Source: Acidimicrobiia bacterium
GTDB lineage: Bacteria; Acidobacteriota; Vicinamibacteria; Vicinamibacterales; CAVVIG01
Length of the DNA: 51,154 bases
Direction: 5' to 3'
Assembly: GCA_016871175.1 (NCBI GenBank)
Contig: VFZL01000031.1
Location: forward strand, 1 to 51,154
Each line of letters begins with the position of its first letter. Position 1 is the stretch's first letter. This document shows, one piece after another, positions 1 to 51,154 of this stretch. The notes beneath the pieces are model-generated. The model saw only the letters and a program-made list of their open reading frames with translations. It searched no databases and was not told the DNA's origin. Both the position numbers and the translations under genes were made by a program.

Positions 1-32
1 GCGCGGCTCATGGACGCGATCCTTGGGGCTCA

Positions 33-80
33 GGGGGTCAGATAGGGGGTCAAATAGGGGGTCAAATAGGGGGTCAACGA
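33..80. repeat. Four tandem copies of a 12-bp GGGGGTCAAATA-like unit
   Basis: Four head-to-tail 12-bp units occupy 33-44, 45-56, 57-68 and 69-80. The two middle copies are identical (gggggtcaaata) and the outer two differ at one and three positions. The array lies 40 bp past the 3' end of the tRNA-Thr gene. No ORF is recognisable in 1-119. One frame has a stop at 43-45, but too little sequence is left to assign the end of an upstream gene. The G5TCA core resembles short dispersed intergenic repeats, but no second copy was seen in the window. Confidence 0.8.
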
Positions 81-119
81 CTCTTCGCCCTTCACGATCG
101 TTGATTTTCCTAAGGATTT

Positions 120-195
120 TGGAGCCGGCAATCGGACTTGAACCGATGACCTGCTGATTACGAATCAGCTGCTCTACCAACTGAGCTACGCCGGC
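120..195 (-). tRNA. tRNA-Thr (anticodon CGU)
   Basis: Read on the minus strand, the 76-nt sequence folds as a standard cloverleaf. The 7-bp acceptor stem is GCCGGCG paired with TGCCGGC (one G-T pair). The D-arm contains AGCTCAGTTGGTAGAGC. The anticodon stem is CTGAT/ATCAG around the loop TTCGTAA, giving anticodon CGT. The T-arm contains GGTTCAAGTCC. The discriminator base is T and the 3' CCA is encoded (120-122 read in reverse). The CGU anticodon reads ACG threonine codons, which are common in this GC-rich sequence. Confidence 0.95.
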
Positions 196-211
196 CAGGC
201 GAGCAACCGCG

Positions 212-217
212 ATTGTA
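212..217 (-). promoter_or_regulatory. Putative extended -10 element of the tRNA-Thr gene
   Basis: On the minus strand the sequence TGC-TACAAT (-10 hexamer at 212-217) has the TGn extended -10 form. It would place transcription start about 10 nt before the mature tRNA 5' end at 195. No good -35 hexamer is visible at the normal distance. A GC-rich inverted repeat lies just upstream. Confidence 0.45.
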
Positions 218-370
218 GCACGCGGGGGCGAACGCCCGCCGCGCACACGGTGGAATCCACGACCTAGCGATGAGGGATCAGCGGCTCACCATCGAACCCA
301 GGAACCCACGACCTGTGAGCGCGAGAACCAGGACGCGAGAACCCCAGACACCCGCGAAGCAACGCGACCC

Positions 371-760
371 CTAAATCGTCTGATACTCGCTCTCGCTGAC
401 CGGCTCGAGCCAAGTGGTCGTGACGTCGACGTTGACGGCGAGATGCGTGCCCGTGCAGCCGGGCACTGCGCCGTGCCAGTGCTTTTCGTCTGGCGCGAAC
501 ACGACGGCGTCACCGGCTTCCACGTCCTGCGCAGGTTCGCCTTGGCGCTGGACGCGGATGCGCCCCTCGATGACGAATAACCACTGAGGGCCGGAGTGCC
601 GGTGCCAGTTCGTACGGCCACCGTCGGCAAACGCCACGCGATATACCCCGACGGGCACAGCCGTCGGATCCTCGGCAAGCCGCTGCGTCGTGGCGGGACC
701 GACAAAGGTCTGTGGGTCGACGGGGTTCACCGGTACGGCGTGAGCTCGAAAGATGCGCAT
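371..760 (-). CDS. Small single-domain cupin protein
   Basis: This 129-residue protein is a single cupin beta-barrel. The first cupin motif is visible as the segment TNWHRHSGPQWLFVIEGR (two His plus a downstream Gly), around residues 50-68. The second is around GDAVVFAPDEKHWHGA, residues 87-103, with further His residues that could complete a metal site. The full length agrees with small stand-alone cupins, which act as metal-dependent enzymes or ligand-binding proteins. The substrate cannot be told from sequence. The gene is divergent from uvrA with 159 bp between start codons. An upstream extension of uvrA would overlap this gene, which is one reason for rejecting that extension. Confidence 0.8.
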   Translation of the reverse strand: MRIFRAHAVPVNPVDPQTFVGPATTQRLAEDPTAVPVGVYRVAFADGGRTNWHRHSGPQWLFVIEGRIRVQRQGEPAQDVEAGDAVVFAPDEKHWHGAVPGCTGTHLAVNVDVTTTWLEPVSESEYQTI

Positions 761-919
761 GGGCCCTGGCTGCCGCGGCGATTGTACGCCGACACACGCC
801 TGCCAGAGGCATCGGGAACGGTCGCGCTCGCGCTACCAGGATCTCGCGTGACTGCGTTACGATTGGTGTTTGGTATTGCGGTCGACGTCCGCACAGGGCA
901 ACCCGACGCGCCGACGTAC

Positions 920-3900
920 ATGGCAGAACCACTTCCGAGCAGCTCGATCGACGCGACTGACCTCGTCGTTCGGGGTGCGCGGACGCACAACCTGAAGAAC
1001 GTGGACCTCACGTTGCCAGGCGGAAAGCTCATCATCGTCACCGGTGTGAGCGGATCGGGCAAGTCATCTCTCGCCTTCGACACGATCTATGCGGAGGGAC
1101 AACGCCGCTACGTCGAGTCGCTCTCTGCTTACGCGCGTCAGTTTCTCGAGCGCATGGAGAAGCCGGATGTCGACGCGATTGAGGGGATCTCGCCCGCGAT
1201 CGCGATCCGTCAGAAGAATAGCATCCGGAACCCGCGCTCCACGGTGGGCACGACGACGGAGATTCACGACTACATGCGCCTGCTGTTCGCGCGCGTCGGC
1301 CGCACGTTCTGTCGGCAATGCGGCAAGGAGGTCATCCGGGAGACCGCCGAAGTCGTCGCGCGTGAATTAGCTGCACTGCCGGTCGGCACCAGGCTCGTCA
1401 TCGGATTCGACTTGCCGATTGTCGAGGCGGCGCCGCTCGCCGCGACCGACGCCGCCGAAGCGGTGGACGAGGTTCGCGAGGACGAGGCGTCGCCGGTCCG
1501 GCGGAGGTTTTTGGCTGAACTCCAGCGTGACCTGGGAGAGCCAGACGAGGAAATCCTGGACGACGGCGAGACGGGAGCGAGCGACGACACGCCGCCAGGC
1601 CGGTCCGAGCCCGACGAACCCGACGAGCCGTCACTGTTCGCTCGAGCACCGGGCAAGAGTGCCCGCGAGGCGGACGCAGATGCAGAATCAGCGGCCACAC
1701 CGTCCCCAGCGGTTGCGCTGGGTTCAGCGACGACCGCTGTGACGATTTCCGGCCTGATCGACACCCTACGGCGAAAGGGATTCGGCCGGCTCCTCGTCGA
1801 TGGGCGTGCGGTTCCGTTCGACGACGTCGATGTGGCGGCGATAGTCGGTGCACCGGTTCTCCAGGTCGTGGTAGACCGCGTGCAGGTCGAAGGTGAGGCG
1901 CTTCAACGCATCACGGATTCCATCGAGACGGCGTATCGAGAGGGTGGAGGCGCAGCCTGGGCCGTGGCGTCGCTCGCCAGCGCGCCGCCGTCCGACGAGC
2001 AACGGCGGGTCGTTCATCGGTTCTCCGAGCGATTCGAGTGCCGGACGTGCGGCATCGCATACGAGGATCCGCAGCCACGACTCTTTTCGTTCAACAACCC
2101 GTTCGGCGCGTGTCCCACGTGTCACGGTTTCGGCAACGTGATTGAGCTCGACATGGGGCTCGTCGTGCCAGACCCATCGAAGTCGATCAACCAGAATGCG
2201 GTCGACCCTTGGAGCAGGCCCCACTACCGCTCGTATCTGGTCGCGTTGAAGCGGGCCGCGAAGAAGCGACGGCTGCGCCTCGACGTGCCGTGGGGCTCCC
2301 TGACCGAAGAGGAACGGCAACTCGTCCTCGAGGGCGATGAGGAGTTCGACGGCGTCCGCGGCTTCTTCAGTCGGCTCGAGAAAAAGAAGTACAAGGTTCA
2401 CGTCCGGGTCTTCTTGAGCAAGTATCGGGGATATCAGACCTGTCCGGATTGTCAGGGTGCGCGCCTGCGGCGCGAAGCGCGCGACGTGCAGGTGGCTCGG
2501 CGCACCATCGACCAGGTGTCAGCATTGACGGTGCGCGACGCGCAGCAGTTCTTCGGGACGCTGGCTCTCACGGACAAGGAGGCGGCGATCGCCGACAAGG
2601 TGCTCAAGGAGATCCGGAGGCGATTGTCGTTCTTGAGCGATGTCGGCCTCGACTATTTGACGCTCGATCGGCTGTCTTCGACCCTGTCGGGGGGAGAGGC
2701 GCAGCGGATCAACCTCGCGACGTCGCTCGGATCGGCCCTGGTTGGCACGTTGTACGTGCTGGATGAGCCCTCCATCGGCCTCCACCCGCGGGACAACCTT
2801 CGGCTCATCGACATCCTCCGGCTTCTCCGCGACCAGGGCAACACGGTGTTGGTCGTCGAACACGACGCGGACATGATCAAGGTCGCCGACCACGTCGTCG
2901 ACCTCGGGCTGGGCGCCGGCGAGCAGGGAGGGCGGATCGTGTTCTCCGGTCCGCTCGAGGCGTTGCTGCACGAGGCCCGTTCGCTGACGGCCAAGTATCT
3001 TCGGGGCGAGCTGGCCATTCCTGTGCCGGCGCACCGGCGCCGTGGGATCGGTCAGGCGATCAGCATTAGAGGCGTTCGAGAACACAATCTGAGGGGTGTC
3101 GACATCCGTATCCCGCTCAACACGCTGACGTGCGTCACCGGCGTGAGCGGATCGGGCAAGTCGACGCTCGTGCACGACGTCCTGTACGCCGCGATCAAGC
3201 GGGCCAAGGGCGACTGGGACAAGCGCGTGGGCTCCTTCGAGACCCTTGAGGGGCTCGAGTTCATCAGCGACGTCGTGCTGGTGGACCAGGCGCCAATCGG
3301 ACGCACGCCCCGCTCGAATCCGGTGACCTATCTGAAGGCATTCGATCCGATCCGGGAGATCTTTGCCGCCACCAAGGACGCGCGTGCGCGCGGTCTGATC
3401 GCCAGTCACTTCTCGTTCAACGTACCGGGCGGGCGCTGCGAATCGTGCCAGGGCGAAGGAGAAGTGCGGGTGGAGATGCAGTTCCTGGCCGACGTCTTCG
3501 TGCCGTGCGACCAGTGCGACGGCAAGCGGTTCAAACCGCAGGTGCTGGAGGTACGCTTCAAGGGGCGCAATATCCACCAGGTGCTGGATCTCACGGTGCG
3601 CGAGGCGCTGGCGTTCTTCAGCAGCGCGCCCAAGGTGTTGCGGCGGTTGCAGGTGCTCGACGAAATCGGTCTCGGCTATCTCCGGCTCGGCCAGCCGGCC
3701 ACGACGCTCTCAGGCGGCGAGGCGCAGCGAATCAAGATCGCCGCGCACTTGGCCTCCCATCTAGGCGAGCGATTGCTCTACATTCTGGACGAGCCGACCA
3801 CCGGCCTGCACTTCGACGACATCGCGAAACTCCTGACGGCGTTTCGGAAGTTGCTCGACGCGGGGCACACGCTCCTGGTGATCGAGCACAATCTCGACGT

Positions 3901-4078
3901 GATCAAGACGGCGGACATGATCATCGACCTCGGTCCCGACGGCGGAGCAGCCGGCGGCGAGGTGGTGGCGGTCGGGACCCCGGAGCAGATCGCCCAGCAC
4001 GAGGCATCGCATACGGGCCGGTATCTCAAGCCCGTGTTGGCGGAGGGACGCTCGCATGCCTACGCGGGCGGCCACTAG
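920..4078 (+). CDS. uvrA: Excinuclease ABC subunit A (UvrA), with an acidic insertion
   Basis: UvrA is the damage-recognition ATPase of nucleotide excision repair and loads UvrB on DNA lesions. The protein carries two ABC modules. Walker A motifs GVSGSGKS begin near residues 42 and 741, and ABC signatures LSGGEAQRI near residues 589 and 930. Zinc-finger cysteine pairs lie at about 374/377 with 398/401, and at about 840/843 with the later CDQC. The ATG at 920 was chosen because homology starts about ten residues later. The same frame is open upstream to 596, but that part overlaps the divergent cupin gene and has no UvrA-like sequence. At 1052 residues the protein is about 100 longer than typical UvrA. 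The excess is an Asp/Glu/Ala/Pro-rich stretch at roughly residues 173-272, inside the first ABC module. The downstream glycosylase gene overlaps the 3' end by 23 bp. Confidence 0.97.
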
Positions 4079-4694
4079 TCCCCGTCGAATCCTGCCGCGC
4101 GAGTTCTACGATCGACCGACGCTCGACGTCACGGCCGATCTCCTTGGGAAAGTGCTGGTCCACCGCCAGGGGACGAACCTCACCAGCGGTGTGATTGTCG
4201 AAGCCGAGGCGTACATCGGCGAATCCGATCCGGCCTGCCACGCGGCGCCGGGTCCGACGCGGCGGAACGCTCCGCTCTACGGACCGCCGGGCCACGCCTA
4301 CGTGTACCTGAACTACGGCATCCACCACCTTGTGAACGTCGTCACGGAACCCGAGGGGCATCCTGCCGCGGTACTGATTCGGGCGCTCGAGCCACTCGAG
4401 GGGCTGGAGGTCATGAGGCGCCGGCGGAACGTGCTGAAATGGCTATCCGACGTCGAGGTGTGCCGCGGTCCTGGCAATCTCACGATGGCGATGGGGATCA
4501 CGTTGAGCGAGAACCGACTGGATTTGGTGAGCTCCCGCCTCTGGATCGAGGATAGGGGACGCGCGGTCGGTCCGATCGCGTGGACCCGGCGCATCGGCAT
4601 CAGGGTCGGCTCCGATCGACAGTGGCGGGCACATGTACGGGATCACCCCGCTGTCAGCGGTCCGCGTCAGTCGTCGAGATCGGCGGTAGGCTGA
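4056..4694 (+). CDS. 3-methyladenine DNA glycosylase (AAG/MPG family)
   Basis: This 212-residue base-excision repair enzyme belongs to the AAG/MPG fold and removes alkylated purines (3-methyladenine, and usually hypoxanthine and ethenoadenine). Family signs are the N-terminal LPREFYDRPTLDVTADLLGK and the catalytic region VIVEAEAYIGESDPACH, where the Glu in 'VEAEAY' activates the attacking water. Also present are the intercalating-loop region YVYLNYGIHH and CRGPGNLTMAMGI. The C-terminal WRAHV...VSG matches the usual ending. The length is normal. The start overlaps the end of uvrA by 23 bp, so the two repair genes are probably translationally coupled. The next gene is convergent, with only a 7-bp gap. 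Confidence 0.93.
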   Translation: MPTRAATSPRRILPREFYDRPTLDVTADLLGKVLVHRQGTNLTSGVIVEAEAYIGESDPACHAAPGPTRRNAPLYGPPGHAYVYLNYGIHHLVNVVTEPEGHPAAVLIRALEPLEGLEVMRRRRNVLKWLSDVEVCRGPGNLTMAMGITLSENRLDLVSSRLWIEDRGRAVGPIAWTRRIGIRVGSDRQWRAHVRDHPAVSGPRQSSRSAVG

Positions 4695-4701
4695 CCAGAC
4701 C

Positions 4702-7368
4702 TCATCGAGCCGCCAGCCATTTCGCGAGCTCGCCGGCCTGTGCCTCTCGTAAAGCGATGCAGCTGTCGATCCGTTCGAGCGATTGCGCCAGCGCCCGCTC
4801 GCCGCTCCGGAGCGCGTGAGTCTTGAAGAACGCTCGGATGTTGTCGCGCGTGGGTGTGTCGCAAAACGATCCGAGCGAGGCCGCGATGGTCGGGCCGCCA
4901 AGGAACGTGAGCGCGCGGGGCTCGAGCTCGTTCCAGCGGTGCTTCAAGAATGTCCAAGCGCGCGCGTTGGCGACGGGGCTGCCCAGGAGGCCCGCGAGGA
5001 ACTTCGGCACATCTTGAGCGCGGAGGCTCGGTGTCAACGTCAGGTCGAGGCTGCGTTGTACGAGCGTCGGGTCCTCGAAGGCTGTCAGGGCATGGAGGTA
5101 GCGATCACGCTCTTCGGGCGACGTCGCCAGACGTGAGGCCGCCAGGAATCGATCGTAGAGCTGCGTGTCGCCACGCCGGGCTGCGAACCGGACGAGCGAA
5201 TCGGCTGTCGCCGTGTCGAGCGGCCGCCGGCCATCGAGCGCCGCATCGACCGCTTCCCGGACATATGTCAAGACCGCCCCCTCGCCGCCGGCTGACGCCA
5301 TGAGCTGGAGCACGTAGGCGCGCAGCGTGGTGCGATCGGGATCCTCGCCGGGGATGGTGTTCGGTCCGAGCTCCTTGGCCAGTGGCTCGAAGAGACGCCG
5401 CACGAACCGATCGAAAGGCGGACGGGTTTTGGCGGTGGTCAGGTACGACTGCACCGTCGACAAACGGCTGCTGATCTGTGCCATGACCGCACTGGAAGTC
5501 TCCCGTCCGAATCCGTTGATCAGCGTCAGGTAGTCGCCAATCGTGTGATGCCCGGATCGCACGAGCGCCCATTCGTCCCCGAGCAACGACAAGCGCTCGG
5601 GCGCGCTCAGCAGCGTTTGAACACGCGGCGCCATCGCGGCGAGCACGGTCTGTGGGTACTCGGTGCGGTAGTAGCCGGTCGCGCCCGCGTTAGCGAACGT
5701 CCACGGTGTGGGGCACTGAAACCCCGCTCCGACCCCGGCACGGATCGAGCGCGGACGGTCCCGTGGGAGGATCTGGCAGTCCGGTGAGGAAGCGTGATCG
5801 TCCTTCAGGCACACGGGGACGTTCCACGTCAGCGCCCGAGGTGCCGTGCCGCCGGTCGAGATGATGAAGCGCTCCTGTGTGAAGGTGCGCTGGATGCCGC
5901 TGCCATCACATGCGTACCCCACCCGTACGAGCGGCGCGCCGGGCTGTGTGATGAACGAGGACAGGATGGCGTCGACGGGTCGTCCCGACGATTCCGCCAA
6001 GACGGTCCAGAAGTCGCGTGAGGTGGCATTCCTGTAGGCGAACCGGGCGAGATAGGCGTTGACGCCCGCGCGAAACGCTTCGGGTCCGACGAACCCCTCC
6101 ACCATGCGCAGCAGCGAGGCTCCTTTCTCGTACGCGATGGGATCAAAGAGGCTGTCGATGTCGCTGGAGGTCTCGACCGGCGACTGAATCGCCCTCGTCG
6201 AGGCGAGGCTGTCCAGCTCCAGCGCCGCCTGCGTTTCTCGCGCCTCATCGATCTCAATCCGCCACTCGGGTTTCCAGGCGGCCACCGGTCGATTCTGCAT
6301 CCAGGTTGCGAATCCCTCGTTGAGCCACAAGTCGTCCCACCAGGCCATCGTGACGAGGTTGCCGAACCACTGATGCGCCAGCTCGTGCGCGAGCACGGAG
6401 GCGATGTTCTTGCGCGTGGTGACCGAGGCGGTGGCGGAGTCGGCGAGGAGCAGCGTCTCGCGATAGAAGATCGCGGCCGTGTTCTCCATGGCGCCGGCCG
6501 AGAAGTCTGGCACGGCCACCAGATCGATCTTCCCGAACGGGTATTTGATCTCGTAGTAGCGGTTGAGCAACGGGACGATCTGCTCGGCTGCCTCGAGCGC
6601 CAGTCTCCCAAGATGCGTCTTGTCGGGCGTGGCGCAGACACGGACGGGAATGTCGTCCGCCGTTCCAGACAGGCACGTGAAGTCGCCGACCGCGAGCGCG
6701 ACGAGGTAGGTCGACATCTTCGCGGTCCTCGAGAAGCGGAGTGTGTGGCGGTTCGGGCCAGGGCCGGGGGTGTCGGCGATCATGCGGCCGTTCGAAATGG
6801 CGGTATCGCCCGCGTCGAGTGTCGCCGAGATGTCGAAGGTCGCCTTGAACGCCGGCTCGTCGAAGCTCGGGAAGGCGCGGCGTGCGTCGGTGGCCTCCAT
6901 CTGGCTCACGGCATACCGCCGACCGTTCGCGTGACTGAGATAGAGGCCGCGGAGCTGGTCGTTCAACACGCCGGTGTACGAGAAGCGGAGAGTGGCAGGC
7001 CCCGGCGCTATCGCCCGCGGCACGGTGAGTAGCGCGAGCTGACCGGTCAGGGACACCGACGCCCGCTGCGTCGTGCCTGTGCTCTCGACCGTGACCTCGC
7101 GAAATGTGATGTCGACCGCGTGCAGCAGTACGCGGGTGGTCGCCTCCTCGACCTGGATGTGAATCGCCTCGGTCCCGGTGAACCGCGCGCGCTCGAGATC
7201 GATGTCGAACGCCAGCTCGTAGTGCTCCGGCCGCACTGTCGTGGGCAGTCGCTGTGCCTCCGCCTCGCGAGGGCCGGCGAACGCGATGGCGGCAGCACCG
7301 AGGAACGCTAGAGGCCACACGTGGCCCGAGGGACGAGAGCGCAAGGTAGGTAACAATGAGGCCCGCAT
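4702..7368 (-). CDS. Secreted M1-family zinc aminopeptidase
   Basis: This 888-residue M1 metallopeptidase resembles aminopeptidase N and removes N-terminal residues from peptides. The exopeptidase signature GAMEN is at about residues 292-296. The zinc motif HELAH is at about 328-332, with the third ligand Glu in NEGFATW downstream. The C-terminal half resembles the helical ERAP1-C-type domain of M1 enzymes. The ATG at 7368 was chosen because it starts a clear signal peptide: basic residues, then PLAFLGAAAIAFAG, then a likely cleavage after AEA near residue 36. The frame is open a further 22 codons upstream, without signal-peptide character. Export to the periplasm or beyond is likely. The gene is divergent from the sulfur-assimilation leader. 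Confidence 0.92.
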   Translation of the reverse strand: MRASLLPTLRSRPSGHVWPLAFLGAAAIAFAGPREAEAQRLPTTVRPEHYELAFDIDLERARFTGTEAIHIQVEEATTRVLLHAVDITFREVTVESTGTTQRASVSLTGQLALLTVPRAIAPGPATLRFSYTGVLNDQLRGLYLSHANGRRYAVSQMEATDARRAFPSFDEPAFKATFDISATLDAGDTAISNGRMIADTPGPGPNRHTLRFSRTAKMSTYLVALAVGDFTCLSGTADDIPVRVCATPDKTHLGRLALEAAEQIVPLLNRYYEIKYPFGKIDLVAVPDFSAGAMENTAAIFYRETLLLADSATASVTTRKNIASVLAHELAHQWFGNLVTMAWWDDLWLNEGFATWMQNRPVAAWKPEWRIEIDEARETQAALELDSLASTRAIQSPVETSSDIDSLFDPIAYEKGASLLRMVEGFVGPEAFRAGVNAYLARFAYRNATSRDFWTVLAESSGRPVDAILSSFITQPGAPLVRVGYACDGSGIQRTFTQERFIISTGGTAPRALTWNVPVCLKDDHASSPDCQILPRDRPRSIRAGVGAGFQCPTPWTFANAGATGYYRTEYPQTVLAAMAPRVQTLLSAPERLSLLGDEWALVRSGHHTIGDYLTLINGFGRETSSAVMAQISSRLSTVQSYLTTAKTRPPFDRFVRRLFEPLAKELGPNTIPGEDPDRTTLRAYVLQLMASAGGEGAVLTYVREAVDAALDGRRPLDTATADSLVRFAARRGDTQLYDRFLAASRLATSPEERDRYLHALTAFEDPTLVQRSLDLTLTPSLRAQDVPKFLAGLLGSPVANARAWTFLKHRWNELEPRALTFLGGPTIAASLGSFCDTPTRDNIRAFFKTHALRSGERALAQSLERIDSCIALREAQAGELAKWLAAR

Positions 7369-7439
7369 ACACCCAGTGTAGCGATTGGAGGCGGGGTTCG
7401 GACCGGCCCGGCTCCGGGGGGAAGCATCCCACAAGAGTC

Positions 7440-7469
7440 TTGACCCGAGCCCCCTAGGAAGAGGATAGT
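7440..7469 (+). promoter_or_regulatory. Putative sigma-70 promoter of the cysteine leader / siroheme-sulfite reductase operon
   Basis: TTGACC at 7440-7445 (5 of 6 matches to the -35 consensus) and GATAGT at 7464-7469 (4 of 6 to the -10) are separated by 18 bp. Transcription would start near 7476, only about 9 nt before the leader ATG at 7485. The AAGGG at 7471-7475 would then be outside the message and the leader peptide would be translated from a very short 5' UTR. A start slightly further upstream would keep AAGGG as a Shine-Dalgarno. The sequence alone does not decide between these. Confidence 0.55.
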
Positions 7470-7484
7470 GAAGGGCAAGTGTCG

Positions 7485-7559
7485 ATGGTCCTGTGTTCCT
7501 GTTGCTGTTGTTGCTGCGCGGCTGCGGGCAGCTCTCGCGCCACCGGTTCAGGTTCCTAG
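7485..7559 (+). CDS. Cysteine-run leader peptide (24 aa) of the siroheme/sulfite reductase operon
   Basis: The ORF is 25 codons including TAG at 7557-7559. It begins Met-Val-Leu-Cys-Ser, then has six consecutive Cys codons (7500-7517, three TGT and three TGC), followed by an Ala/Gly/Ser-rich tail. Seven of 24 residues are Cys. AAGGG at 7471-7475 is a possible Shine-Dalgarno, and GTG at 7479 is an in-frame alternative start. The ORF ends 46 nt before an intrinsic terminator, which in turn precedes the first gene of a sulfite-reduction operon. Cysteine is the end product of that pathway. This arrangement is that of an attenuation leader: ribosome stalling at the Cys run when Cys-tRNA is scarce would allow read-through. 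The +2 frame over the same bases gives a poly-Leu run, but it lacks a well-placed start signal and a functional rationale. Confidence 0.8.
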   Translation: MVLCSCCCCCCAAAGSSRATGSGS

Positions 7560-7607
7560 CGGGTAGATTTCACGGCATAGGCGATTCGCACCTGAACAGT
7601 TACTGGC
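7539..7607 (+). promoter_or_regulatory. Putative antiterminator stem of the cysteine attenuator
   Basis: Two perfectly complementary segments can pair: GTTCAGGT (7546-7553, inside the last leader codons) with ACCTGAAC (7590-7597). The stem extends, after a small internal loop, with GCCA (7539-7542) pairing TGGC (7604-7607). The outer pairs take the first bases of the terminator's 5' arm (7605-7607), so the structures compete. A ribosome stalled in the Cys run (7500-7517) would leave this stem free. A ribosome at the leader stop (7557-7559) would cover its 5' side and favour termination. The pairing was done by eye and no energies were computed. Confidence 0.55.
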
Positions 7608-7639
7608 CCGGGAGGCTCGTCGGCTTCCCGGGCTTTTTT
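7605..7639 (+). terminator. Intrinsic terminator/attenuator between leader ORF and first structural gene
   Basis: The arm at 7606-7616 (GCCCGGGAGGC) pairs with 7623-7633 in 11 bp with one G-T pair and a 6-nt loop (7617-7622). A run of six T follows (7634-7639). The upstream gene is divergent, with its start at 7368, so this terminator cannot end any known plus-strand gene other than the short leader. It lies 28 bp before the ATG of the precorrin-2 dehydrogenase gene. That position identifies it as an attenuator, not an ordinary operon end. Confidence 0.88.
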
Positions 7640-7667
7640 GTTTCCGTCGGTTGCGCTGTTACGAACG

Positions 7668-8285
7668 ATGGCCTCTGAGCTGCTGCCAATCTTCCTGGAC
7701 CTTACGGGCCGCCGGGTGCTCGTCGTCGGCGCCGGTCCGGTTGCTGTGTCGAAGCTCGAAACGCTGCGGTCGACGGGAGCCGACCTCCGAGTGGTGGCGC
7801 CGGACATCCGCCCCGAAATTGCCGAGGCGGCGTCGGCTGGCGCGCTCGCCGTCGTGCGGCGCGCCTTCGACCCTCGTGACCTCGACGATGTGTGGCTGGT
7901 GATCGCCGCGGCTCCCCCCGATGTGAATCGCACGGTGGCCGAGGCGGCGCGAGAGCGTCGCGTCTTCGTCAACGCGGTGGACGACCCGGTGAACGCCACG
8001 GCCTATCTTGGCGGTGTCGTGCGCCGCGACGGCATCACGCTGGCGATCTCGAGCCGCGGCACCGCCCCGGGACTCACGGGTCTGCTGCGTGAGGCGCTCG
8101 ATGCGGTGCTGCCGCGCGATCTGCGCCTCTGGATGGACGAGGCGCGGCTGCAGCGCGTGCGTTGGCGCCGTGACGGCGTGCCGATGCAGGCGCGGCGTCC
8201 GCTCCTCCTGCACGCGTTGAATGTCCTCTATGCTCGGCGGACGAAGGTACCCGACCATCCGTCTGTGGAACAGCCATGCCCGTAA
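7668..8285 (+). CDS. Precorrin-2 dehydrogenase / sirohydrochlorin ferrochelatase (siroheme synthase N-terminal type)
   Basis: This 205-residue protein matches the N-terminal half of CysG and stand-alone Met8p/SirC-type enzymes. These oxidise precorrin-2 to sirohydrochlorin with NAD+ and, in many members, insert iron to give siroheme. The dinucleotide-binding motif GRRVLVVGAGPVAVSK is near the N-terminus, after the typical LLPIFLDLTGR start. The ATG at 7668 was chosen because family homology begins at once (MASELLPIFLDL). The reading frame is open ten codons further back to a TTG inside the terminator T-run, which is unlikely to be used. The gene is the first downstream of the Cys attenuator and overlaps the methyltransferase gene by 10 bp. 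Siroheme is the cofactor of the sulfite reductase encoded next in the operon. Confidence 0.92.
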   Translation: MASELLPIFLDLTGRRVLVVGAGPVAVSKLETLRSTGADLRVVAPDIRPEIAEAASAGALAVVRRAFDPRDLDDVWLVIAAAPPDVNRTVAEAARERRVFVNAVDDPVNATAYLGGVVRRDGITLAISSRGTAPGLTGLLREALDAVLPRDLRLWMDEARLQRVRWRRDGVPMQARRPLLLHALNVLYARRTKVPDHPSVEQPCP

Positions 8286-9121
8286 GCCCGCGTCCAAGGG
8301 GCCGAGTGTCGCTCGTGGGAGCAGGTCCCGGCGATCCGGCGCTGCTGACACGACGTGCGGCGAGCCGTCTCCGCGCCGCCGATCTCGTGCTCTTCGATGC
8401 GCTGGTCGACGAGCGGTTGCTGACGCTGGCCGCGCGCGCGCAACGCTTCTTCGTCGGCAAGCGGGCCGGACGGCACGCGTTGACGCAGGATGAGATCAAC
8501 AACATCATGATCCGCGCCGCGCAGCGTGGACGCCGTGTCGTCCGCCTCAAGGGCGGCGATCCGTTCGTGTTCGGTCGGGGCGGCGAAGAGGCTCAGGCGC
8601 TCCAGGCCGCCGGCGTGCCCTTCGAAGTGGTGCCAGGCGTAAGCAGCGTGCTTGCCGGTCCCGCGCTGGCCGGCATTCCGGTCACGCAGCGTGGCGTGGC
8701 TGGTGCGGTGCTCGTCACCACCGGGCACGACGAGTCGGCCTTTGCCGCGCAGGTTGGCCAGTTGTCGCCCGGTGGCGTGACGCTCGTGGTAGCGATGGGC
8801 CACGCGCGCCGCGCGGCGCTCGCCGGGGTGCTGCGAGCGGCCGGATGGCCCACCGACACGCCGGCCGCCGTCGTGGCCAGCGCCTCCTCGCCGCGGCAGT
8901 ACGTCTGGCGGGGGACGATCGAACGCCTCGAGCAGGGCGAGGGCGGGTTGGACGGCGATTCGCCAGCGCTGCTCGTCGTCGGACAGGTAGCGGCGCTGGA
9001 TCTGACGAGCGCCCCTATCAACCGGGTGGCGCGTCGTCGTGATGATCGGCGGGGGATTCGCCCCCGCTCGACTGAGCCGGACGCGCTCCGATCGCCAGTC
9101 GTCCGGCGCGGCGAGCGGTAA
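8276..9121 (+). CDS. cobA: Uroporphyrinogen-III C-methyltransferase
   Basis: This 281-residue SUMT uses two SAM to methylate uroporphyrinogen III at C2 and C7, giving precorrin-2, the substrate of the enzyme encoded just upstream. The tetrapyrrole methylase motifs are clear: VSLVGAGPGDPALLTRRA at the N-terminus, VRLKGGDPFVFGRGGEEA near residue 90, then VVPGVSSVLAGPALAGIPVT and VTTGHDE. The enzyme is separate from the dehydrogenase/ferrochelatase, not fused as in enterobacterial CysG. The start overlaps the preceding gene by 10 bp. About 30 residues at the C-terminus are Arg-rich and look family-atypical. Supply of precorrin-2 for siroheme is the obvious role here, although SUMT can also serve cobalamin synthesis. 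Confidence 0.94.
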   Translation: MPVSPRPRGRVSLVGAGPGDPALLTRRAASRLRAADLVLFDALVDERLLTLAARAQRFFVGKRAGRHALTQDEINNIMIRAAQRGRRVVRLKGGDPFVFGRGGEEAQALQAAGVPFEVVPGVSSVLAGPALAGIPVTQRGVAGAVLVTTGHDESAFAAQVGQLSPGGVTLVVAMGHARRAALAGVLRAAGWPTDTPAAVVASASSPRQYVWRGTIERLEQGEGGLDGDSPALLVVGQVAALDLTSAPINRVARRRDDRRGIRPRSTEPDALRSPVVRRGER

Positions 9122-9151
9122 TGGGCCATCGAGGCAGCAAAAGGGGAAGTC

Positions 9152-10984
9152 ATGTCTGCGACTGACACTACGAACACGCACGGTCGGACCCGCCTATCGT
9201 TTGCAACCGTCGCGGATATCGACGAGTTCGTGTCGACGCTCGAGCGCTATGAGCGCGGCGAGTTGAGCGCGGACCAGTGGCGTGCGTTCCGCTTGGTTCG
9301 CGGCACCTATGGTCAACGGCAGTCCTACGACGCCTCGATGCTGCGCGTGAAGGTCCCGCAAGGGGTGCTCGACAAGGCCCAGCTCTATGCGTTGGCGGCG
9401 GCAGGCGAGAAGTACTCGCGGACGTTTGGCCATATCACCACGAGGCAGAACATCCAACTTCACTTCATCAAGCTGCACGACATCGAGCACGCCATGCGCG
9501 ATCTCGCGGCGTCGGGACTGACGACGCGCGAGGCGTGCGGCAATTCAGTCCGCAACATCACCGGCTGTCCGTACGCCGGTGTCTCGGCCACAGAAGTCTT
9601 CGACGTCACGCCGTACGCGGAGGGGTTGACCCGGTTTTTCTTGCGGCATCCGCTGGCGGCGATCCTGCCTCGGAAATTCAAGATCGCGTTCGAGGGTTGC
9701 GCGGAGGATCATATCGCGCTCCCCATCAACGACCTGGGATTCAAGGCGGCGCTGGGCCCAGACGGCACGCGGGGCTTCCGCATTACTGCGGGCGGCGGCA
9801 CGGCGATCATGTGCACCAACGCCGGCAAGCTGCACGACTTCATTCCGGCCAGCGAGATACTCCGCGTGGGCGAGTCGGTCCTGAAAGTCTTCCGTCAGTT
9901 TGGGGACTTCCAGCACAAGCAACGCAACCGGATGAAGTTCATGATCAAGTCGATCGGGTGGGACCGCTTCGTCGCGGAGTACCAGCGCGAGCTGGCCGCG
10001 GCGCGCGAGGCGAACGTGCCGACCCTCGACATCGATCCGCCAGCCGAGGAAACCAAGCCGGAGCGGTCGCGTCCAGCGCCGCCCGCGCCGCCACTCATCG
10101 GCGCCCGAGTGGCAGCCGCACCACCGTCGGGCCCGGGCGTCACGCCCGTCGTTGTCCCGGTCTACCAGACCACGGACGAGATGTACATCCGTTGGCGGGG
10201 CACGAACGTGCATCCGCAGAAGCAGTTCGGGTACTCCATCGTGACGGCGACGGTACCGCTGGGCGATCTGACGAGCGAGCAGATGCGCGTGATCGGCGAT
10301 CTGGCGGAGGCGTACGGCGACGGGTCGGTCCGGGTGACGATGGAGCAGGACCTTGTGTTCAGATGGGTCCGCGTGGGCGAAGTGCACGAGCTGTATCAGC
10401 GCCTCGCCGCCGCCGGGCTCGGCCTCGCTGAGGCGGCGACCGTTGCCGACGTGACGAGCTGCCCAGGTGCGGAGTCGTGCCGACTGGCGGTCACACAGTC
10501 TCGCGGCCTCGGGCGGCTGCTCGAGGAGCATCTGCGCGCGCGCCCGGATTTGGTCGCGGCCGCAGACGGTGCCCGCATCAAGATCAGCGGATGTCCGAAC
10601 GGCTGCGGTCAGCATCACGTCGCCACCATCGGCTTCCAGGGCAGTGTTCGGAAGGTCGGCACCCGAGCGGTGCCGCAGTACTTCGTGCTCATCGGCGGCG
10701 GCACCACCGCCGACGGGGCGTCGTTCGGCCGATTGGCGGCGAAGATTCCCGCGCGCCGCATCCCGCAGGCGGTCGAGCGGCTGATCAATCTGTATGCGAT
10801 CGAGAAGTCCGCCAACGAGTCTGCGCCGACCTTCTTCGCGCGCGTGGATCTGAAACGGGTCCAACGCGAACTCCTCGATCTCCAGAACTTCACCGAGGCC
10901 GACGCCGTGCCGCTCGATTTCGTCGATCTCGCGGAGACGGGTGAGTACACGCCCGAGGTGATGGAAGGGGAATGCTCCGCGTGA
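9152..10984 (+). CDS. Ferredoxin-type sulfite (or nitrite) reductase with siroheme and [4Fe-4S]
   Basis: This 610-residue enzyme of the NirA/Sir family reduces sulfite to sulfide with six electrons. The cluster-binding cysteines are present: C437-x5-C443 in TSCPGAESC and C481-x3-C485 in SGCPNGCG. The two ferredoxin-like half domains are both visible. They are joined by a Pro/Ala-rich linker around residues 290-335, longer than I would expect. A strong Shine-Dalgarno (AAGGGGAAG) precedes the ATG at 9152. The family includes assimilatory nitrite reductases. The siroheme genes upstream and the Cys-rich leader argue for sulfite, and no nitrate reductase or nitrite transporter is nearby. No sulfate activation genes (ATP sulfurylase, APS reductase) are in the window. 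Confidence 0.9.
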   Translation: MSATDTTNTHGRTRLSFATVADIDEFVSTLERYERGELSADQWRAFRLVRGTYGQRQSYDASMLRVKVPQGVLDKAQLYALAAAGEKYSRTFGHITTRQNIQLHFIKLHDIEHAMRDLAASGLTTREACGNSVRNITGCPYAGVSATEVFDVTPYAEGLTRFFLRHPLAAILPRKFKIAFEGCAEDHIALPINDLGFKAALGPDGTRGFRITAGGGTAIMCTNAGKLHDFIPASEILRVGESVLKVFRQFGDFQHKQRNRMKFMIKSIGWDRFVAEYQRELAAAREANVPTLDIDPPAEETKPERSRPAPPAPPLIGARVAAAPPSGPGVTPVVVPVYQTTDEMYIRWRGTNVHPQKQFGYSIVTATVPLGDLTSEQMRVIGDLAEAYGDGSVRVTMEQDLVFRWVRVGEVHELYQRLAAAGLGLAEAATVADVTSCPGAESCRLAVTQSRGLGRLLEEHLRARPDLVAAADGARIKISGCPNGCGQHHVATIGFQGSVRKVGTRAVPQYFVLIGGGTTADGASFGRLAAKIPARRIPQAVERLINLYAIEKSANESAPTFFARVDLKRVQRELLDLQNFTEADAVPLDFVDLAETGEYTPEVMEGECSA

Positions 10985-11022
10985 CCGCATATCGACGGAT
11001 GTAGATATAGCGATAAAACTTC

Positions 11023-11052
11023 TTGCCACGGCGATCGGCGCTACGGTATAGT
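11023..11052 (+). promoter_or_regulatory. Putative sigma-70 promoter upstream of the SAM riboswitch
   Basis: TTGCCA (11023-11028) and TATAGT (11047-11052) each match the consensus at 5 of 6 positions and are 18 bp apart. Transcription would begin near 11059, just before the riboswitch aptamer. This suggests the downstream gene has its own promoter and is not only read through from the sulfite reductase operon. Confidence 0.65.
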
Positions 11053-11070
11053 CGCCGATGTCGGTAGCGC

Positions 11071-11226
11071 TCTTATCGAGAGTGGCTGAGGGACAGGCCC
11101 TGTGATGCCACGGCAACCTCCGCCTCCGCTGCGGGAGGTGCCAAATCCTGCCCAACAACGCGGCGCGGCACGGCCGATCGCGACGGGTTCGCGTGGCTTC
11201 GCCTGGCGTGATTGGGGAAGATGAGA
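11071..11226 (+). ncRNA. SAM-I (S-box) riboswitch aptamer
   Basis: The conserved core is easily recognised. The 5' part is TCTTATCGAGAGTGGCTGAG followed by GGACAGGCCCTGTGATGCC and CGGCAACC. A P3 hairpin follows (CCTCCGC...GCGGGAGG), then GTGCCAAATCCTGCCC. The P1 helix closes between TCTTATC (11071-11077) and GATGAGA (11220-11226) with one G-T pair. The P4 region (about 11149-11217) is unusually long, with CCCAA/TTGGG and CGC/GCG pairs at its base. Downstream, CCGGG (11251-11255) and CCCGG (11262-11266) form a short hairpin without a convincing T-run. The segment 11251-11258 could instead pair with GTTCCCCGG (11344-11352), reaching the Shine-Dalgarno of the next gene, so control may be translational. 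The rest of the 11227-11359 leader holds no ORF I can support. Confidence 0.9.
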
Positions 11227-11359
11227 AGGTCGTGAATCCATTTCTGACGTCCGGGAACAGCCCCGGCTCTTGTGGTTCGGCGCTCTGCACCCCTGCCCTG
11301 TCGCGTTCCATCGACCACCCCTCGTTCCCACGCCCGCGTCATCGTTCCCCGGAGGTTCC

Positions 11360-12604
11360 GTGAGCCCTCTTCTCGGCCTGCAATGTCACCTGTGCAAGTC
11401 TGTGTTTCCGCCGGAGGCCGTATACGCGTGTGGGAAGTGTCTCGGACCACTCGAGCCCATCTACGACTACGCACGCGTCACCCTCACGCGCGACACGATC
11501 GAGCGACGGCCGAAGAACATCTGGCGCTACCGTGAGCTCCTGCCGATCACCGGCGAGCCGCGGACCGGATTTCACACCGGATTCACGCCGCTCGTCCGCG
11601 CGACTCGACTCGCCGAGCGTTTGGGTGTGCGCGAGCTGTACCTAAAAGACGACTCCGTGAATCACCCGACGCTGTCCTACAAGGACCGCGTGGTGTCGGT
11701 GGCGGCCACGCGCGCTGCCGAGCTCGGCTTCAAGGTGCTCGCGTGTGCGTCCACCGGAAACCTGGCCAACAGCGTGGCTGCCCACGCCGCACGACTCGGG
11801 ATGGAATGCTGCGTGTTCATTCCCGACAATCTCGAAGCCGGCAAGCGGATGGGCTCCGCGATATTCGGTCCGCAGATTCTGGCGATCGACGGGAACTACG
11901 ACGATGTCAATCGGCTGTGTTCGCAGGTGGCGGATCGGTACGGCTGGGGGTTCGTGAACATCAACCTCCGCGCCTACTACGCCGAAGGCGCCAAGACGAT
12001 GGGGTTCGAGATCGTCGAGCAGCTTGGCTGGCGCTATCCGCAGCACATCGTGCTCCCGGTCGCAGGCGGGACGCTGCTGCCGCGCGTGGTCCGTGGTCTG
12101 CGAGAGCTTGAGCGCGTAGGTCTGGTCGACGGTGCGCTGCCACGAATCCATGCCGCACAGGCGGCTGGCTGTGCGCCAGTGGTCACCGCATTGGCCAATG
12201 GGGAGGACTATCCCGAGCCAGTTCGGCCGAACACGATCGCCAAATCGATTGCCATCGGCAATCCAGCTGACGGTTACCAGGTGATTCAGACGGTCCGACA
12301 GACGGGTGGCAGTGGCATCAGCGTGCCCGACGACGAGATCGTCCACGCGATTCACCTCCTCGCGGAGACCGAGGGAATTTTCACCGAGCCGGCGGGGGGC
12401 ACGACGCTCGCGGGCGCGATGGCGCTCATCGCGCAGGGCGCCATCCCGTGCGATGAGTCAGTGGTCGTGTGTATCACCGGAAACGGCTACAAAACCACTG
12501 AGGTCGTCGCTGGCCAGGTCGCTGAGCCGGTTCATCTCAGTCGCGGGTTCAAGGACTTCGAGTCCTGGCAGCAGACTCGGGCGGCGAGCCACGTCCCCGC
12601 CTAG
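11360..12604 (+). CDS. Threonine synthase-like PLP enzyme (possibly O-phosphohomoserine-dependent sulfur amino acid enzyme)
   Basis: This 414-residue fold-type II PLP enzyme has the threonine synthase pattern. An N-terminal zinc ribbon has Cys at 9, 12, 24 and 27, followed by a GFHTGFTPLVRATRL segment. The PLP lysine is K108 in LSYKDRVVSVAA, the phosphate-binding loop region is CASTGNLANSVAAH, and a Gly-rich segment near the end reads CITGNGYKTTE. The GTG at 11360 is chosen for the adjacent GGAGG (11351-11355). The frame continues upstream without homology. Threonine synthase converts O-phosphohomoserine to threonine. The SAM-I riboswitch directly upstream and the sulfite reductase gene before it fit poorly with threonine and better with homocysteine or related synthesis. 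The fold also includes cysteate synthase. The name is secure at family level only. Confidence 0.85.
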   Translation: MSPLLGLQCHLCKSVFPPEAVYACGKCLGPLEPIYDYARVTLTRDTIERRPKNIWRYRELLPITGEPRTGFHTGFTPLVRATRLAERLGVRELYLKDDSVNHPTLSYKDRVVSVAATRAAELGFKVLACASTGNLANSVAAHAARLGMECCVFIPDNLEAGKRMGSAIFGPQILAIDGNYDDVNRLCSQVADRYGWGFVNINLRAYYAEGAKTMGFEIVEQLGWRYPQHIVLPVAGGTLLPRVVRGLRELERVGLVDGALPRIHAAQAAGCAPVVTALANGEDYPEPVRPNTIAKSIAIGNPADGYQVIQTVRQTGGSGISVPDDEIVHAIHLLAETEGIFTEPAGGTTLAGAMALIAQGAIPCDESVVVCITGNGYKTTEVVAGQVAEPVHLSRGFKDFESWQQTRAASHVPA

Positions 12605-12619
12605 CCCCCGCCTAGCCCA

Positions 12620-13480
12620 ATGCGCTACACACCACGGGATGGGCGCAACATCGAGGATCGACGCGGGAGCCGCGGCGGGCGGGGATTCGGCAGCGCCGCA
12701 CCGATTGGCATCGGTGGGCTTCTGCTGCTGGTTCTGAGCTGGGCCACCGGCACGGATCTTCTGCAGCTGGTCGATTCCGGCGGGGGGGCTGGTGCCCCCT
12801 ACGTGCCGGAGTCCGCCGGTCCCGTGGAGGCGTCGCCGGCGGAGCAGCGGTTAGCGCAGTTCGTGGACGCCGTGGCGGGTGACACGCAGGACACGTGGGC
12901 TCGACTGCTTGGCGACCGGGATCAGCGCGTGCCCACCGTGCTCTTTCGTGACGAGACGCCCACGGCGTGCGGACAAGGAGCGGCAGCGACGGGGCCGTTC
13001 TACTGTCCCGCGGACCGGAAGGTCTATCTCGATCTGAGTTTCTTCGACGATCTCTCGCGGCGGTTTGGTGCACCTGGAGACTTCGCGCAAGCGTATGTCA
13101 TCGCGCACGAATACGGACACCACGTGCAGAACTTGCTCGGCTACAACGAGCGCGTCGGCAACGACCGGGCCGGGGCGAACAGCGCCGCCGTTGCGCTCGA
13201 ACTGCAGGCCGACTGTTTTGCGGGCGTGTGGGGACATGAACCGTCGCAGGGCGGTCGGTTCCAGCGAGGCCAAACGGAGCTCGACCCCGGCGACGCGGAA
13301 GAAGGGCTGCGGGCGGCCTCCGCGATCGGCGATGACCGGCTGCAAGAGATGGCCGGCGGCCGCGTGCAGCCGGAGCGCTTCACGCACGGCAGCTCTGCGC
13401 AGCGGATGGAGTGGTTCCGCCGAGGGTTCACGACCGGCGATCCACGTCAGTGCGATGCGTTCGCCGCCATCACGCAGTGA
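12620..13480 (+). CDS. Neutral zinc metallopeptidase of the YpfJ type
   Basis: This 286-residue protein belongs to the predicted neutral zinc metallopeptidase family (YpfJ-like, Pfam Zn_peptidase). It has a basic, Gly-rich N-terminus, then one membrane segment (IGIGGLLLLVLSWATG, about residues 30-46). The catalytic motif is VIAHEYGHHVQNLLG, about residues 156-170, and the third-ligand region is ELQADCFAG, about residues 193-201. The large C-terminal part is therefore probably periplasmic. Its substrate is unknown. The gene starts 15 bp after the PLP enzyme stop on the same strand. The link is probably proximity only, since the function seems unrelated. The length is normal for the family. Confidence 0.9.
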   Translation: MRYTPRDGRNIEDRRGSRGGRGFGSAAPIGIGGLLLLVLSWATGTDLLQLVDSGGGAGAPYVPESAGPVEASPAEQRLAQFVDAVAGDTQDTWARLLGDRDQRVPTVLFRDETPTACGQGAAATGPFYCPADRKVYLDLSFFDDLSRRFGAPGDFAQAYVIAHEYGHHVQNLLGYNERVGNDRAGANSAAVALELQADCFAGVWGHEPSQGGRFQRGQTELDPGDAEEGLRAASAIGDDRLQEMAGGRVQPERFTHGSSAQRMEWFRRGFTTGDPRQCDAFAAITQ

Positions 13481-13526
13481 ATTGAGCAGAGCCGCGGTGC
13501 TGTCGGCTGTCTGATTTCGCCCGCGT

Positions 13527-13994
13527 TCAATACAGGTCCCGTGGTCCTGGACGAATCTGGATGTTCGCCGTGGCCGTCGCGACCTGTTTGGATCGCTGCT
13601 TGAGATGAATCATCGGGCGGTAGGATCCCGCACGACGATAGATGTGGTCGATCGTGTAGCGGCGTCGGATCGAGGTCTTGCCTACCTCGTACGGTGGGCA
13701 GTCGACGTTGGATTCCGAAGTCGTGTCGTCCCCCCACTCCCACTCGACACCAGCACAGTAGTACTCCTCGAAGTCGTCAGCACCACCGACGAGTTCGGCT
13801 GTAAAGACGATTCGGGCCGGAGAGGTGCCGATCATCGGCTGCGCCCTGAGCTGAAGCCTGGGCCGGCGGTCGTTGTCGTTGTTGTTGTCGCGATTCCCAT
13901 CGCGGCGGCCCTCGCGCTGCGCGGCCCATGTCCCAGATGCGAGACACGCCACACCGAGCGCCAGAATGAGGACTCGGCCGGCAGTGGTGATCAT
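13527..13994 (-). CDS. Secreted PKD-like protein, function unknown
   Basis: This is a 155-residue exported protein. The ATG at 13994 was chosen because it begins a signal peptide (MITTAGRVLILALGVACLAS, cleavage after TWA) and has AGGAG about 8 nt upstream. The frame continues 20 codons further without signal character. The mature protein starts with a segment very rich in Arg, Asn and Asp. It then has a fold resembling a PKD/Ig-like beta sandwich: VEWEWGDDT in the middle and the later IDHIYRRAGSYRP, matching the WxWGD and HxY...G.Y pattern. Two Cys (in YYCAG and VDCPP) may form a disulfide. It is convergent with the zinc peptidase and divergent from leucyl aminopeptidase. I do not recognise a specific function. 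Confidence 0.75.
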   Translation of the reverse strand: MITTAGRVLILALGVACLASGTWAAQREGRRDGNRDNNNDNDRRPRLQLRAQPMIGTSPARIVFTAELVGGADDFEEYYCAGVEWEWGDDTTSESNVDCPPYEVGKTSIRRRYTIDHIYRRAGSYRPMIHLKQRSKQVATATANIQIRPGPRDLY

Positions 13995-14075
13995 GGGTGG
14001 CACTCCTGGAAGAAATTGCACGCAAACGTGGCGGCCTCGGGGGCCGCCCTCCACGGCTTCGATGATAATAGCGCG

Positions 14076-15632
14076 ATGCCTTCGCCGACGACAGCCGCAC
14101 CGATCGGGTGCGTCCTCGGTCCAGCCGCCGCAACGGAGACCGACCTCATCGTGATTCCGTGGTTCGAGGGGGAGCCGGCCGACGCCATCGGCGACCTGGA
14201 TCGGGCCTCTGGCGGCGATATCGCGCGTGCCGTGTCCACGCGTGAATTCGTGGGTAAGGCCTTTGATGTCTACTTCACGGGCCTGCCAGGCAACGAGTGG
14301 TCAGCCCGCCGACTGGCCCTTGTCGGAGCGGGCCCACGAGCGTCATTCGGACTGGGGCTTGCCCGGAGAATGGCCACTGCAGCGGGGTTGGCGGTGCGCA
14401 CCCGACGCCTCGCGCGTGCTGCGCTCCTATGCCGAGGTGCGGCCGACACACTGTCCGATGGGGAATGGTCGGAGCTCGTACAGGCAACTGTCGAAGGGCT
14501 GACGCTGGCCGAGTTTCACGGTGGAAGTTACAAGACCGGCGATGCCCCTCCGCCGATTCCGGAGTGGACGCTGATTGCGCCCGGGGCGCCGGTGACGGTG
14601 GCTGACGCCCTTCGCCGGGGACGAGTCCTCGGAGAGTCGAGTAACCGCGCTCGCGAGCTCGCCAACGAGCCGGGCAACGTGCTCACACCGCGCCTGTTCG
14701 CCTCGCGGATCGCGGACCTTGCTGGAGAAGGCGGCGTGAGCGCCGAAATCCTCGAGCAACCGCAAATCGAGGCGCTTGGCATGGGGATGTTGCTCGGCGT
14801 CGCCCAAGGAAGCGCCGAGCCGGCTCGCCTCGTCGTTCTTCGCTACGAACCGCCGGCCACGGCGGACAGCGTGGCCGCCGTTCCAGTGCTCGGCCTGGTG
14901 GGGAAGGGCGTGACCTTCGACACCGGTGGCATCTCGATCAAGCCGGCCGAGGCCATGGACCGGATGAAGGACGACATGGCGGGTGGCGCGGCCGTGGCAG
15001 GCGCCATGCGCGCGATTGGCCTGCTCGGTGCCCCGATTCCGGTGCTCGGGATCATTCCTATCGCGGAGAACATGCCGAGCGGGACCGCCATCCGTCCGGG
15101 CGACGTGCTGAAAAGCGCTGAGGGGAAGACGGTGGAGGTCGTCAATACTGACGCCGAAGGCCGACTCATCCTCGGCGATGCGCTCTGGTACGCACGGCGA
15201 TTGGGTGCGACCCACTTGGTCGACGTGGCCACGTTGACGGGCGCCATTGTGGTCGCGCTCGGGCGCATCACCTCCGGGTTGCTGGGAACGCCAGACGCCT
15301 GGGTGGAACACGTCCGCGCTGCCGGCGAGCGTGCAGGTGATGCGATGTGGCCGTTACCGCTCTTTGAGGAGTATCGCGATCAGCTGAAGAGCGAAATCGC
15401 GGACATGAGCAACACGGGCGGGCGCCCAGCCGGCTCGATCACCGCAGCGATGTTCCTCAAGGAGTTCACCGGCGGTCTGCCATGGGCGCACATCGACATC
15501 GCAGGAACGGCCTGGGCGGAAGAGGCGAAACCCTACCAGCCAAAGGGGGCCACTGGCGTCGCCGTTCGCACGCTGGCGACGATCGCGCTCGAGGCTGATC
15601 GCTGGACGGACCGGACATCACGCCGGGTGTAA
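14076..15632 (+). CDS. pepA: Leucyl aminopeptidase (M17 family, PepA-like)
   Basis: This 518-residue cytosolic M17 enzyme removes N-terminal Leu and other residues with a two-metal site and normally forms hexamers. The C-terminal catalytic domain is intact: GKGVTFDTGGISIKPA with the metal-binding Lys/Asp, KDDMAGGAAVAGAMRA, and the family signature NTDAEGRLILGDAL. The N-terminal regulatory domain begins soon after the ATG at 14076. The frame is open to 13605, but that part overlaps the divergent PKD-like gene and has no family similarity. A two-codon gap separates it from the small membrane-protein gene downstream. Confidence 0.94.
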   Translation: MPSPTTAAPIGCVLGPAAATETDLIVIPWFEGEPADAIGDLDRASGGDIARAVSTREFVGKAFDVYFTGLPGNEWSARRLALVGAGPRASFGLGLARRMATAAGLAVRTRRLARAALLCRGAADTLSDGEWSELVQATVEGLTLAEFHGGSYKTGDAPPPIPEWTLIAPGAPVTVADALRRGRVLGESSNRARELANEPGNVLTPRLFASRIADLAGEGGVSAEILEQPQIEALGMGMLLGVAQGSAEPARLVVLRYEPPATADSVAAVPVLGLVGKGVTFDTGGISIKPAEAMDRMKDDMAGGAAVAGAMRAIGLLGAPIPVLGIIPIAENMPSGTAIRPGDVLKSAEGKTVEVVNTDAEGRLILGDALWYARRLGATHLVDVATLTGAIVVALGRITSGLLGTPDAWVEHVRAAGERAGDAMWPLPLFEEYRDQLKSEIADMSNTGGRPAGSITAAMFLKEFTGGLPWAHIDIAGTAWAEEAKPYQPKGATGVAVRTLATIALEADRWTDRTSRRV

Positions 15633-15641
15633 GCTGAAGGC

Positions 15642-15860
15642 GTGTTCGTCCAGGGCCAATCGGCGCCGAGCGACCCTATCATCATCAAGATCATCGATCC
15701 GCCGAGCGAGATCGAAGGCCTGGGCGAGGTGTTGCTTGGCGCCCTCGGCATCACCGGCGCCATTGTGGTCGCGGCCGTCGTGTGCGGCGTCCTCGTCGCG
15801 GGCGTGCTGTTCCTCACGCGACGCTTCCGGGAGTCCGATGGGCCCGGCCCGGTCGTATGA
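15642..15860 (+). CDS. Small single-span membrane protein, unknown
   Basis: This is a 72-residue ORF from GTG at 15642, starting 9 bp after the leucyl aminopeptidase stop. One long hydrophobic helix spans about residues 31-59 (rich in Val, Ala, Gly, Leu) and is flanked by an acidic N-terminus and an Arg-containing C-terminus. That suggests a type III or tail-exposed single-pass inner-membrane protein. GAAGG just upstream is a fair Shine-Dalgarno. No family is recognised. The ORF ends 2 bp before the convergent amidase stop, so it fits the free space exactly, which favours a real gene. Confidence 0.6.
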   Translation: MFVQGQSAPSDPIIIKIIDPPSEIEGLGEVLLGALGITGAIVVAAVVCGVLVAGVLFLTRRFRESDGPGPVV

Positions 15861-15862
15861 TG

Positions 15863-17989
15863 CTACTGGCCGGTGACGCGCGACGCGCGGGCCAACGATT
15901 CTTGATAACGCTGGACGGCCGAGAACAGTGCCTCGGCGATCCGCTGACGATAGCTTTGACCCTTCAGTAAACGAGCTTCCTGCTCGTTCGTGATGAACGA
16001 GACCTCTGCGAGCACGCTGGGCATTGACGCACCGAGGAGCACGACGAAGGGTGCTTGCTTGACGCCCAGATCGCGGAGTCGCTTGTTCGCGGGGCTCAGC
16101 TTCTGCAAGAGCGCGCGCTGCACGTGGGTTGCGAAGTCGCGCGACTCGGCTTGCTTGCCGCTCAAAGCGATCGCCTTGACGATGTCGGGCAGCGCGTTCA
16201 TCGATTGACCGGACGCGGCGTTCTCGCGGGCCGCGACCGCAGCCGCGCTGGCCGTGTTGGCGAAATCCAGGTAGTAGGTCTCGACGCCGCCAGCCTGTGG
16301 GACGCTGCTGGCGTTGGCATGAATGGACAGGAACAGATCGGCCTCGGTCCCGTTTGCGATCGCCGTCCGCGTTTCCAGAGGGACGAACTCGTCGGCGCGT
16401 CGTGTGAGGACGACCTCGACGCCCTCAGCCTGAAGCAAGGCCTCGAGACGCAACGCGACATCGAGCACGAGCGCCGCTTCGGTGATCCCAAGCCCTTTCG
16501 CGCCTGGATCGTGTCCGCCGTGGCCCGGATCGATGACGACTCGTGAGACCGTCAGCCCGAGTTGGCGAGCGAGCGAATATCCGCCGTCGACATCGCGCTT
16601 GGTCACTTCCCGAGACCTCGGTGTCGGAGAGCGTGCTGCGTCGGTGGCCGACGTTCGCGCAGGGGGCGGCGTCAGCGTCCCATCGGCTGGCGCAGGAGTG
16701 GGCACCGGCTCGTCGGGTGACATTCGCGGAGCCAACGGTGACGCCGTGGTCAACGGCGCCCGAGATTCTCGATCGGCGCCTGTCCCTGCGGCTCCCATGA
16801 GCGGCGACGTTGGGGCCACTGACGTCGCACGCGTGGGCTCACTCGCGCCGGTCGCCCGAGGTGCCGGAGGCGCGGTGTCCGCCGAGGCGCGCCCCGACGA
16901 CGATGTCGGATCTCCGACCGAGGAGGATGGGACGCGGGTGCCTGGTACATCCTTTCGAGCGAAGGTGCCTGGCGTCAACGGATTCGGACGTGGTGTGCGG
17001 GCGGCGGACGCCCAGGTCGAATCACGGACGCAGTCGACGACCAATCGATAAGGTGCGTACAACGGCGATGCGTGGCACGAGGTGACGCCCGTCGCGTCGA
17101 GAACCACGCGCAGTGTGTCTGGGACTGGCTGACCGATCCGGATCTGCCGGACCACGTCGCCATCGTCCTCGAAGCGGACCGTACGATCGCTCAACGAGCG
17201 CGCGCTGGTGGTGTTCGCCAGGTCGAAGAAGATGCGGGCCGGTCCCGAGAGCCGCTCCTGACGAAACGCCACCTCGCGGTCGATGTCGAGCGTGACACGG
17301 ACGACATCGGGCAACACGATGCGGTGGATCGCGAGCAGTCTGGCTGGCGACAACGGGTTCGAGCCGACGACGTCAACCGCTGCGCCGGACGCTCCACTCC
17401 TTGCCGCCGAGCTCGACTTCGGTGGCGTCGTCTCGTTGACCGGGGCGCCGCGTTGTTCGACGTTGGGCTGGGCCTTGGTCCGCCCGTCGATGCGCGCCAC
17501 CACATCGGGGTCCTCCGTCGCACGACCGTTCGGCGAGAGCGTGGCGCGCAGCTCGGAAGCCTGCTTCGCGTACTTGCTCGACGGGTACGCTGACTGCAGT
17601 TTGGCGAGATACCGATCGGCGTACGTTTGCAGCGCAGTCTTCCTGAGGCGCGTGGCGGCGTGCATCGCGAGCTGAGCGGCTCGCCAAAGGGCGTCATCGG
17701 CATAGCTGCTGGTGGGGTAGTTACGCACCAGCCCTTCATAGGAGGCCAGGGCGCTCTTCACAGCTCGGCTCATCGCCGGCGTGGGACGGTCATCGAGCCC
17801 TTTGCGGACTGCTTCGTCTCTGCTCGTCGCGTCGGCATAGAGCGCTGACGCGGAAAGCGGTGCGGCATACACCACGGGCTCCAGGGCGCCGGCGCGCGCG
17901 CCCAGCGCCGCCGCCGCGACCATGACGACGATCCCGATCGCGTCGACTGCCCGCACGATGCCTGCCTTCGCTGACCTCATGAGCCGCAC
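15863..17989 (-). CDS. N-acetylmuramoyl-L-alanine amidase with TPR-like, AMIN and Amidase_3 domains
   Basis: This 708-residue periplasmic cell-wall hydrolase cleaves the amide between MurNAc and the stem peptide to separate daughter cells. In order it has an N-terminal signal or anchor (about 10-35) and a helical repeat-like segment with NYPTSSYADDALWRAAQLA and AYPSSKYAKQA (about 40-160). These are followed by an AMIN domain (about 215-320), a long Pro/Thr/Ala-rich linker (about 325-465) and the zinc Amidase_3 catalytic domain (about 475-700). The catalytic domain shows VVIDPGHGGHDPGAKG, the Glu in ITEAALVLD, SIHANA and the final Glu in LAEVSFITNEQ. The tetratricopeptide-like N-terminus makes it longer than AmiC-type enzymes. 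It follows ftsK by 2 bp, consistent with a division operon. Confidence 0.93.
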   Translation of the reverse strand: MRLMRSAKAGIVRAVDAIGIVVMVAAAALGARAGALEPVVYAAPLSASALYADATSRDEAVRKGLDDRPTPAMSRAVKSALASYEGLVRNYPTSSYADDALWRAAQLAMHAATRLRKTALQTYADRYLAKLQSAYPSSKYAKQASELRATLSPNGRATEDPDVVARIDGRTKAQPNVEQRGAPVNETTPPKSSSAARSGASGAAVDVVGSNPLSPARLLAIHRIVLPDVVRVTLDIDREVAFRQERLSGPARIFFDLANTTSARSLSDRTVRFEDDGDVVRQIRIGQPVPDTLRVVLDATGVTSCHASPLYAPYRLVVDCVRDSTWASAARTPRPNPLTPGTFARKDVPGTRVPSSSVGDPTSSSGRASADTAPPAPRATGASEPTRATSVAPTSPLMGAAGTGADRESRAPLTTASPLAPRMSPDEPVPTPAPADGTLTPPPARTSATDAARSPTPRSREVTKRDVDGGYSLARQLGLTVSRVVIDPGHGGHDPGAKGLGITEAALVLDVALRLEALLQAEGVEVVLTRRADEFVPLETRTAIANGTEADLFLSIHANASSVPQAGGVETYYLDFANTASAAAVAARENAASGQSMNALPDIVKAIALSGKQAESRDFATHVQRALLQKLSPANKRLRDLGVKQAPFVVLLGASMPSVLAEVSFITNEQEARLLKGQSYRQRIAEALFSAVQRYQESLARASRVTGQ

Positions 17990-17991
17990 CC

Positions 17992-20331
17992 CTATCGTAG
18001 CTGGGCGTCCACCTCGTCGAAATACCCTTTGTCGACCAGGACCTCTCGCGCCTTGCCCCCGGCGGCCGGCGACACGAGCCCTTCCATCTCCATCATGTCG
18101 ACCAGGCGGGCCGCCCGGCTGAAGCCGATTCGGAGCCGTCGCTGCAGATACGAAATCGACGCTTGTCCGCTCTGGACCACGATCCGCGCAGCCTCGTCGT
18201 ACAGGTCGTCCTTCTCCATGTCGATGCCGTCCGCCGCGGTCTTCTCTTCGGCCGTGATCGACTCGTCGTATGTCGGCTTACCCTGCTTGCGGAGGAAGCT
18301 CGCGAGGCGGGCGCTCTCCTGCTCGCTGATATACGGTCCGTGGAGCCTGATGAACCGCGAGGACGCCGGGGGCAGGAAGAGCATGTCTCCCTTCCCGAGG
18401 AGCTGCTCGGCGCCATTGCCATCGAGAATCGTTCGCGAGTCGATCTTCGACGACACGCGGAACGAGATGCGCGACGGCAGGTTGGCCTTGATGAGCCCGG
18501 TGATGACGTCTACCGATGGACGCTGGGTCGCCAGGATCAAGTGAATCCCGACGGCCCTGGCCATCTGGGCCAACCGCGCGATCGATTGCTCCACATCGGC
18601 GCTCGCTACCATCATCAGGTCCGCCAACTCGTCGATGACCACGACGATGAATGGAAGCGGTTTCGGGAGCTCGCCGATGTCGGCTCCTCTGGCCTCTGCC
18701 ATGGCCTGCCGGATATTTCGGTTGTACTGGTCGATGTTACGGACGCCCTCGGCGGCCAGCGTCTTGTACCGTTCCTCCATCTCGTGCACGGCCCACCGCA
18801 GGGCGTTCGCGGCCTGCTTGGGATCGACGACCACGGGCGTCAGCAGGTGCGGGATGTCCTCGTACACGCCGAGCTCGAGTCGCTTGGGGTCAATCATGAT
18901 GAGCCGCACTTGGTCGGGCGTCGCGCGGTACAGGATGCTCGTGAGCATCGCGTTCATGCCGACCGACTTGCCGGTGCCGGTCGAGCCCGCAATCAGGAGA
19001 TGCGGCATCGTGGCGAGATCCGTCATGTACGGCTCGCCGTGAATCGTTTTGCCGAGTGCCAGTGTGAGACGCGACGTGGTACGACGGTACGCCTCGGACT
19101 CGAGCAATTCACGCAGCGAGATCTGCTCGCGGTTGTGGTTCGGGATCTGGATGCCGACCGTTGATTTTCCGGGAATGCGATCGATCAGGACCGACTCGGC
19201 TTGCATCGCGAGACAGAGGTCGTCGGCGAGGCCGGTGATCCTGGCGTACTTCACGCCTGCGTCTGGCTTGAACTCGAACGTCGTGACCACGGGACCCGGG
19301 TGGATCTGGACGACCGATCCCTCAACCGAGAACTCTCGACACTTCTCCTCGAGCAAGCGTGCACCGTCCATGAGCTCGCGCTCGTCGATCTTGCGTTCGG
19401 TCTTCGGCGCGTCGAGGAGCGCGGCCGGAGGCAGCGCGTACTCCCCTTTGCGACGCTCTGCCGGTCCTTTGATCGGCTCGCCCTCGGTGAGAGGCAGCGG
19501 CGGCGGTGGCAGGTTGACTTTGGGCGGTTTGGGGGGTGCGAACGAACGCGGTCCGGCGGTCGCTGGAGGAGCAGGGGCCGTTGGTGCGGTGGGCTCCTCG
19601 GAGGCCGATGCCGATTCGCGCTTGCGAGGCGGGCGGTCGGCCAGGGGAGACGCGGTCGCCGCGGCGATCACCGCCGGATCGGTGCCTCGTTTTGTGTGCT
19701 TGGCGATCACTTCGCGACGCTGCTGCTCACGCCGTCGGTCTTCACGCCAGCGCTGGATGGCGTCCCAGCTCCAGGAGGCAGTATCGCCGGCGGCCCCGCC
19801 GACCGAGGTGGCCAGCCGGCCGATCGAGAACTGCGTCGATACGATGATCGCCAGGAACGCCAGTGCGAGGAGAACAATGACCGAGCCGGTACGGTTCAGG
19901 TACTCCGACATCTCGAGCGCGAGCCATTCACCAAGATACCCGCCGGCCCGGAACGGTTTGGCCGCGACCTCGATGGTGCCGACCACCAGGCCGAGACACG
20001 CGCTGGCGCAGGCGAAGAGCACACCCGCGCCGAAGGTCTTGCTCCCGGCGGCGTCCACTGGACGACACCAGAAGTATTGCCAGCCCACCATCACCAGCAG
20101 CACAGGGATGAGATACGCCGCGTAGCCGGCGATCTGAAACGAGATTTCGGAAAGGAACGCGCCGACACGGCCCGCGAAGTTATCTGGCAGCCGTTTGACG
20201 CCCGCGCTGAAGAACCAGGCCGGATCGTCGGCGTTATAGCTGACGAGCGCGACAATCCAGAGCAGCGCCGTCGCGAAGAGCGCCACGCCCACGAACTCGC
20301 TCACCCTCCGTGAAATAGTCGAACCTCTCAC
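17992..20331 (-). CDS. ftsK: FtsK/SpoIIIE-type DNA translocase
   Basis: This 779-residue septal motor pumps chromosomal DNA during division. It has four N-terminal membrane helices within about residues 10-165, then a short Pro-rich linker (about 220-290). The motor follows, with Walker A in AGSTGTGKSVGMNAM (about 447-461) and Walker B in FIVVVIDELADLMMV. The gamma winged-helix domain at the C-terminus, which reads KOPS-like polarity sequences, begins near YDEAARIVVQSGQASISYLQ. The linker is much shorter than in E. coli FtsK and similar to SpoIIIE. The gene lies 3 bp after RNase J and 2 bp before the amidase, so the three genes are probably co-transcribed. Confidence 0.96.
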   Translation of the reverse strand: MRGSTISRRVSEFVGVALFATALLWIVALVSYNADDPAWFFSAGVKRLPDNFAGRVGAFLSEISFQIAGYAAYLIPVLLVMVGWQYFWCRPVDAAGSKTFGAGVLFACASACLGLVVGTIEVAAKPFRAGGYLGEWLALEMSEYLNRTGSVIVLLALAFLAIIVSTQFSIGRLATSVGGAAGDTASWSWDAIQRWREDRRREQQRREVIAKHTKRGTDPAVIAAATASPLADRPPRKRESASASEEPTAPTAPAPPATAGPRSFAPPKPPKVNLPPPPLPLTEGEPIKGPAERRKGEYALPPAALLDAPKTERKIDERELMDGARLLEEKCREFSVEGSVVQIHPGPVVTTFEFKPDAGVKYARITGLADDLCLAMQAESVLIDRIPGKSTVGIQIPNHNREQISLRELLESEAYRRTTSRLTLALGKTIHGEPYMTDLATMPHLLIAGSTGTGKSVGMNAMLTSILYRATPDQVRLIMIDPKRLELGVYEDIPHLLTPVVVDPKQAANALRWAVHEMEERYKTLAAEGVRNIDQYNRNIRQAMAEARGADIGELPKPLPFIVVVIDELADLMMVASADVEQSIARLAQMARAVGIHLILATQRPSVDVITGLIKANLPSRISFRVSSKIDSRTILDGNGAEQLLGKGDMLFLPPASSRFIRLHGPYISEQESARLASFLRKQGKPTYDESITAEEKTAADGIDMEKDDLYDEAARIVVQSGQASISYLQRRLRIGFSRAARLVDMMEMEGLVSPAAGGKAREVLVDKGYFDEVDAQLR

Positions 20332-20334
20332 CTT

Positions 20335-22041
20335 CTAGACCTCCATGATGACGGGCAGAACGAACGGGCGTCGTCCGGAACGCTTGCGTAAGAAACGCCG
20401 CAGCTCGGTGCGGACTTTTTCCTTGATCAGCCCCTGGTCGGTGCGTTCCTCGACACTCGACTGCTCGATGATGTCGGACAGCACCCGAGCACCATCGGCG
20501 AGCAGCTCGTCGGCGTTCTCCATGACGAAGCCGCGCGTGATGAGCTCGGGGACGCCTTCGAGCGTGCCGTTCTGCGCGTTGATCGCGATGACCGGTACCA
20601 CGAGGCCGTCCTCCGCGAGATGGCGCCGGTCACGCAGGACTTCGTCAGCGATCTCGCCCGTGCGCGTGCCGTCGATGAGCACGCGGCCGACGGGTGCCTT
20701 GCCCTCCAAGCTGGCTCCTTGGCCGTCGACGACCAGTCGGTCGCCGTTCTCGATCAGCAACACCTCGGTCCTCGGCTCCCGGCCGGCGAACACGCGGCGC
20801 GCGATCGACGCGTGGTGCGCCAGTTGGCGGTACTCGCCGTGGATCGGGATGAAATAGCGCGGGCGCACGAGCGACAACATGAGCTTCAGCTCTTCTTCGC
20901 TGGCGTGCCCCGAGACGTGCACGTGCTTGGTGCCTTCGTGGACCACCGTCGCGCCGCGGCGAGCGATGTGGTTGGTGACGCGGCCGATCGCCTTCTCGTT
21001 GCCGGGAATGGCTCGCGCCGAGAAGACGATGGTGTCGTCCGGCGCGAGCTTGACGTGGCGATGGTCGTCGATTGCGATGCGTGACAGGGCGGACAACGGT
21101 TCACCCTGCGAGCCAGTCGTCAGGCACAGGACGTCTTGCGCCGGGTACGTCGGTACGTCCGCGTCGCGGATCTGAAGGCCCGCGGTCAGCCGAAGGTGGC
21201 CGAGCCGCTGCGCGATTTGGGAGTTCTCGACCATGCCGCGCCCGACGAACGCGACCTTTCGTTCGAACTGCGCGGCGAGATCCACCAGGAGCTGGACGCG
21301 ATAGAGGCTCGACGAGAAGGCGGCAACGACGATCCGGCCTGTTGCGCCAGAGAAGATTTCTTCGAACGCGGCGACCACTTCTGTCTCCGACCCCGTGAAG
21401 CCCGGCCGATCGATGTTCGTGCTGTCGGAGAAAAGGGCGACCACGCCTTCGGCGCCGAGCTGCGCGAAGCGATGGACGTCGAAATGCTCGCCGTCGATCG
21501 GCGTCTGATCGATTTTGAAATCGCCCGTGTGAACAATCACGCCCACGGGCGTGTGAATGGCCAGCGCCACACAGTCCGGCATGCTGTGCGTGACGCGAAC
21601 GAACTCGATTGCGAACGGGCCGACGGTGATGCGATCTCGCGGCCGAACCGCGTGGAGCACGGCGGCCTTGTCGAGGCCGTGCTCGCGAAGCTTCGGCTCG
21701 ACAAGCGCGAGCGTCAGCGGCGTCCCATAGATCGGACCGCGCAGGTGGGGTATCACGTGCGGTACGCCGCCGATGTGGTCCTCATGGCCGTGGGTCAGTA
21801 CGAGGGCGGAGGCGCCACCCGTCTGCTGGAGGTACGAGAGATCGGGGATGACCCGATCCACGCCGAGCAGTTCGGGATCGGGGAACATCACACCGGCATC
21901 GACCAGGAGCGTGGTCTCGCCCCAGGTGATCGCCATCATGTTCATCCCGAATTCGCCGAGGCCACCCAATGGCACAATTTCGAGCATGCTGTCGTCGATG
22001 GAACAAACCTCCCCCCGAGCCATCCCTGGCGGGATGCTCAC
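20335..22041 (-). CDS. rnj: Ribonuclease J
   Basis: RNase J is a metallo-beta-lactamase/beta-CASP nuclease with endo- and 5'-3' exonuclease activity in RNA decay and processing. The 568-residue protein shows the zinc motif LTHGHEDHIGG (about residues 79-89) and HTGDFKID. It also has beta-CASP segments including TGSQGEPLSALSR and VHVSGHASEEELKLML, and the C-terminal domain. Three in-frame starts are possible: 22041 (used here), 22023 and 21987. Homology proper begins at the last one (MLEIVPLGGLGEFG). A GGGGGGAGG stretch between them does not fit any of the ATGs well. Presence of RNase J in a diderm-like genome agrees with an acidobacterial origin. Confidence 0.94.
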   Translation of the reverse strand: MSIPPGMARGEVCSIDDSMLEIVPLGGLGEFGMNMMAITWGETTLLVDAGVMFPDPELLGVDRVIPDLSYLQQTGGASALVLTHGHEDHIGGVPHVIPHLRGPIYGTPLTLALVEPKLREHGLDKAAVLHAVRPRDRITVGPFAIEFVRVTHSMPDCVALAIHTPVGVIVHTGDFKIDQTPIDGEHFDVHRFAQLGAEGVVALFSDSTNIDRPGFTGSETEVVAAFEEIFSGATGRIVVAAFSSSLYRVQLLVDLAAQFERKVAFVGRGMVENSQIAQRLGHLRLTAGLQIRDADVPTYPAQDVLCLTTGSQGEPLSALSRIAIDDHRHVKLAPDDTIVFSARAIPGNEKAIGRVTNHIARRGATVVHEGTKHVHVSGHASEEELKLMLSLVRPRYFIPIHGEYRQLAHHASIARRVFAGREPRTEVLLIENGDRLVVDGQGASLEGKAPVGRVLIDGTRTGEIADEVLRDRRHLAEDGLVVPVIAINAQNGTLEGVPELITRGFVMENADELLADGARVLSDIIEQSSVEERTDQGLIKEKVRTELRRFLRKRSGRRPFVLPVIMEV

Positions 22042-22109
22042 CGGGGCAGGGAGCCACGGTCACGGCTCGGCAGACGCCTGGGTGCGCCTGATCTAAGAGG
22101 CAGGATGCT

Positions 22110-22141
22110 CTGCCGCGCGGCAGCGGGCTAAAACTCAGCCC
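22110..22141 (-). other. Two adjacent hairpins in the RNase J leader
   Basis: On the minus strand, GGGCT-gagtttt-AGCCC (22125-22141) is followed at once by the perfect 14-bp palindrome CTGCCGCGCGGCAG (22110-22123). Both lie 69-100 nt upstream of the first possible rnj start. A TACAAT hexamer at 22165-22170 could be a -10 placing them in the 5' UTR, but no -35 is evident. There is no T-run, so this is not a terminator for ksgA. The rest of 22042-22201 holds no gene. Confidence 0.5.
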
Positions 22142-22201
22142 ACGTACAACTTAGCAGTTCGAGGATTGTAACACGCCTGATTGGGGCCGTACCAGCGGTA
22201 T

Positions 22202-23071
22202 TTAGGGAGCGACCGTGCCAGCGATCGCGTCCGCGAGGCAAACGAATTCGGCGATCTCCAGCGTTTCTGGCCGGCGGCGTGGGTCGATGCCGCACCGCGT
22301 CAGCACCTCGGCGGCCGTCGTCGGCATCGGGCCCGTCCACGCCTTGAGGGCATTCGCGAGCGTTTTGCGGCGGCGCGTGAACACCGCGCGAACGAGCGCC
22401 CTGAAGAGCCCGAGATCCCGGGGCGCAGGAGTGGGTGTGTGGAAGATGAGGGCGATCAGGCTCGAGTGCACCTCAGGCGCAGGTCGAAAGGCCCCCGGCG
22501 GCAGGTTGAGGCGTCGCTCCACGTGAGCCACATGGCGGAGCAGCACGGGTAGCACGCCGTACTCCGCCGTGCCAATCGGCGCCAAGATCCGGTCCGCCAC
22601 CTCTCGCTGCACCATCACCACGGCATCGGCGATCGGAACTCCTGACTCGAAGAGGTCGACGCACCAGAAGAGGATGAGCGAGGCCACGTTGTACGGAAGG
22701 TTCCCCATCACACGCAGACCCGCGGACGAAAGCGGGAGGTCGCGCGCGAGGGTCCGGACGCGATCCGCTGACAACGTGAGGACGTCGCCCTCGACGACGG
22801 TCACGTTCCGAGGAGCCGTCGCGCCAAGGACCTCGACGAGATCGCGATCGATTTCGCAGGCCAGGACGTGGCGACACCGGGCAGCGAGCGGGATGGTCAG
22901 CGCGCCCTGTCCGGGCCCGATCTCCAAGAAGACGTCCTCGTCGGCCGGCGCAATGGCCCGCAGTACGCGGTCGCTCCAGGCGGGCTGCAGGAAATGCTGA
23001 CCGAATCGCCTCCGTGGTCGATGTCGGGACGCCCGCGACGTCCGTTCGCGTGAGACCGGATCATGCGTCAT
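22202..23071 (-). CDS. ksgA: 16S rRNA (A1518/A1519) dimethyladenosine transferase
   Basis: KsgA/RsmA methylates two adjacent adenosines in helix 45 of 16S rRNA with SAM during late 30S assembly. The 289-residue protein has RRRFGQHFLQPAWSDRV at the N-terminus and motif I LEIGPGQGALTIPL. The catalytic NLPYNVAS and the C-terminal small domain with PGAFRPAPEVHSSL follow. The ATG at 23071 was chosen. The frame is open to 23116, but that would overlap the upstream metalloprotease gene by 56 bp and add a low-complexity Met/Thr/Arg stretch. A GGAGG lies about 15 nt before 23071. The order small zincin - ksgA - rnj suggests one minus-strand operon. Confidence 0.93.
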   Translation of the reverse strand: MTHDPVSRERTSRASRHRPRRRFGQHFLQPAWSDRVLRAIAPADEDVFLEIGPGQGALTIPLAARCRHVLACEIDRDLVEVLGATAPRNVTVVEGDVLTLSADRVRTLARDLPLSSAGLRVMGNLPYNVASLILFWCVDLFESGVPIADAVVMVQREVADRILAPIGTAEYGVLPVLLRHVAHVERRLNLPPGAFRPAPEVHSSLIALIFHTPTPAPRDLGLFRALVRAVFTRRRKTLANALKAWTGPMPTTAAEVLTRCGIDPRRRPETLEIAEFVCLADAIAGTVAP

Positions 23072-23510
23072 GCCGGTCGTCGTCATCCTCCGTCGGCACA
23101 TCCCCGTCGTCATCACCGGGCTGGAGGCTGCCCCAGTAGAGCTCTTCGATCTCTTGGATTTCGTCTTCGCTCATGCCGAAGTAGTGGCCGATCTCATGGA
23201 TGAGCGTCTCCGCGATTGAGACGATTAGGTCTTCGTGATCCTCGGCCTCGCGCTCGTGGGGACCCTGAAAGAGCAGGATGCGATCGGGCAGCGCGTTGCC
23301 GAACGAGGCACCACGCTCGGGCAGCGGCGTCCCCGTGTAGAGACCGAAGAGTGTGTCCGGCGGTTCAATCTCCATCTCGCGAAGCAGCTCGCGTGACGGC
23401 TCGTCCTCCACGATGATGGCGATGTTGTGCATCGCCTCTCGGAAGTGCTGAGGGATGTCGTTCAGGGCCTCAGCGACGAGGCGTTCGAATGCGGCGCGTT
23501 CCACTGGCAC
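23061..23510 (-). CDS. Small zincin-like metallopeptidase (DUF1025/PF06262 family)
   Basis: This 149-residue protein of the minimal zincin family has the core signature ETLIHEIGHYFGMSEDEI near residues 107-124. HEIGH provides two metal ligands and the Asp after it completes the extended motif. The N-terminal half (FERLVAEALNDIPQHFREAM and VVEDEPS) is typical for the family. The start is taken as GTG at 23510; GTG at 23504 is equally possible. The longer open frame reaching 23783 lies in the shadow of nth and has no similarity. This gene therefore begins inside the 3' end of nth, overlapping it by 41 bp. The acidic tail (DDDGDVPTEDDDD) is unusually long. The physiological substrate of this family is unknown. 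Confidence 0.85.
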   Translation of the reverse strand: MPVERAAFERLVAEALNDIPQHFREAMHNIAIIVEDEPSRELLREMEIEPPDTLFGLYTGTPLPERGASFGNALPDRILLFQGPHEREAEDHEDLIVSIAETLIHEIGHYFGMSEDEIQEIEELYWGSLQPGDDDGDVPTEDDDDRHDA

Positions 23511-24168
23511 CTCGAGCGGACGTGGTTCGACGGTCTTGCTCCAGCGCCCGGGCGTAGTCGCAGTGGTCCCGGACAGAACATCGGTCGCAGAGCGGCTTGG
23601 GCTTGCAGACACGACGGCCGTGGAGGATGAGGAGGTCAGAGGTGAGCGTCCACCGCGCTTTCGGCATCGCTCTGCAGAGCTGTTGCTCGACGCGTTCCGG
23701 ATTCTCGCCTTCCGCGATGCCGATGCGATTGGCCACGCGCAGCACGTGCCGATCGACCGGCAATCCCGGGACGCCCAGCGCATGGCCGAGGACGACGTTG
23801 GCGGTCTTGCGTCCGACGCCCGAGAGTGCGGTCAACGCGTCCATGTCAGCCGGCACCTTGCCGCCGTGTGACTCGACGAGCGCGCGTGCCATGCCGACGA
23901 TCGCCTTCGCCTTCGCCCGGAAGAACCCCGTAGGGTGGATCTGCGGCTCTATCTCGTCCGGCGCCGCCGCCGCGAGTGCTCGCGCGTCCGGGTACCGCTT
24001 GAAGAGCATTGGGGTGACCATGTTGACGCGCGCGTCGGTCGATTGGGCGGACAGGATCGTCGCGACGAGCAGCTCGAAGGGGCTGCGGTAGTGGAGCTCC
24101 GTGTCCGCGCCCGGATGCTGTGTTTCCAACGCGTCGATGATCCGCCGTGTCTGTGCCGCGGTCTTCAC
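23470..24168 (-). CDS. nth: Endonuclease III (DNA glycosylase/AP lyase)
   Basis: Nth removes oxidised pyrimidines and cuts abasic sites by beta-elimination. The 232-residue protein has the helix-hairpin-helix LSGVGRKTANVVLG with the catalytic Lys, and the catalytic Asp in VDRHVLRVANR. A C-terminal [4Fe-4S] ligand set is also present. The cluster spacing here is C-x5-C-x2-C-x5-C (CKPKPLCDRCSVRDHC), one residue shorter in the first gap than the x6 of E. coli Nth. The C-terminus continues with a basic tail (RRTTSARGASGTRRIRTPRR) beyond the usual end. It overlaps the downstream zincin gene. The upstream gene is the DUF3467 protein, with a 21-bp gap. Confidence 0.94.
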   Translation of the reverse strand: MKTAAQTRRIIDALETQHPGADTELHYRSPFELLVATILSAQSTDARVNMVTPMLFKRYPDARALAAAAPDEIEPQIHPTGFFRAKAKAIVGMARALVESHGGKVPADMDALTALSGVGRKTANVVLGHALGVPGLPVDRHVLRVANRIGIAEGENPERVEQQLCRAMPKARWTLTSDLLILHGRRVCKPKPLCDRCSVRDHCDYARALEQDRRTTSARGASGTRRIRTPRR

Positions 24169-24189
24169 AGCGTCAGCCCACCAGGCGCG

Positions 24190-24519
24190 TCAGTGAATGG
24201 GACCACCCTTGTTCCAACCGACGTTGCTGTACGACTCGGAGAACACGCGCCAGTGCTCTTGCAGTGCGGCGATGAGGTTCGGCACGAACTGGACAGGCAC
24301 CACCACTTTGGTCCGCACCGGCGCTCGGACCACGTTCTCGGTTTCGGCGGCCTTGATCTCCTTCTCGGAGAGCGGCATCACCTCGCAGAACGTCAGCGTG
24401 AAATCGAACGGCGTGTGCGCGATGGAGCAGAAGTTGGCGTATGTACGCCGTGCCGGGCTCTGCTCGTTGTCATCGGCGGGAACGATGGTGAAGTTGATTT
24501 GTTTGGGCTGATCGGACAT
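24190..24519 (-). CDS. DUF3467 domain protein
   Basis: This 109-residue protein resembles the DUF3467 family, small cytosolic proteins of unknown function. Supporting segments are YANFCSIAHTPFDFTLTFCE in the centre and VPVQFVPNLIAALQEHWRVF near the end. The ATG at 24519 was chosen because the family sequence begins there (MSDQPKQINFTIVPADD). The frame is open 34 codons upstream with no similarity. It precedes nth by 21 bp on the same strand. The 212 bp between this gene and lexA hold no ORF or structure I can support. Confidence 0.8.
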   Translation of the reverse strand: MSDQPKQINFTIVPADDNEQSPARRTYANFCSIAHTPFDFTLTFCEVMPLSEKEIKAAETENVVRAPVRTKVVVPVQFVPNLIAALQEHWRVFSESYSNVGWNKGGPIH

Positions 24520-24731
24520 GGGGTGGGCTCGGGTTCGGGAATAGGCGGCCGGGAGTCGGCTAGGCCTACTGTACCCGCGAAGGGCGCGCCGCCCCAAGTC
24601 GTATCTCGACGCCTGGTTCATGGCGCTCGCCCCGCCTCGAGCGAGCTGACGCCTTCATCGCCGATGCGCACTGCCTAGTGACCTCTGTCGATCTGCCACG
24701 GCGCACGCGGAGGACCAGCCGACAAGAGGCC

Positions 24732-25340
24732 TCAGTACTTGCGCATGACGCCAACCACGACTCCCTGCACTTGCACCTGATCGGGATCCGCGAAGATTGG
24801 CTGCATGGCGGCATTGGCAGGCTGTAGGCGAATGCGGCCGCTGGGGTCGCGATAGAACTTCTTCAGCGTGACGTCCGTGCCGCGGAGCAGAGCGATGACC
24901 ATCTCGCCGTTGTCGGCAGTCTTGCGGTCTTCTACGATCACGTAGTCGCCGTCGCGGACCTGCTCGTCAATCATGGAATCCCCGCGCACGCGCAGGACGT
25001 AGGTTTCGCGCCTGCCCACGAGGTCGTGGGGTACGGAGATGGTCTCAGCGGTGGCGATTGCCTCGATTGGAAGCCCAGCCGCCACGAAACCCAACAGCGG
25101 GAGCTCAACCGCGCGTCCACTGGATCGGGCCTGCACCATCTCGACCGACCGGCTCCGATTCCAGGCGCGCTTGATGAAGCCTTTCTCCTGTAGGTTCGTG
25201 AGGTGCTTGTGGACCGTCGCCAGCGAAGAGAGACCGAATCGCTTGCCGATCTCCTCCAAGCTGGGCGCGTACCCATGCTGCTGAATGAACTCGTTGAGGT
25301 AGTCCAGAATTTCGCGCTGTCGTTTCGTGAGCGGCAGCAT
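24732..25340 (-). CDS. lexA: LexA repressor
   Basis: LexA is the SOS repressor and cleaves itself when RecA filaments form. The 202-residue protein has an N-terminal winged helix (LTKRQREILDYLNEFIQQHG) and the scissile Ala88-Gly89 in VAAGLP. The catalytic dyad is Ser122 in GDSMID and Lys160 in DVTLKKF. The length matches E. coli LexA (202). The ATG at 25340 has AAGGAG six nt upstream, and the open frame beyond it has no similarity. The transcript leader is about 95 nt. Its binding motif cannot be predicted from here: neither the E. coli CTGT-N8-ACAG nor the Bacillus GAAC-N4-GTTC box is seen at its own promoter. Confidence 0.96.
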   Translation of the reverse strand: MLPLTKRQREILDYLNEFIQQHGYAPSLEEIGKRFGLSSLATVHKHLTNLQEKGFIKRAWNRSRSVEMVQARSSGRAVELPLLGFVAAGLPIEAIATAETISVPHDLVGRRETYVLRVRGDSMIDEQVRDGDYVIVEDRKTADNGEMVIALLRGTDVTLKKFYRDPSGRIRLQPANAAMQPIFADPDQVQVQGVVVGVMRKY

Positions 25341-25442
25341 TGAGAACTCCTTCTCCAGGGCCTTCGACCCCTGGTGCCGGCACGCTCCGGCCGGTCGCCG
25401 ATCGTGCCATTCACGGCGCCTCGAGCCGACCCGACGCGGGAG

Positions 25443-25471
25443 ACTATACGCAAAAGAAAGGCGAAGGTCAA
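25443..25471 (-). promoter_or_regulatory. Strong sigma-70 promoter of lexA
   Basis: On the minus strand, TTGACC (25466-25471) and TATAGT (25443-25448) match the -35 and -10 consensus at 5 of 6 positions each, with an ideal 17-bp spacer. Start of transcription is expected near 25436. A 6-bp hairpin (25355-25360 with 25369-25374, CCAGGG/CCCTGG) lies just upstream of the Shine-Dalgarno in the leader. The promoter's -35 end is 24 bp from the divergent kinase start codon. Confidence 0.8.
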
Positions 25472-25494
25472 GTGAAGCAGGTGCCCCTGCTAGG

Positions 25495-26466
25495 ATGCGG
25501 GCGACTGTGCGGATCCCTTTCGCCCTGGTGTCGCCGTCAGCGCGTCGGTTCGATCTGGTTGGCCTGGGCTTGAACAGCGTCGATCTCGTCACGGTGGTCG
25601 CGGAGTACCCGGCAAGCAACACGAAGCAGCGGCTTCAGCGGTTCGCGCGGTTGCCTGGGGGGCAGACTGCCACCGCCATGGTTGTCGCTGCCCGACTGGG
25701 GTGGCGCGCCTCCTACATTGGGCGCTTCGGCGGTGATGAGCTGGGTGCGTTGTCGCGCACAAGCCTTGTGGACGAAGGAGTGGATGTGGCGGCGTCGCAA
25801 CTCGTCGGCGATGCCACGAATCAATTCGCGATCGTCATCGTCGACGCTCGGTCGGGTGAGCGAACGGTCCTCTGGGACCGCCATCCGGCGCTGACGATGC
25901 ATCCGGAGGCGGTGTTGGCGGCAGATGTCTGCGCGGGTCGCATGCTGCTCGTGGACTGTCACGAGACAGCGGCGGCCACTCGAGCCGCGCAGTTCGCGCG
26001 CGCGGCTGGCATCCCGACGGTGCTCGACGTGGAGAAGGTTCGCCCGGGAATCGCCGAGCTCCTGCAGCAGACCGACGCGATCATCGCGGCGGAAGCCTTT
26101 CCGACAGAATTGACGGGATACGACGCACCGGGTCGCGCGCTCGAAGCCATCGCTCGAGAGTTCGATGCGCCGCTCGTGGCCGTGACACTTGGCGCCGACG
26201 GGAGCCTCGCGCGCTGCGGCGGGAAGGAGATCCGCACGCGGGCGTTCCCGGTGAACTGCATCGACAGCACAGGGGCGGGCGATGCATTTCACGGGGGATT
26301 CGCCGCGGCCTGCCTCCAGTCACCCGATCACCCGGTCGACGTCGAGGACGCGCTGCGCTATGCCAATGCGGTGGCCGCGCTCAATTGTCGGGCCTTGGGT
26401 GCCCGCGGGGGTCTGCCGACGCCGGACGAAGTGACCCGCCTGCTGGCCGGCGACGCGCTTCGCTGA
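25495..26466 (+). CDS. PfkB-family carbohydrate/nucleoside kinase
   Basis: This 323-residue ribokinase-fold kinase phosphorylates a sugar or nucleoside with ATP. The N-terminal signature has the GGQTATAMVVAARLGW segment, and the C-terminal signature DSTGAGDAFHGGF contains the catalytic Asp and anion hole. The N-terminal LVGLGLNSVDLVTVV is typical of the fold. The substrate (ribose, fructose, adenosine, KDG) cannot be told. The ATG at 25495 is used; the open frame further upstream runs across the lexA promoter and shows no similarity. The Shine-Dalgarno is weak. The methyltransferase gene follows after 13 bp. Confidence 0.9.
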   Translation: MRATVRIPFALVSPSARRFDLVGLGLNSVDLVTVVAEYPASNTKQRLQRFARLPGGQTATAMVVAARLGWRASYIGRFGGDELGALSRTSLVDEGVDVAASQLVGDATNQFAIVIVDARSGERTVLWDRHPALTMHPEAVLAADVCAGRMLLVDCHETAAATRAAQFARAAGIPTVLDVEKVRPGIAELLQQTDAIIAAEAFPTELTGYDAPGRALEAIAREFDAPLVAVTLGADGSLARCGGKEIRTRAFPVNCIDSTGAGDAFHGGFAAACLQSPDHPVDVEDALRYANAVAALNCRALGARGGLPTPDEVTRLLAGDALR

Positions 26467-26479
26467 GTAACATGCACCC

Positions 26480-27844
26480 GTGATCGAACAACCCCTGGAA
26501 GATCTCCTGGCTCGGCTCGACCGCGAACGCCTGGATGCGGATCGTCGCTACAACGAAGCGCTCACCGCGGTGAATCAGGCGATTCAGCGGGTGCCCCCCC
26601 TGCCCAGTGCCCCCCCGGCTCCCGATGACACCAATCTCGAGAGATTGAACAAGGCCTGGCGCATCCGCATGGAGGATTTCAGCACCGAGCCGTCCAGTGA
26701 GACGGGTTGGCGCGGACGCTTGCGCGGCGTCGTGCGACGCCTGATCGATCCGCCTGCGGCGACGCGTCGAAAGGCTTGGGCGCGACTCGAGCGACAGGAG
26801 CACTTCAACGCCGCGATCGTCGAGCACGTGAATCGGAATCTCGCGTCCGCGCGGGAGACACCGGCCGCGACCGCAGAGGTCATCCTTGCCCTGCGACAGG
26901 CTCTCGAAGGTTTGTACCGCTTTCAGTCGCTGCTCGTGCAGTACCTCATGACGATCACGGCGTTCGTGGACACACGTGATCGCCGCCTCGGTGCCGAGGG
27001 GATTGCCGAGCGCCTCCAGTTCGTCGAACGGCGATTGGTCGCACTCGGAGGCGAGCTCGATCGGCTGCACAGGAATCAGCCGGCCGCGCCGATCACGCGC
27101 GCGACTGCCGATCCCGGCGACTCGCGTGAGGCGTTTGCCTCACCGCTCGCCTCGGTCACTTACGTCGGCTTCGAGGACCGCTTTCGCGGGACACGCGAGG
27201 ACATCGCCGCGCGCGTGCAGCACTACGTGCCCCTGCTCTCGGGCGCGAAGGACGTCTTGGATGTCGGCTGCGGGCGCGGGGAGATGTTGGAGGCCCTGCG
27301 TCAGCGCGGGGTGACCGCACGGGGCGTCGACACGAATCACGCCATGGTGGAGCTCTGTCGCGCGCGTGGTCTCGACGTCGACGAGTCGGACGCGCTGGCC
27401 TTCCTGCAACGCCAGGCGCCGGAGTGCGTGGGCGGTCTAGTGGCCATCCAGGTGGTCGAGCACTTCGCGCCCGCGTATCTCACCGCGTTTCTCACCGCGG
27501 CGCACGATGCCATGGCCCCGGGAGCGCCGCTCGTGCTCGAGACGATCAACCCCGCGTGTTGGGCGGCCTTCTTCGAGACCTACATCCGTGACTTGACTCA
27601 CCAACGCCCGCTGCACCCGGACACCCTGCGATATCTCGTCCAGGCCAGCGGATTTCGGGACGTCGACATCCAGTTCCGCCAGCCGGTCCGCGACGCCGAC
27701 CGGCTCGACCACGTTTCGTCCTTGGCGCGTGACGCTGGCGCGCCGGCGATCGATGCGATCGTTGCGGCGATCAACGACCACGCGGACAAGCTCAACGCGC
27801 GATTATTCTCGTCATTCGACTACGCGGTCATCGCGCGCCGGTGA
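26480..27844 (+). CDS. SAM-dependent methyltransferase with N-terminal helical/coiled-coil region
   Basis: This is a 454-residue protein from GTG 26480. The first 210 residues are predicted helical and charged, with heptad-like stretches (LARLDRERLDADRRYNEALT, IAERLQFVERRLVALGGELD). The C-terminal half is a class I methyltransferase: motif I VLDVGCGRGEMLEAL (about 258-272), then GVDTNHAMVELCRARGLDV and LVAIQVVEHFAP. The sequence style recalls methyltransferases that act on polysaccharide ends (O-antigen chain terminators such as WbdD). The neighbouring membrane protein with glycosyltransferase-like topology fits that idea. The substrate is unproven. Its 3' end overlaps the convergent gene by 17 bp. 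Confidence 0.8.
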   Translation: MIEQPLEDLLARLDRERLDADRRYNEALTAVNQAIQRVPPLPSAPPAPDDTNLERLNKAWRIRMEDFSTEPSSETGWRGRLRGVVRRLIDPPAATRRKAWARLERQEHFNAAIVEHVNRNLASARETPAATAEVILALRQALEGLYRFQSLLVQYLMTITAFVDTRDRRLGAEGIAERLQFVERRLVALGGELDRLHRNQPAAPITRATADPGDSREAFASPLASVTYVGFEDRFRGTREDIAARVQHYVPLLSGAKDVLDVGCGRGEMLEALRQRGVTARGVDTNHAMVELCRARGLDVDESDALAFLQRQAPECVGGLVAIQVVEHFAPAYLTAFLTAAHDAMAPGAPLVLETINPACWAAFFETYIRDLTHQRPLHPDTLRYLVQASGFRDVDIQFRQPVRDADRLDHVSSLARDAGAPAIDAIVAAINDHADKLNARLFSSFDYAVIARR

Positions 27845-29471
27845 TCTCGTACACACGCGTGTCCGCGTCTGCGTAGCGAACCGTCAAGTAGGGCCCAAAC
27901 GCCTCGAGCCGGTGCTCGAACTCGGCGCGCAGCGCACCGAAGTCGGCCAGGTGGACGACGGCGTAGCGAACCTTGTCGCGCTGCAGCGACGCCAGGGCCT
28001 CGCGGCTTGGGAAGCCGCCGAGGACCTCCAGCTGCGCCTTGAAGTCTGACGGAATGTAGTCGCTGTACGCATTGACGAGAGGCTTCCAGTGGATGGTCGA
28101 GGCCAGCATGTACTTCGCACGAATGAACTGCGCGCGCTCGGAGTACACGGGCACCTCGAGCACCGCGCCCGCCGGCAGGTCGGCGAGCGTCACGTACGCG
28201 GGGTGTGGGGCCGGCACCGGCTGGAAGTCGAGCGGCACGATGTGCTCTGCGACCAGGCCCACCAGGAGGATTCCCGCAGCGAGCGGCGACGCGCCGAACC
28301 ATCGCCACCGCTGCCTCGCCAAAGCCACGCCGATGCCCGCCAGCAGCACGACCGAGACGAGCACGATAAGGCCAAAGCGGCTGGGCGCGCGCATCTGGTT
28401 GAACGCCGGCACGGTCGCGTAGAGGAGCCGGTAAAGACCCGCCGACGGACCCAGCGACGCCCAGCACGCCAGCACCCCAGCGGTCAGGTACAGGCCGACC
28501 GCTTCACGGAGGCGACCGGCCGTGCGCAGGCCCCATGCGACGCCAAGGGCGCCGAACGCGACGGCGATGAAACCGGGAAATAGGACTTCGTTCCACCTCC
28601 CAAGCCACGGGAGCAGCCACGCGTGCGCGTAAGCCGCCGAGGCCAGGTATGCCTGCCAATCAGCCGAGAATCTGTCCGACGCCCCCAGCGGACGCGCGAA
28701 TCCTGTGGTCCGCTGAAACGCGAGGTACGCCACGAGCAGCGGCAGGGCGCTGATGACCGACACGACGATGGCCGTCGCCATCGCGATCCAGAAGCGGCCG
28801 TTGGCCCAATAGTTCCGTGTGATCGCCACGACGCCGGTGAAGACGCCGATGACGAGGACGAGAAACACCGCGTAGTAGGCGCACAGATACAGCGTGGCGC
28901 TCATGGCAAGACCCAGGGCCGCACCGCGCGCCCACGTCGGCCGCTCCACGAGTCGGTGAAAGCCGAGCATCGTCCACGGCAGCCCGGCAGTCCAGAGGAG
29001 CTGGATGTGGAGCAGGTGCGAGAAGACGTGCGGACAGAATCCGAAGGCGATGCCGCTACAGGTTGCCGCGACACGGTCCTGTGTGAGATAGCGCACGAGG
29101 TAGTACATGCCGACCGCACTGGCCAGAAACGAGAGCAGCACGACCGACCCGTGGGCCGCGAAAACGTTTCCCGTGGCCCAGTACACGGGCACGGCCAGCA
29201 CCCCCGACCCGAGGTTCGCCTCCGAGTACACGAGCGTGCCGGTGTGCGGGTAGAAGATGTTGGCATCGAACACGCGCGCAGGGTGCAGGATCAGCGCGCG
29301 CGCCACCCAGGCGGTGTTCCAGACCGAAAACTGCCCGTCGCCATTGGAGAGCCGATACGCGACGGCGCCGAGCCGGAACGCCAGCGGAGCGGTCAACGCC
29401 GCGGTCAGGATCGCGAACCCGACGGTCACGAGGGTGGCCTCGTGCAGTTCCCGGAGCCGGGAGGGGGTCAT
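27828..29471 (-). CDS. Polytopic membrane protein, glycosyltransferase GT-C-like
   Basis: This 547-residue protein has about ten to twelve membrane helices and a soluble C-terminal part of roughly 110 residues. The loop after the first helix carries conserved-looking acidic and Asn residues (SNGDGQFSVWNTAWV) and a YPHTGTLVYSEANLG segment. This is the layout of GT-C superfamily polyprenyl-phosphate sugar transferases and related YfhO-like proteins, where an Asp/Glu in the first large periplasmic loop is catalytic. The C-terminus (AVVHLADFGALRAEF...) resembles the soluble tail of such proteins. Donor and acceptor are unknown. It is convergent with the methyltransferase gene, which may act in the same glycan pathway. 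Confidence 0.7.
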   Translation of the reverse strand: MTPSRLRELHEATLVTVGFAILTAALTAPLAFRLGAVAYRLSNGDGQFSVWNTAWVARALILHPARVFDANIFYPHTGTLVYSEANLGSGVLAVPVYWATGNVFAAHGSVVLLSFLASAVGMYYLVRYLTQDRVAATCSGIAFGFCPHVFSHLLHIQLLWTAGLPWTMLGFHRLVERPTWARGAALGLAMSATLYLCAYYAVFLVLVIGVFTGVVAITRNYWANGRFWIAMATAIVVSVISALPLLVAYLAFQRTTGFARPLGASDRFSADWQAYLASAAYAHAWLLPWLGRWNEVLFPGFIAVAFGALGVAWGLRTAGRLREAVGLYLTAGVLACWASLGPSAGLYRLLYATVPAFNQMRAPSRFGLIVLVSVVLLAGIGVALARQRWRWFGASPLAAGILLVGLVAEHIVPLDFQPVPAPHPAYVTLADLPAGAVLEVPVYSERAQFIRAKYMLASTIHWKPLVNAYSDYIPSDFKAQLEVLGGFPSREALASLQRDKVRYAVVHLADFGALRAEFEHRLEAFGPYLTVRYADADTRVYEITGAR

Positions 29472-29563
29472 GGATGGTAATTATTCCATTTAACTCTTCG
29501 GCCCGGTCGCAGGTCTAAGCCAGTAGTGGGGTGTTTCAAGGGGCTCTAACGGATCGGGGTGGG

Positions 29564-30190
29564 ATGACGACACACGGCGGCACATGGCGACCCACCTGGG
29601 TCATTGGCATGCCCTACGCTGACGCCCGTGACCGCGATGGGCCGATCGGAAGCCTCACGGACGCCGAGCTCGTTCGGGCCTGTCTCGATGGCCGTCCCGA
29701 TGCGTTCGACGTCATTGTCGAACGGCATCAGCGGACGGTGTACCGGTTGTGCTATCGCTTCGTCTCGAACCGCGAGGATGCGAGCGACCTGTCGCAGGAG
29801 GTGTTCCTCAGAGCCTTCCGCGCGCTGCACCGATTTCGTGGCGATGCGACGCTCGGCACCTGGCTCCATCGCATCGCCGTCAATGCCTGCTTGACCCGAG
29901 TCAGCGCACAGGCACCCGCGACGGAGCCGATTAACGCCGACCGGCACATCGACGAGCGCGAGGAGCCCGCGGCCGAGCAACTGGTACGGGCCGAACGTGC
30001 GGAACGCGTCCGGGACGCGCTGGCGCAGCTGCCCGAGAAACAGCGCGCCGCGCTGATTCTCCGCGTCTACGAGGAGATGACGCATCGGGAAATCGCCATC
30101 ACGTTGGGGACGTCGGTCGGCGCGGCGAAGGCGAACGTGTTTCACGCGTTGCGGAACCTCAAGCGTCTGCTCGGGAGCGAGACGGTGTGA
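29564..30190 (+). CDS. ECF-type RNA polymerase sigma factor
   Basis: This is a group IV sigma factor of 208 residues from the ATG at 29564; GTG 29531 and ATG 29609 are alternatives. Region 2 is VERHQRTVYRLCYRFVSNRE followed by DASDLSQEVFLRAFRAL, which melts the -10. Region 4 is LAQLPEKQRAALILRVYEEM followed by THREIAITLGTSVGAAKANV, which reads the -35. The linker lacks region 3, as usual for ECF factors. Its stop overlaps the start of the anti-sigma gene (GTGA), so the two are translationally coupled. The signal is unknown. The following genes suggest envelope stress. Confidence 0.92.
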   Translation: MTTHGGTWRPTWVIGMPYADARDRDGPIGSLTDAELVRACLDGRPDAFDVIVERHQRTVYRLCYRFVSNREDASDLSQEVFLRAFRALHRFRGDATLGTWLHRIAVNACLTRVSAQAPATEPINADRHIDEREEPAAEQLVRAERAERVRDALAQLPEKQRAALILRVYEEMTHREIAITLGTSVGAAKANVFHALRNLKRLLGSETV

Positions 30191-30852
30191 CGCACATGGC
30201 GCACAGCACACCCGAAGAGCTGATCGATGTTGTCGACGGAACGCGTAGAGTCTCGTCGCTGCCGCACCTGGCAGACTGCGCGGCCTGTCGGGCGCAGCTC
30301 GACGAACTGCGCGCCACCATCGGCGAGGTGGCAGCGATTGATGTTCCCGAGCCTCCGCCGCTCTACTGGCGGCAGCTGTCCGCACGAGTGCACGACGCCG
30401 TTGAACGCGAACGGTTCGGAGCAGGCCGGCGAATCTGGTTCCTGGGCGGCGCGTCATGGGACACCGTGTGGCCGTGGGCCGCGGCCGCGGTGCTGGTCCT
30501 GGCCGTCCTGGTGACGACACGTCGCGGTGCCGAGCGCCAGCCTCAGCGTACGCCGACGAGCACAGTGAATCTGGCGCAGCAGGATTCAGCACCGTCCGTG
30601 GGGAGTGTCACGGAGTCGGCACGAGTCGACGCCGAGAGAGCGCCTGACGCGCTGAACGCGGGTGATTCGGCCGACGAGTCGCTGATCGCGTTCATGCAAG
30701 ACTTGGCGGAAAGTATGGATGCCGAGGCAGCCGGCGTATCGCTGCGGCCCGACGGATCGGTGACCGACGCGGCTGTCGCAGAGTTGTCGCCCGAAGAACG
30801 GGCCGAGATGCAGCGCCTGCTTCAGGACGCGATGCGCGGATCGGGGGTCTGA
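30187..30852 (+). CDS. Membrane-anchored anti-sigma factor (zinc-binding ASD type)
   Basis: This 221-residue protein starts at GTG 30187, overlapping the sigma stop by 4 bp, with GGGAG about 8 nt upstream; ATG 30196 is an alternative. The N-terminal anti-sigma domain has the HxxxCxxC zinc motif in HLADCAACRAQLDELR. A single membrane helix follows at about residues 95-112 (VWPWAAAAVLVLAVLVTT), and then an acidic periplasmic domain of about 110 residues. The topology and gene order are those of sigma/anti-sigma pairs in which the anti-sigma holds the ECF factor at the membrane until a signal releases it. Confidence 0.87.
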   Translation: MTHMAHSTPEELIDVVDGTRRVSSLPHLADCAACRAQLDELRATIGEVAAIDVPEPPPLYWRQLSARVHDAVERERFGAGRRIWFLGGASWDTVWPWAAAAVLVLAVLVTTRRGAERQPQRTPTSTVNLAQQDSAPSVGSVTESARVDAERAPDALNAGDSADESLIAFMQDLAESMDAEAAGVSLRPDGSVTDAAVAELSPEERAEMQRLLQDAMRGSGV

Positions 30853-30856
30853 GGGA

Positions 30857-31420
30857 ATGACCAAGGGGGGCATCGAGCGTCTCGGGTGCGCTGCGCCACT
30901 CGGCCTCGCGGTCGTGATAGGGCTGGGCCTGCTGCAGGTCCCGCTTGGCGCGCAAGCGAGACGCGGGGCTCCACCCGACGAGACGGCGGCGATGGCGGCA
31001 GCCTCGCCGGCCGAGCTGCAACGGCTGTTCGACGCCTACGTGCTCGTGCAGGCTGAAGGTACGCTGCAGTTGACGGAGGCGCAGTACCCCCAATTCCTGA
31101 CGCGGATGCGGGCGCTTCAGGAAGCGCGCCGCCGCACGCAGGCCGAGCGTGCACGCATCATCGTGGAGCTTCGACGTCTCGCGGATCGCGGCCGGTCGGA
31201 CGCTCCGGGACGCGATCGGATTCCGGAGCGACTCAAGGCGTTGCGCGAGATCGAGAGCCGCGGGCACGGGGAGGCGCAACAGGCGCTCGAGAAGCTCGAC
31301 GAAGTGCTGGAGCCCGTCCAGCAGGCGCGTCTGCGCGTCCTCGAAGAGCAAATGGAACGGCGCAAGCTGGAGCTCCTCGTCCGCGCAAGGCAGACCGCGC
31401 GCGAGCGCCGCGCACGATGA
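30857..31420 (+). CDS. Periplasmic helical protein resembling the Spy/CpxP type
   Basis: This 187-residue protein has a signal peptide (LGLAVVIGLGLLQVPLGAQA, cleavage near residue 33). The mature part is almost wholly helical, charged and Arg/Glu/Gln-rich. The LQLTEAQYPQFLTRMRALQE segment resembles the LTxxQ motif of Spy/CpxP periplasmic chaperone or sensor proteins. The gene starts 4 bp after the anti-sigma stop, so it is probably co-expressed with the sigma factor. A role in envelope-stress sensing or folding is inferred. Similarity to a named family is weak by eye. RecG follows after 57 bp. Confidence 0.65.
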   Translation: MTKGGIERLGCAAPLGLAVVIGLGLLQVPLGAQARRGAPPDETAAMAAASPAELQRLFDAYVLVQAEGTLQLTEAQYPQFLTRMRALQEARRRTQAERARIIVELRRLADRGRSDAPGRDRIPERLKALREIESRGHGEAQQALEKLDEVLEPVQQARLRVLEEQMERRKLELLVRARQTARERRAR

Positions 31421-31477
31421 GGCCTGCCGGCCGACGGAAGCGTTCCCACGGCACGTAGTACAATCCGGCCCACCGCC

Positions 31478-33580
31478 GTGGCCGTTGAGAGCGAGGATCT
31501 CCTTGCCACACCGCTCCAATTCCTGAAAGGCGTCGGTCCACGACGGGCCGCGGACTTGGCTCGAGCCGGTCTGGCCACCCTCGAGGACTTGCTTTACCGA
31601 TTCCCTCTTCGATACGAGGATCGCAGACGGCTGCAACCAATCGCCGCGATTCAACCGGGCCGCCCCGCCCTGGTCGCCGGAAGGATTCTCGGCGCGCAAC
31701 TGCGGACGACGCGCCGGCCTGGGTTCAAGGTGTTCGAGGTCGTGGTGGGGGACGACAGCGGGGCGATTCGCGCGAGCTGGCTCAATCAGTCGTTCCTTCG
31801 GGACGTGTTCGCCAAAGGCCAACACGTCATGCTCTACGGTCCGGCCGAGTTGCGCGGAACCGCCGGCATGCAGCTGACCAACCCGCAGTACGAGATCCTC
31901 GATGATGAGGAGGGCGAGACGATTCACACCGGCCGCATCGTGCCGGTGTACGAGAAGGCGGGCGGTGTAACGTCGAAGATGCAGCGGAAGATCGTCCACG
32001 ACGCGCTCGAGCGGCTGCCGCACGATCTGGAGGATCCGCTTCCTTCACGACTGCTCGAGGCGCGGCGCTGGCCCACGCGGCGTGCCGCGTTACTGGCGGC
32101 GCACTTCCCGCCCTCCGACGCCGCGATCGACGAGCTCAATAGGTTCGCGACGGCCGCGCAGCAGCGGCTCATCTTCGAGGAGGCCTACGCATTTCAATCA
32201 GGCCTGCTGGCAAGGCGACGATTCGCCTCGCTCGACTGCAAGCCGGCCACTATCGTGGTGGACGATCGCATTCGCGCGTCCGCGCGGGCGGTGCTGCCGT
32301 TCAAGCTCACGCCCGGACAGCGGCAGGCACTCAAGGAGATCGTCGAGGACCTGCAGCGCCCCCAACCGATGAACCGGCTGCTGCAAGGAGACGTCGGTGC
32401 CGGGAAGACGATCGTCGCGCTCCTCTCGGCGCTGGTCGCGATGGAGAACGGCGTGCAAGTGGCGTTCATGGCGCCGACTGAGATCTTGAGCGAGCAGCAC
32501 TATCTCAATCTCAGTCGGCTGCTGCAGGCGTCGAGATTCCGAGTGACGCTGCTCACTGGCACGGCGACCGAGTCCGCGCGCCGCGCGCAATTGGCGGAGA
32601 TCGCGAGCGGGGCGGTGCATCTAGTGGTCGGGACGCATGCGCTCGTCCAGGGGGATGTGGTGTTCCATCGCCTGGGCCTGGTCATCATCGACGAGCAGCA
32701 TCGGTTCGGCGTGATGCAGCGAGCCACGCTGCGCGCGAAAGGGCTCTGGCCCGACGTGCTCGTCATGACTGCGACACCCATTCCGCGCACGCTCGCGCTG
32801 ACGCTGTACGGCGATCTGGACGTGTCCGTGATTCGCGATCTCCCCCCCGGTCGGTTGCCCGTGAAGACGATCGCCAAGCCGGAGTCGCGGCGCGATGAGA
32901 TCTACGGCTTCGTGAAACAGCAGATCGAGGCCGGCCGCCAAGCGTACGTGGTCTTTCCGCTCGTGGAGGAGTCGGACAAGGTCGACTTGAAGGCCGCCAC
33001 GGAGATGGCGGACCACTTCGCGCAGGACGTGTTTCCGTCGCTGCGGATCGGGCTGTTGCATGGCCGCCTGAAGAGCGAGGGCAAGGATCGGGTGATGCGG
33101 GACTTTGCCTCCGGTGAGCTCGACATCCTCGTGTCGACCACGGTGGTCGAAGTGGGCGTCGACGTCCCGAACGCCGGCGTCATCGTGGTCGAGCACGCTG
33201 AGCGCTTCGGACTGTTGCAGCTCCATCAGCTCCGCGGGCGCGTGGGACGCGGTGCGCACCAGTCGTACTGCTGCCTCGTCTATCAGGCGCCGATCTCCGA
33301 TGACGCGCGAGGGCGCCTCAAGGCGATGACCGACACCACGGATGGATTCGAGATTGCCGAGCGTGACCTGCAGTTGCGAGGGCCGGGCGATTTCTTTGGC
33401 ACTCGCCAGGCCGGCGTTCCGACGTTTCGGCTGATCGACCTGGTGCGCGATGGAGAGCTGCTAGCCGAGGCGCAGCGCGAGGCAGCCGCGAGCATCGCGC
33501 GCACGCCGCCATCGAGCACGGCCTTGGCGGGCCTGATGGCCCGCTGGGCTGCGCGGTTCCGCCTCATCGAGGTCGCGTAA
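31478..33580 (+). CDS. recG: ATP-dependent DNA helicase RecG
   Basis: RecG remodels stalled replication forks and branch-migrates Holliday junctions. The 700-residue protein has the N-terminal wedge/OB domain (LQFLKGVGPRRAADLARAGL), then the helicase core. That core shows Walker A GDVGAGKTIVALL, the DEQH box in VIIDEQHRFGVMQR, motif III MTATPIPRTLALT, and motifs V-VI ending HQLRGRVGRG. The C-terminal TRG wedge region is present. The length is normal. The start is a GTG. The stop codon TAA overlaps the ATG of rsmD (TAATG). Confidence 0.97.
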   Translation: MAVESEDLLATPLQFLKGVGPRRAADLARAGLATLEDLLYRFPLRYEDRRRLQPIAAIQPGRPALVAGRILGAQLRTTRRPGFKVFEVVVGDDSGAIRASWLNQSFLRDVFAKGQHVMLYGPAELRGTAGMQLTNPQYEILDDEEGETIHTGRIVPVYEKAGGVTSKMQRKIVHDALERLPHDLEDPLPSRLLEARRWPTRRAALLAAHFPPSDAAIDELNRFATAAQQRLIFEEAYAFQSGLLARRRFASLDCKPATIVVDDRIRASARAVLPFKLTPGQRQALKEIVEDLQRPQPMNRLLQGDVGAGKTIVALLSALVAMENGVQVAFMAPTEILSEQHYLNLSRLLQASRFRVTLLTGTATESARRAQLAEIASGAVHLVVGTHALVQGDVVFHRLGLVIIDEQHRFGVMQRATLRAKGLWPDVLVMTATPIPRTLALTLYGDLDVSVIRDLPPGRLPVKTIAKPESRRDEIYGFVKQQIEAGRQAYVVFPLVEESDKVDLKAATEMADHFAQDVFPSLRIGLLHGRLKSEGKDRVMRDFASGELDILVSTTVVEVGVDVPNAGVIVVEHAERFGLLQLHQLRGRVGRGAHQSYCCLVYQAPISDDARGRLKAMTDTTDGFEIAERDLQLRGPGDFFGTRQAGVPTFRLIDLVRDGELLAEAQREAAASIARTPPSSTALAGLMARWAARFRLIEVA

Positions 33581-34131
33581 TGCGGATCGTGGCTGGGAGC
33601 TTGAAGGGGCGTCGCTTGGCGGCCCCAACCTGGCCGGACCTCCGTCCCACGTCCGACAAGCTGCGAGAGACCCTCTTCAACGTGCTGGCGCCTCGCCTCG
33701 AGGGCGCTCGCGTGCTGGAATTGTTCGCGGGCACTGGCGCGCTTGGTCTGGAAGCCGTCAGTCGCGGAGCGGCGTCCGTGCTCTTCGTGGAGAGCGACCG
33801 CCGGGCGCAGGCGTTGATTCTTGACAATATTCGCCGCTGTGGCGTGGCGGACCGGTGTGCTATCATCCGCGCCGAGGTGGCCCGCGCGCTGAAGCGCTTG
33901 CGCGGCCAGCCTGACTTCACGCCGTTCGATATCGTCCTGCTGGACCCTCCCTATGGCTACACGCCAGCTTTTGCGCTGGACGGTGTGGACGCGGTAGTGG
34001 CCGGACAGGGCGTGGTCGTGCTCGAGCGCGCGCGGCGAACGCCGGCGCCCGATCGAGTGGGCGGTCTGGAGAAGCAGCGAGATCTCGCCTCAGGCGACAG
34101 CGCGCTGAGTTGGTACGCCACGACAACGTGA
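33580..34131 (+). CDS. rsmD: 16S rRNA (guanine966-N2)-methyltransferase
   Basis: RsmD methylates G966 in the 30S decoding region. The 183-residue protein shows MRIVAGSLKGRRLAAP at the N-terminus, RPTSDKLRETLFNVL, the SAM-binding VLELFAGTGALGLEA and the catalytic DPPYG of N2-guanine methyltransferases. It starts on the last base of the recG stop, so translation is coupled. The rsmD-coaD pairing downstream is a very common bacterial arrangement and supports both calls. Confidence 0.95.
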   Translation: MRIVAGSLKGRRLAAPTWPDLRPTSDKLRETLFNVLAPRLEGARVLELFAGTGALGLEAVSRGAASVLFVESDRRAQALILDNIRRCGVADRCAIIRAEVARALKRLRGQPDFTPFDIVLLDPPYGYTPAFALDGVDAVVAGQGVVVLERARRTPAPDRVGGLEKQRDLASGDSALSWYATTT

Positions 34132-34137
34132 AACCGC

Positions 34138-34671
34138 ATGTCCACACTTGCTGTCTACCCTGGCTCCTTCGATCCGTTGACCAACGGTCACGTCGACATC
34201 ATCACGCGGGGCGCTCGCCTGTTCGACCGGATCATCGTCGCGATTCTCGTGAACGCCGAGAAGGCCCCGTTCTTCTCGATGGAAGAGCGTGTCGCGATCG
34301 CGCGTGCGGTGTTCAAGGACCAACCCAACGTCGAGATCGATACCTTCGACGGCCTTCTCGTGGACTACCTCGAGCGCCGCAACGCCCAGGTCATCGTGCG
34401 GGGGCTTCGCGCGGTGTCGGACTTCGAGTTCGAATTCCAGATGGCGCTCATGAATCAACGGCTCAACGGACGTATCGACACGATCTTCATGATGCCAGCC
34501 GAGCAGTACACGTACATTAGCTCCCGCATGATCAAGGAAGTGTTCTCGCTGGGAGGTCGGGTTCATGGTCTCGTGCCGGACACGGTCGAGGATCGGCTCC
34601 GTGAGAAGTTTGCGAGCCGCCGATCTGTGGAAGGGACACAGAGCGGCGCCAGTGAAGGCGTCCGGTCATGA
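34138..34671 (+). CDS. coaD: Phosphopantetheine adenylyltransferase
   Basis: CoaD transfers AMP from ATP to 4'-phosphopantetheine in coenzyme A synthesis. The 177-residue protein begins with the nucleotidyltransferase signature AVYPGSFDPLTNGHVDI (the T/HxGH loop). It also contains VRGLRAVSDFEFEFQMALMN and the KMSKS-like TYISSRMIKEV. The C-terminus is about 15 residues longer than usual and polar. It starts 6 bp after rsmD and its stop overlaps the aminotransferase ATG by 4 bp. Confidence 0.96.
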   Translation: MSTLAVYPGSFDPLTNGHVDIITRGARLFDRIIVAILVNAEKAPFFSMEERVAIARAVFKDQPNVEIDTFDGLLVDYLERRNAQVIVRGLRAVSDFEFEFQMALMNQRLNGRIDTIFMMPAEQYTYISSRMIKEVFSLGGRVHGLVPDTVEDRLREKFASRRSVEGTQSGASEGVRS

Positions 34672-35870
34672 GCAGCCTGGCCGTGCGGACGTCGCGGATC
34701 GCCACGTCGCCGACGATGCAGGTGACGGCGACCGTTGAGCGACTGAAGCGTGAAGGGGTCGCGGTCCTCGACCTGGGGGCCGGCGAACCTGATTTCCCGA
34801 CTCCGGCCTCGATTGCCGCGGCCGCGCACGACGCCATCGATCAACAGTTCACGAAGTACACCGCTGTCGGGGGCATCCACGAACTGAAGCAGGCGATCGT
34901 CGATCGGTACCGATCGGACTACGGCGTGGAATACCAGCCGTCACAGGTACTCGTAACGGCTGGCGGCAAGCAAGCGCTCTTCAACACAGCGCTGGCGCTC
35001 TTCGGTCCGGGCGATGAGGTGGTGCTTCATACGCCGGGCTGGCCGACGCTGGTGGAACAGGTCAAGCTGGCGGACGCGACACCCGTCTTCGTTCGCACCC
35101 GCGCTCAAGACGGGTTCGCTCTGACGGCGCAGTCCTTTCTGGATGTCCTCACACCCCGCACACGCGGTGTCGTCCTCAACACGCCGTGCAATCCGACCGG
35201 TGCGGTGATGACCGAGGACGAGCTCGCGGTCCTGGCCCGGGAGGCCGCTCGGCGTGGAATCTGGATTGTGTTGGACATCTGCTACGAGAAGTTGATCTTC
35301 GAGCCAGTCGCGCACAACCTTCCTCGGGTGCTCGACAAGTACAGCCCGGACCTGGGCGTGATCTGTGGCTCGGCATCCAAGGCGTACGCGATGACCGGGT
35401 GGCGGTGTGGCTGGACGATCGCCCCCTCGCCGGTGATCGCCGCTGAAGCAGCTTTGCAGAGCCACTCGACGTCGAACGTCTCATCGATTACACAACGAGC
35501 GGCGCTCGAGGCGCTTCGAGGGCCGCAGGAGTCGGTCGATGCCATGCGCCGAGAGTACCAGACGCGGCGGGACGCCGTGCACGCATGGCTTACCGACGAG
35601 GGGTGCTATCACGCGGACTTGCCATCCGCGACCTTCTACCTCCTCCTCGATGTCTCGCGCTTGCTGACGACCGGTGGGCTCCGGACATCGACCGACGTGG
35701 CGCGGGCACTACTCGACGAGTGCCGTGTGGCGGTGACGCCAGGAGAAGCCTTCGACGCGCCCGGGTTCGTGCGGGTATCGTTTGCGACCTCGTTGGACGT
35801 GCTGCGCGAGGCGAGCGAACGGATGGTTGCGTTCGCGAGGCGTCGGCAGGCCCAGCCGATCGGACGGTGA
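34668..35870 (+). CDS. Class I/II pyridoxal-phosphate aminotransferase (aspartate aminotransferase-like)
   Basis: This 400-residue fold-type I PLP enzyme is closest in pattern to the aspartate/prephenate aminotransferase Ib group. Visible elements are LGAGEPDFPTPASI near the N-terminus, the NTPCNPTGAV substrate/PLP loop, and the Schiff-base Lys in GSASKAYAMTGWRCGW. The C-terminal Arg region FVRVSFATSLD binds the alpha-carboxylate. Substrate specificity cannot be decided by eye. The ATG overlaps the coaD stop by 4 bp and the CoA-binding protein gene follows after 5 bp, all consistent with one long operon. Confidence 0.9.
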   Translation: MSSLAVRTSRIATSPTMQVTATVERLKREGVAVLDLGAGEPDFPTPASIAAAAHDAIDQQFTKYTAVGGIHELKQAIVDRYRSDYGVEYQPSQVLVTAGGKQALFNTALALFGPGDEVVLHTPGWPTLVEQVKLADATPVFVRTRAQDGFALTAQSFLDVLTPRTRGVVLNTPCNPTGAVMTEDELAVLAREAARRGIWIVLDICYEKLIFEPVAHNLPRVLDKYSPDLGVICGSASKAYAMTGWRCGWTIAPSPVIAAEAALQSHSTSNVSSITQRAALEALRGPQESVDAMRREYQTRRDAVHAWLTDEGCYHADLPSATFYLLLDVSRLLTTGGLRTSTDVARALLDECRVAVTPGEAFDAPGFVRVSFATSLDVLREASERMVAFARRRQAQPIGR

Positions 35871-35875
35871 TCGAG

Positions 35876-36259
35876 ATGTCTGTCGAGACGTCCAAGACGG
35901 TCGCAGTGATTGGAGCGTCGAGGAATCGTGCCAAGTTCGGGAACCGCGCCGTCCGCGCCTATCGCGCGCAAGGATACCGCGTCGTCCCGATTCACCCGCG
36001 GGAGGCGGAGATTGAAGGCCTGCCGGCGTACAAGTCCGTACAGGACGTGCCGACTCCGATAGACGTTGCGTCTTTCTATGTTCCTCCAGAGATCGGCGAG
36101 CGCGTGATCGATGAGGTCGTCGCCAAGGGCGTTCGAGAAGTGTGGCTCAACCCCGGCGCTGACAGCGACGCGCTCATCGAGAAGACGCGCGCGCTCGGGA
36201 TCCGCCCCGTCGTGGCGTGCAGCATCCTTGCGCTTGGACTCGACCCATACACGTTGTAG
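35876..36259 (+). CDS. CoA-binding Rossmann-fold protein (YccU type)
   Basis: This 127-residue single-domain CoA_binding protein is recognised by [40 protein letters not shown] and WLNPGADSD. The family binds CoA or related nucleotides; the cellular role is not established. The ATG at 35876 was used; GTG 35867, overlapping the aminotransferase stop, is possible. The gene stands between the aminotransferase and rho in the same direction with 2 bp before rho. Confidence 0.88.
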
Positions 36260-36261
36260 CC

Positions 36262-37644
36262 ATGGCACAAAAGCGCTCCTCTCCTCAGGGCCGTGGATCC
36301 GGGGAGGCCCGCGAGGCTCCACCCGTCGAAACGGCGACATCGGCCGCCGCGGCGGAGCAGCCGCCAACCGGGGGGCGTCGAGCCGCCGGCTTGAACATCA
36401 CGGATCTGAAGGACATGAGCATCCAGAAGCTCACTCAGATCGCGAAGGACATGGCCGTCGTCGGGGCAACCGGCATGCGCAAGCAGGAGCTGATCTTCCA
36501 GATCCTCAAGGCGCAGACCGAGCAGAGTGGATTCATCTTCTCCGAAGGCGTGCTGGAGGTGCTGCCCGACGGGTTCGGGTTCCTGCGCGCGCCCGACTAC
36601 AACTACCTTCCCGGTCCCGACGACATCTACGTGTCGCCGTCGCAGATTCGCCGGTTCGATCTGCAGACAGGCGATACGGTCTCGGGCCAGATCCGCGCGC
36701 CCAAGGAAGGGGAGCGTTACTTCGCGCTCATCAAGGTGGAGGCGGTCAACTTCGAGGCGCCTGACAAGGCGCGCGAGAAGCTCTCCTTCGAGAACCTGAC
36801 GCCCCTCTACCCGCAGGAGCGTCTCGTGCTCGAGACGTCCATGGAGCGACTGGCAGGCCGTGTGATGGACCTGCTGACGCCGATCGGAAAAGGGCAGAGA
36901 GGCCTCATCGTCGCGCCTCCGCGCACGGGCAAGACGATGCTGTTGCAGAGCATCGCGCAGTCAGTCGCCGCCAACCATCCAGAGGTCTACCTCATCGTCT
37001 TGCTGATCGATGAGCGTCCGGAGGAAGTCACCGACATGCAGCGGTCGGTGGACGGGGAAGTCATTTCGTCCACGTTCGACGAGCCCGCACAACGCCACGT
37101 GCAGGTGGCCGAAATGGTCATCGAGAAGGCCAAGCGGCTCGTCGAGCACAAGAAAGACGTCTTGATCCTACTCGACTCGATCACCCGTCTCGCCCGCGCC
37201 TACAACACCGTGATTCCGCCGTCCGGCAAAGTGCTTTCGGGCGGCCTGGACTCGAACGCTCTCCAAAAGCCCAAGCGCTTCTTTGGCGCTGCACGCAACA
37301 TCGAGGAGGGCGGATCACTGTCCATCATGGCAACCGCGCTCATCGACACCGGCTCGCGGATGGACGACGTGATCTTCGAGGAGTTCAAGGGCACAGGCAA
37401 CATGGAAATCCATCTAGATCGCAAGCTGGTGGACAAGCGCGTGTTTCCGGCCATCGACATTCAGAAGAGCGGGACGCGCAAGGAGGAGCTCTTGCTGCCG
37501 CGCGACGACCTCAACCGGATTTGGGTGCTGCGGAAAGTGCTGAATCCGCTGTCGCCCGTCGAAGCAATGGAGCTCTTGCTCGACAAGATGGCGAAAACCA
37601 AGTCGAACGCGGATTTCCTGGCCGCGATGCAGAAAATGGCATGA
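36262..37644 (+). CDS. rho: Transcription termination factor Rho
   Basis: Rho is a hexameric RNA-dependent ATPase that ends transcription. The 460-residue protein has a short extra N-terminal Ala/Pro/Glu-rich segment (about 1-40) before the helical Rho-N domain ([16 protein letters not shown]). The OB-fold RNA-binding domain follows ([20 protein letters not shown]). The ATPase core has Walker [13 protein letters not shown], Walker [15 protein letters not shown], the Q-loop region and the R-loop [13 protein letters not shown]. The ATG at 36262 follows the CoA-binding gene by 2 bp. Intrinsic Rho dependence fits the scarcity of strong terminators in this window. Confidence 0.97.
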
Positions 37645-37680
37645 AACTGGTGACGACGCGAGCTGCGGGTGCTGGGCCCC

Positions 37681-37902
37681 ATGACGACCATCAAGCTTCG
37701 TGAGAATGGACCGTTGGTCATCGAAGGCGACGACGTCACGGTCGTGGACTGGCAGGGCCGGCCGTACGAGATTGCTCGCCGCCCGGTGGCGTTGTGCCGC
37801 TGCGGAGGTTCGTCACGAAAGCCCTTCTGTGACGGGACACATGCGCGCCTCGGCTTCAACGGCGGTGAGTCCGCAAAGGGAGAGCTGAAAGCGGAGCGCT
37901 GA
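37681..37902 (+). CDS. CDGSH iron-sulfur domain protein
   Basis: This is a 73-residue soluble protein with one CDGSH motif, CRCGGSSRKPFCDGTH. It provides the Cys-x-Cys-x(9)-Cys-x(3)-His ligand set of a redox-active [2Fe-2S] cluster. The N-terminal half is the small beta-cap (LVIEGDDVTVVDWQGRPYEI). Bacterial stand-alone members of this size are of unclear function in iron or redox homeostasis. The ATG at 37681 was chosen; a TTG 12 bp upstream is possible. It follows rho by 36 bp and precedes the HELAH protein by 3 bp, so those two small genes are probably expressed together. Confidence 0.9.
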   Translation: MTTIKLRENGPLVIEGDDVTVVDWQGRPYEIARRPVALCRCGGSSRKPFCDGTHARLGFNGGESAKGELKAER

Positions 37903-37905
37903 ATC

Positions 37906-38541
37906 GTGCCAGCCATTCTTGTCGCGGTCGCCGCCGTGATGCTCACCGTGGCGCTTGGCTCGTCACGGTATGCCGCCGGTCGTGTGCACGAGGCGGGCTT
38001 CTGGTTCGAGGACGTGCCGTTTGCGCTGAGTCCCGCCGCGACCGAAGAGATGGGAGGCGCCATCGCCGCGACAGAGATGGCCGATCTGCAGCGGCTCGCA
38101 CGCGTCGAGCTGGAGTCCGCGTTTGCGGGGCTGCCGATCGCGATTACGGGGCGGCGCGATGCGTTCTGGCGTGTCTCGGTGACGTCACTCCTGCCCCAAC
38201 GTCGTCGGACGCCGTTTCCCGCCGCGGGCGAAACGTGGGCGATGGGCCGGTTCGGCGGTGTCAGCCGCGTCAGCTTCCGAGTCCTGGCCCACGCGGCGTT
38301 GACCCACGCGCCTCAAGGGGCCACGCGCGGGCAGATCGTTCAGGGCATCGCGCGCGGCATCGGACGAACGGCCGTCCACGAGCTGGCACATGCCATCCTT
38401 GGCCCGTCGCCCGTGATGGATACGCGCGACGAGAGCAGCTACGAGTTCCACTCCTTCGCGCGGGCGGGCCAGTACTACGGCGAGCTCCGCTGGACCGAGG
38501 CCAGAGCGAAGCTCGCCGACAGGCTACGCGCCAGTCACTGA
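37906..38541 (+). CDS. Membrane-anchored or secreted HELAH zincin-like protein, unknown family
   Basis: This is a 211-residue protein from GTG at 37906. The first 20 residues are a hydrophobic signal or anchor (AILVAVAAVMLTVALGSSRY). The rest is soluble. A zinc-protease-type motif is seen near residues 154-165 in GRTAVHELAHAILG, preceded by GQIVQGIARGIG. No third ligand is obvious; candidate Glu/His residues lie in ESSYEFHSFARAGQYYGELR downstream. I do not recognise a named family, so function is not assigned. It may be a zincin-like peptidase or a degenerate relative. The gene is convergent with the amidohydrolase, 11 bp away. Confidence 0.65.
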   Translation: MPAILVAVAAVMLTVALGSSRYAAGRVHEAGFWFEDVPFALSPAATEEMGGAIAATEMADLQRLARVELESAFAGLPIAITGRRDAFWRVSVTSLLPQRRRTPFPAAGETWAMGRFGGVSRVSFRVLAHAALTHAPQGATRGQIVQGIARGIGRTAVHELAHAILGPSPVMDTRDESSYEFHSFARAGQYYGELRWTEARAKLADRLRASH

Positions 38542-38552
38542 GCGGGGAGCCT

Positions 38553-39821
38553 CTAGCGAGCGACTTTGTTTCCCGCGATGTAGACCGAGTCGATCTGGCG
38601 GACGTTGGAGATGTTGGTCAGCGGATCCCCGTTCAGTACGACGAAATCGGCCCACTTCTTCGACTCGAGCGTGCCGATGTCCTGAAGGTTGTGACAAGCG
38701 GCAGCGTTTCGCGTTGCAGCGGTTATCGACTGCTTCGGCGTCAGCCCGGCCTTCACCATCATCTCGAGCTCCATCAGCTCGAAGTAGCCCTGGAAGCGGC
38801 CCGCCGGTCCGGTATCGGTGCCCATCGCAATGCGCACGCCGCCGTCGGACAGCTTCTTCAGGTTGCGGTTCGCCACCTCGAGTGCCGCCTTGTACCGCTG
38901 CGCGCTCTGACTCGCCTTGACCTTCGCTTGCGCGGCTGGTTCCTTGATGTCGGCGACCCACTTGGGGTCGGCATGCTTGAGGAAGAGCGGGTCCGAGAAG
39001 AAGTTGGGCACCTGGTCGTACGCGAACGTCGACACCTCACGCATGAGCGTGGGCACGACGCAGATGTTGCGTGCCTTCAGTTGGGCGATCACGCCGGCGT
39101 CAACCTCGGTATCCCGGACGCTGTGCGCGATGAGGTCCGCGCCTGCCTCGAGAACGCTCTTCGCGTCGTCGAGGTAGAAAAGGTGTACCGCCGTCCGGAG
39201 CTTCCGCTTGTGGGATTCGTCGATGACGGCGCGATAAACGGCCGGTTCCATCTTGGGCGTGGTGCCCAAGTTGTCATCCACGCGGATCTTGATGATGTCC
39301 ACCTTCATGTCCGCGTTCTTCGCGACGAGCTGGCGAGCTTCGTCCGGCGTCTTTGGATTCAAGACTGGACCCGCGACGAACACACGCGCACGGTCGAGCG
39401 TCGGCGTGTTCTGGCCATCTCGCGCCGTAAAGGTCTCCGGTTTCTCGTCGCCAAGGCTATAGACGGTGGTTACGCCGTATGCGGCGTACGTGGCCAGATC
39501 ACGTGCCGTGTTGTTCACGTGCCCATGTGCGTTGATGAGACCGGGCATCACGGTCTTCCCGGTCAAGGCGATCCGCTCGGCGCCAGCCGGCACGGTGACT
39601 GCTGACGCGGGGCCCACGCTGACGATAATGCCGTCTCGGACGACGATCGTGGCGTTGTCGATAGGCGGTCGATCCGTTCCGTCGATCACGCGCGCGCCTG
39701 TGAATGCGCGGGCGCCAGCGCCGGTTTGAGCGAAGAGTTCCAAGGAAATCACCGCCGGGCCCGTGACGAGCACTGCCGCCAGCATGCCCAACGCAGTCGA
39801 CGAGGAGATCTGGAGTTTCAT
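38553..39821 (-). CDS. Exported amidohydrolase (imidazolonepropionase/prolidase-like)
   Basis: This 422-residue metal-dependent hydrolase of the amidohydrolase superfamily has a signal peptide (LGMLAAVLVTGPAVISLELF region, cleavage around residue 30). Metal-site residues can be followed through the barrel: HGH in INAHGHVNN, the bridging Lys in DIIKIRVDD, His in TAVHLFYLDD, His in DLIAHSVRD and the final Asp in AMGTDTGP. The ATG at 39821 is used. The same frame stays open another 273 codons to 40640, but that is antisense to the MFS gene and has no similarity. The substrate may be a dipeptide or a cyclic amide. The start is only 18 bp from the divergent MFS start. Confidence 0.9.
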   Translation of the reverse strand: MKLQISSSTALGMLAAVLVTGPAVISLELFAQTGAGARAFTGARVIDGTDRPPIDNATIVVRDGIIVSVGPASAVTVPAGAERIALTGKTVMPGLINAHGHVNNTARDLATYAAYGVTTVYSLGDEKPETFTARDGQNTPTLDRARVFVAGPVLNPKTPDEARQLVAKNADMKVDIIKIRVDDNLGTTPKMEPAVYRAVIDESHKRKLRTAVHLFYLDDAKSVLEAGADLIAHSVRDTEVDAGVIAQLKARNICVVPTLMREVSTFAYDQVPNFFSDPLFLKHADPKWVADIKEPAAQAKVKASQSAQRYKAALEVANRNLKKLSDGGVRIAMGTDTGPAGRFQGYFELMELEMMVKAGLTPKQSITAATRNAAACHNLQDIGTLESKKWADFVVLNGDPLTNISNVRQIDSVYIAGNKVAR

Positions 39822-39828
39822 ACGCCAC

Positions 39829-39834
39829 AATATA
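39829..39834 (-). promoter_or_regulatory. Putative shared -10 element for the divergent amidohydrolase/MFS pair
   Basis: The 18 bp between the two divergent start codons contain TATATT on the minus strand (39829-39834), exactly 7 bp before the amidohydrolase ATG. The overlapping CAATAT on the plus strand is 6 bp before the MFS ATG. Both would give leaderless mRNAs. Neither has a good -35 hexamer. Confidence 0.35.
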
Positions 39835-39839
39835 GCCGA

Positions 39840-41030
39840 ATGACGCCTCCGCCCGTGTGGCCTGTGGTGTTGGCTGGATTTACTGCCTTCATCAATCTCT
39901 ACGCACCTCAACCGCTGCTCCCGTCCCTGACCCGGGTGTTCCACACGACGCCCTTCGGCGTGAGCCTGACGATCACCTTGAGCACCATCGCGGTGGCGGT
40001 GGCCGCGCCGCTGGTTGGCCAACTGGCGGATCGCATTGGCCGGCGGCGGGTCATCATCGGATCCTCGATGCTGCTGGCGGTTGCCACTGCGCTCGCCGCC
40101 ACCTCGAGCACCCTCCCGCAGCTCTTGGCCTGGCGTACTCTTCAGGGTCTGCTGACGCCCGGCGTCTTCGCGGTCACGATTGCCTACATTCATGACCGCT
40201 GGCCTGTGTCCCACACGGGCCGCGCGACTGGCGCGTACGTCAGCGGTACGGTGACGGGCGGCTTCAGTGGCCGCGCGGTCGCCGGCGTCGTGGCGTCTCA
40301 GGTCGGATGGCAAGCTGCGTTCCTGACGCTCGCGGGTATGATTGCTGCCGCGGCGGCGGCCTTGTGGGTGTGGCTGCCGCCGGAGCCCGGCCGAACGAGG
40401 CGGGCCGCGGCATCGGGAACCGTGCGGCGGTTGCTGGCGCACAAGTCGTTGATGGCCACCAATGCTGTGGGATTCTGCGTGCTGTTCACGCAGGTTGCGT
40501 CCTTTACCTACGTCACGTTCCACTTGGCGGAGCCTCCTTTCAGCCTCTCGACAATCGCGTTGGGATGGCTCTTTGTTGTGTATCTGTTCGGTGCCGCGGT
40601 GACGCCCATCGCCGGACGCTGGAGTGACCGCTTCGGCCATCGGGCCGCCTTGGGCGGCGGGGTCGCGGTGGGCGTAGTCGGCGCTCTCGCGACTCTCGCG
40701 CCATGGTTACCGGCGGTGGTGCTTGGCCTCGCCTTTGTCGCGACTGGCGTGTTCATCGCGCAGGCCACCGCGAGCAGTTACATCGGTGCGGTGACCGCAG
40801 AAGACCGCGGCCTGGCCGTCGGCCTGTACTCCACCTTCTACTATCTCGGTGGCAGTGCCGGCGGTGCGGTGCCCGCAGCCTTCTGGCAGGTTGGCGGCTG
40901 GCCCGCCACGGTGCTGCTGGTGCTCGCCGTCCAGGCCAGTACGTTCGGAATCGCGTGGCGCTTCTGGCGACCGGCGCCAGCGCCCACGACGTCGGCTGCC
41001 GCTACGTCAGCAGTGCCGCCTCGATGCTGA
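39840..41030 (+). CDS. Major facilitator superfamily exporter
   Basis: This 396-residue transporter has about 12 membrane helices. The N-terminal FTAFINLYAPQPLLPSL and the A-loop motif LADRIGRRRVI between helices 2 and 3 mark MFS drug/metabolite antiporters of the YnfM/inner-membrane efflux type. The half-repeat GRWSDRFGHRAALGG is seen between helices 8 and 9. The cargo is unknown. The ATG at 39840 was chosen; the frame is open back to 39726 across the divergent gene. The last 29 bp overlap the convergent type III PKS gene. Export of the PKS product is an attractive but unproven idea. Confidence 0.88.
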   Translation: MTPPPVWPVVLAGFTAFINLYAPQPLLPSLTRVFHTTPFGVSLTITLSTIAVAVAAPLVGQLADRIGRRRVIIGSSMLLAVATALAATSSTLPQLLAWRTLQGLLTPGVFAVTIAYIHDRWPVSHTGRATGAYVSGTVTGGFSGRAVAGVVASQVGWQAAFLTLAGMIAAAAAALWVWLPPEPGRTRRAAASGTVRRLLAHKSLMATNAVGFCVLFTQVASFTYVTFHLAEPPFSLSTIALGWLFVVYLFGAAVTPIAGRWSDRFGHRAALGGGVAVGVVGALATLAPWLPAVVLGLAFVATGVFIAQATASSYIGAVTAEDRGLAVGLYSTFYYLGGSAGGAVPAAFWQVGGWPATVLLVLAVQASTFGIAWRFWRPAPAPTTSAAATSAVPPRC

Positions 41031-42117
41031 GCCCCGGCCCGAAGGTCAGGGCCACGCACGGTTTCGGCGCCCTCCGCTCCTCGAGCCGCTTCAACACGAA
41101 GAGAATGGTCGGCGACGACATGTTCCCGTACTCGGCCAAGACCTCGCGCGCGACAGCGCCTGCGTCACTGGTAAGTCCCAGCGCCTTCTCAGCTGCGGAC
41201 ACGATCCGCGTGCCCCCTGGATGGATCGCCCAGGATCCGATCTCGCCGATGCTGAGCCCGTGACGCGCCAGCCACGCAGACATCCATGGTCCGAGGTGTG
41301 TCTCGATCAAGCCAGGCACACGCGCGGAAAGCGTCATCGCAAAGCCGTGGTTGCCGATGGACCATGTCATGGTGTCGAGCGAATCAGGCACGAGGCCCGC
41401 GCCGTGAGCACGAAGGCGCCACTTGTGGTCGCCGTCCTCGTCGACCGGGCCGATGACGCAGGCTGCCGCGCCGTCGGCGAACAGGCTGTTTGCGACGATG
41501 GTATCCGGCTCGTTCGAGTACTGGAGATGGAGCCCGCAGAGCTCGACCGCGCATAGAAGCACGTGGCTCGCGTCCGATGAGGCGACGAGCGACCGAGCGA
41601 CCCGCAGGCCATTGAGCGCGCCCTGGCAGCCCATGAACCCGACGTGCACGCGCTCGACACTCGGGCACAGACCGAGCCGAGTGATGAGAGCGACATCGAC
41701 GCCGGGGGCGACGAAGCCCGTACACGATACCGTGACGAGGTGCGTGATTGCCGTCGTGGGGACCTTGGCGCTGATGAGCGCCGTTGCGGCAGCCTGCGCA
41801 GCCAGCGGCGAGGCGCGGTCGGCGTAATAGGCCATCCGCTCCGCGGTTGTTGGCCCCTGCCGTGTCTTCTCGTCGCCAGGCGACACGGCGTCGAACAGTG
41901 ACTGCAGCTCGCGCGGCTGCGCCCCGACCCTTGGCGGCGCATCAAGAACGGCCAGATGACGTTCGCGCACGCCGGACCGCCGATAGAGCACCGACACCAA
42001 TCGCGCGTGCTCGTCGTCGTAGGCCGAGAGCATCGTCGCGAAGTGGGCGGCCTCCGTCTGGCCGATCCGATGGAGTGGAACCGCCGTGCCGACACCCAGG
42101 AGACCAACCGGGATCAC
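41002..42117 (-). CDS. Type III polyketide synthase (chalcone synthase-like)
   Basis: This is a 371-residue thiolase-fold enzyme. The catalytic triad positions are present: Cys in VTVSCTGFVAPGVD, His in IHPGGTRIV and Asn in EYGNMSSPTILFVL. A CHS-type GFMGCQGALNGLR segment is also present. This pattern separates type III PKS from FabH. Such enzymes extend acyl-CoA starters with malonyl-CoA to form alkylresorcinols or alkylpyrones. The GTG at 42117 is chosen for the strong AAGGAGG upstream and the 4-bp GTGA overlap with the oxidoreductase stop. The open frame beyond it is in the oxidoreductase gene's shadow. It is the third gene of a methyltransferase - flavoprotein - PKS trio. Confidence 0.88.
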   Translation of the reverse strand: MIPVGLLGVGTAVPLHRIGQTEAAHFATMLSAYDDEHARLVSVLYRRSGVRERHLAVLDAPPRVGAQPRELQSLFDAVSPGDEKTRQGPTTAERMAYYADRASPLAAQAAATALISAKVPTTAITHLVTVSCTGFVAPGVDVALITRLGLCPSVERVHVGFMGCQGALNGLRVARSLVASSDASHVLLCAVELCGLHLQYSNEPDTIVANSLFADGAAACVIGPVDEDGDHKWRLRAHGAGLVPDSLDTMTWSIGNHGFAMTLSARVPGLIETHLGPWMSAWLARHGLSIGEIGSWAIHPGGTRIVSAAEKALGLTSDAGAVAREVLAEYGNMSSPTILFVLKRLEERRAPKPCVALTFGPGLSIEAALLT

Positions 42118-43274
42118 AGGGAACCTCCTTCTCTCGATCTGTTCACGTACGCGACGGCGTGAGCGGCGAGTCCCGGATAGCGGGCGAGGAGAGCCGTCGT
42201 CGTTGTGGCCAGCACCGGTTGACGCACGAGGTACGCCGCCACCGTCGCTGCGCGCCAGCCTCGTTGAACGCTGCGCGTGATCGTGTCGGTCCAGGCGTCG
42301 ATCAGAGCGTCTGACCAGTGCGCGACCCCCTGAATCGCGAGTTCCGCCACCACCCTGCCTGCGTCGAGCGCGCACGCGATGCCCTCACCGGTGAACGGCT
42401 CGACGTATCCCGCGGCGTCACCGACGGCGAACAGCCGTCTGGCTGCCACGCGCCGCGGATGTCGCCACAGGGCCGGCGTGCCGCGCCAGGCAGCGGACTC
42501 GAGGCCGGAGGGAGCCGACCACCCAGCACTCTGGAGCACCTGTCGCACGAGCCCAGACACGCGTCCGGCCCTGCGCAGGTGATGCGCCTCGAGGGCGGCT
42601 GCCACGCGCCAGCGACCGTCCTCCAGGCGGGCGGCCCCGACATAGCCTTCACGAGCCACCGCCATGTTGATCGCGCCGTCGGTCCATGGCACAGGATCGG
42701 TGGCACCAAGGACGCAGCTCACACCGATCCGCGCCGCCCTGTGGACCACCGCGCCGTCGAGCTCACGGAGGGCCACTCGATTCCCGATGCCGGCCGCGAG
42801 CACGACCATTCGCGCCTGAATGCAGAACGGCGTGCCGCCGCCACGCGGCACCAGACGCAGCGTACGGCCGACGTCGAGCGGCGATTGGAGCGGCTCGAGC
42901 TCGGCACGCGTCTCGTCGAGTACCGTGGCTCCGCCGGCGGCTGCTTCGTCGACGAGCATACCGTCGAGACGCGTTCGGTTCAGGGTGACTCCGGGCGGAA
43001 GGGGAATGAGGGCCTCGGCCCCGCCGGAAGCGAGCCGCAGCGCGTCGTAACGCCGAGGCACCAGCTTCCCGAGGTGTCGCGACAGCCGGCAAGCGGCGAG
43101 CGTTTCAATGCCACGCGCGCTCAGGCAGCAGCCGCAAGCCTTGTCCCGTGGGAGACGGTCTTGCTCGACCAGCAGTACCCGGAGGCCGTCCCTCGCGATC
43201 TGTCGTGCGGCGAGCGCACCCGCCGGACCAGCGCCGACGACGGCGACGTCCCAGACCGTGTTCGCGCGTCTCAC
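42114..43274 (-). CDS. FAD-dependent oxidoreductase (geranylgeranyl reductase/UbiH-like) of the PKS trio
   Basis: This is a 386-residue flavoprotein. The N-terminal FAD motif WDVAVVGAGPAGALAARQIA starts at about residue 7, followed by LLVEQDRLPRDKACG. The second FAD-binding region, RLFAVGDAAGYVEPFTGEGI, is near residue 285. The pattern fits the geranylgeranyl reductase/halogenase-like hydroxylase group. In characterised type III PKS clusters a flavoprotein hydroxylates the phenolic ring, which is the likely role here. It starts at GTG 43274, overlapping the methyltransferase stop by 4 bp (GTGA), and overlaps the PKS start in the same way, so the three genes form a tight translationally coupled operon. 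Confidence 0.88.
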   Translation of the reverse strand: MRRANTVWDVAVVGAGPAGALAARQIARDGLRVLLVEQDRLPRDKACGCCLSARGIETLAACRLSRHLGKLVPRRYDALRLASGGAEALIPLPPGVTLNRTRLDGMLVDEAAAGGATVLDETRAELEPLQSPLDVGRTLRLVPRGGGTPFCIQARMVVLAAGIGNRVALRELDGAVVHRAARIGVSCVLGATDPVPWTDGAINMAVAREGYVGAARLEDGRWRVAAALEAHHLRRAGRVSGLVRQVLQSAGWSAPSGLESAAWRGTPALWRHPRRVAARRLFAVGDAAGYVEPFTGEGIACALDAGRVVAELAIQGVAHWSDALIDAWTDTITRSVQRGWRAATVAAYLVRQPVLATTTTALLARYPGLAAHAVAYVNRSREGGSL

Positions 43275-43987
43275 GAGGCACGCTCTGCGACGAGCCGCCA
43301 GCGACAGGGCCAGATCGGCTCGACCGTCGCCGCTGGGATTCGAGCTCGTACCGCCAGTCGCGCGGCCTCGGTCCGTGTGAAGGCCGCCCGTACCGAACGC
43401 GGCCCATCGACATGGACGATCGCCGAGCGCGAGAGGAGCCGTGTTCCAAGCCAGGCCAGGGTCAGCCCTCGGCGGCAGCGGTGGAGGTCGCACACGATCA
43501 GGAGCCATCGTGTCGCGGCGTAGAGCCGCGTCAGCACCGTGACAGCCGCGTCATCGTCGAGATGGTGCAGGAAGAGCGAGCAAGTGAGGACATCGTATCG
43601 TTGCGGCAGGTCTCGCGCCAGCACATCATGTTGAAAGAAGTGACCGTGGACTTGCCGCTCCGCTGACCGCTGGCCAGCGTACGCGACGGCAGTGGCACTG
43701 ACATCGCAGCCGTGCACCCCGACGTCGAGCCCGCACGCCTGGGCTCGGCGGGCCACGCCGGTGATCGTGTCGCCCGCGCCGCAGGCGACGTCGAGAACTG
43801 ACAAACTCGCCGGTGCCGCTCGGCGCAGAAGACGGCCGTAGATCGGCTGCCACACGGCAGCGACCGCTGTCGACGCGGCGTTGATCCGCTCGAGACCGCG
43901 TAACGCGTCTGTGTGCAGGTGGGGCGCCAGGTCTGGCTGATCCATCAGCTCCGGTTCCCGGTGGCGAGTGGTGAGGGGAGGTGTCAT
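43271..43987 (-). CDS. Class I SAM-dependent methyltransferase of the PKS trio
   Basis: This is a 238-residue methyltransferase. Motif I is LSVLDVACGAGDTITGVARR (about 63-82), the acidic ribose loop is in GVHGCDVSATAVAYA, and the post-motif is DVLTCSLFLHHLDDD. It resembles the small-molecule methyltransferases found next to type III PKS genes. The start is ATG 43987 or ATG 43945. It lies 36 bp downstream of ftsH on the same strand. A weak GC hairpin but no T-run is seen in the gap, so read-through from the heat-shock operon is possible. Confidence 0.85.
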   Translation of the reverse strand: MTPPLTTRHREPELMDQPDLAPHLHTDALRGLERINAASTAVAAVWQPIYGRLLRRAAPASLSVLDVACGAGDTITGVARRAQACGLDVGVHGCDVSATAVAYAGQRSAERQVHGHFFQHDVLARDLPQRYDVLTCSLFLHHLDDDAAVTVLTRLYAATRWLLIVCDLHRCRRGLTLAWLGTRLLSRSAIVHVDGPRSVRAAFTRTEAARLAVRARIPAATVEPIWPCRWRLVAERAS

Positions 43988-44023
43988 CGGCCTACCACGC
44001 CTTCAGTCCAGCCCCTCAGCTGG

Positions 44024-45940
<1,917 letters not shown>

Positions 45941-45958
45941 GGATACCCATCAGATCCA

Positions 45959-48577
45959 TTATGCGCTGACCGACTCGCGCTTTTCGAACGCGAGCCCGTC
46001 CCGACCTGCTTTGACGACGACGGTGTCGCCCTCGCCGAAATCCTCCTCCAGCACTCGAAGCGCCAGCGGATCGAGCACCCGCCGCTGAATCGTGCGCTTG
46101 AGTGGGCGCGCTCCATAAGCGGGGTCGTAGCCCTCTTCAACCAGGCGGGCCTTCGCCTCATCGCTGAGTTGCACGCGGATCTTCCGCTCCTCCAGGCGCT
46201 TCAACAGCCCACGGACTTGGATGTCGATGATCTGTCTCATGTGATCGCGCGTCAGCGCATGGAAGAAGATGATCTCGTCGATGCGGTTCAGAAACTCCGG
46301 CCGGAAGGCGGAGCGGAGCACATCCATCACCTGACGACGGGTGCCTTCGTCGAGTGTTCCGGTACCCTGTGCCTGCGCCGCCTTCTCCGCGATGAACTGA
46401 CTGCCCATGTTTGACGTCATGATGACGACCGCGTTCTTGAAGTCCACGGTGCGCCCCTTGCCGTCTGTGAGCCGTCCGTCGTCGAGCAGCTGCAACAGGA
46501 CGTTCAGGACATCCGCATGCGCTTTCTCGATCTCGTCGAGTAGTACCACCGCGTAGGGCCGGCGTCGGACCGCCTCGGTGAGCTGGCCCGCCTCCTCGTG
46601 TGCGACGTACCCCGGAGGGGCGCCGATCATCCGGGAGACGGTGTGCTTCTCCTGGTACTCCGACATGTCGATCCGCACCATCGCCTGCTCGTCGTCGAAG
46701 AGGAACTCAGCGAGCGCGCGGGCAAGCTCGGTCTTCCCGACGCCGGTCGGCCCCAAGAACAGAAAGCTGCCAAGCGGCCGGTTCGGATCCTGTAGTCCTG
46801 CCCGGGCGCGACGGATCGCGTTCGCCACGGCGTTGATCGCCTCGTCTTGCCCGACCACACGCAGGTGGAGCCGAGATTCCATCTGCAGGAGTTTCTGGAC
46901 TTCGCCTTCCATCAACCGACTGACCGGAATGTGCGTCCACTTGCTCACGACTTCGGCAATGTCCTCTTCATCGACCTCCTGCTTGAGCATCCGGCCGCCC
47001 TTCTGGGTTTCGGCGAGGCGAGCCTCCGCCTCTCGGATCTCTCGCTCGATCTGTGGCACCCGACCGTACTGCAATTCGGACGCCTTCTGATAGTCGCCGG
47101 CGCGCTGGGCGCGCTCGACGTCCCCCTTTACGGCCTCGAGCTGCTCGTGCGACTTGGCCACCTGCTGAATCGTTTCCTTCTCGAGTTGCCAGTGCGCGTC
47201 CAGGCGCCCTTGCTCTTCCTTGAGATCGGCGAGCTCCTTCTCGAGTTTCGCCAGCCGCTCTTGCGAGGCCTTGTCCTTCTCCTTGCGGAGCGCCTCGCGT
47301 TCGATCTCGAGCTGCATGATGCGCCGGCGGATCTCGTCGATCTCGGCCGGCATCGAGTCGATCTCCATGCGAAGCTTGGACGCCGCTTCGTCCACTAGGT
47401 CGATCGCCTTGTCCGGCAGGAACCGGTCGGCGATGTATCGATTCGACAGCACGGCGGCCGCCACGAGCGACGAGTCCTTCAGGTTCACCTTGTGGTGAAT
47501 CTGATAGCGCTCGCGCAGTCCGCGAAGAATGCTGATTGTGTCTTCGACTGTCGGCTCTCTGATGAGGACCGTCTGGAACCGGCGCTCGAGGGCCGCGTCC
47601 TTTTCGATGTGCTTGCGGTACTCGTCGAGCGTCGTCGCGCCCACCGTGTGCAACTCCCCCCGCGCGAGCATGGGCTTGAGCATGTTGGAGGCATCCATCG
47701 ACCCCTCCGCCGCGCCTGCGCCGACCACCGTGTGGAGTTCGTCGATGAACAGGATGATCGCTCCCTCTGAGTCGGCGATCTCCTTGAGGACGGCTTTGAG
47801 CCGCTCTTCGAATTCGCCGCGATACTTGGCGCCAGCCACGAGGGCGCCCATGTCCAAGGCGATGATTCGCTTGTCCTTCAACCCTTCTGGCACATCACCG
47901 CGGACGATGCGGCTCGCGAGGCCTTCCACGATCGCGGTCTTGCCCACGCCAGGTTCGCCGATGAGGACCGGATTGTTCTTCGTTCGGCGTGAGAGGACCT
48001 GAATGACCCGGCGAATCTCTTCGTCGCGCCCGATCACGGGATCGAGTTTGCCCCTGCGCGCCAAGTCGGTCAGGTCGCGTCCATAGCGTTCGAGCGCCTG
48101 GAACGTGGCCTCCGGGTTCTGGCTGGTGACGCGCTGTGAGCCGCGGATGCTCGTCAGCGCCGCAAAGATCTTGTCCCGTGTGAGGCCACGATCCGCCAGG
48201 AACTTCGCCGAGGGCGACCGGCCCGTTTCCGACGCCAGCGCCACGAGCAGGAGTTCGCCGCTGACGAAATCGTCCTTGAGGCGCGCCGCTTCCGCTTCAG
48301 CGAGATCGCCGATGAGCTTCAGGCGTGGAGACACTCCGGGTTGGGCCCCGCCGTACGCAGACGGGATCTTGGTCAGCAGCTCACGAGCCGCACGTCCCAG
48401 CTGCACGGGATCCACGGACATCTTGCGCACCACCTCCGGAACGATGCCGTCGGACTGCTCGACGAGCGCGACCAACAAGTGTTCCGGCTCAATTTGTGCG
48501 TGGCTCATCTGCTCGGCGAGCCGCTGGGCGGCGAGCACAGCTTCCTGCGCCTTCTCGGTGTACTTTTTGAGATCCAT
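45959..48577 (-). CDS. clpB: ATP-dependent disaggregase ClpB
   Basis: ClpB rescues aggregated proteins with DnaK/DnaJ. The 872-residue protein has the N-terminal Clp-N repeats (about 1-145) and AAA-1 with [15 protein letters not shown] (about 205). The coiled-coil middle domain is around residues 405-525 ([20 protein letters not shown]). AAA-2 has [16 protein letters not shown] (about 605) and the C-terminal D2 small domain. The middle domain distinguishes it from ClpA/ClpC. The ATG at 48577 was used since [14 protein letters not shown] is the family N-terminus; nine more codons are open upstream. The gene lies 72 bp after dnaJ. Confidence 0.97.
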
Positions 48578-48649
48578 AAGGCCTACCTTCTCGGTTTCTC
48601 TCACGTCAGGGGCCTCTACCCCCTGATCTCATTCCCGCAAGACGGCGGC

Positions 48650-49663
48650 TTACGACGCCCGGCTCGCGTGTCCGTCGAATTCGAGCTGTCGAAGCGCCTC
48701 GAAGTGTGCGCGAGCATCAGGGCTCAGGTGCTTCGGGAGCTGTACGTCCACCGTCGCGTACAAGTCTCCCACTTGATCGGGCTTGCCGACCGTCGGCATC
48801 CCCTGCCCCGTCAGCCGAAAGACCTGGCCGTTCTGCGTGGTCGGCGGTACTTTGAGCCGAAGCAACTTGCCCGACAGAGTCGGCACGTTGGTCTCCCCGC
48901 CGAGTACGGCCGTGGTCAACGAGATAGGGACGCGCGCGTAGAGATCGTGCCCTCGACGCTCGAAGACCGGGTGCGCGATCAGGCGAATGCGCAAGTACAG
49001 ATCGCCAGATGGTGCGCCGCTCGCGCCAGGCTCGCCCTCTCCGCCAACTCGCAGTCGCGAACCATCGGTGACACCGGCCGGGATCCTCACGTCCACGGTC
49101 CGCGCATGTCCGCCATGAGTGATGGCCAGCGACCGCTGAACACCGCGGAACGCGTCCTCCAACGTCAGCGGCATCTCATGCTCGACGTCGCGACCCTGCC
49201 GCGCCGTGCGTCCACGACCAGGACGACTGCGGCGGCCGCTCTCGTCGGCCGCAGGGCGCCCAGCCCCTCCGCCGCCGAAGAACGTGTGGAAGAAATCCGA
49301 GAACGGGTCGGCGTCGCCGAACATCTCCCGCATCTCGTCTTCGGTCATCGTTCGGAAGCCGCCACCCGGTCCGCCGCCGAAGTGGACGTTCCATCCGCCC
49401 GTGGGGCCGGCGCCCGGCGCCGCGCCCGCCTGTTCGTACATCCGCCAATTAGCGCCGAGCTCGTCGTGCTTCTTCCGTTTCTGCGGATCGCCAAGGACTT
49501 CGTAGGCTTCGTTGATCTCTTTGAAGCGCGCTTCGGCCGTCTTGTCGCCCGGGTTCACATCCGGGTGATGTTTTCGAGCGAGCTTGCGGAACGCCTGCTT
49601 GATGTCCTTCTCACTCACCGTCTTCGAGACGCCAAGCGTGGTGTAGTAGTCCTTGAAGTCCAT
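48650..49663 (-). CDS. DnaJ-type co-chaperone without zinc fingers (CbpA-like)
   Basis: This is a 337-residue class B J-protein. The J-domain spans about residues 5-70 with the HPD motif in RKLARKHHPDVNPGDKT. A Gly/Phe-rich segment follows (about 75-140, FGGGPGGGF and GDADPFSDFFHTFF). The two C-terminal substrate-binding barrels are present, but there are no CxxCxGxG repeats. It stimulates DnaK ATPase and delivers clients to DnaK/ClpB. The gene is 3 bp after hspR and upstream of clpB, matching known heat-shock operons in which HspR controls dnaJ-type and clpB genes. No dnaK is in the window. Confidence 0.95.
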   Translation of the reverse strand: MDFKDYYTTLGVSKTVSEKDIKQAFRKLARKHHPDVNPGDKTAEARFKEINEAYEVLGDPQKRKKHDELGANWRMYEQAGAAPGAGPTGGWNVHFGGGPGGGFRTMTEDEMREMFGDADPFSDFFHTFFGGGGAGRPAADESGRRSRPGRGRTARQGRDVEHEMPLTLEDAFRGVQRSLAITHGGHARTVDVRIPAGVTDGSRLRVGGEGEPGASGAPSGDLYLRIRLIAHPVFERRGHDLYARVPISLTTAVLGGETNVPTLSGKLLRLKVPPTTQNGQVFRLTGQGMPTVGKPDQVGDLYATVDVQLPKHLSPDARAHFEALRQLEFDGHASRAS

Positions 49664-49666
49664 GGC

Positions 49667-50011
49667 CTAGTCCAGACCGAGGATACGCATGAGCTCGGCA
49701 AACTGCTGCGATAACCGTCTTGCGTCACGCGCCGATAGGTGCTCGTCGGCCACGAGTGGACGCATGCGTTGCACAACCTCAGCTATTGACAGCAGTCGTT
49801 GCACTCCTGCCAAGTTGACGCCCCCATCGTCGACGAGGCGCTTGATGACCCGCAGCCGCTCGAGCTCGTCCCGGGTGTAGAGCCGCATGCTGCCGACGGT
49901 ACGGGTAGGCTGCACCAAGCCAAGCCGCTCGTACTTCCGCAGGGTCTGCGGATGCATGCCCAGCAGCCGCGCCGCCATACTAATGAAGTAAATGTCGTCC
50001 TGGAGGCTCAT
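49667..50011 (-). CDS. hspR: HspR-like MerR-family heat-shock repressor
   Basis: This is a 114-residue MerR-type regulator. The N-terminal helix-turn-helix is IYFISMAARLLGMHPQTLRK followed by YERLGLVQPTRTVGSMRLYT, the form seen in HspR, with ISMAARLLGMHPQTLR especially typical. A short coiled coil follows. The ATG at 50011 was chosen because it follows AAAGG by 4 nt; the open frame extends 16 codons upstream into the promoter, including the operator. HspR normally represses its own operon with DnaK as co-repressor. The promoter here carries an HAIR-like inverted repeat overlapping the -35, consistent with autoregulation. Confidence 0.92.
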   Translation of the reverse strand: MSLQDDIYFISMAARLLGMHPQTLRKYERLGLVQPTRTVGSMRLYTRDELERLRVIKRLVDDGGVNLAGVQRLLSIAEVVQRMRPLVADEHLSARDARRLSQQFAELMRILGLD

Positions 50012-50030
50012 GGAACCTTTCGTCGAGTTA

Positions 50031-50059
50031 AGTATGGGCTTTGATACGTTCCGTATCAA
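50031..50059 (-). promoter_or_regulatory. Putative promoter of hspR-dnaJ-clpB-ftsH
   Basis: On the minus strand, TTGATA (50054-50059, 5 of 6 matches to the -35) and CATACT (50031-50036, 4 of 6 to the -10) are 17 bp apart. The expected start is near 50024, giving a 12-14 nt 5' UTR that contains the AAAGG Shine-Dalgarno. The -35 lies within one half of the inverted repeat at 50040-50060. Confidence 0.65.
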
Positions 50060-50060
50060 G
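50040..50060. promoter_or_regulatory. HAIR-like inverted repeat (putative HspR operator)
   Basis: TTTGATA at 50040-50046 and TATCAAG at 50054-50060 form an inverted repeat with a 7-bp spacer. Six inner half-site positions are symmetric, and the two bases on either side of the central TTC also pair, giving an 8-bp perfect arm. The known HAIR element is CTTGAGT-N7-ACTCAAG. This has the same half-site length and spacing and keeps the CTTGA edge on one side. It covers the -35 of the hspR promoter. Confidence 0.7.
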
Positions 50061-50150
50061 TAAGCTCTGGGGGGAGACCCTGGCCGCCCAACGACAAGGG
50101 AGGTTGGTCATTCGTCCAGAGGCCGCTATGATGCGGCTGCTGCAGAGCTG

Positions 50151-51154
50151 GTGCGCCAGTTGGTGCAGAGCGCCGGTGCCTGGCCCAACGCCATCGTCGA
50201 CAAGACGCCATCCTATGCGGCGGCGCTCGACGCCTTCTCCCAACAGCAGTACGATCTGGCGTTCTTTGACTACTGGCTTGGGGCCGAGGATGGCCTCCGG
50301 CTCCTTGCCGAGGTCCGCAGACGCGGCATCGATCTCCCCGTAATCGTCCTCACGGGCGACGGCGCCGAAGATGTCTCGGTCGATGCGATGAAGGCGGGCG
50401 CCGCCGATTACCTGAGCAAGTCGAGCTTGACAGTCGAGAGCATCGGCCGAGCCATGCGTCATGCGCTGGCGCTTGGGGCCCGGGAGCGTCAGCAGCGAGC
50501 CGCGGAGCAGGCGCTCCGTACAAGCGAAGGGCGATTCCGCGCATTGGTCGAGACCAGTTGGGAGGTGCTGCTGTTGCTCGACGTTGACCAGCGGATCACC
50601 TACACCACGCCGTCGGTCACCCGTCTGTTCGGCTGGATACCAGATCAGTTGAAGGGGATGTGCCTGGTCGACCTGCTGCACAGTGAGGACCAGCGACCGG
50701 TCGCGCAGAAGCTGGCGGCGGCGCTCGGCCGACCCGGCGATCGCCTGATGACGGAAGCGCGTATTCGGCGTGCAGACGGCACTTACCGCGGCATCGACGC
50801 GATCGTCGTAAACCGCCTGGAGGAGTCAGCGGTGCACGCCGTGGTCTTCAACGCGCGGGACATCACCGAAGGACGTCGTCTTGAAGAGCAACTGCGCCAA
50901 TCGCAGAAGATGGAGGCCGTTGGTCGATTGGCCGGTGGCGTGGCGCACGACTTCAACAATCTGCTGACGGCGATCTTGGGTTACTGCAACCTTGCGCTGG
51001 AGGATCTCAGCCCAAGCGATCCGTCGCACCAGGATCTCGTCGAGATTCGCGACGCGGGCGAACGCGCGGCCACGCTCACGCGTCAGTTGCTGGCGTTCAG
51101 CCGTCGGCAGATGCTGCAGCCGGAGCCCACCGATCTGAACGGTCTCGTCCAGCA
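50151..51154 (+). CDS. Hybrid sensor histidine kinase, partial at window end (receiver - PAS - HisKA)
   Basis: The ORF is open through the window edge. Counting from GTG 50151, a response-regulator receiver domain covers about residues 1-105 with the phospho-acceptor Asp40 in [14 protein letters not shown] and Lys90. A PAS domain covers about 125-240 ([19 protein letters not shown]...[13 protein letters not shown]). The histidine phospho-acceptor region with His266 in [11 protein letters not shown] follows; this HDFNN form is common in hybrid kinases. The catalytic ATPase domain is cut off. The receiver lacks its normal first beta strand and acidic pair because no start codon exists further up in this frame (stop at 50061-50063). 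TTG 50160 and GTG 50163 are also possible. It is divergent from hspR. Confidence 0.8.

Follow-up and report, generated by a model that had tools for sequence, protein, structure and literature searches.

A conserved candidate cysteine-responsive transcription attenuator ahead of siroheme and sulfite/nitrite reductase genes in Vicinamibacteria

Results

Genes and leader region at the locus

The window that we analysed is a stretch of 51,154 nucleotides from a genome of the class Vicinamibacteria. The leader stretch investigated here sits between a divergent aminopeptidase gene on the minus strand and a plus-strand cysG-cobA-sulfite/nitrite reductase cluster. The first gene after the leader is of the cysG N-terminal domain type (precorrin-2 dehydrogenase; 7668-8285, from ATG 7668; TIGR01470, 1.9e-38) and is followed on the same strand by a uroporphyrinogen-III C-methyltransferase gene (cobA/sumT; 8276-9121; TIGR01469, 4.1e-75) and the gene for a siroheme-type sulfite/nitrite reductase haemoprotein (9152-10984), which matches the NirA family best (NF007126) and also sulfite reductase (NF010029). 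All profile matches of the reductase are below the curated cut-offs, and its substrate may be sulfite or nitrite; if it acts on sulfite, the siroheme and reductase genes serve cysteine synthesis.

The initial annotation described the intergenic region as divergent, with no other plus-strand transcript to terminate, and the gene map agrees: because the upstream aminopeptidase gene is on the minus strand, no annotated plus-strand gene reads into the terminator described below. With the neighbour divergent, a terminator serving an upstream gene was set aside. A riboswitch or T-box was also set aside, since no Rfam family reaches its gathering score in the leader region. The five sub-threshold matches between 7380 and 7720 all involve sRNA or miRNA gene families, the best by E-value being sX11 (26.4 bits; gathering score 70). 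Further downstream, a SAM riboswitch (RF00162, 58.3 bits; 11075-11178, plus strand) lies between the reductase gene and a threonine-synthase-like gene (11330-12604), placing two different sulfur-linked leaders in succession in the window; SAM riboswitches were also found in three of 11 loci searched (L142, L145 and L150).

Promoter-like element, leader ORF and terminator

A sequence scan places a promoter-like element, TTGACC-18-GATAGT, at 7440-7469 on the plus strand. Behind it lies a short leader ORF, VSMVLCSCCCCCCAAAGSSRATGSGS (7479-7559, plus strand, stop TAG 7557-7559), with a probable start at GTG 7479 and an alternative one at ATG 7485. The initial annotation had begun the ORF at the ATG, and that frame does read through as MVLCSCCCCCCAAAGSSRATGSGS, with 24 codons, seven Cys codons and the stop at 7557-7559. 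The GTG is nevertheless the likelier start, because the leader of a congener (L015) has the GTG and lacks the ATG; counted from there the ORF has 26 codons. The GTG also fits the spacing of start codons behind the -10 box seen elsewhere: among 81 leaders, 69 yielded a TTGAC-type promoter-like pair, under loose criteria and with no shuffle control, and under similarly loose criteria an in-frame ATG, GTG, TTG or CTG lies 4-16 nt past the -10 box in 67 of these 69, commonly at 7-10. Such a spacing would put the start codon only a few bases from where transcription is expected to begin, so that the mRNA from which the leader peptide is made is probably leaderless or close to it.

The putative control codons (7494-7517, plus strand) are a Cys codon at 7494-7496, a Ser codon and six tandem Cys codons at 7500-7517, the run reported in the initial annotation, so that the window leader carries seven codons for the amino acid of the presumed pathway. 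None of 20000 dinucleotide shuffles of 7366-7670 produced six tandem TGY codons, and a scan of both strands of the window recovered no other run of at least five. In the Cys clusters of the 81 leaders TGT is commoner than TGC (246 versus 130), against 21 TGT and 32 TGC among the Cys codons of nine genes of the window, the G+C content of which is about 66%; as the comparison genes come from one genome, this enrichment was kept out of the argument.

An intrinsic terminator (7605-7639, plus strand) is predicted between the leader ORF and cysG. Its stem (7605-7634) has 13 pairs, rather than the 11 first counted, nine of them G-C, with a loop of four and a T run at 7634-7639. A loose scan of 7300-13600 gave two terminator-like sites versus 2.7 (sd 1.6) in shuffles. 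The site count is not above chance, and the argument therefore lies in the length of the window stem, which is far above the minimum of that scan, and in its recurrence. Under stricter criteria terminators occur in 46 of 98 stretches upstream of cysG in the class, versus 21 of 490 shuffles.

Conservation upstream of cysG

A search of 193 class genomes for the cysG protein gave matches in 114. The DNA upstream of cysG was taken as 30 loci and 70 further stretches; apart from 5' pieces of better matches, only matches of about 1e-48 or stronger were included, and a few genomes are counted twice. In a loose test 43 of the 100 stretches had a Cys-cluster ORF and a terminator 81-116 bases past the first Cys codon; one of them (L101) was dropped as doubtful from later counts, which leaves 42 leaders. 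A strict test, applied to the 98 stretches of useful length, asked for at least four Cys in six codons and a terminator 60-130 bases on. It was passed by 40 of the 98, versus 0 of 490 shuffles; the strict Cys ORF alone occurs in 41 stretches, again versus 0 of 490, and the terminator is in place in 40 of these 41.

In the family of the window's genome cysG was found in 25 genomes, in two of which the contig ends first. A comparison with relatives, as proposed in the initial annotation, shows that the Cys run, its frame, the promoter-like site and the terminator recur, and the full element is present in 18 of the 23 genomes assessed; five have no Cys ORF at cysG. Two of the five have a terminator without the ORF (L003 in G069 and L006 in G046) and three have neither at cysG (G047, G045 and G055). 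The promoter-like site is retained in L003 and L006 too, which may represent natural experiments or decay; terminator-only matches to the leader model introduced below were also seen in L143 and L147. A second cysG copy in G057 (L088) has no leader element. Read by eye, cysG stands behind another gene in several leaderless places (L019, L022, L023, L025, L029 and L031), and in G178, G001 and G003 the leader is found further upstream, ahead of the first gene (L116, L117 and L125). The element at 7440-7639 is real and conserved.

Leaders ahead of other genes

The 42 leaders served to build a covariance model, R1. At E <=0.01 it finds matches in 148 of 192 class genomes, spread over 89 of 104 genera, and often in several places per genome. 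From its list we picked 40 further places by hand, mostly because they were not directly at cysG. A Cys-cluster ORF precedes the terminator in 39 of them, a count that arises partly by construction because R1 contains Cys codons.

The first genes behind these 40 leaders, recognised by Pfam domains and the ORF list, include CysD or CysN type ATP sulfurylases (11), PAPS/APS reductases (CysH; five), Sat-type ATP sulfurylases (two) and a uroporphyrinogen methyltransferase (one); by domain, 19 of the 40 are genes of sulfate activation, sulfate reduction or siroheme synthesis. Two PALP-family pyridoxal-phosphate enzymes are probably cysteine synthases, which is their likely role, and four more targets may be linked to sulfur. 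Among the other first genes are one for a ThiF-JAB-rhodanese protein, two for TauE/SafE exporters, one for an NMT1-type binding protein, two with PF03601, and one for a porin that is followed by a solute-binding protein; five received no assignment. The name CysN rests on EF-Tu-type and eEF1A-type domains, the preceding CysD-like gene having been read for L105 only, and PF01507 covers both CysD and CysH, L121 and L131 being called CysD from alignments that span the protein as in L105.

Redoxin/AhpC proteins are encoded behind the remaining seven R1 matches (L109, L113, L119, L124, L133, L137 and L140). In L109 the redoxin gene is followed by a 1-Cys peroxiredoxin-type gene and a TauE gene, and in L119 a 1-Cys peroxiredoxin-type gene comes next. 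One of the two TauE/SafE cases is a second site in the window's own genome (L102, G000:C1:193500-196800), where a Cys leader with the peptide MSDLGRAACCCCTGTRCLRAGTFFVWDPKLRVT and a terminator precedes the permease gene. A search of this genome with R1 at thresholds up to E 10 yielded 21 matches; only those in the window and at G000:C1:193591 are strong, and the next has E 0.05.

Distribution beyond the class

Among 396 genomes of the phylum, about 350 of them sampled from other classes, 31 match R1 at E 1e-6, and all 31 are from the window's class. In the other classes of the phylum 99 genomes had a cysG match, and 20 upstream stretches were examined; by the same test none of the 20 has a terminator, and two have a Cys ORF of a chance-like kind. 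Of a set of 80 loci, 29 that carry labels other than Acidobacteria-type were scanned as well, among them L184, which belongs to the class genome G143. A Cys ORF without a terminator was found in two of them (L169 and L210), and R1 gave nothing below E 0.016 on the 29.

Outside the class, a Cys-cluster ORF with no terminator is conserved about 100 bases upstream of cysG in L169 (539-613), L210 (identical to L234) and L236; of these three genomes two are labelled Deltaproteobacteria and one is from the class of L210. L234 and L236 were found among a set of 31 loci, in which L235 was read in the wrong orientation. By eye, the bases before the cysG start in these three look able to pair with an upstream stretch, an arrangement that would suit translational attenuation.

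Predicted antiterminator and competing folds

The long-range stem proposed in the initial annotation, 7539-7542 with 7604-7607 and 7546-7553 with 7590-7597, is recovered as part of a longer set that includes two further helices, 7524-7529:7615-7620 and 7532-7537:7609-7614. In the computed folds, the part of the ORF at 7524-7553 (plus strand), segment 2, forms the 5' half of a candidate antiterminator by pairing with the terminator 5' arm and the bases preceding it. Segment 3 (7590-7620, plus strand), the 3' half, overlaps the entire terminator 5' arm, nearly all of which the predicted antiterminator occupies; segments 3 and 4 form the terminator. A tentative hairpin of segments 1 and 2 (7513-7532, plus strand; 7513-7517 with 7528-7532) in the local fold has its 5' arm in the last Cys codons. 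Its partners lie under the stalled ribosome in 41 of 42 leaders, and its energies are hardly better than those of shuffles (mean z -1.0, window -0.2).

The folds were then computed for RNA that stops at the loop of the terminator, because that is the moment of the choice: in the 42 leaders we considered the RNA left free by a ribosome on the middle Cys codon, with the polymerase just at the loop. The predicted partners of the terminator 5' arm are inside the ORF in 42 of 42, and in all 42 segment 2 starts 3-30 bases past the last clustered Cys codon and ends before the stop codon. A ribosome stalled on the Cys codons is predicted to expose these partners, and one at the stop codon to cover them. 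The arm has a mean pairing probability of 0.80 with the stalled ribosome, 0.63 with the upstream bases shuffled and 0.30 with the ribosome at the stop codon (0.92, 0.64 and 0.52 in the window), and a single leader, L015, pairs less than its own shuffles.

Leaders found with the model and not used to build it form a second set, from which L140, having no Cys ORF, was left out; the L109 row was kept, although it is on a different ORF from the one with CACC listed before. All arm partners are within the ORF in 38 of these 39 leaders. The mean pairing is 0.73 on a stall, 0.61 after shuffling and 0.32 with the ribosome at the stop codon; six leaders pair less than their own shuffles (L108, L109, L112, L115, L126 and L141).

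When the arms were swapped among the 42 leaders, duplexes with the own arm had a mean energy of -17.9 kcal/mol versus -15.6 with swapped arms, a result equalled in 0 of 20000 permutations, ancestry not being corrected for; the corresponding counts were 0 of 20000 with 15 diverse leaders and 86 of 20000 in the second set. Single leaders show little: of the 42, just three have no swapped arm that does better than their own, and in two every swapped arm does (the own arm of the window has rank 13). With pairs taken from the folds, bases of the arm vary together with both of the partners open to them; one position, for example, shows G:C:C, A:U:U and C:G:G. RNAalifold returned the terminator alone from alignment A2, and the terminator with a doubtful three-pair hairpin from A1; the antiterminator, whose far arm aligns poorly, was recovered from neither.

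The competing folds suggested in the initial annotation thus place the segments as attenuation requires, with an antiterminator whose 5' half would be covered at the stop codon and free on a stall. When the complete free RNA is folded to minimum energy with a stalled ribosome, 35 of 42 leaders, including that of the window, retain the terminator, five lose it wholly and two partly, so that for most leaders this test does not separate stalled from unstalled. Since the terminator is kept in these 35, antitermination must be kinetic, and we infer that the antiterminator would win by forming first, as in known attenuators.

Discussion

Comparison with known leaders

Classical amino-acid attenuators regulate the trp, his, leu and ilv operons. 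Descriptions of such attenuators (PMC1183508) share several features with the leader described here: an ORF with codons for the product of the pathway, an antiterminator in competition with an intrinsic terminator, and, as predicted from the folds, a segment 2 within the ORF. As far as computed folds can test, the defining features of the classical systems are present, the 1:2 hairpin being the tentative one among them. In contrast to those systems, cysteine would be the signal here, the start codon is probably nearly at the transcript end, and copies occur at many separate operons in one class.

Closer in its amino acid is the uORFC-8-2 motif upstream of cysS in Rhodobacterales, for which the motif description in PMC8632094 gives Cys codons in a short uORF and an intrinsic terminator; ribosome-mediated attenuation is predicted for that motif as it is for our leaders. 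According to the same description its two Cys codons stand in tandem, usually as codons 14-15, its target is a tRNA-synthetase gene and its distribution is alphaproteobacterial, whereas the leaders described here mostly have runs of 3-6 Cys codons and sulfur-assimilation targets and belong to Acidobacteriota. The window leader precedes another gene in another phylum and therefore lies outside that motif. The initial annotation called a Cys leader with an intrinsic terminator undescribed in this type of bacterium. For Acidobacteriota we found no report of one in the open-licence literature, although the combination itself, before cysS in Rhodobacterales, is in print (PMC8632094). Where PMC4833913 mentions Acidobacteria, in the sections available, it does so only for distances between leader genes and structural genes.

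In 2005 Seliverstov predicted, for Mycobacterium, Propionibacterium acnes and Bifidobacterium longum, Cys leaders that have no conserved terminator hairpin (PMC1262725), and mycobacterial poly-Cys leaderless ORFs have been reported as attenuators (Canestrari 2020, as cited in PMC9031893, PMC9094748 and PMC13236596), with a translational mechanism according to the accounts in PMC13236596 and PMC9031893. Those ORFs and the ones studied here are alike in preceding cys operons and in being leaderless, as reported there and probably here. They differ in the terminator: the mycobacterial leaders as described in PMC1262725 have no conserved hairpin, whereas ours have a recurring terminator and a predicted antiterminator encoded in the ORF. 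The presence of this terminator places the window leader apart from the mycobacterial type.

Proposed mechanism and alternative explanations

The sequence and its comparison with relatives point to ribosome-mediated transcription attenuation in response to cysteine, of the classical trp/his kind, a reading to which we assign a probability of about 0.86. The initial annotation had arrived at the same reading, and the conservation of the element, the predicted placement of the competing segments and the occurrence of the leader ahead of other sulfur-assimilation genes all argue for it. Transcription would start a few bases before the leader ORF, with a ribosome trailing the polymerase. With ample Cys-tRNA the ribosome would pass the Cys codons, reach the stop codon and cover segment 2; segment 3 would then pair with segment 4, and RNA synthesis would end before cysG. 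When Cys-tRNA is scarce, the ribosome would halt on the Cys run. Segment 2, left free, would pair with segment 3 while segment 4 has yet to be synthesised, the terminator would be blocked, and cysG, cobA and the reductase gene would be transcribed. From these features we infer that the ORF is translated, that ribosomes stall on it, that the terminator is read through and that the system responds to cysteine.

An alternative explanation is translational attenuation as in the mycobacterial poly-Cys leaderless ORFs, in which stalling would alter access to the cysG start and the hairpin would not be a working terminator. The start of the poly-Cys ORF probably lies at or near the transcript end, as in mycobacteria according to the account in PMC9031893, and the three genomes outside the class (L169, L210/L234 and L236) have a conserved Cys ORF before cysG with no terminator. 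In the class, however, the strict Cys ORF is accompanied at the right distance by a GC-rich stem with a T run in 40 of 41 stretches, and the predicted pairing of the ORF aims at the 5' arm of this terminator, which makes the translational explanation unlikely for the window leader. 

The stall could also have another cause than a lack of Cys-tRNA, namely the nascent poly-Cys chain or its oxidised or metal-bound thiols, so that the switch would sense redox or metal state. The redoxin or AhpC-like genes behind seven of the 40 further leaders would fit such a sensor; about half of the 40 targets, however, make cysteine from sulfate, and leaders that lack long tandem runs, such as L020 with CGCACACC, are easier to reconcile with the counting of codons than with an arrest peptide. 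We consider this explanation very unlikely. Still less should be expected of the idea that the ORF encodes a working Cys-rich peptide that binds metals or thiols, with a terminator that just ends a small gene and allows some read-through. Up to nine Cys residues in a short peptide (L026) would suit this function, but outside the Cys run the sequence varies, both Cys codons are used, and the leader is repeated before many sulfur genes. In L010 and L016, moreover, the frames behind the run are offset from each other by one base, yet the two ORFs end in nearly the same position. Cysteine-responsive transcription attenuation remains the explanation that we prefer.

Significance

The principle is a textbook one, and the amino acid, the genes and the bacterial group make the setting unusual: terminator-based attenuation would be extended to cysteine and sulfate assimilation. 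Relatives that have the terminator and no ORF offer natural experiments. The leaders also raise the question whether repeated cis-acting elements with near-leaderless start codons can run a regulon. The odds seem to us even that in Vicinamibacteria the genes leading from sulfate to cysteine form one regulon of many cis-acting, leaderless Cys-codon attenuators, whose terminators re-evolve together with their own ORF-encoded antiterminators. In such a regulon the charging of Cys-tRNA, and not a dedicated transcription factor, would set sulfur assimilation.
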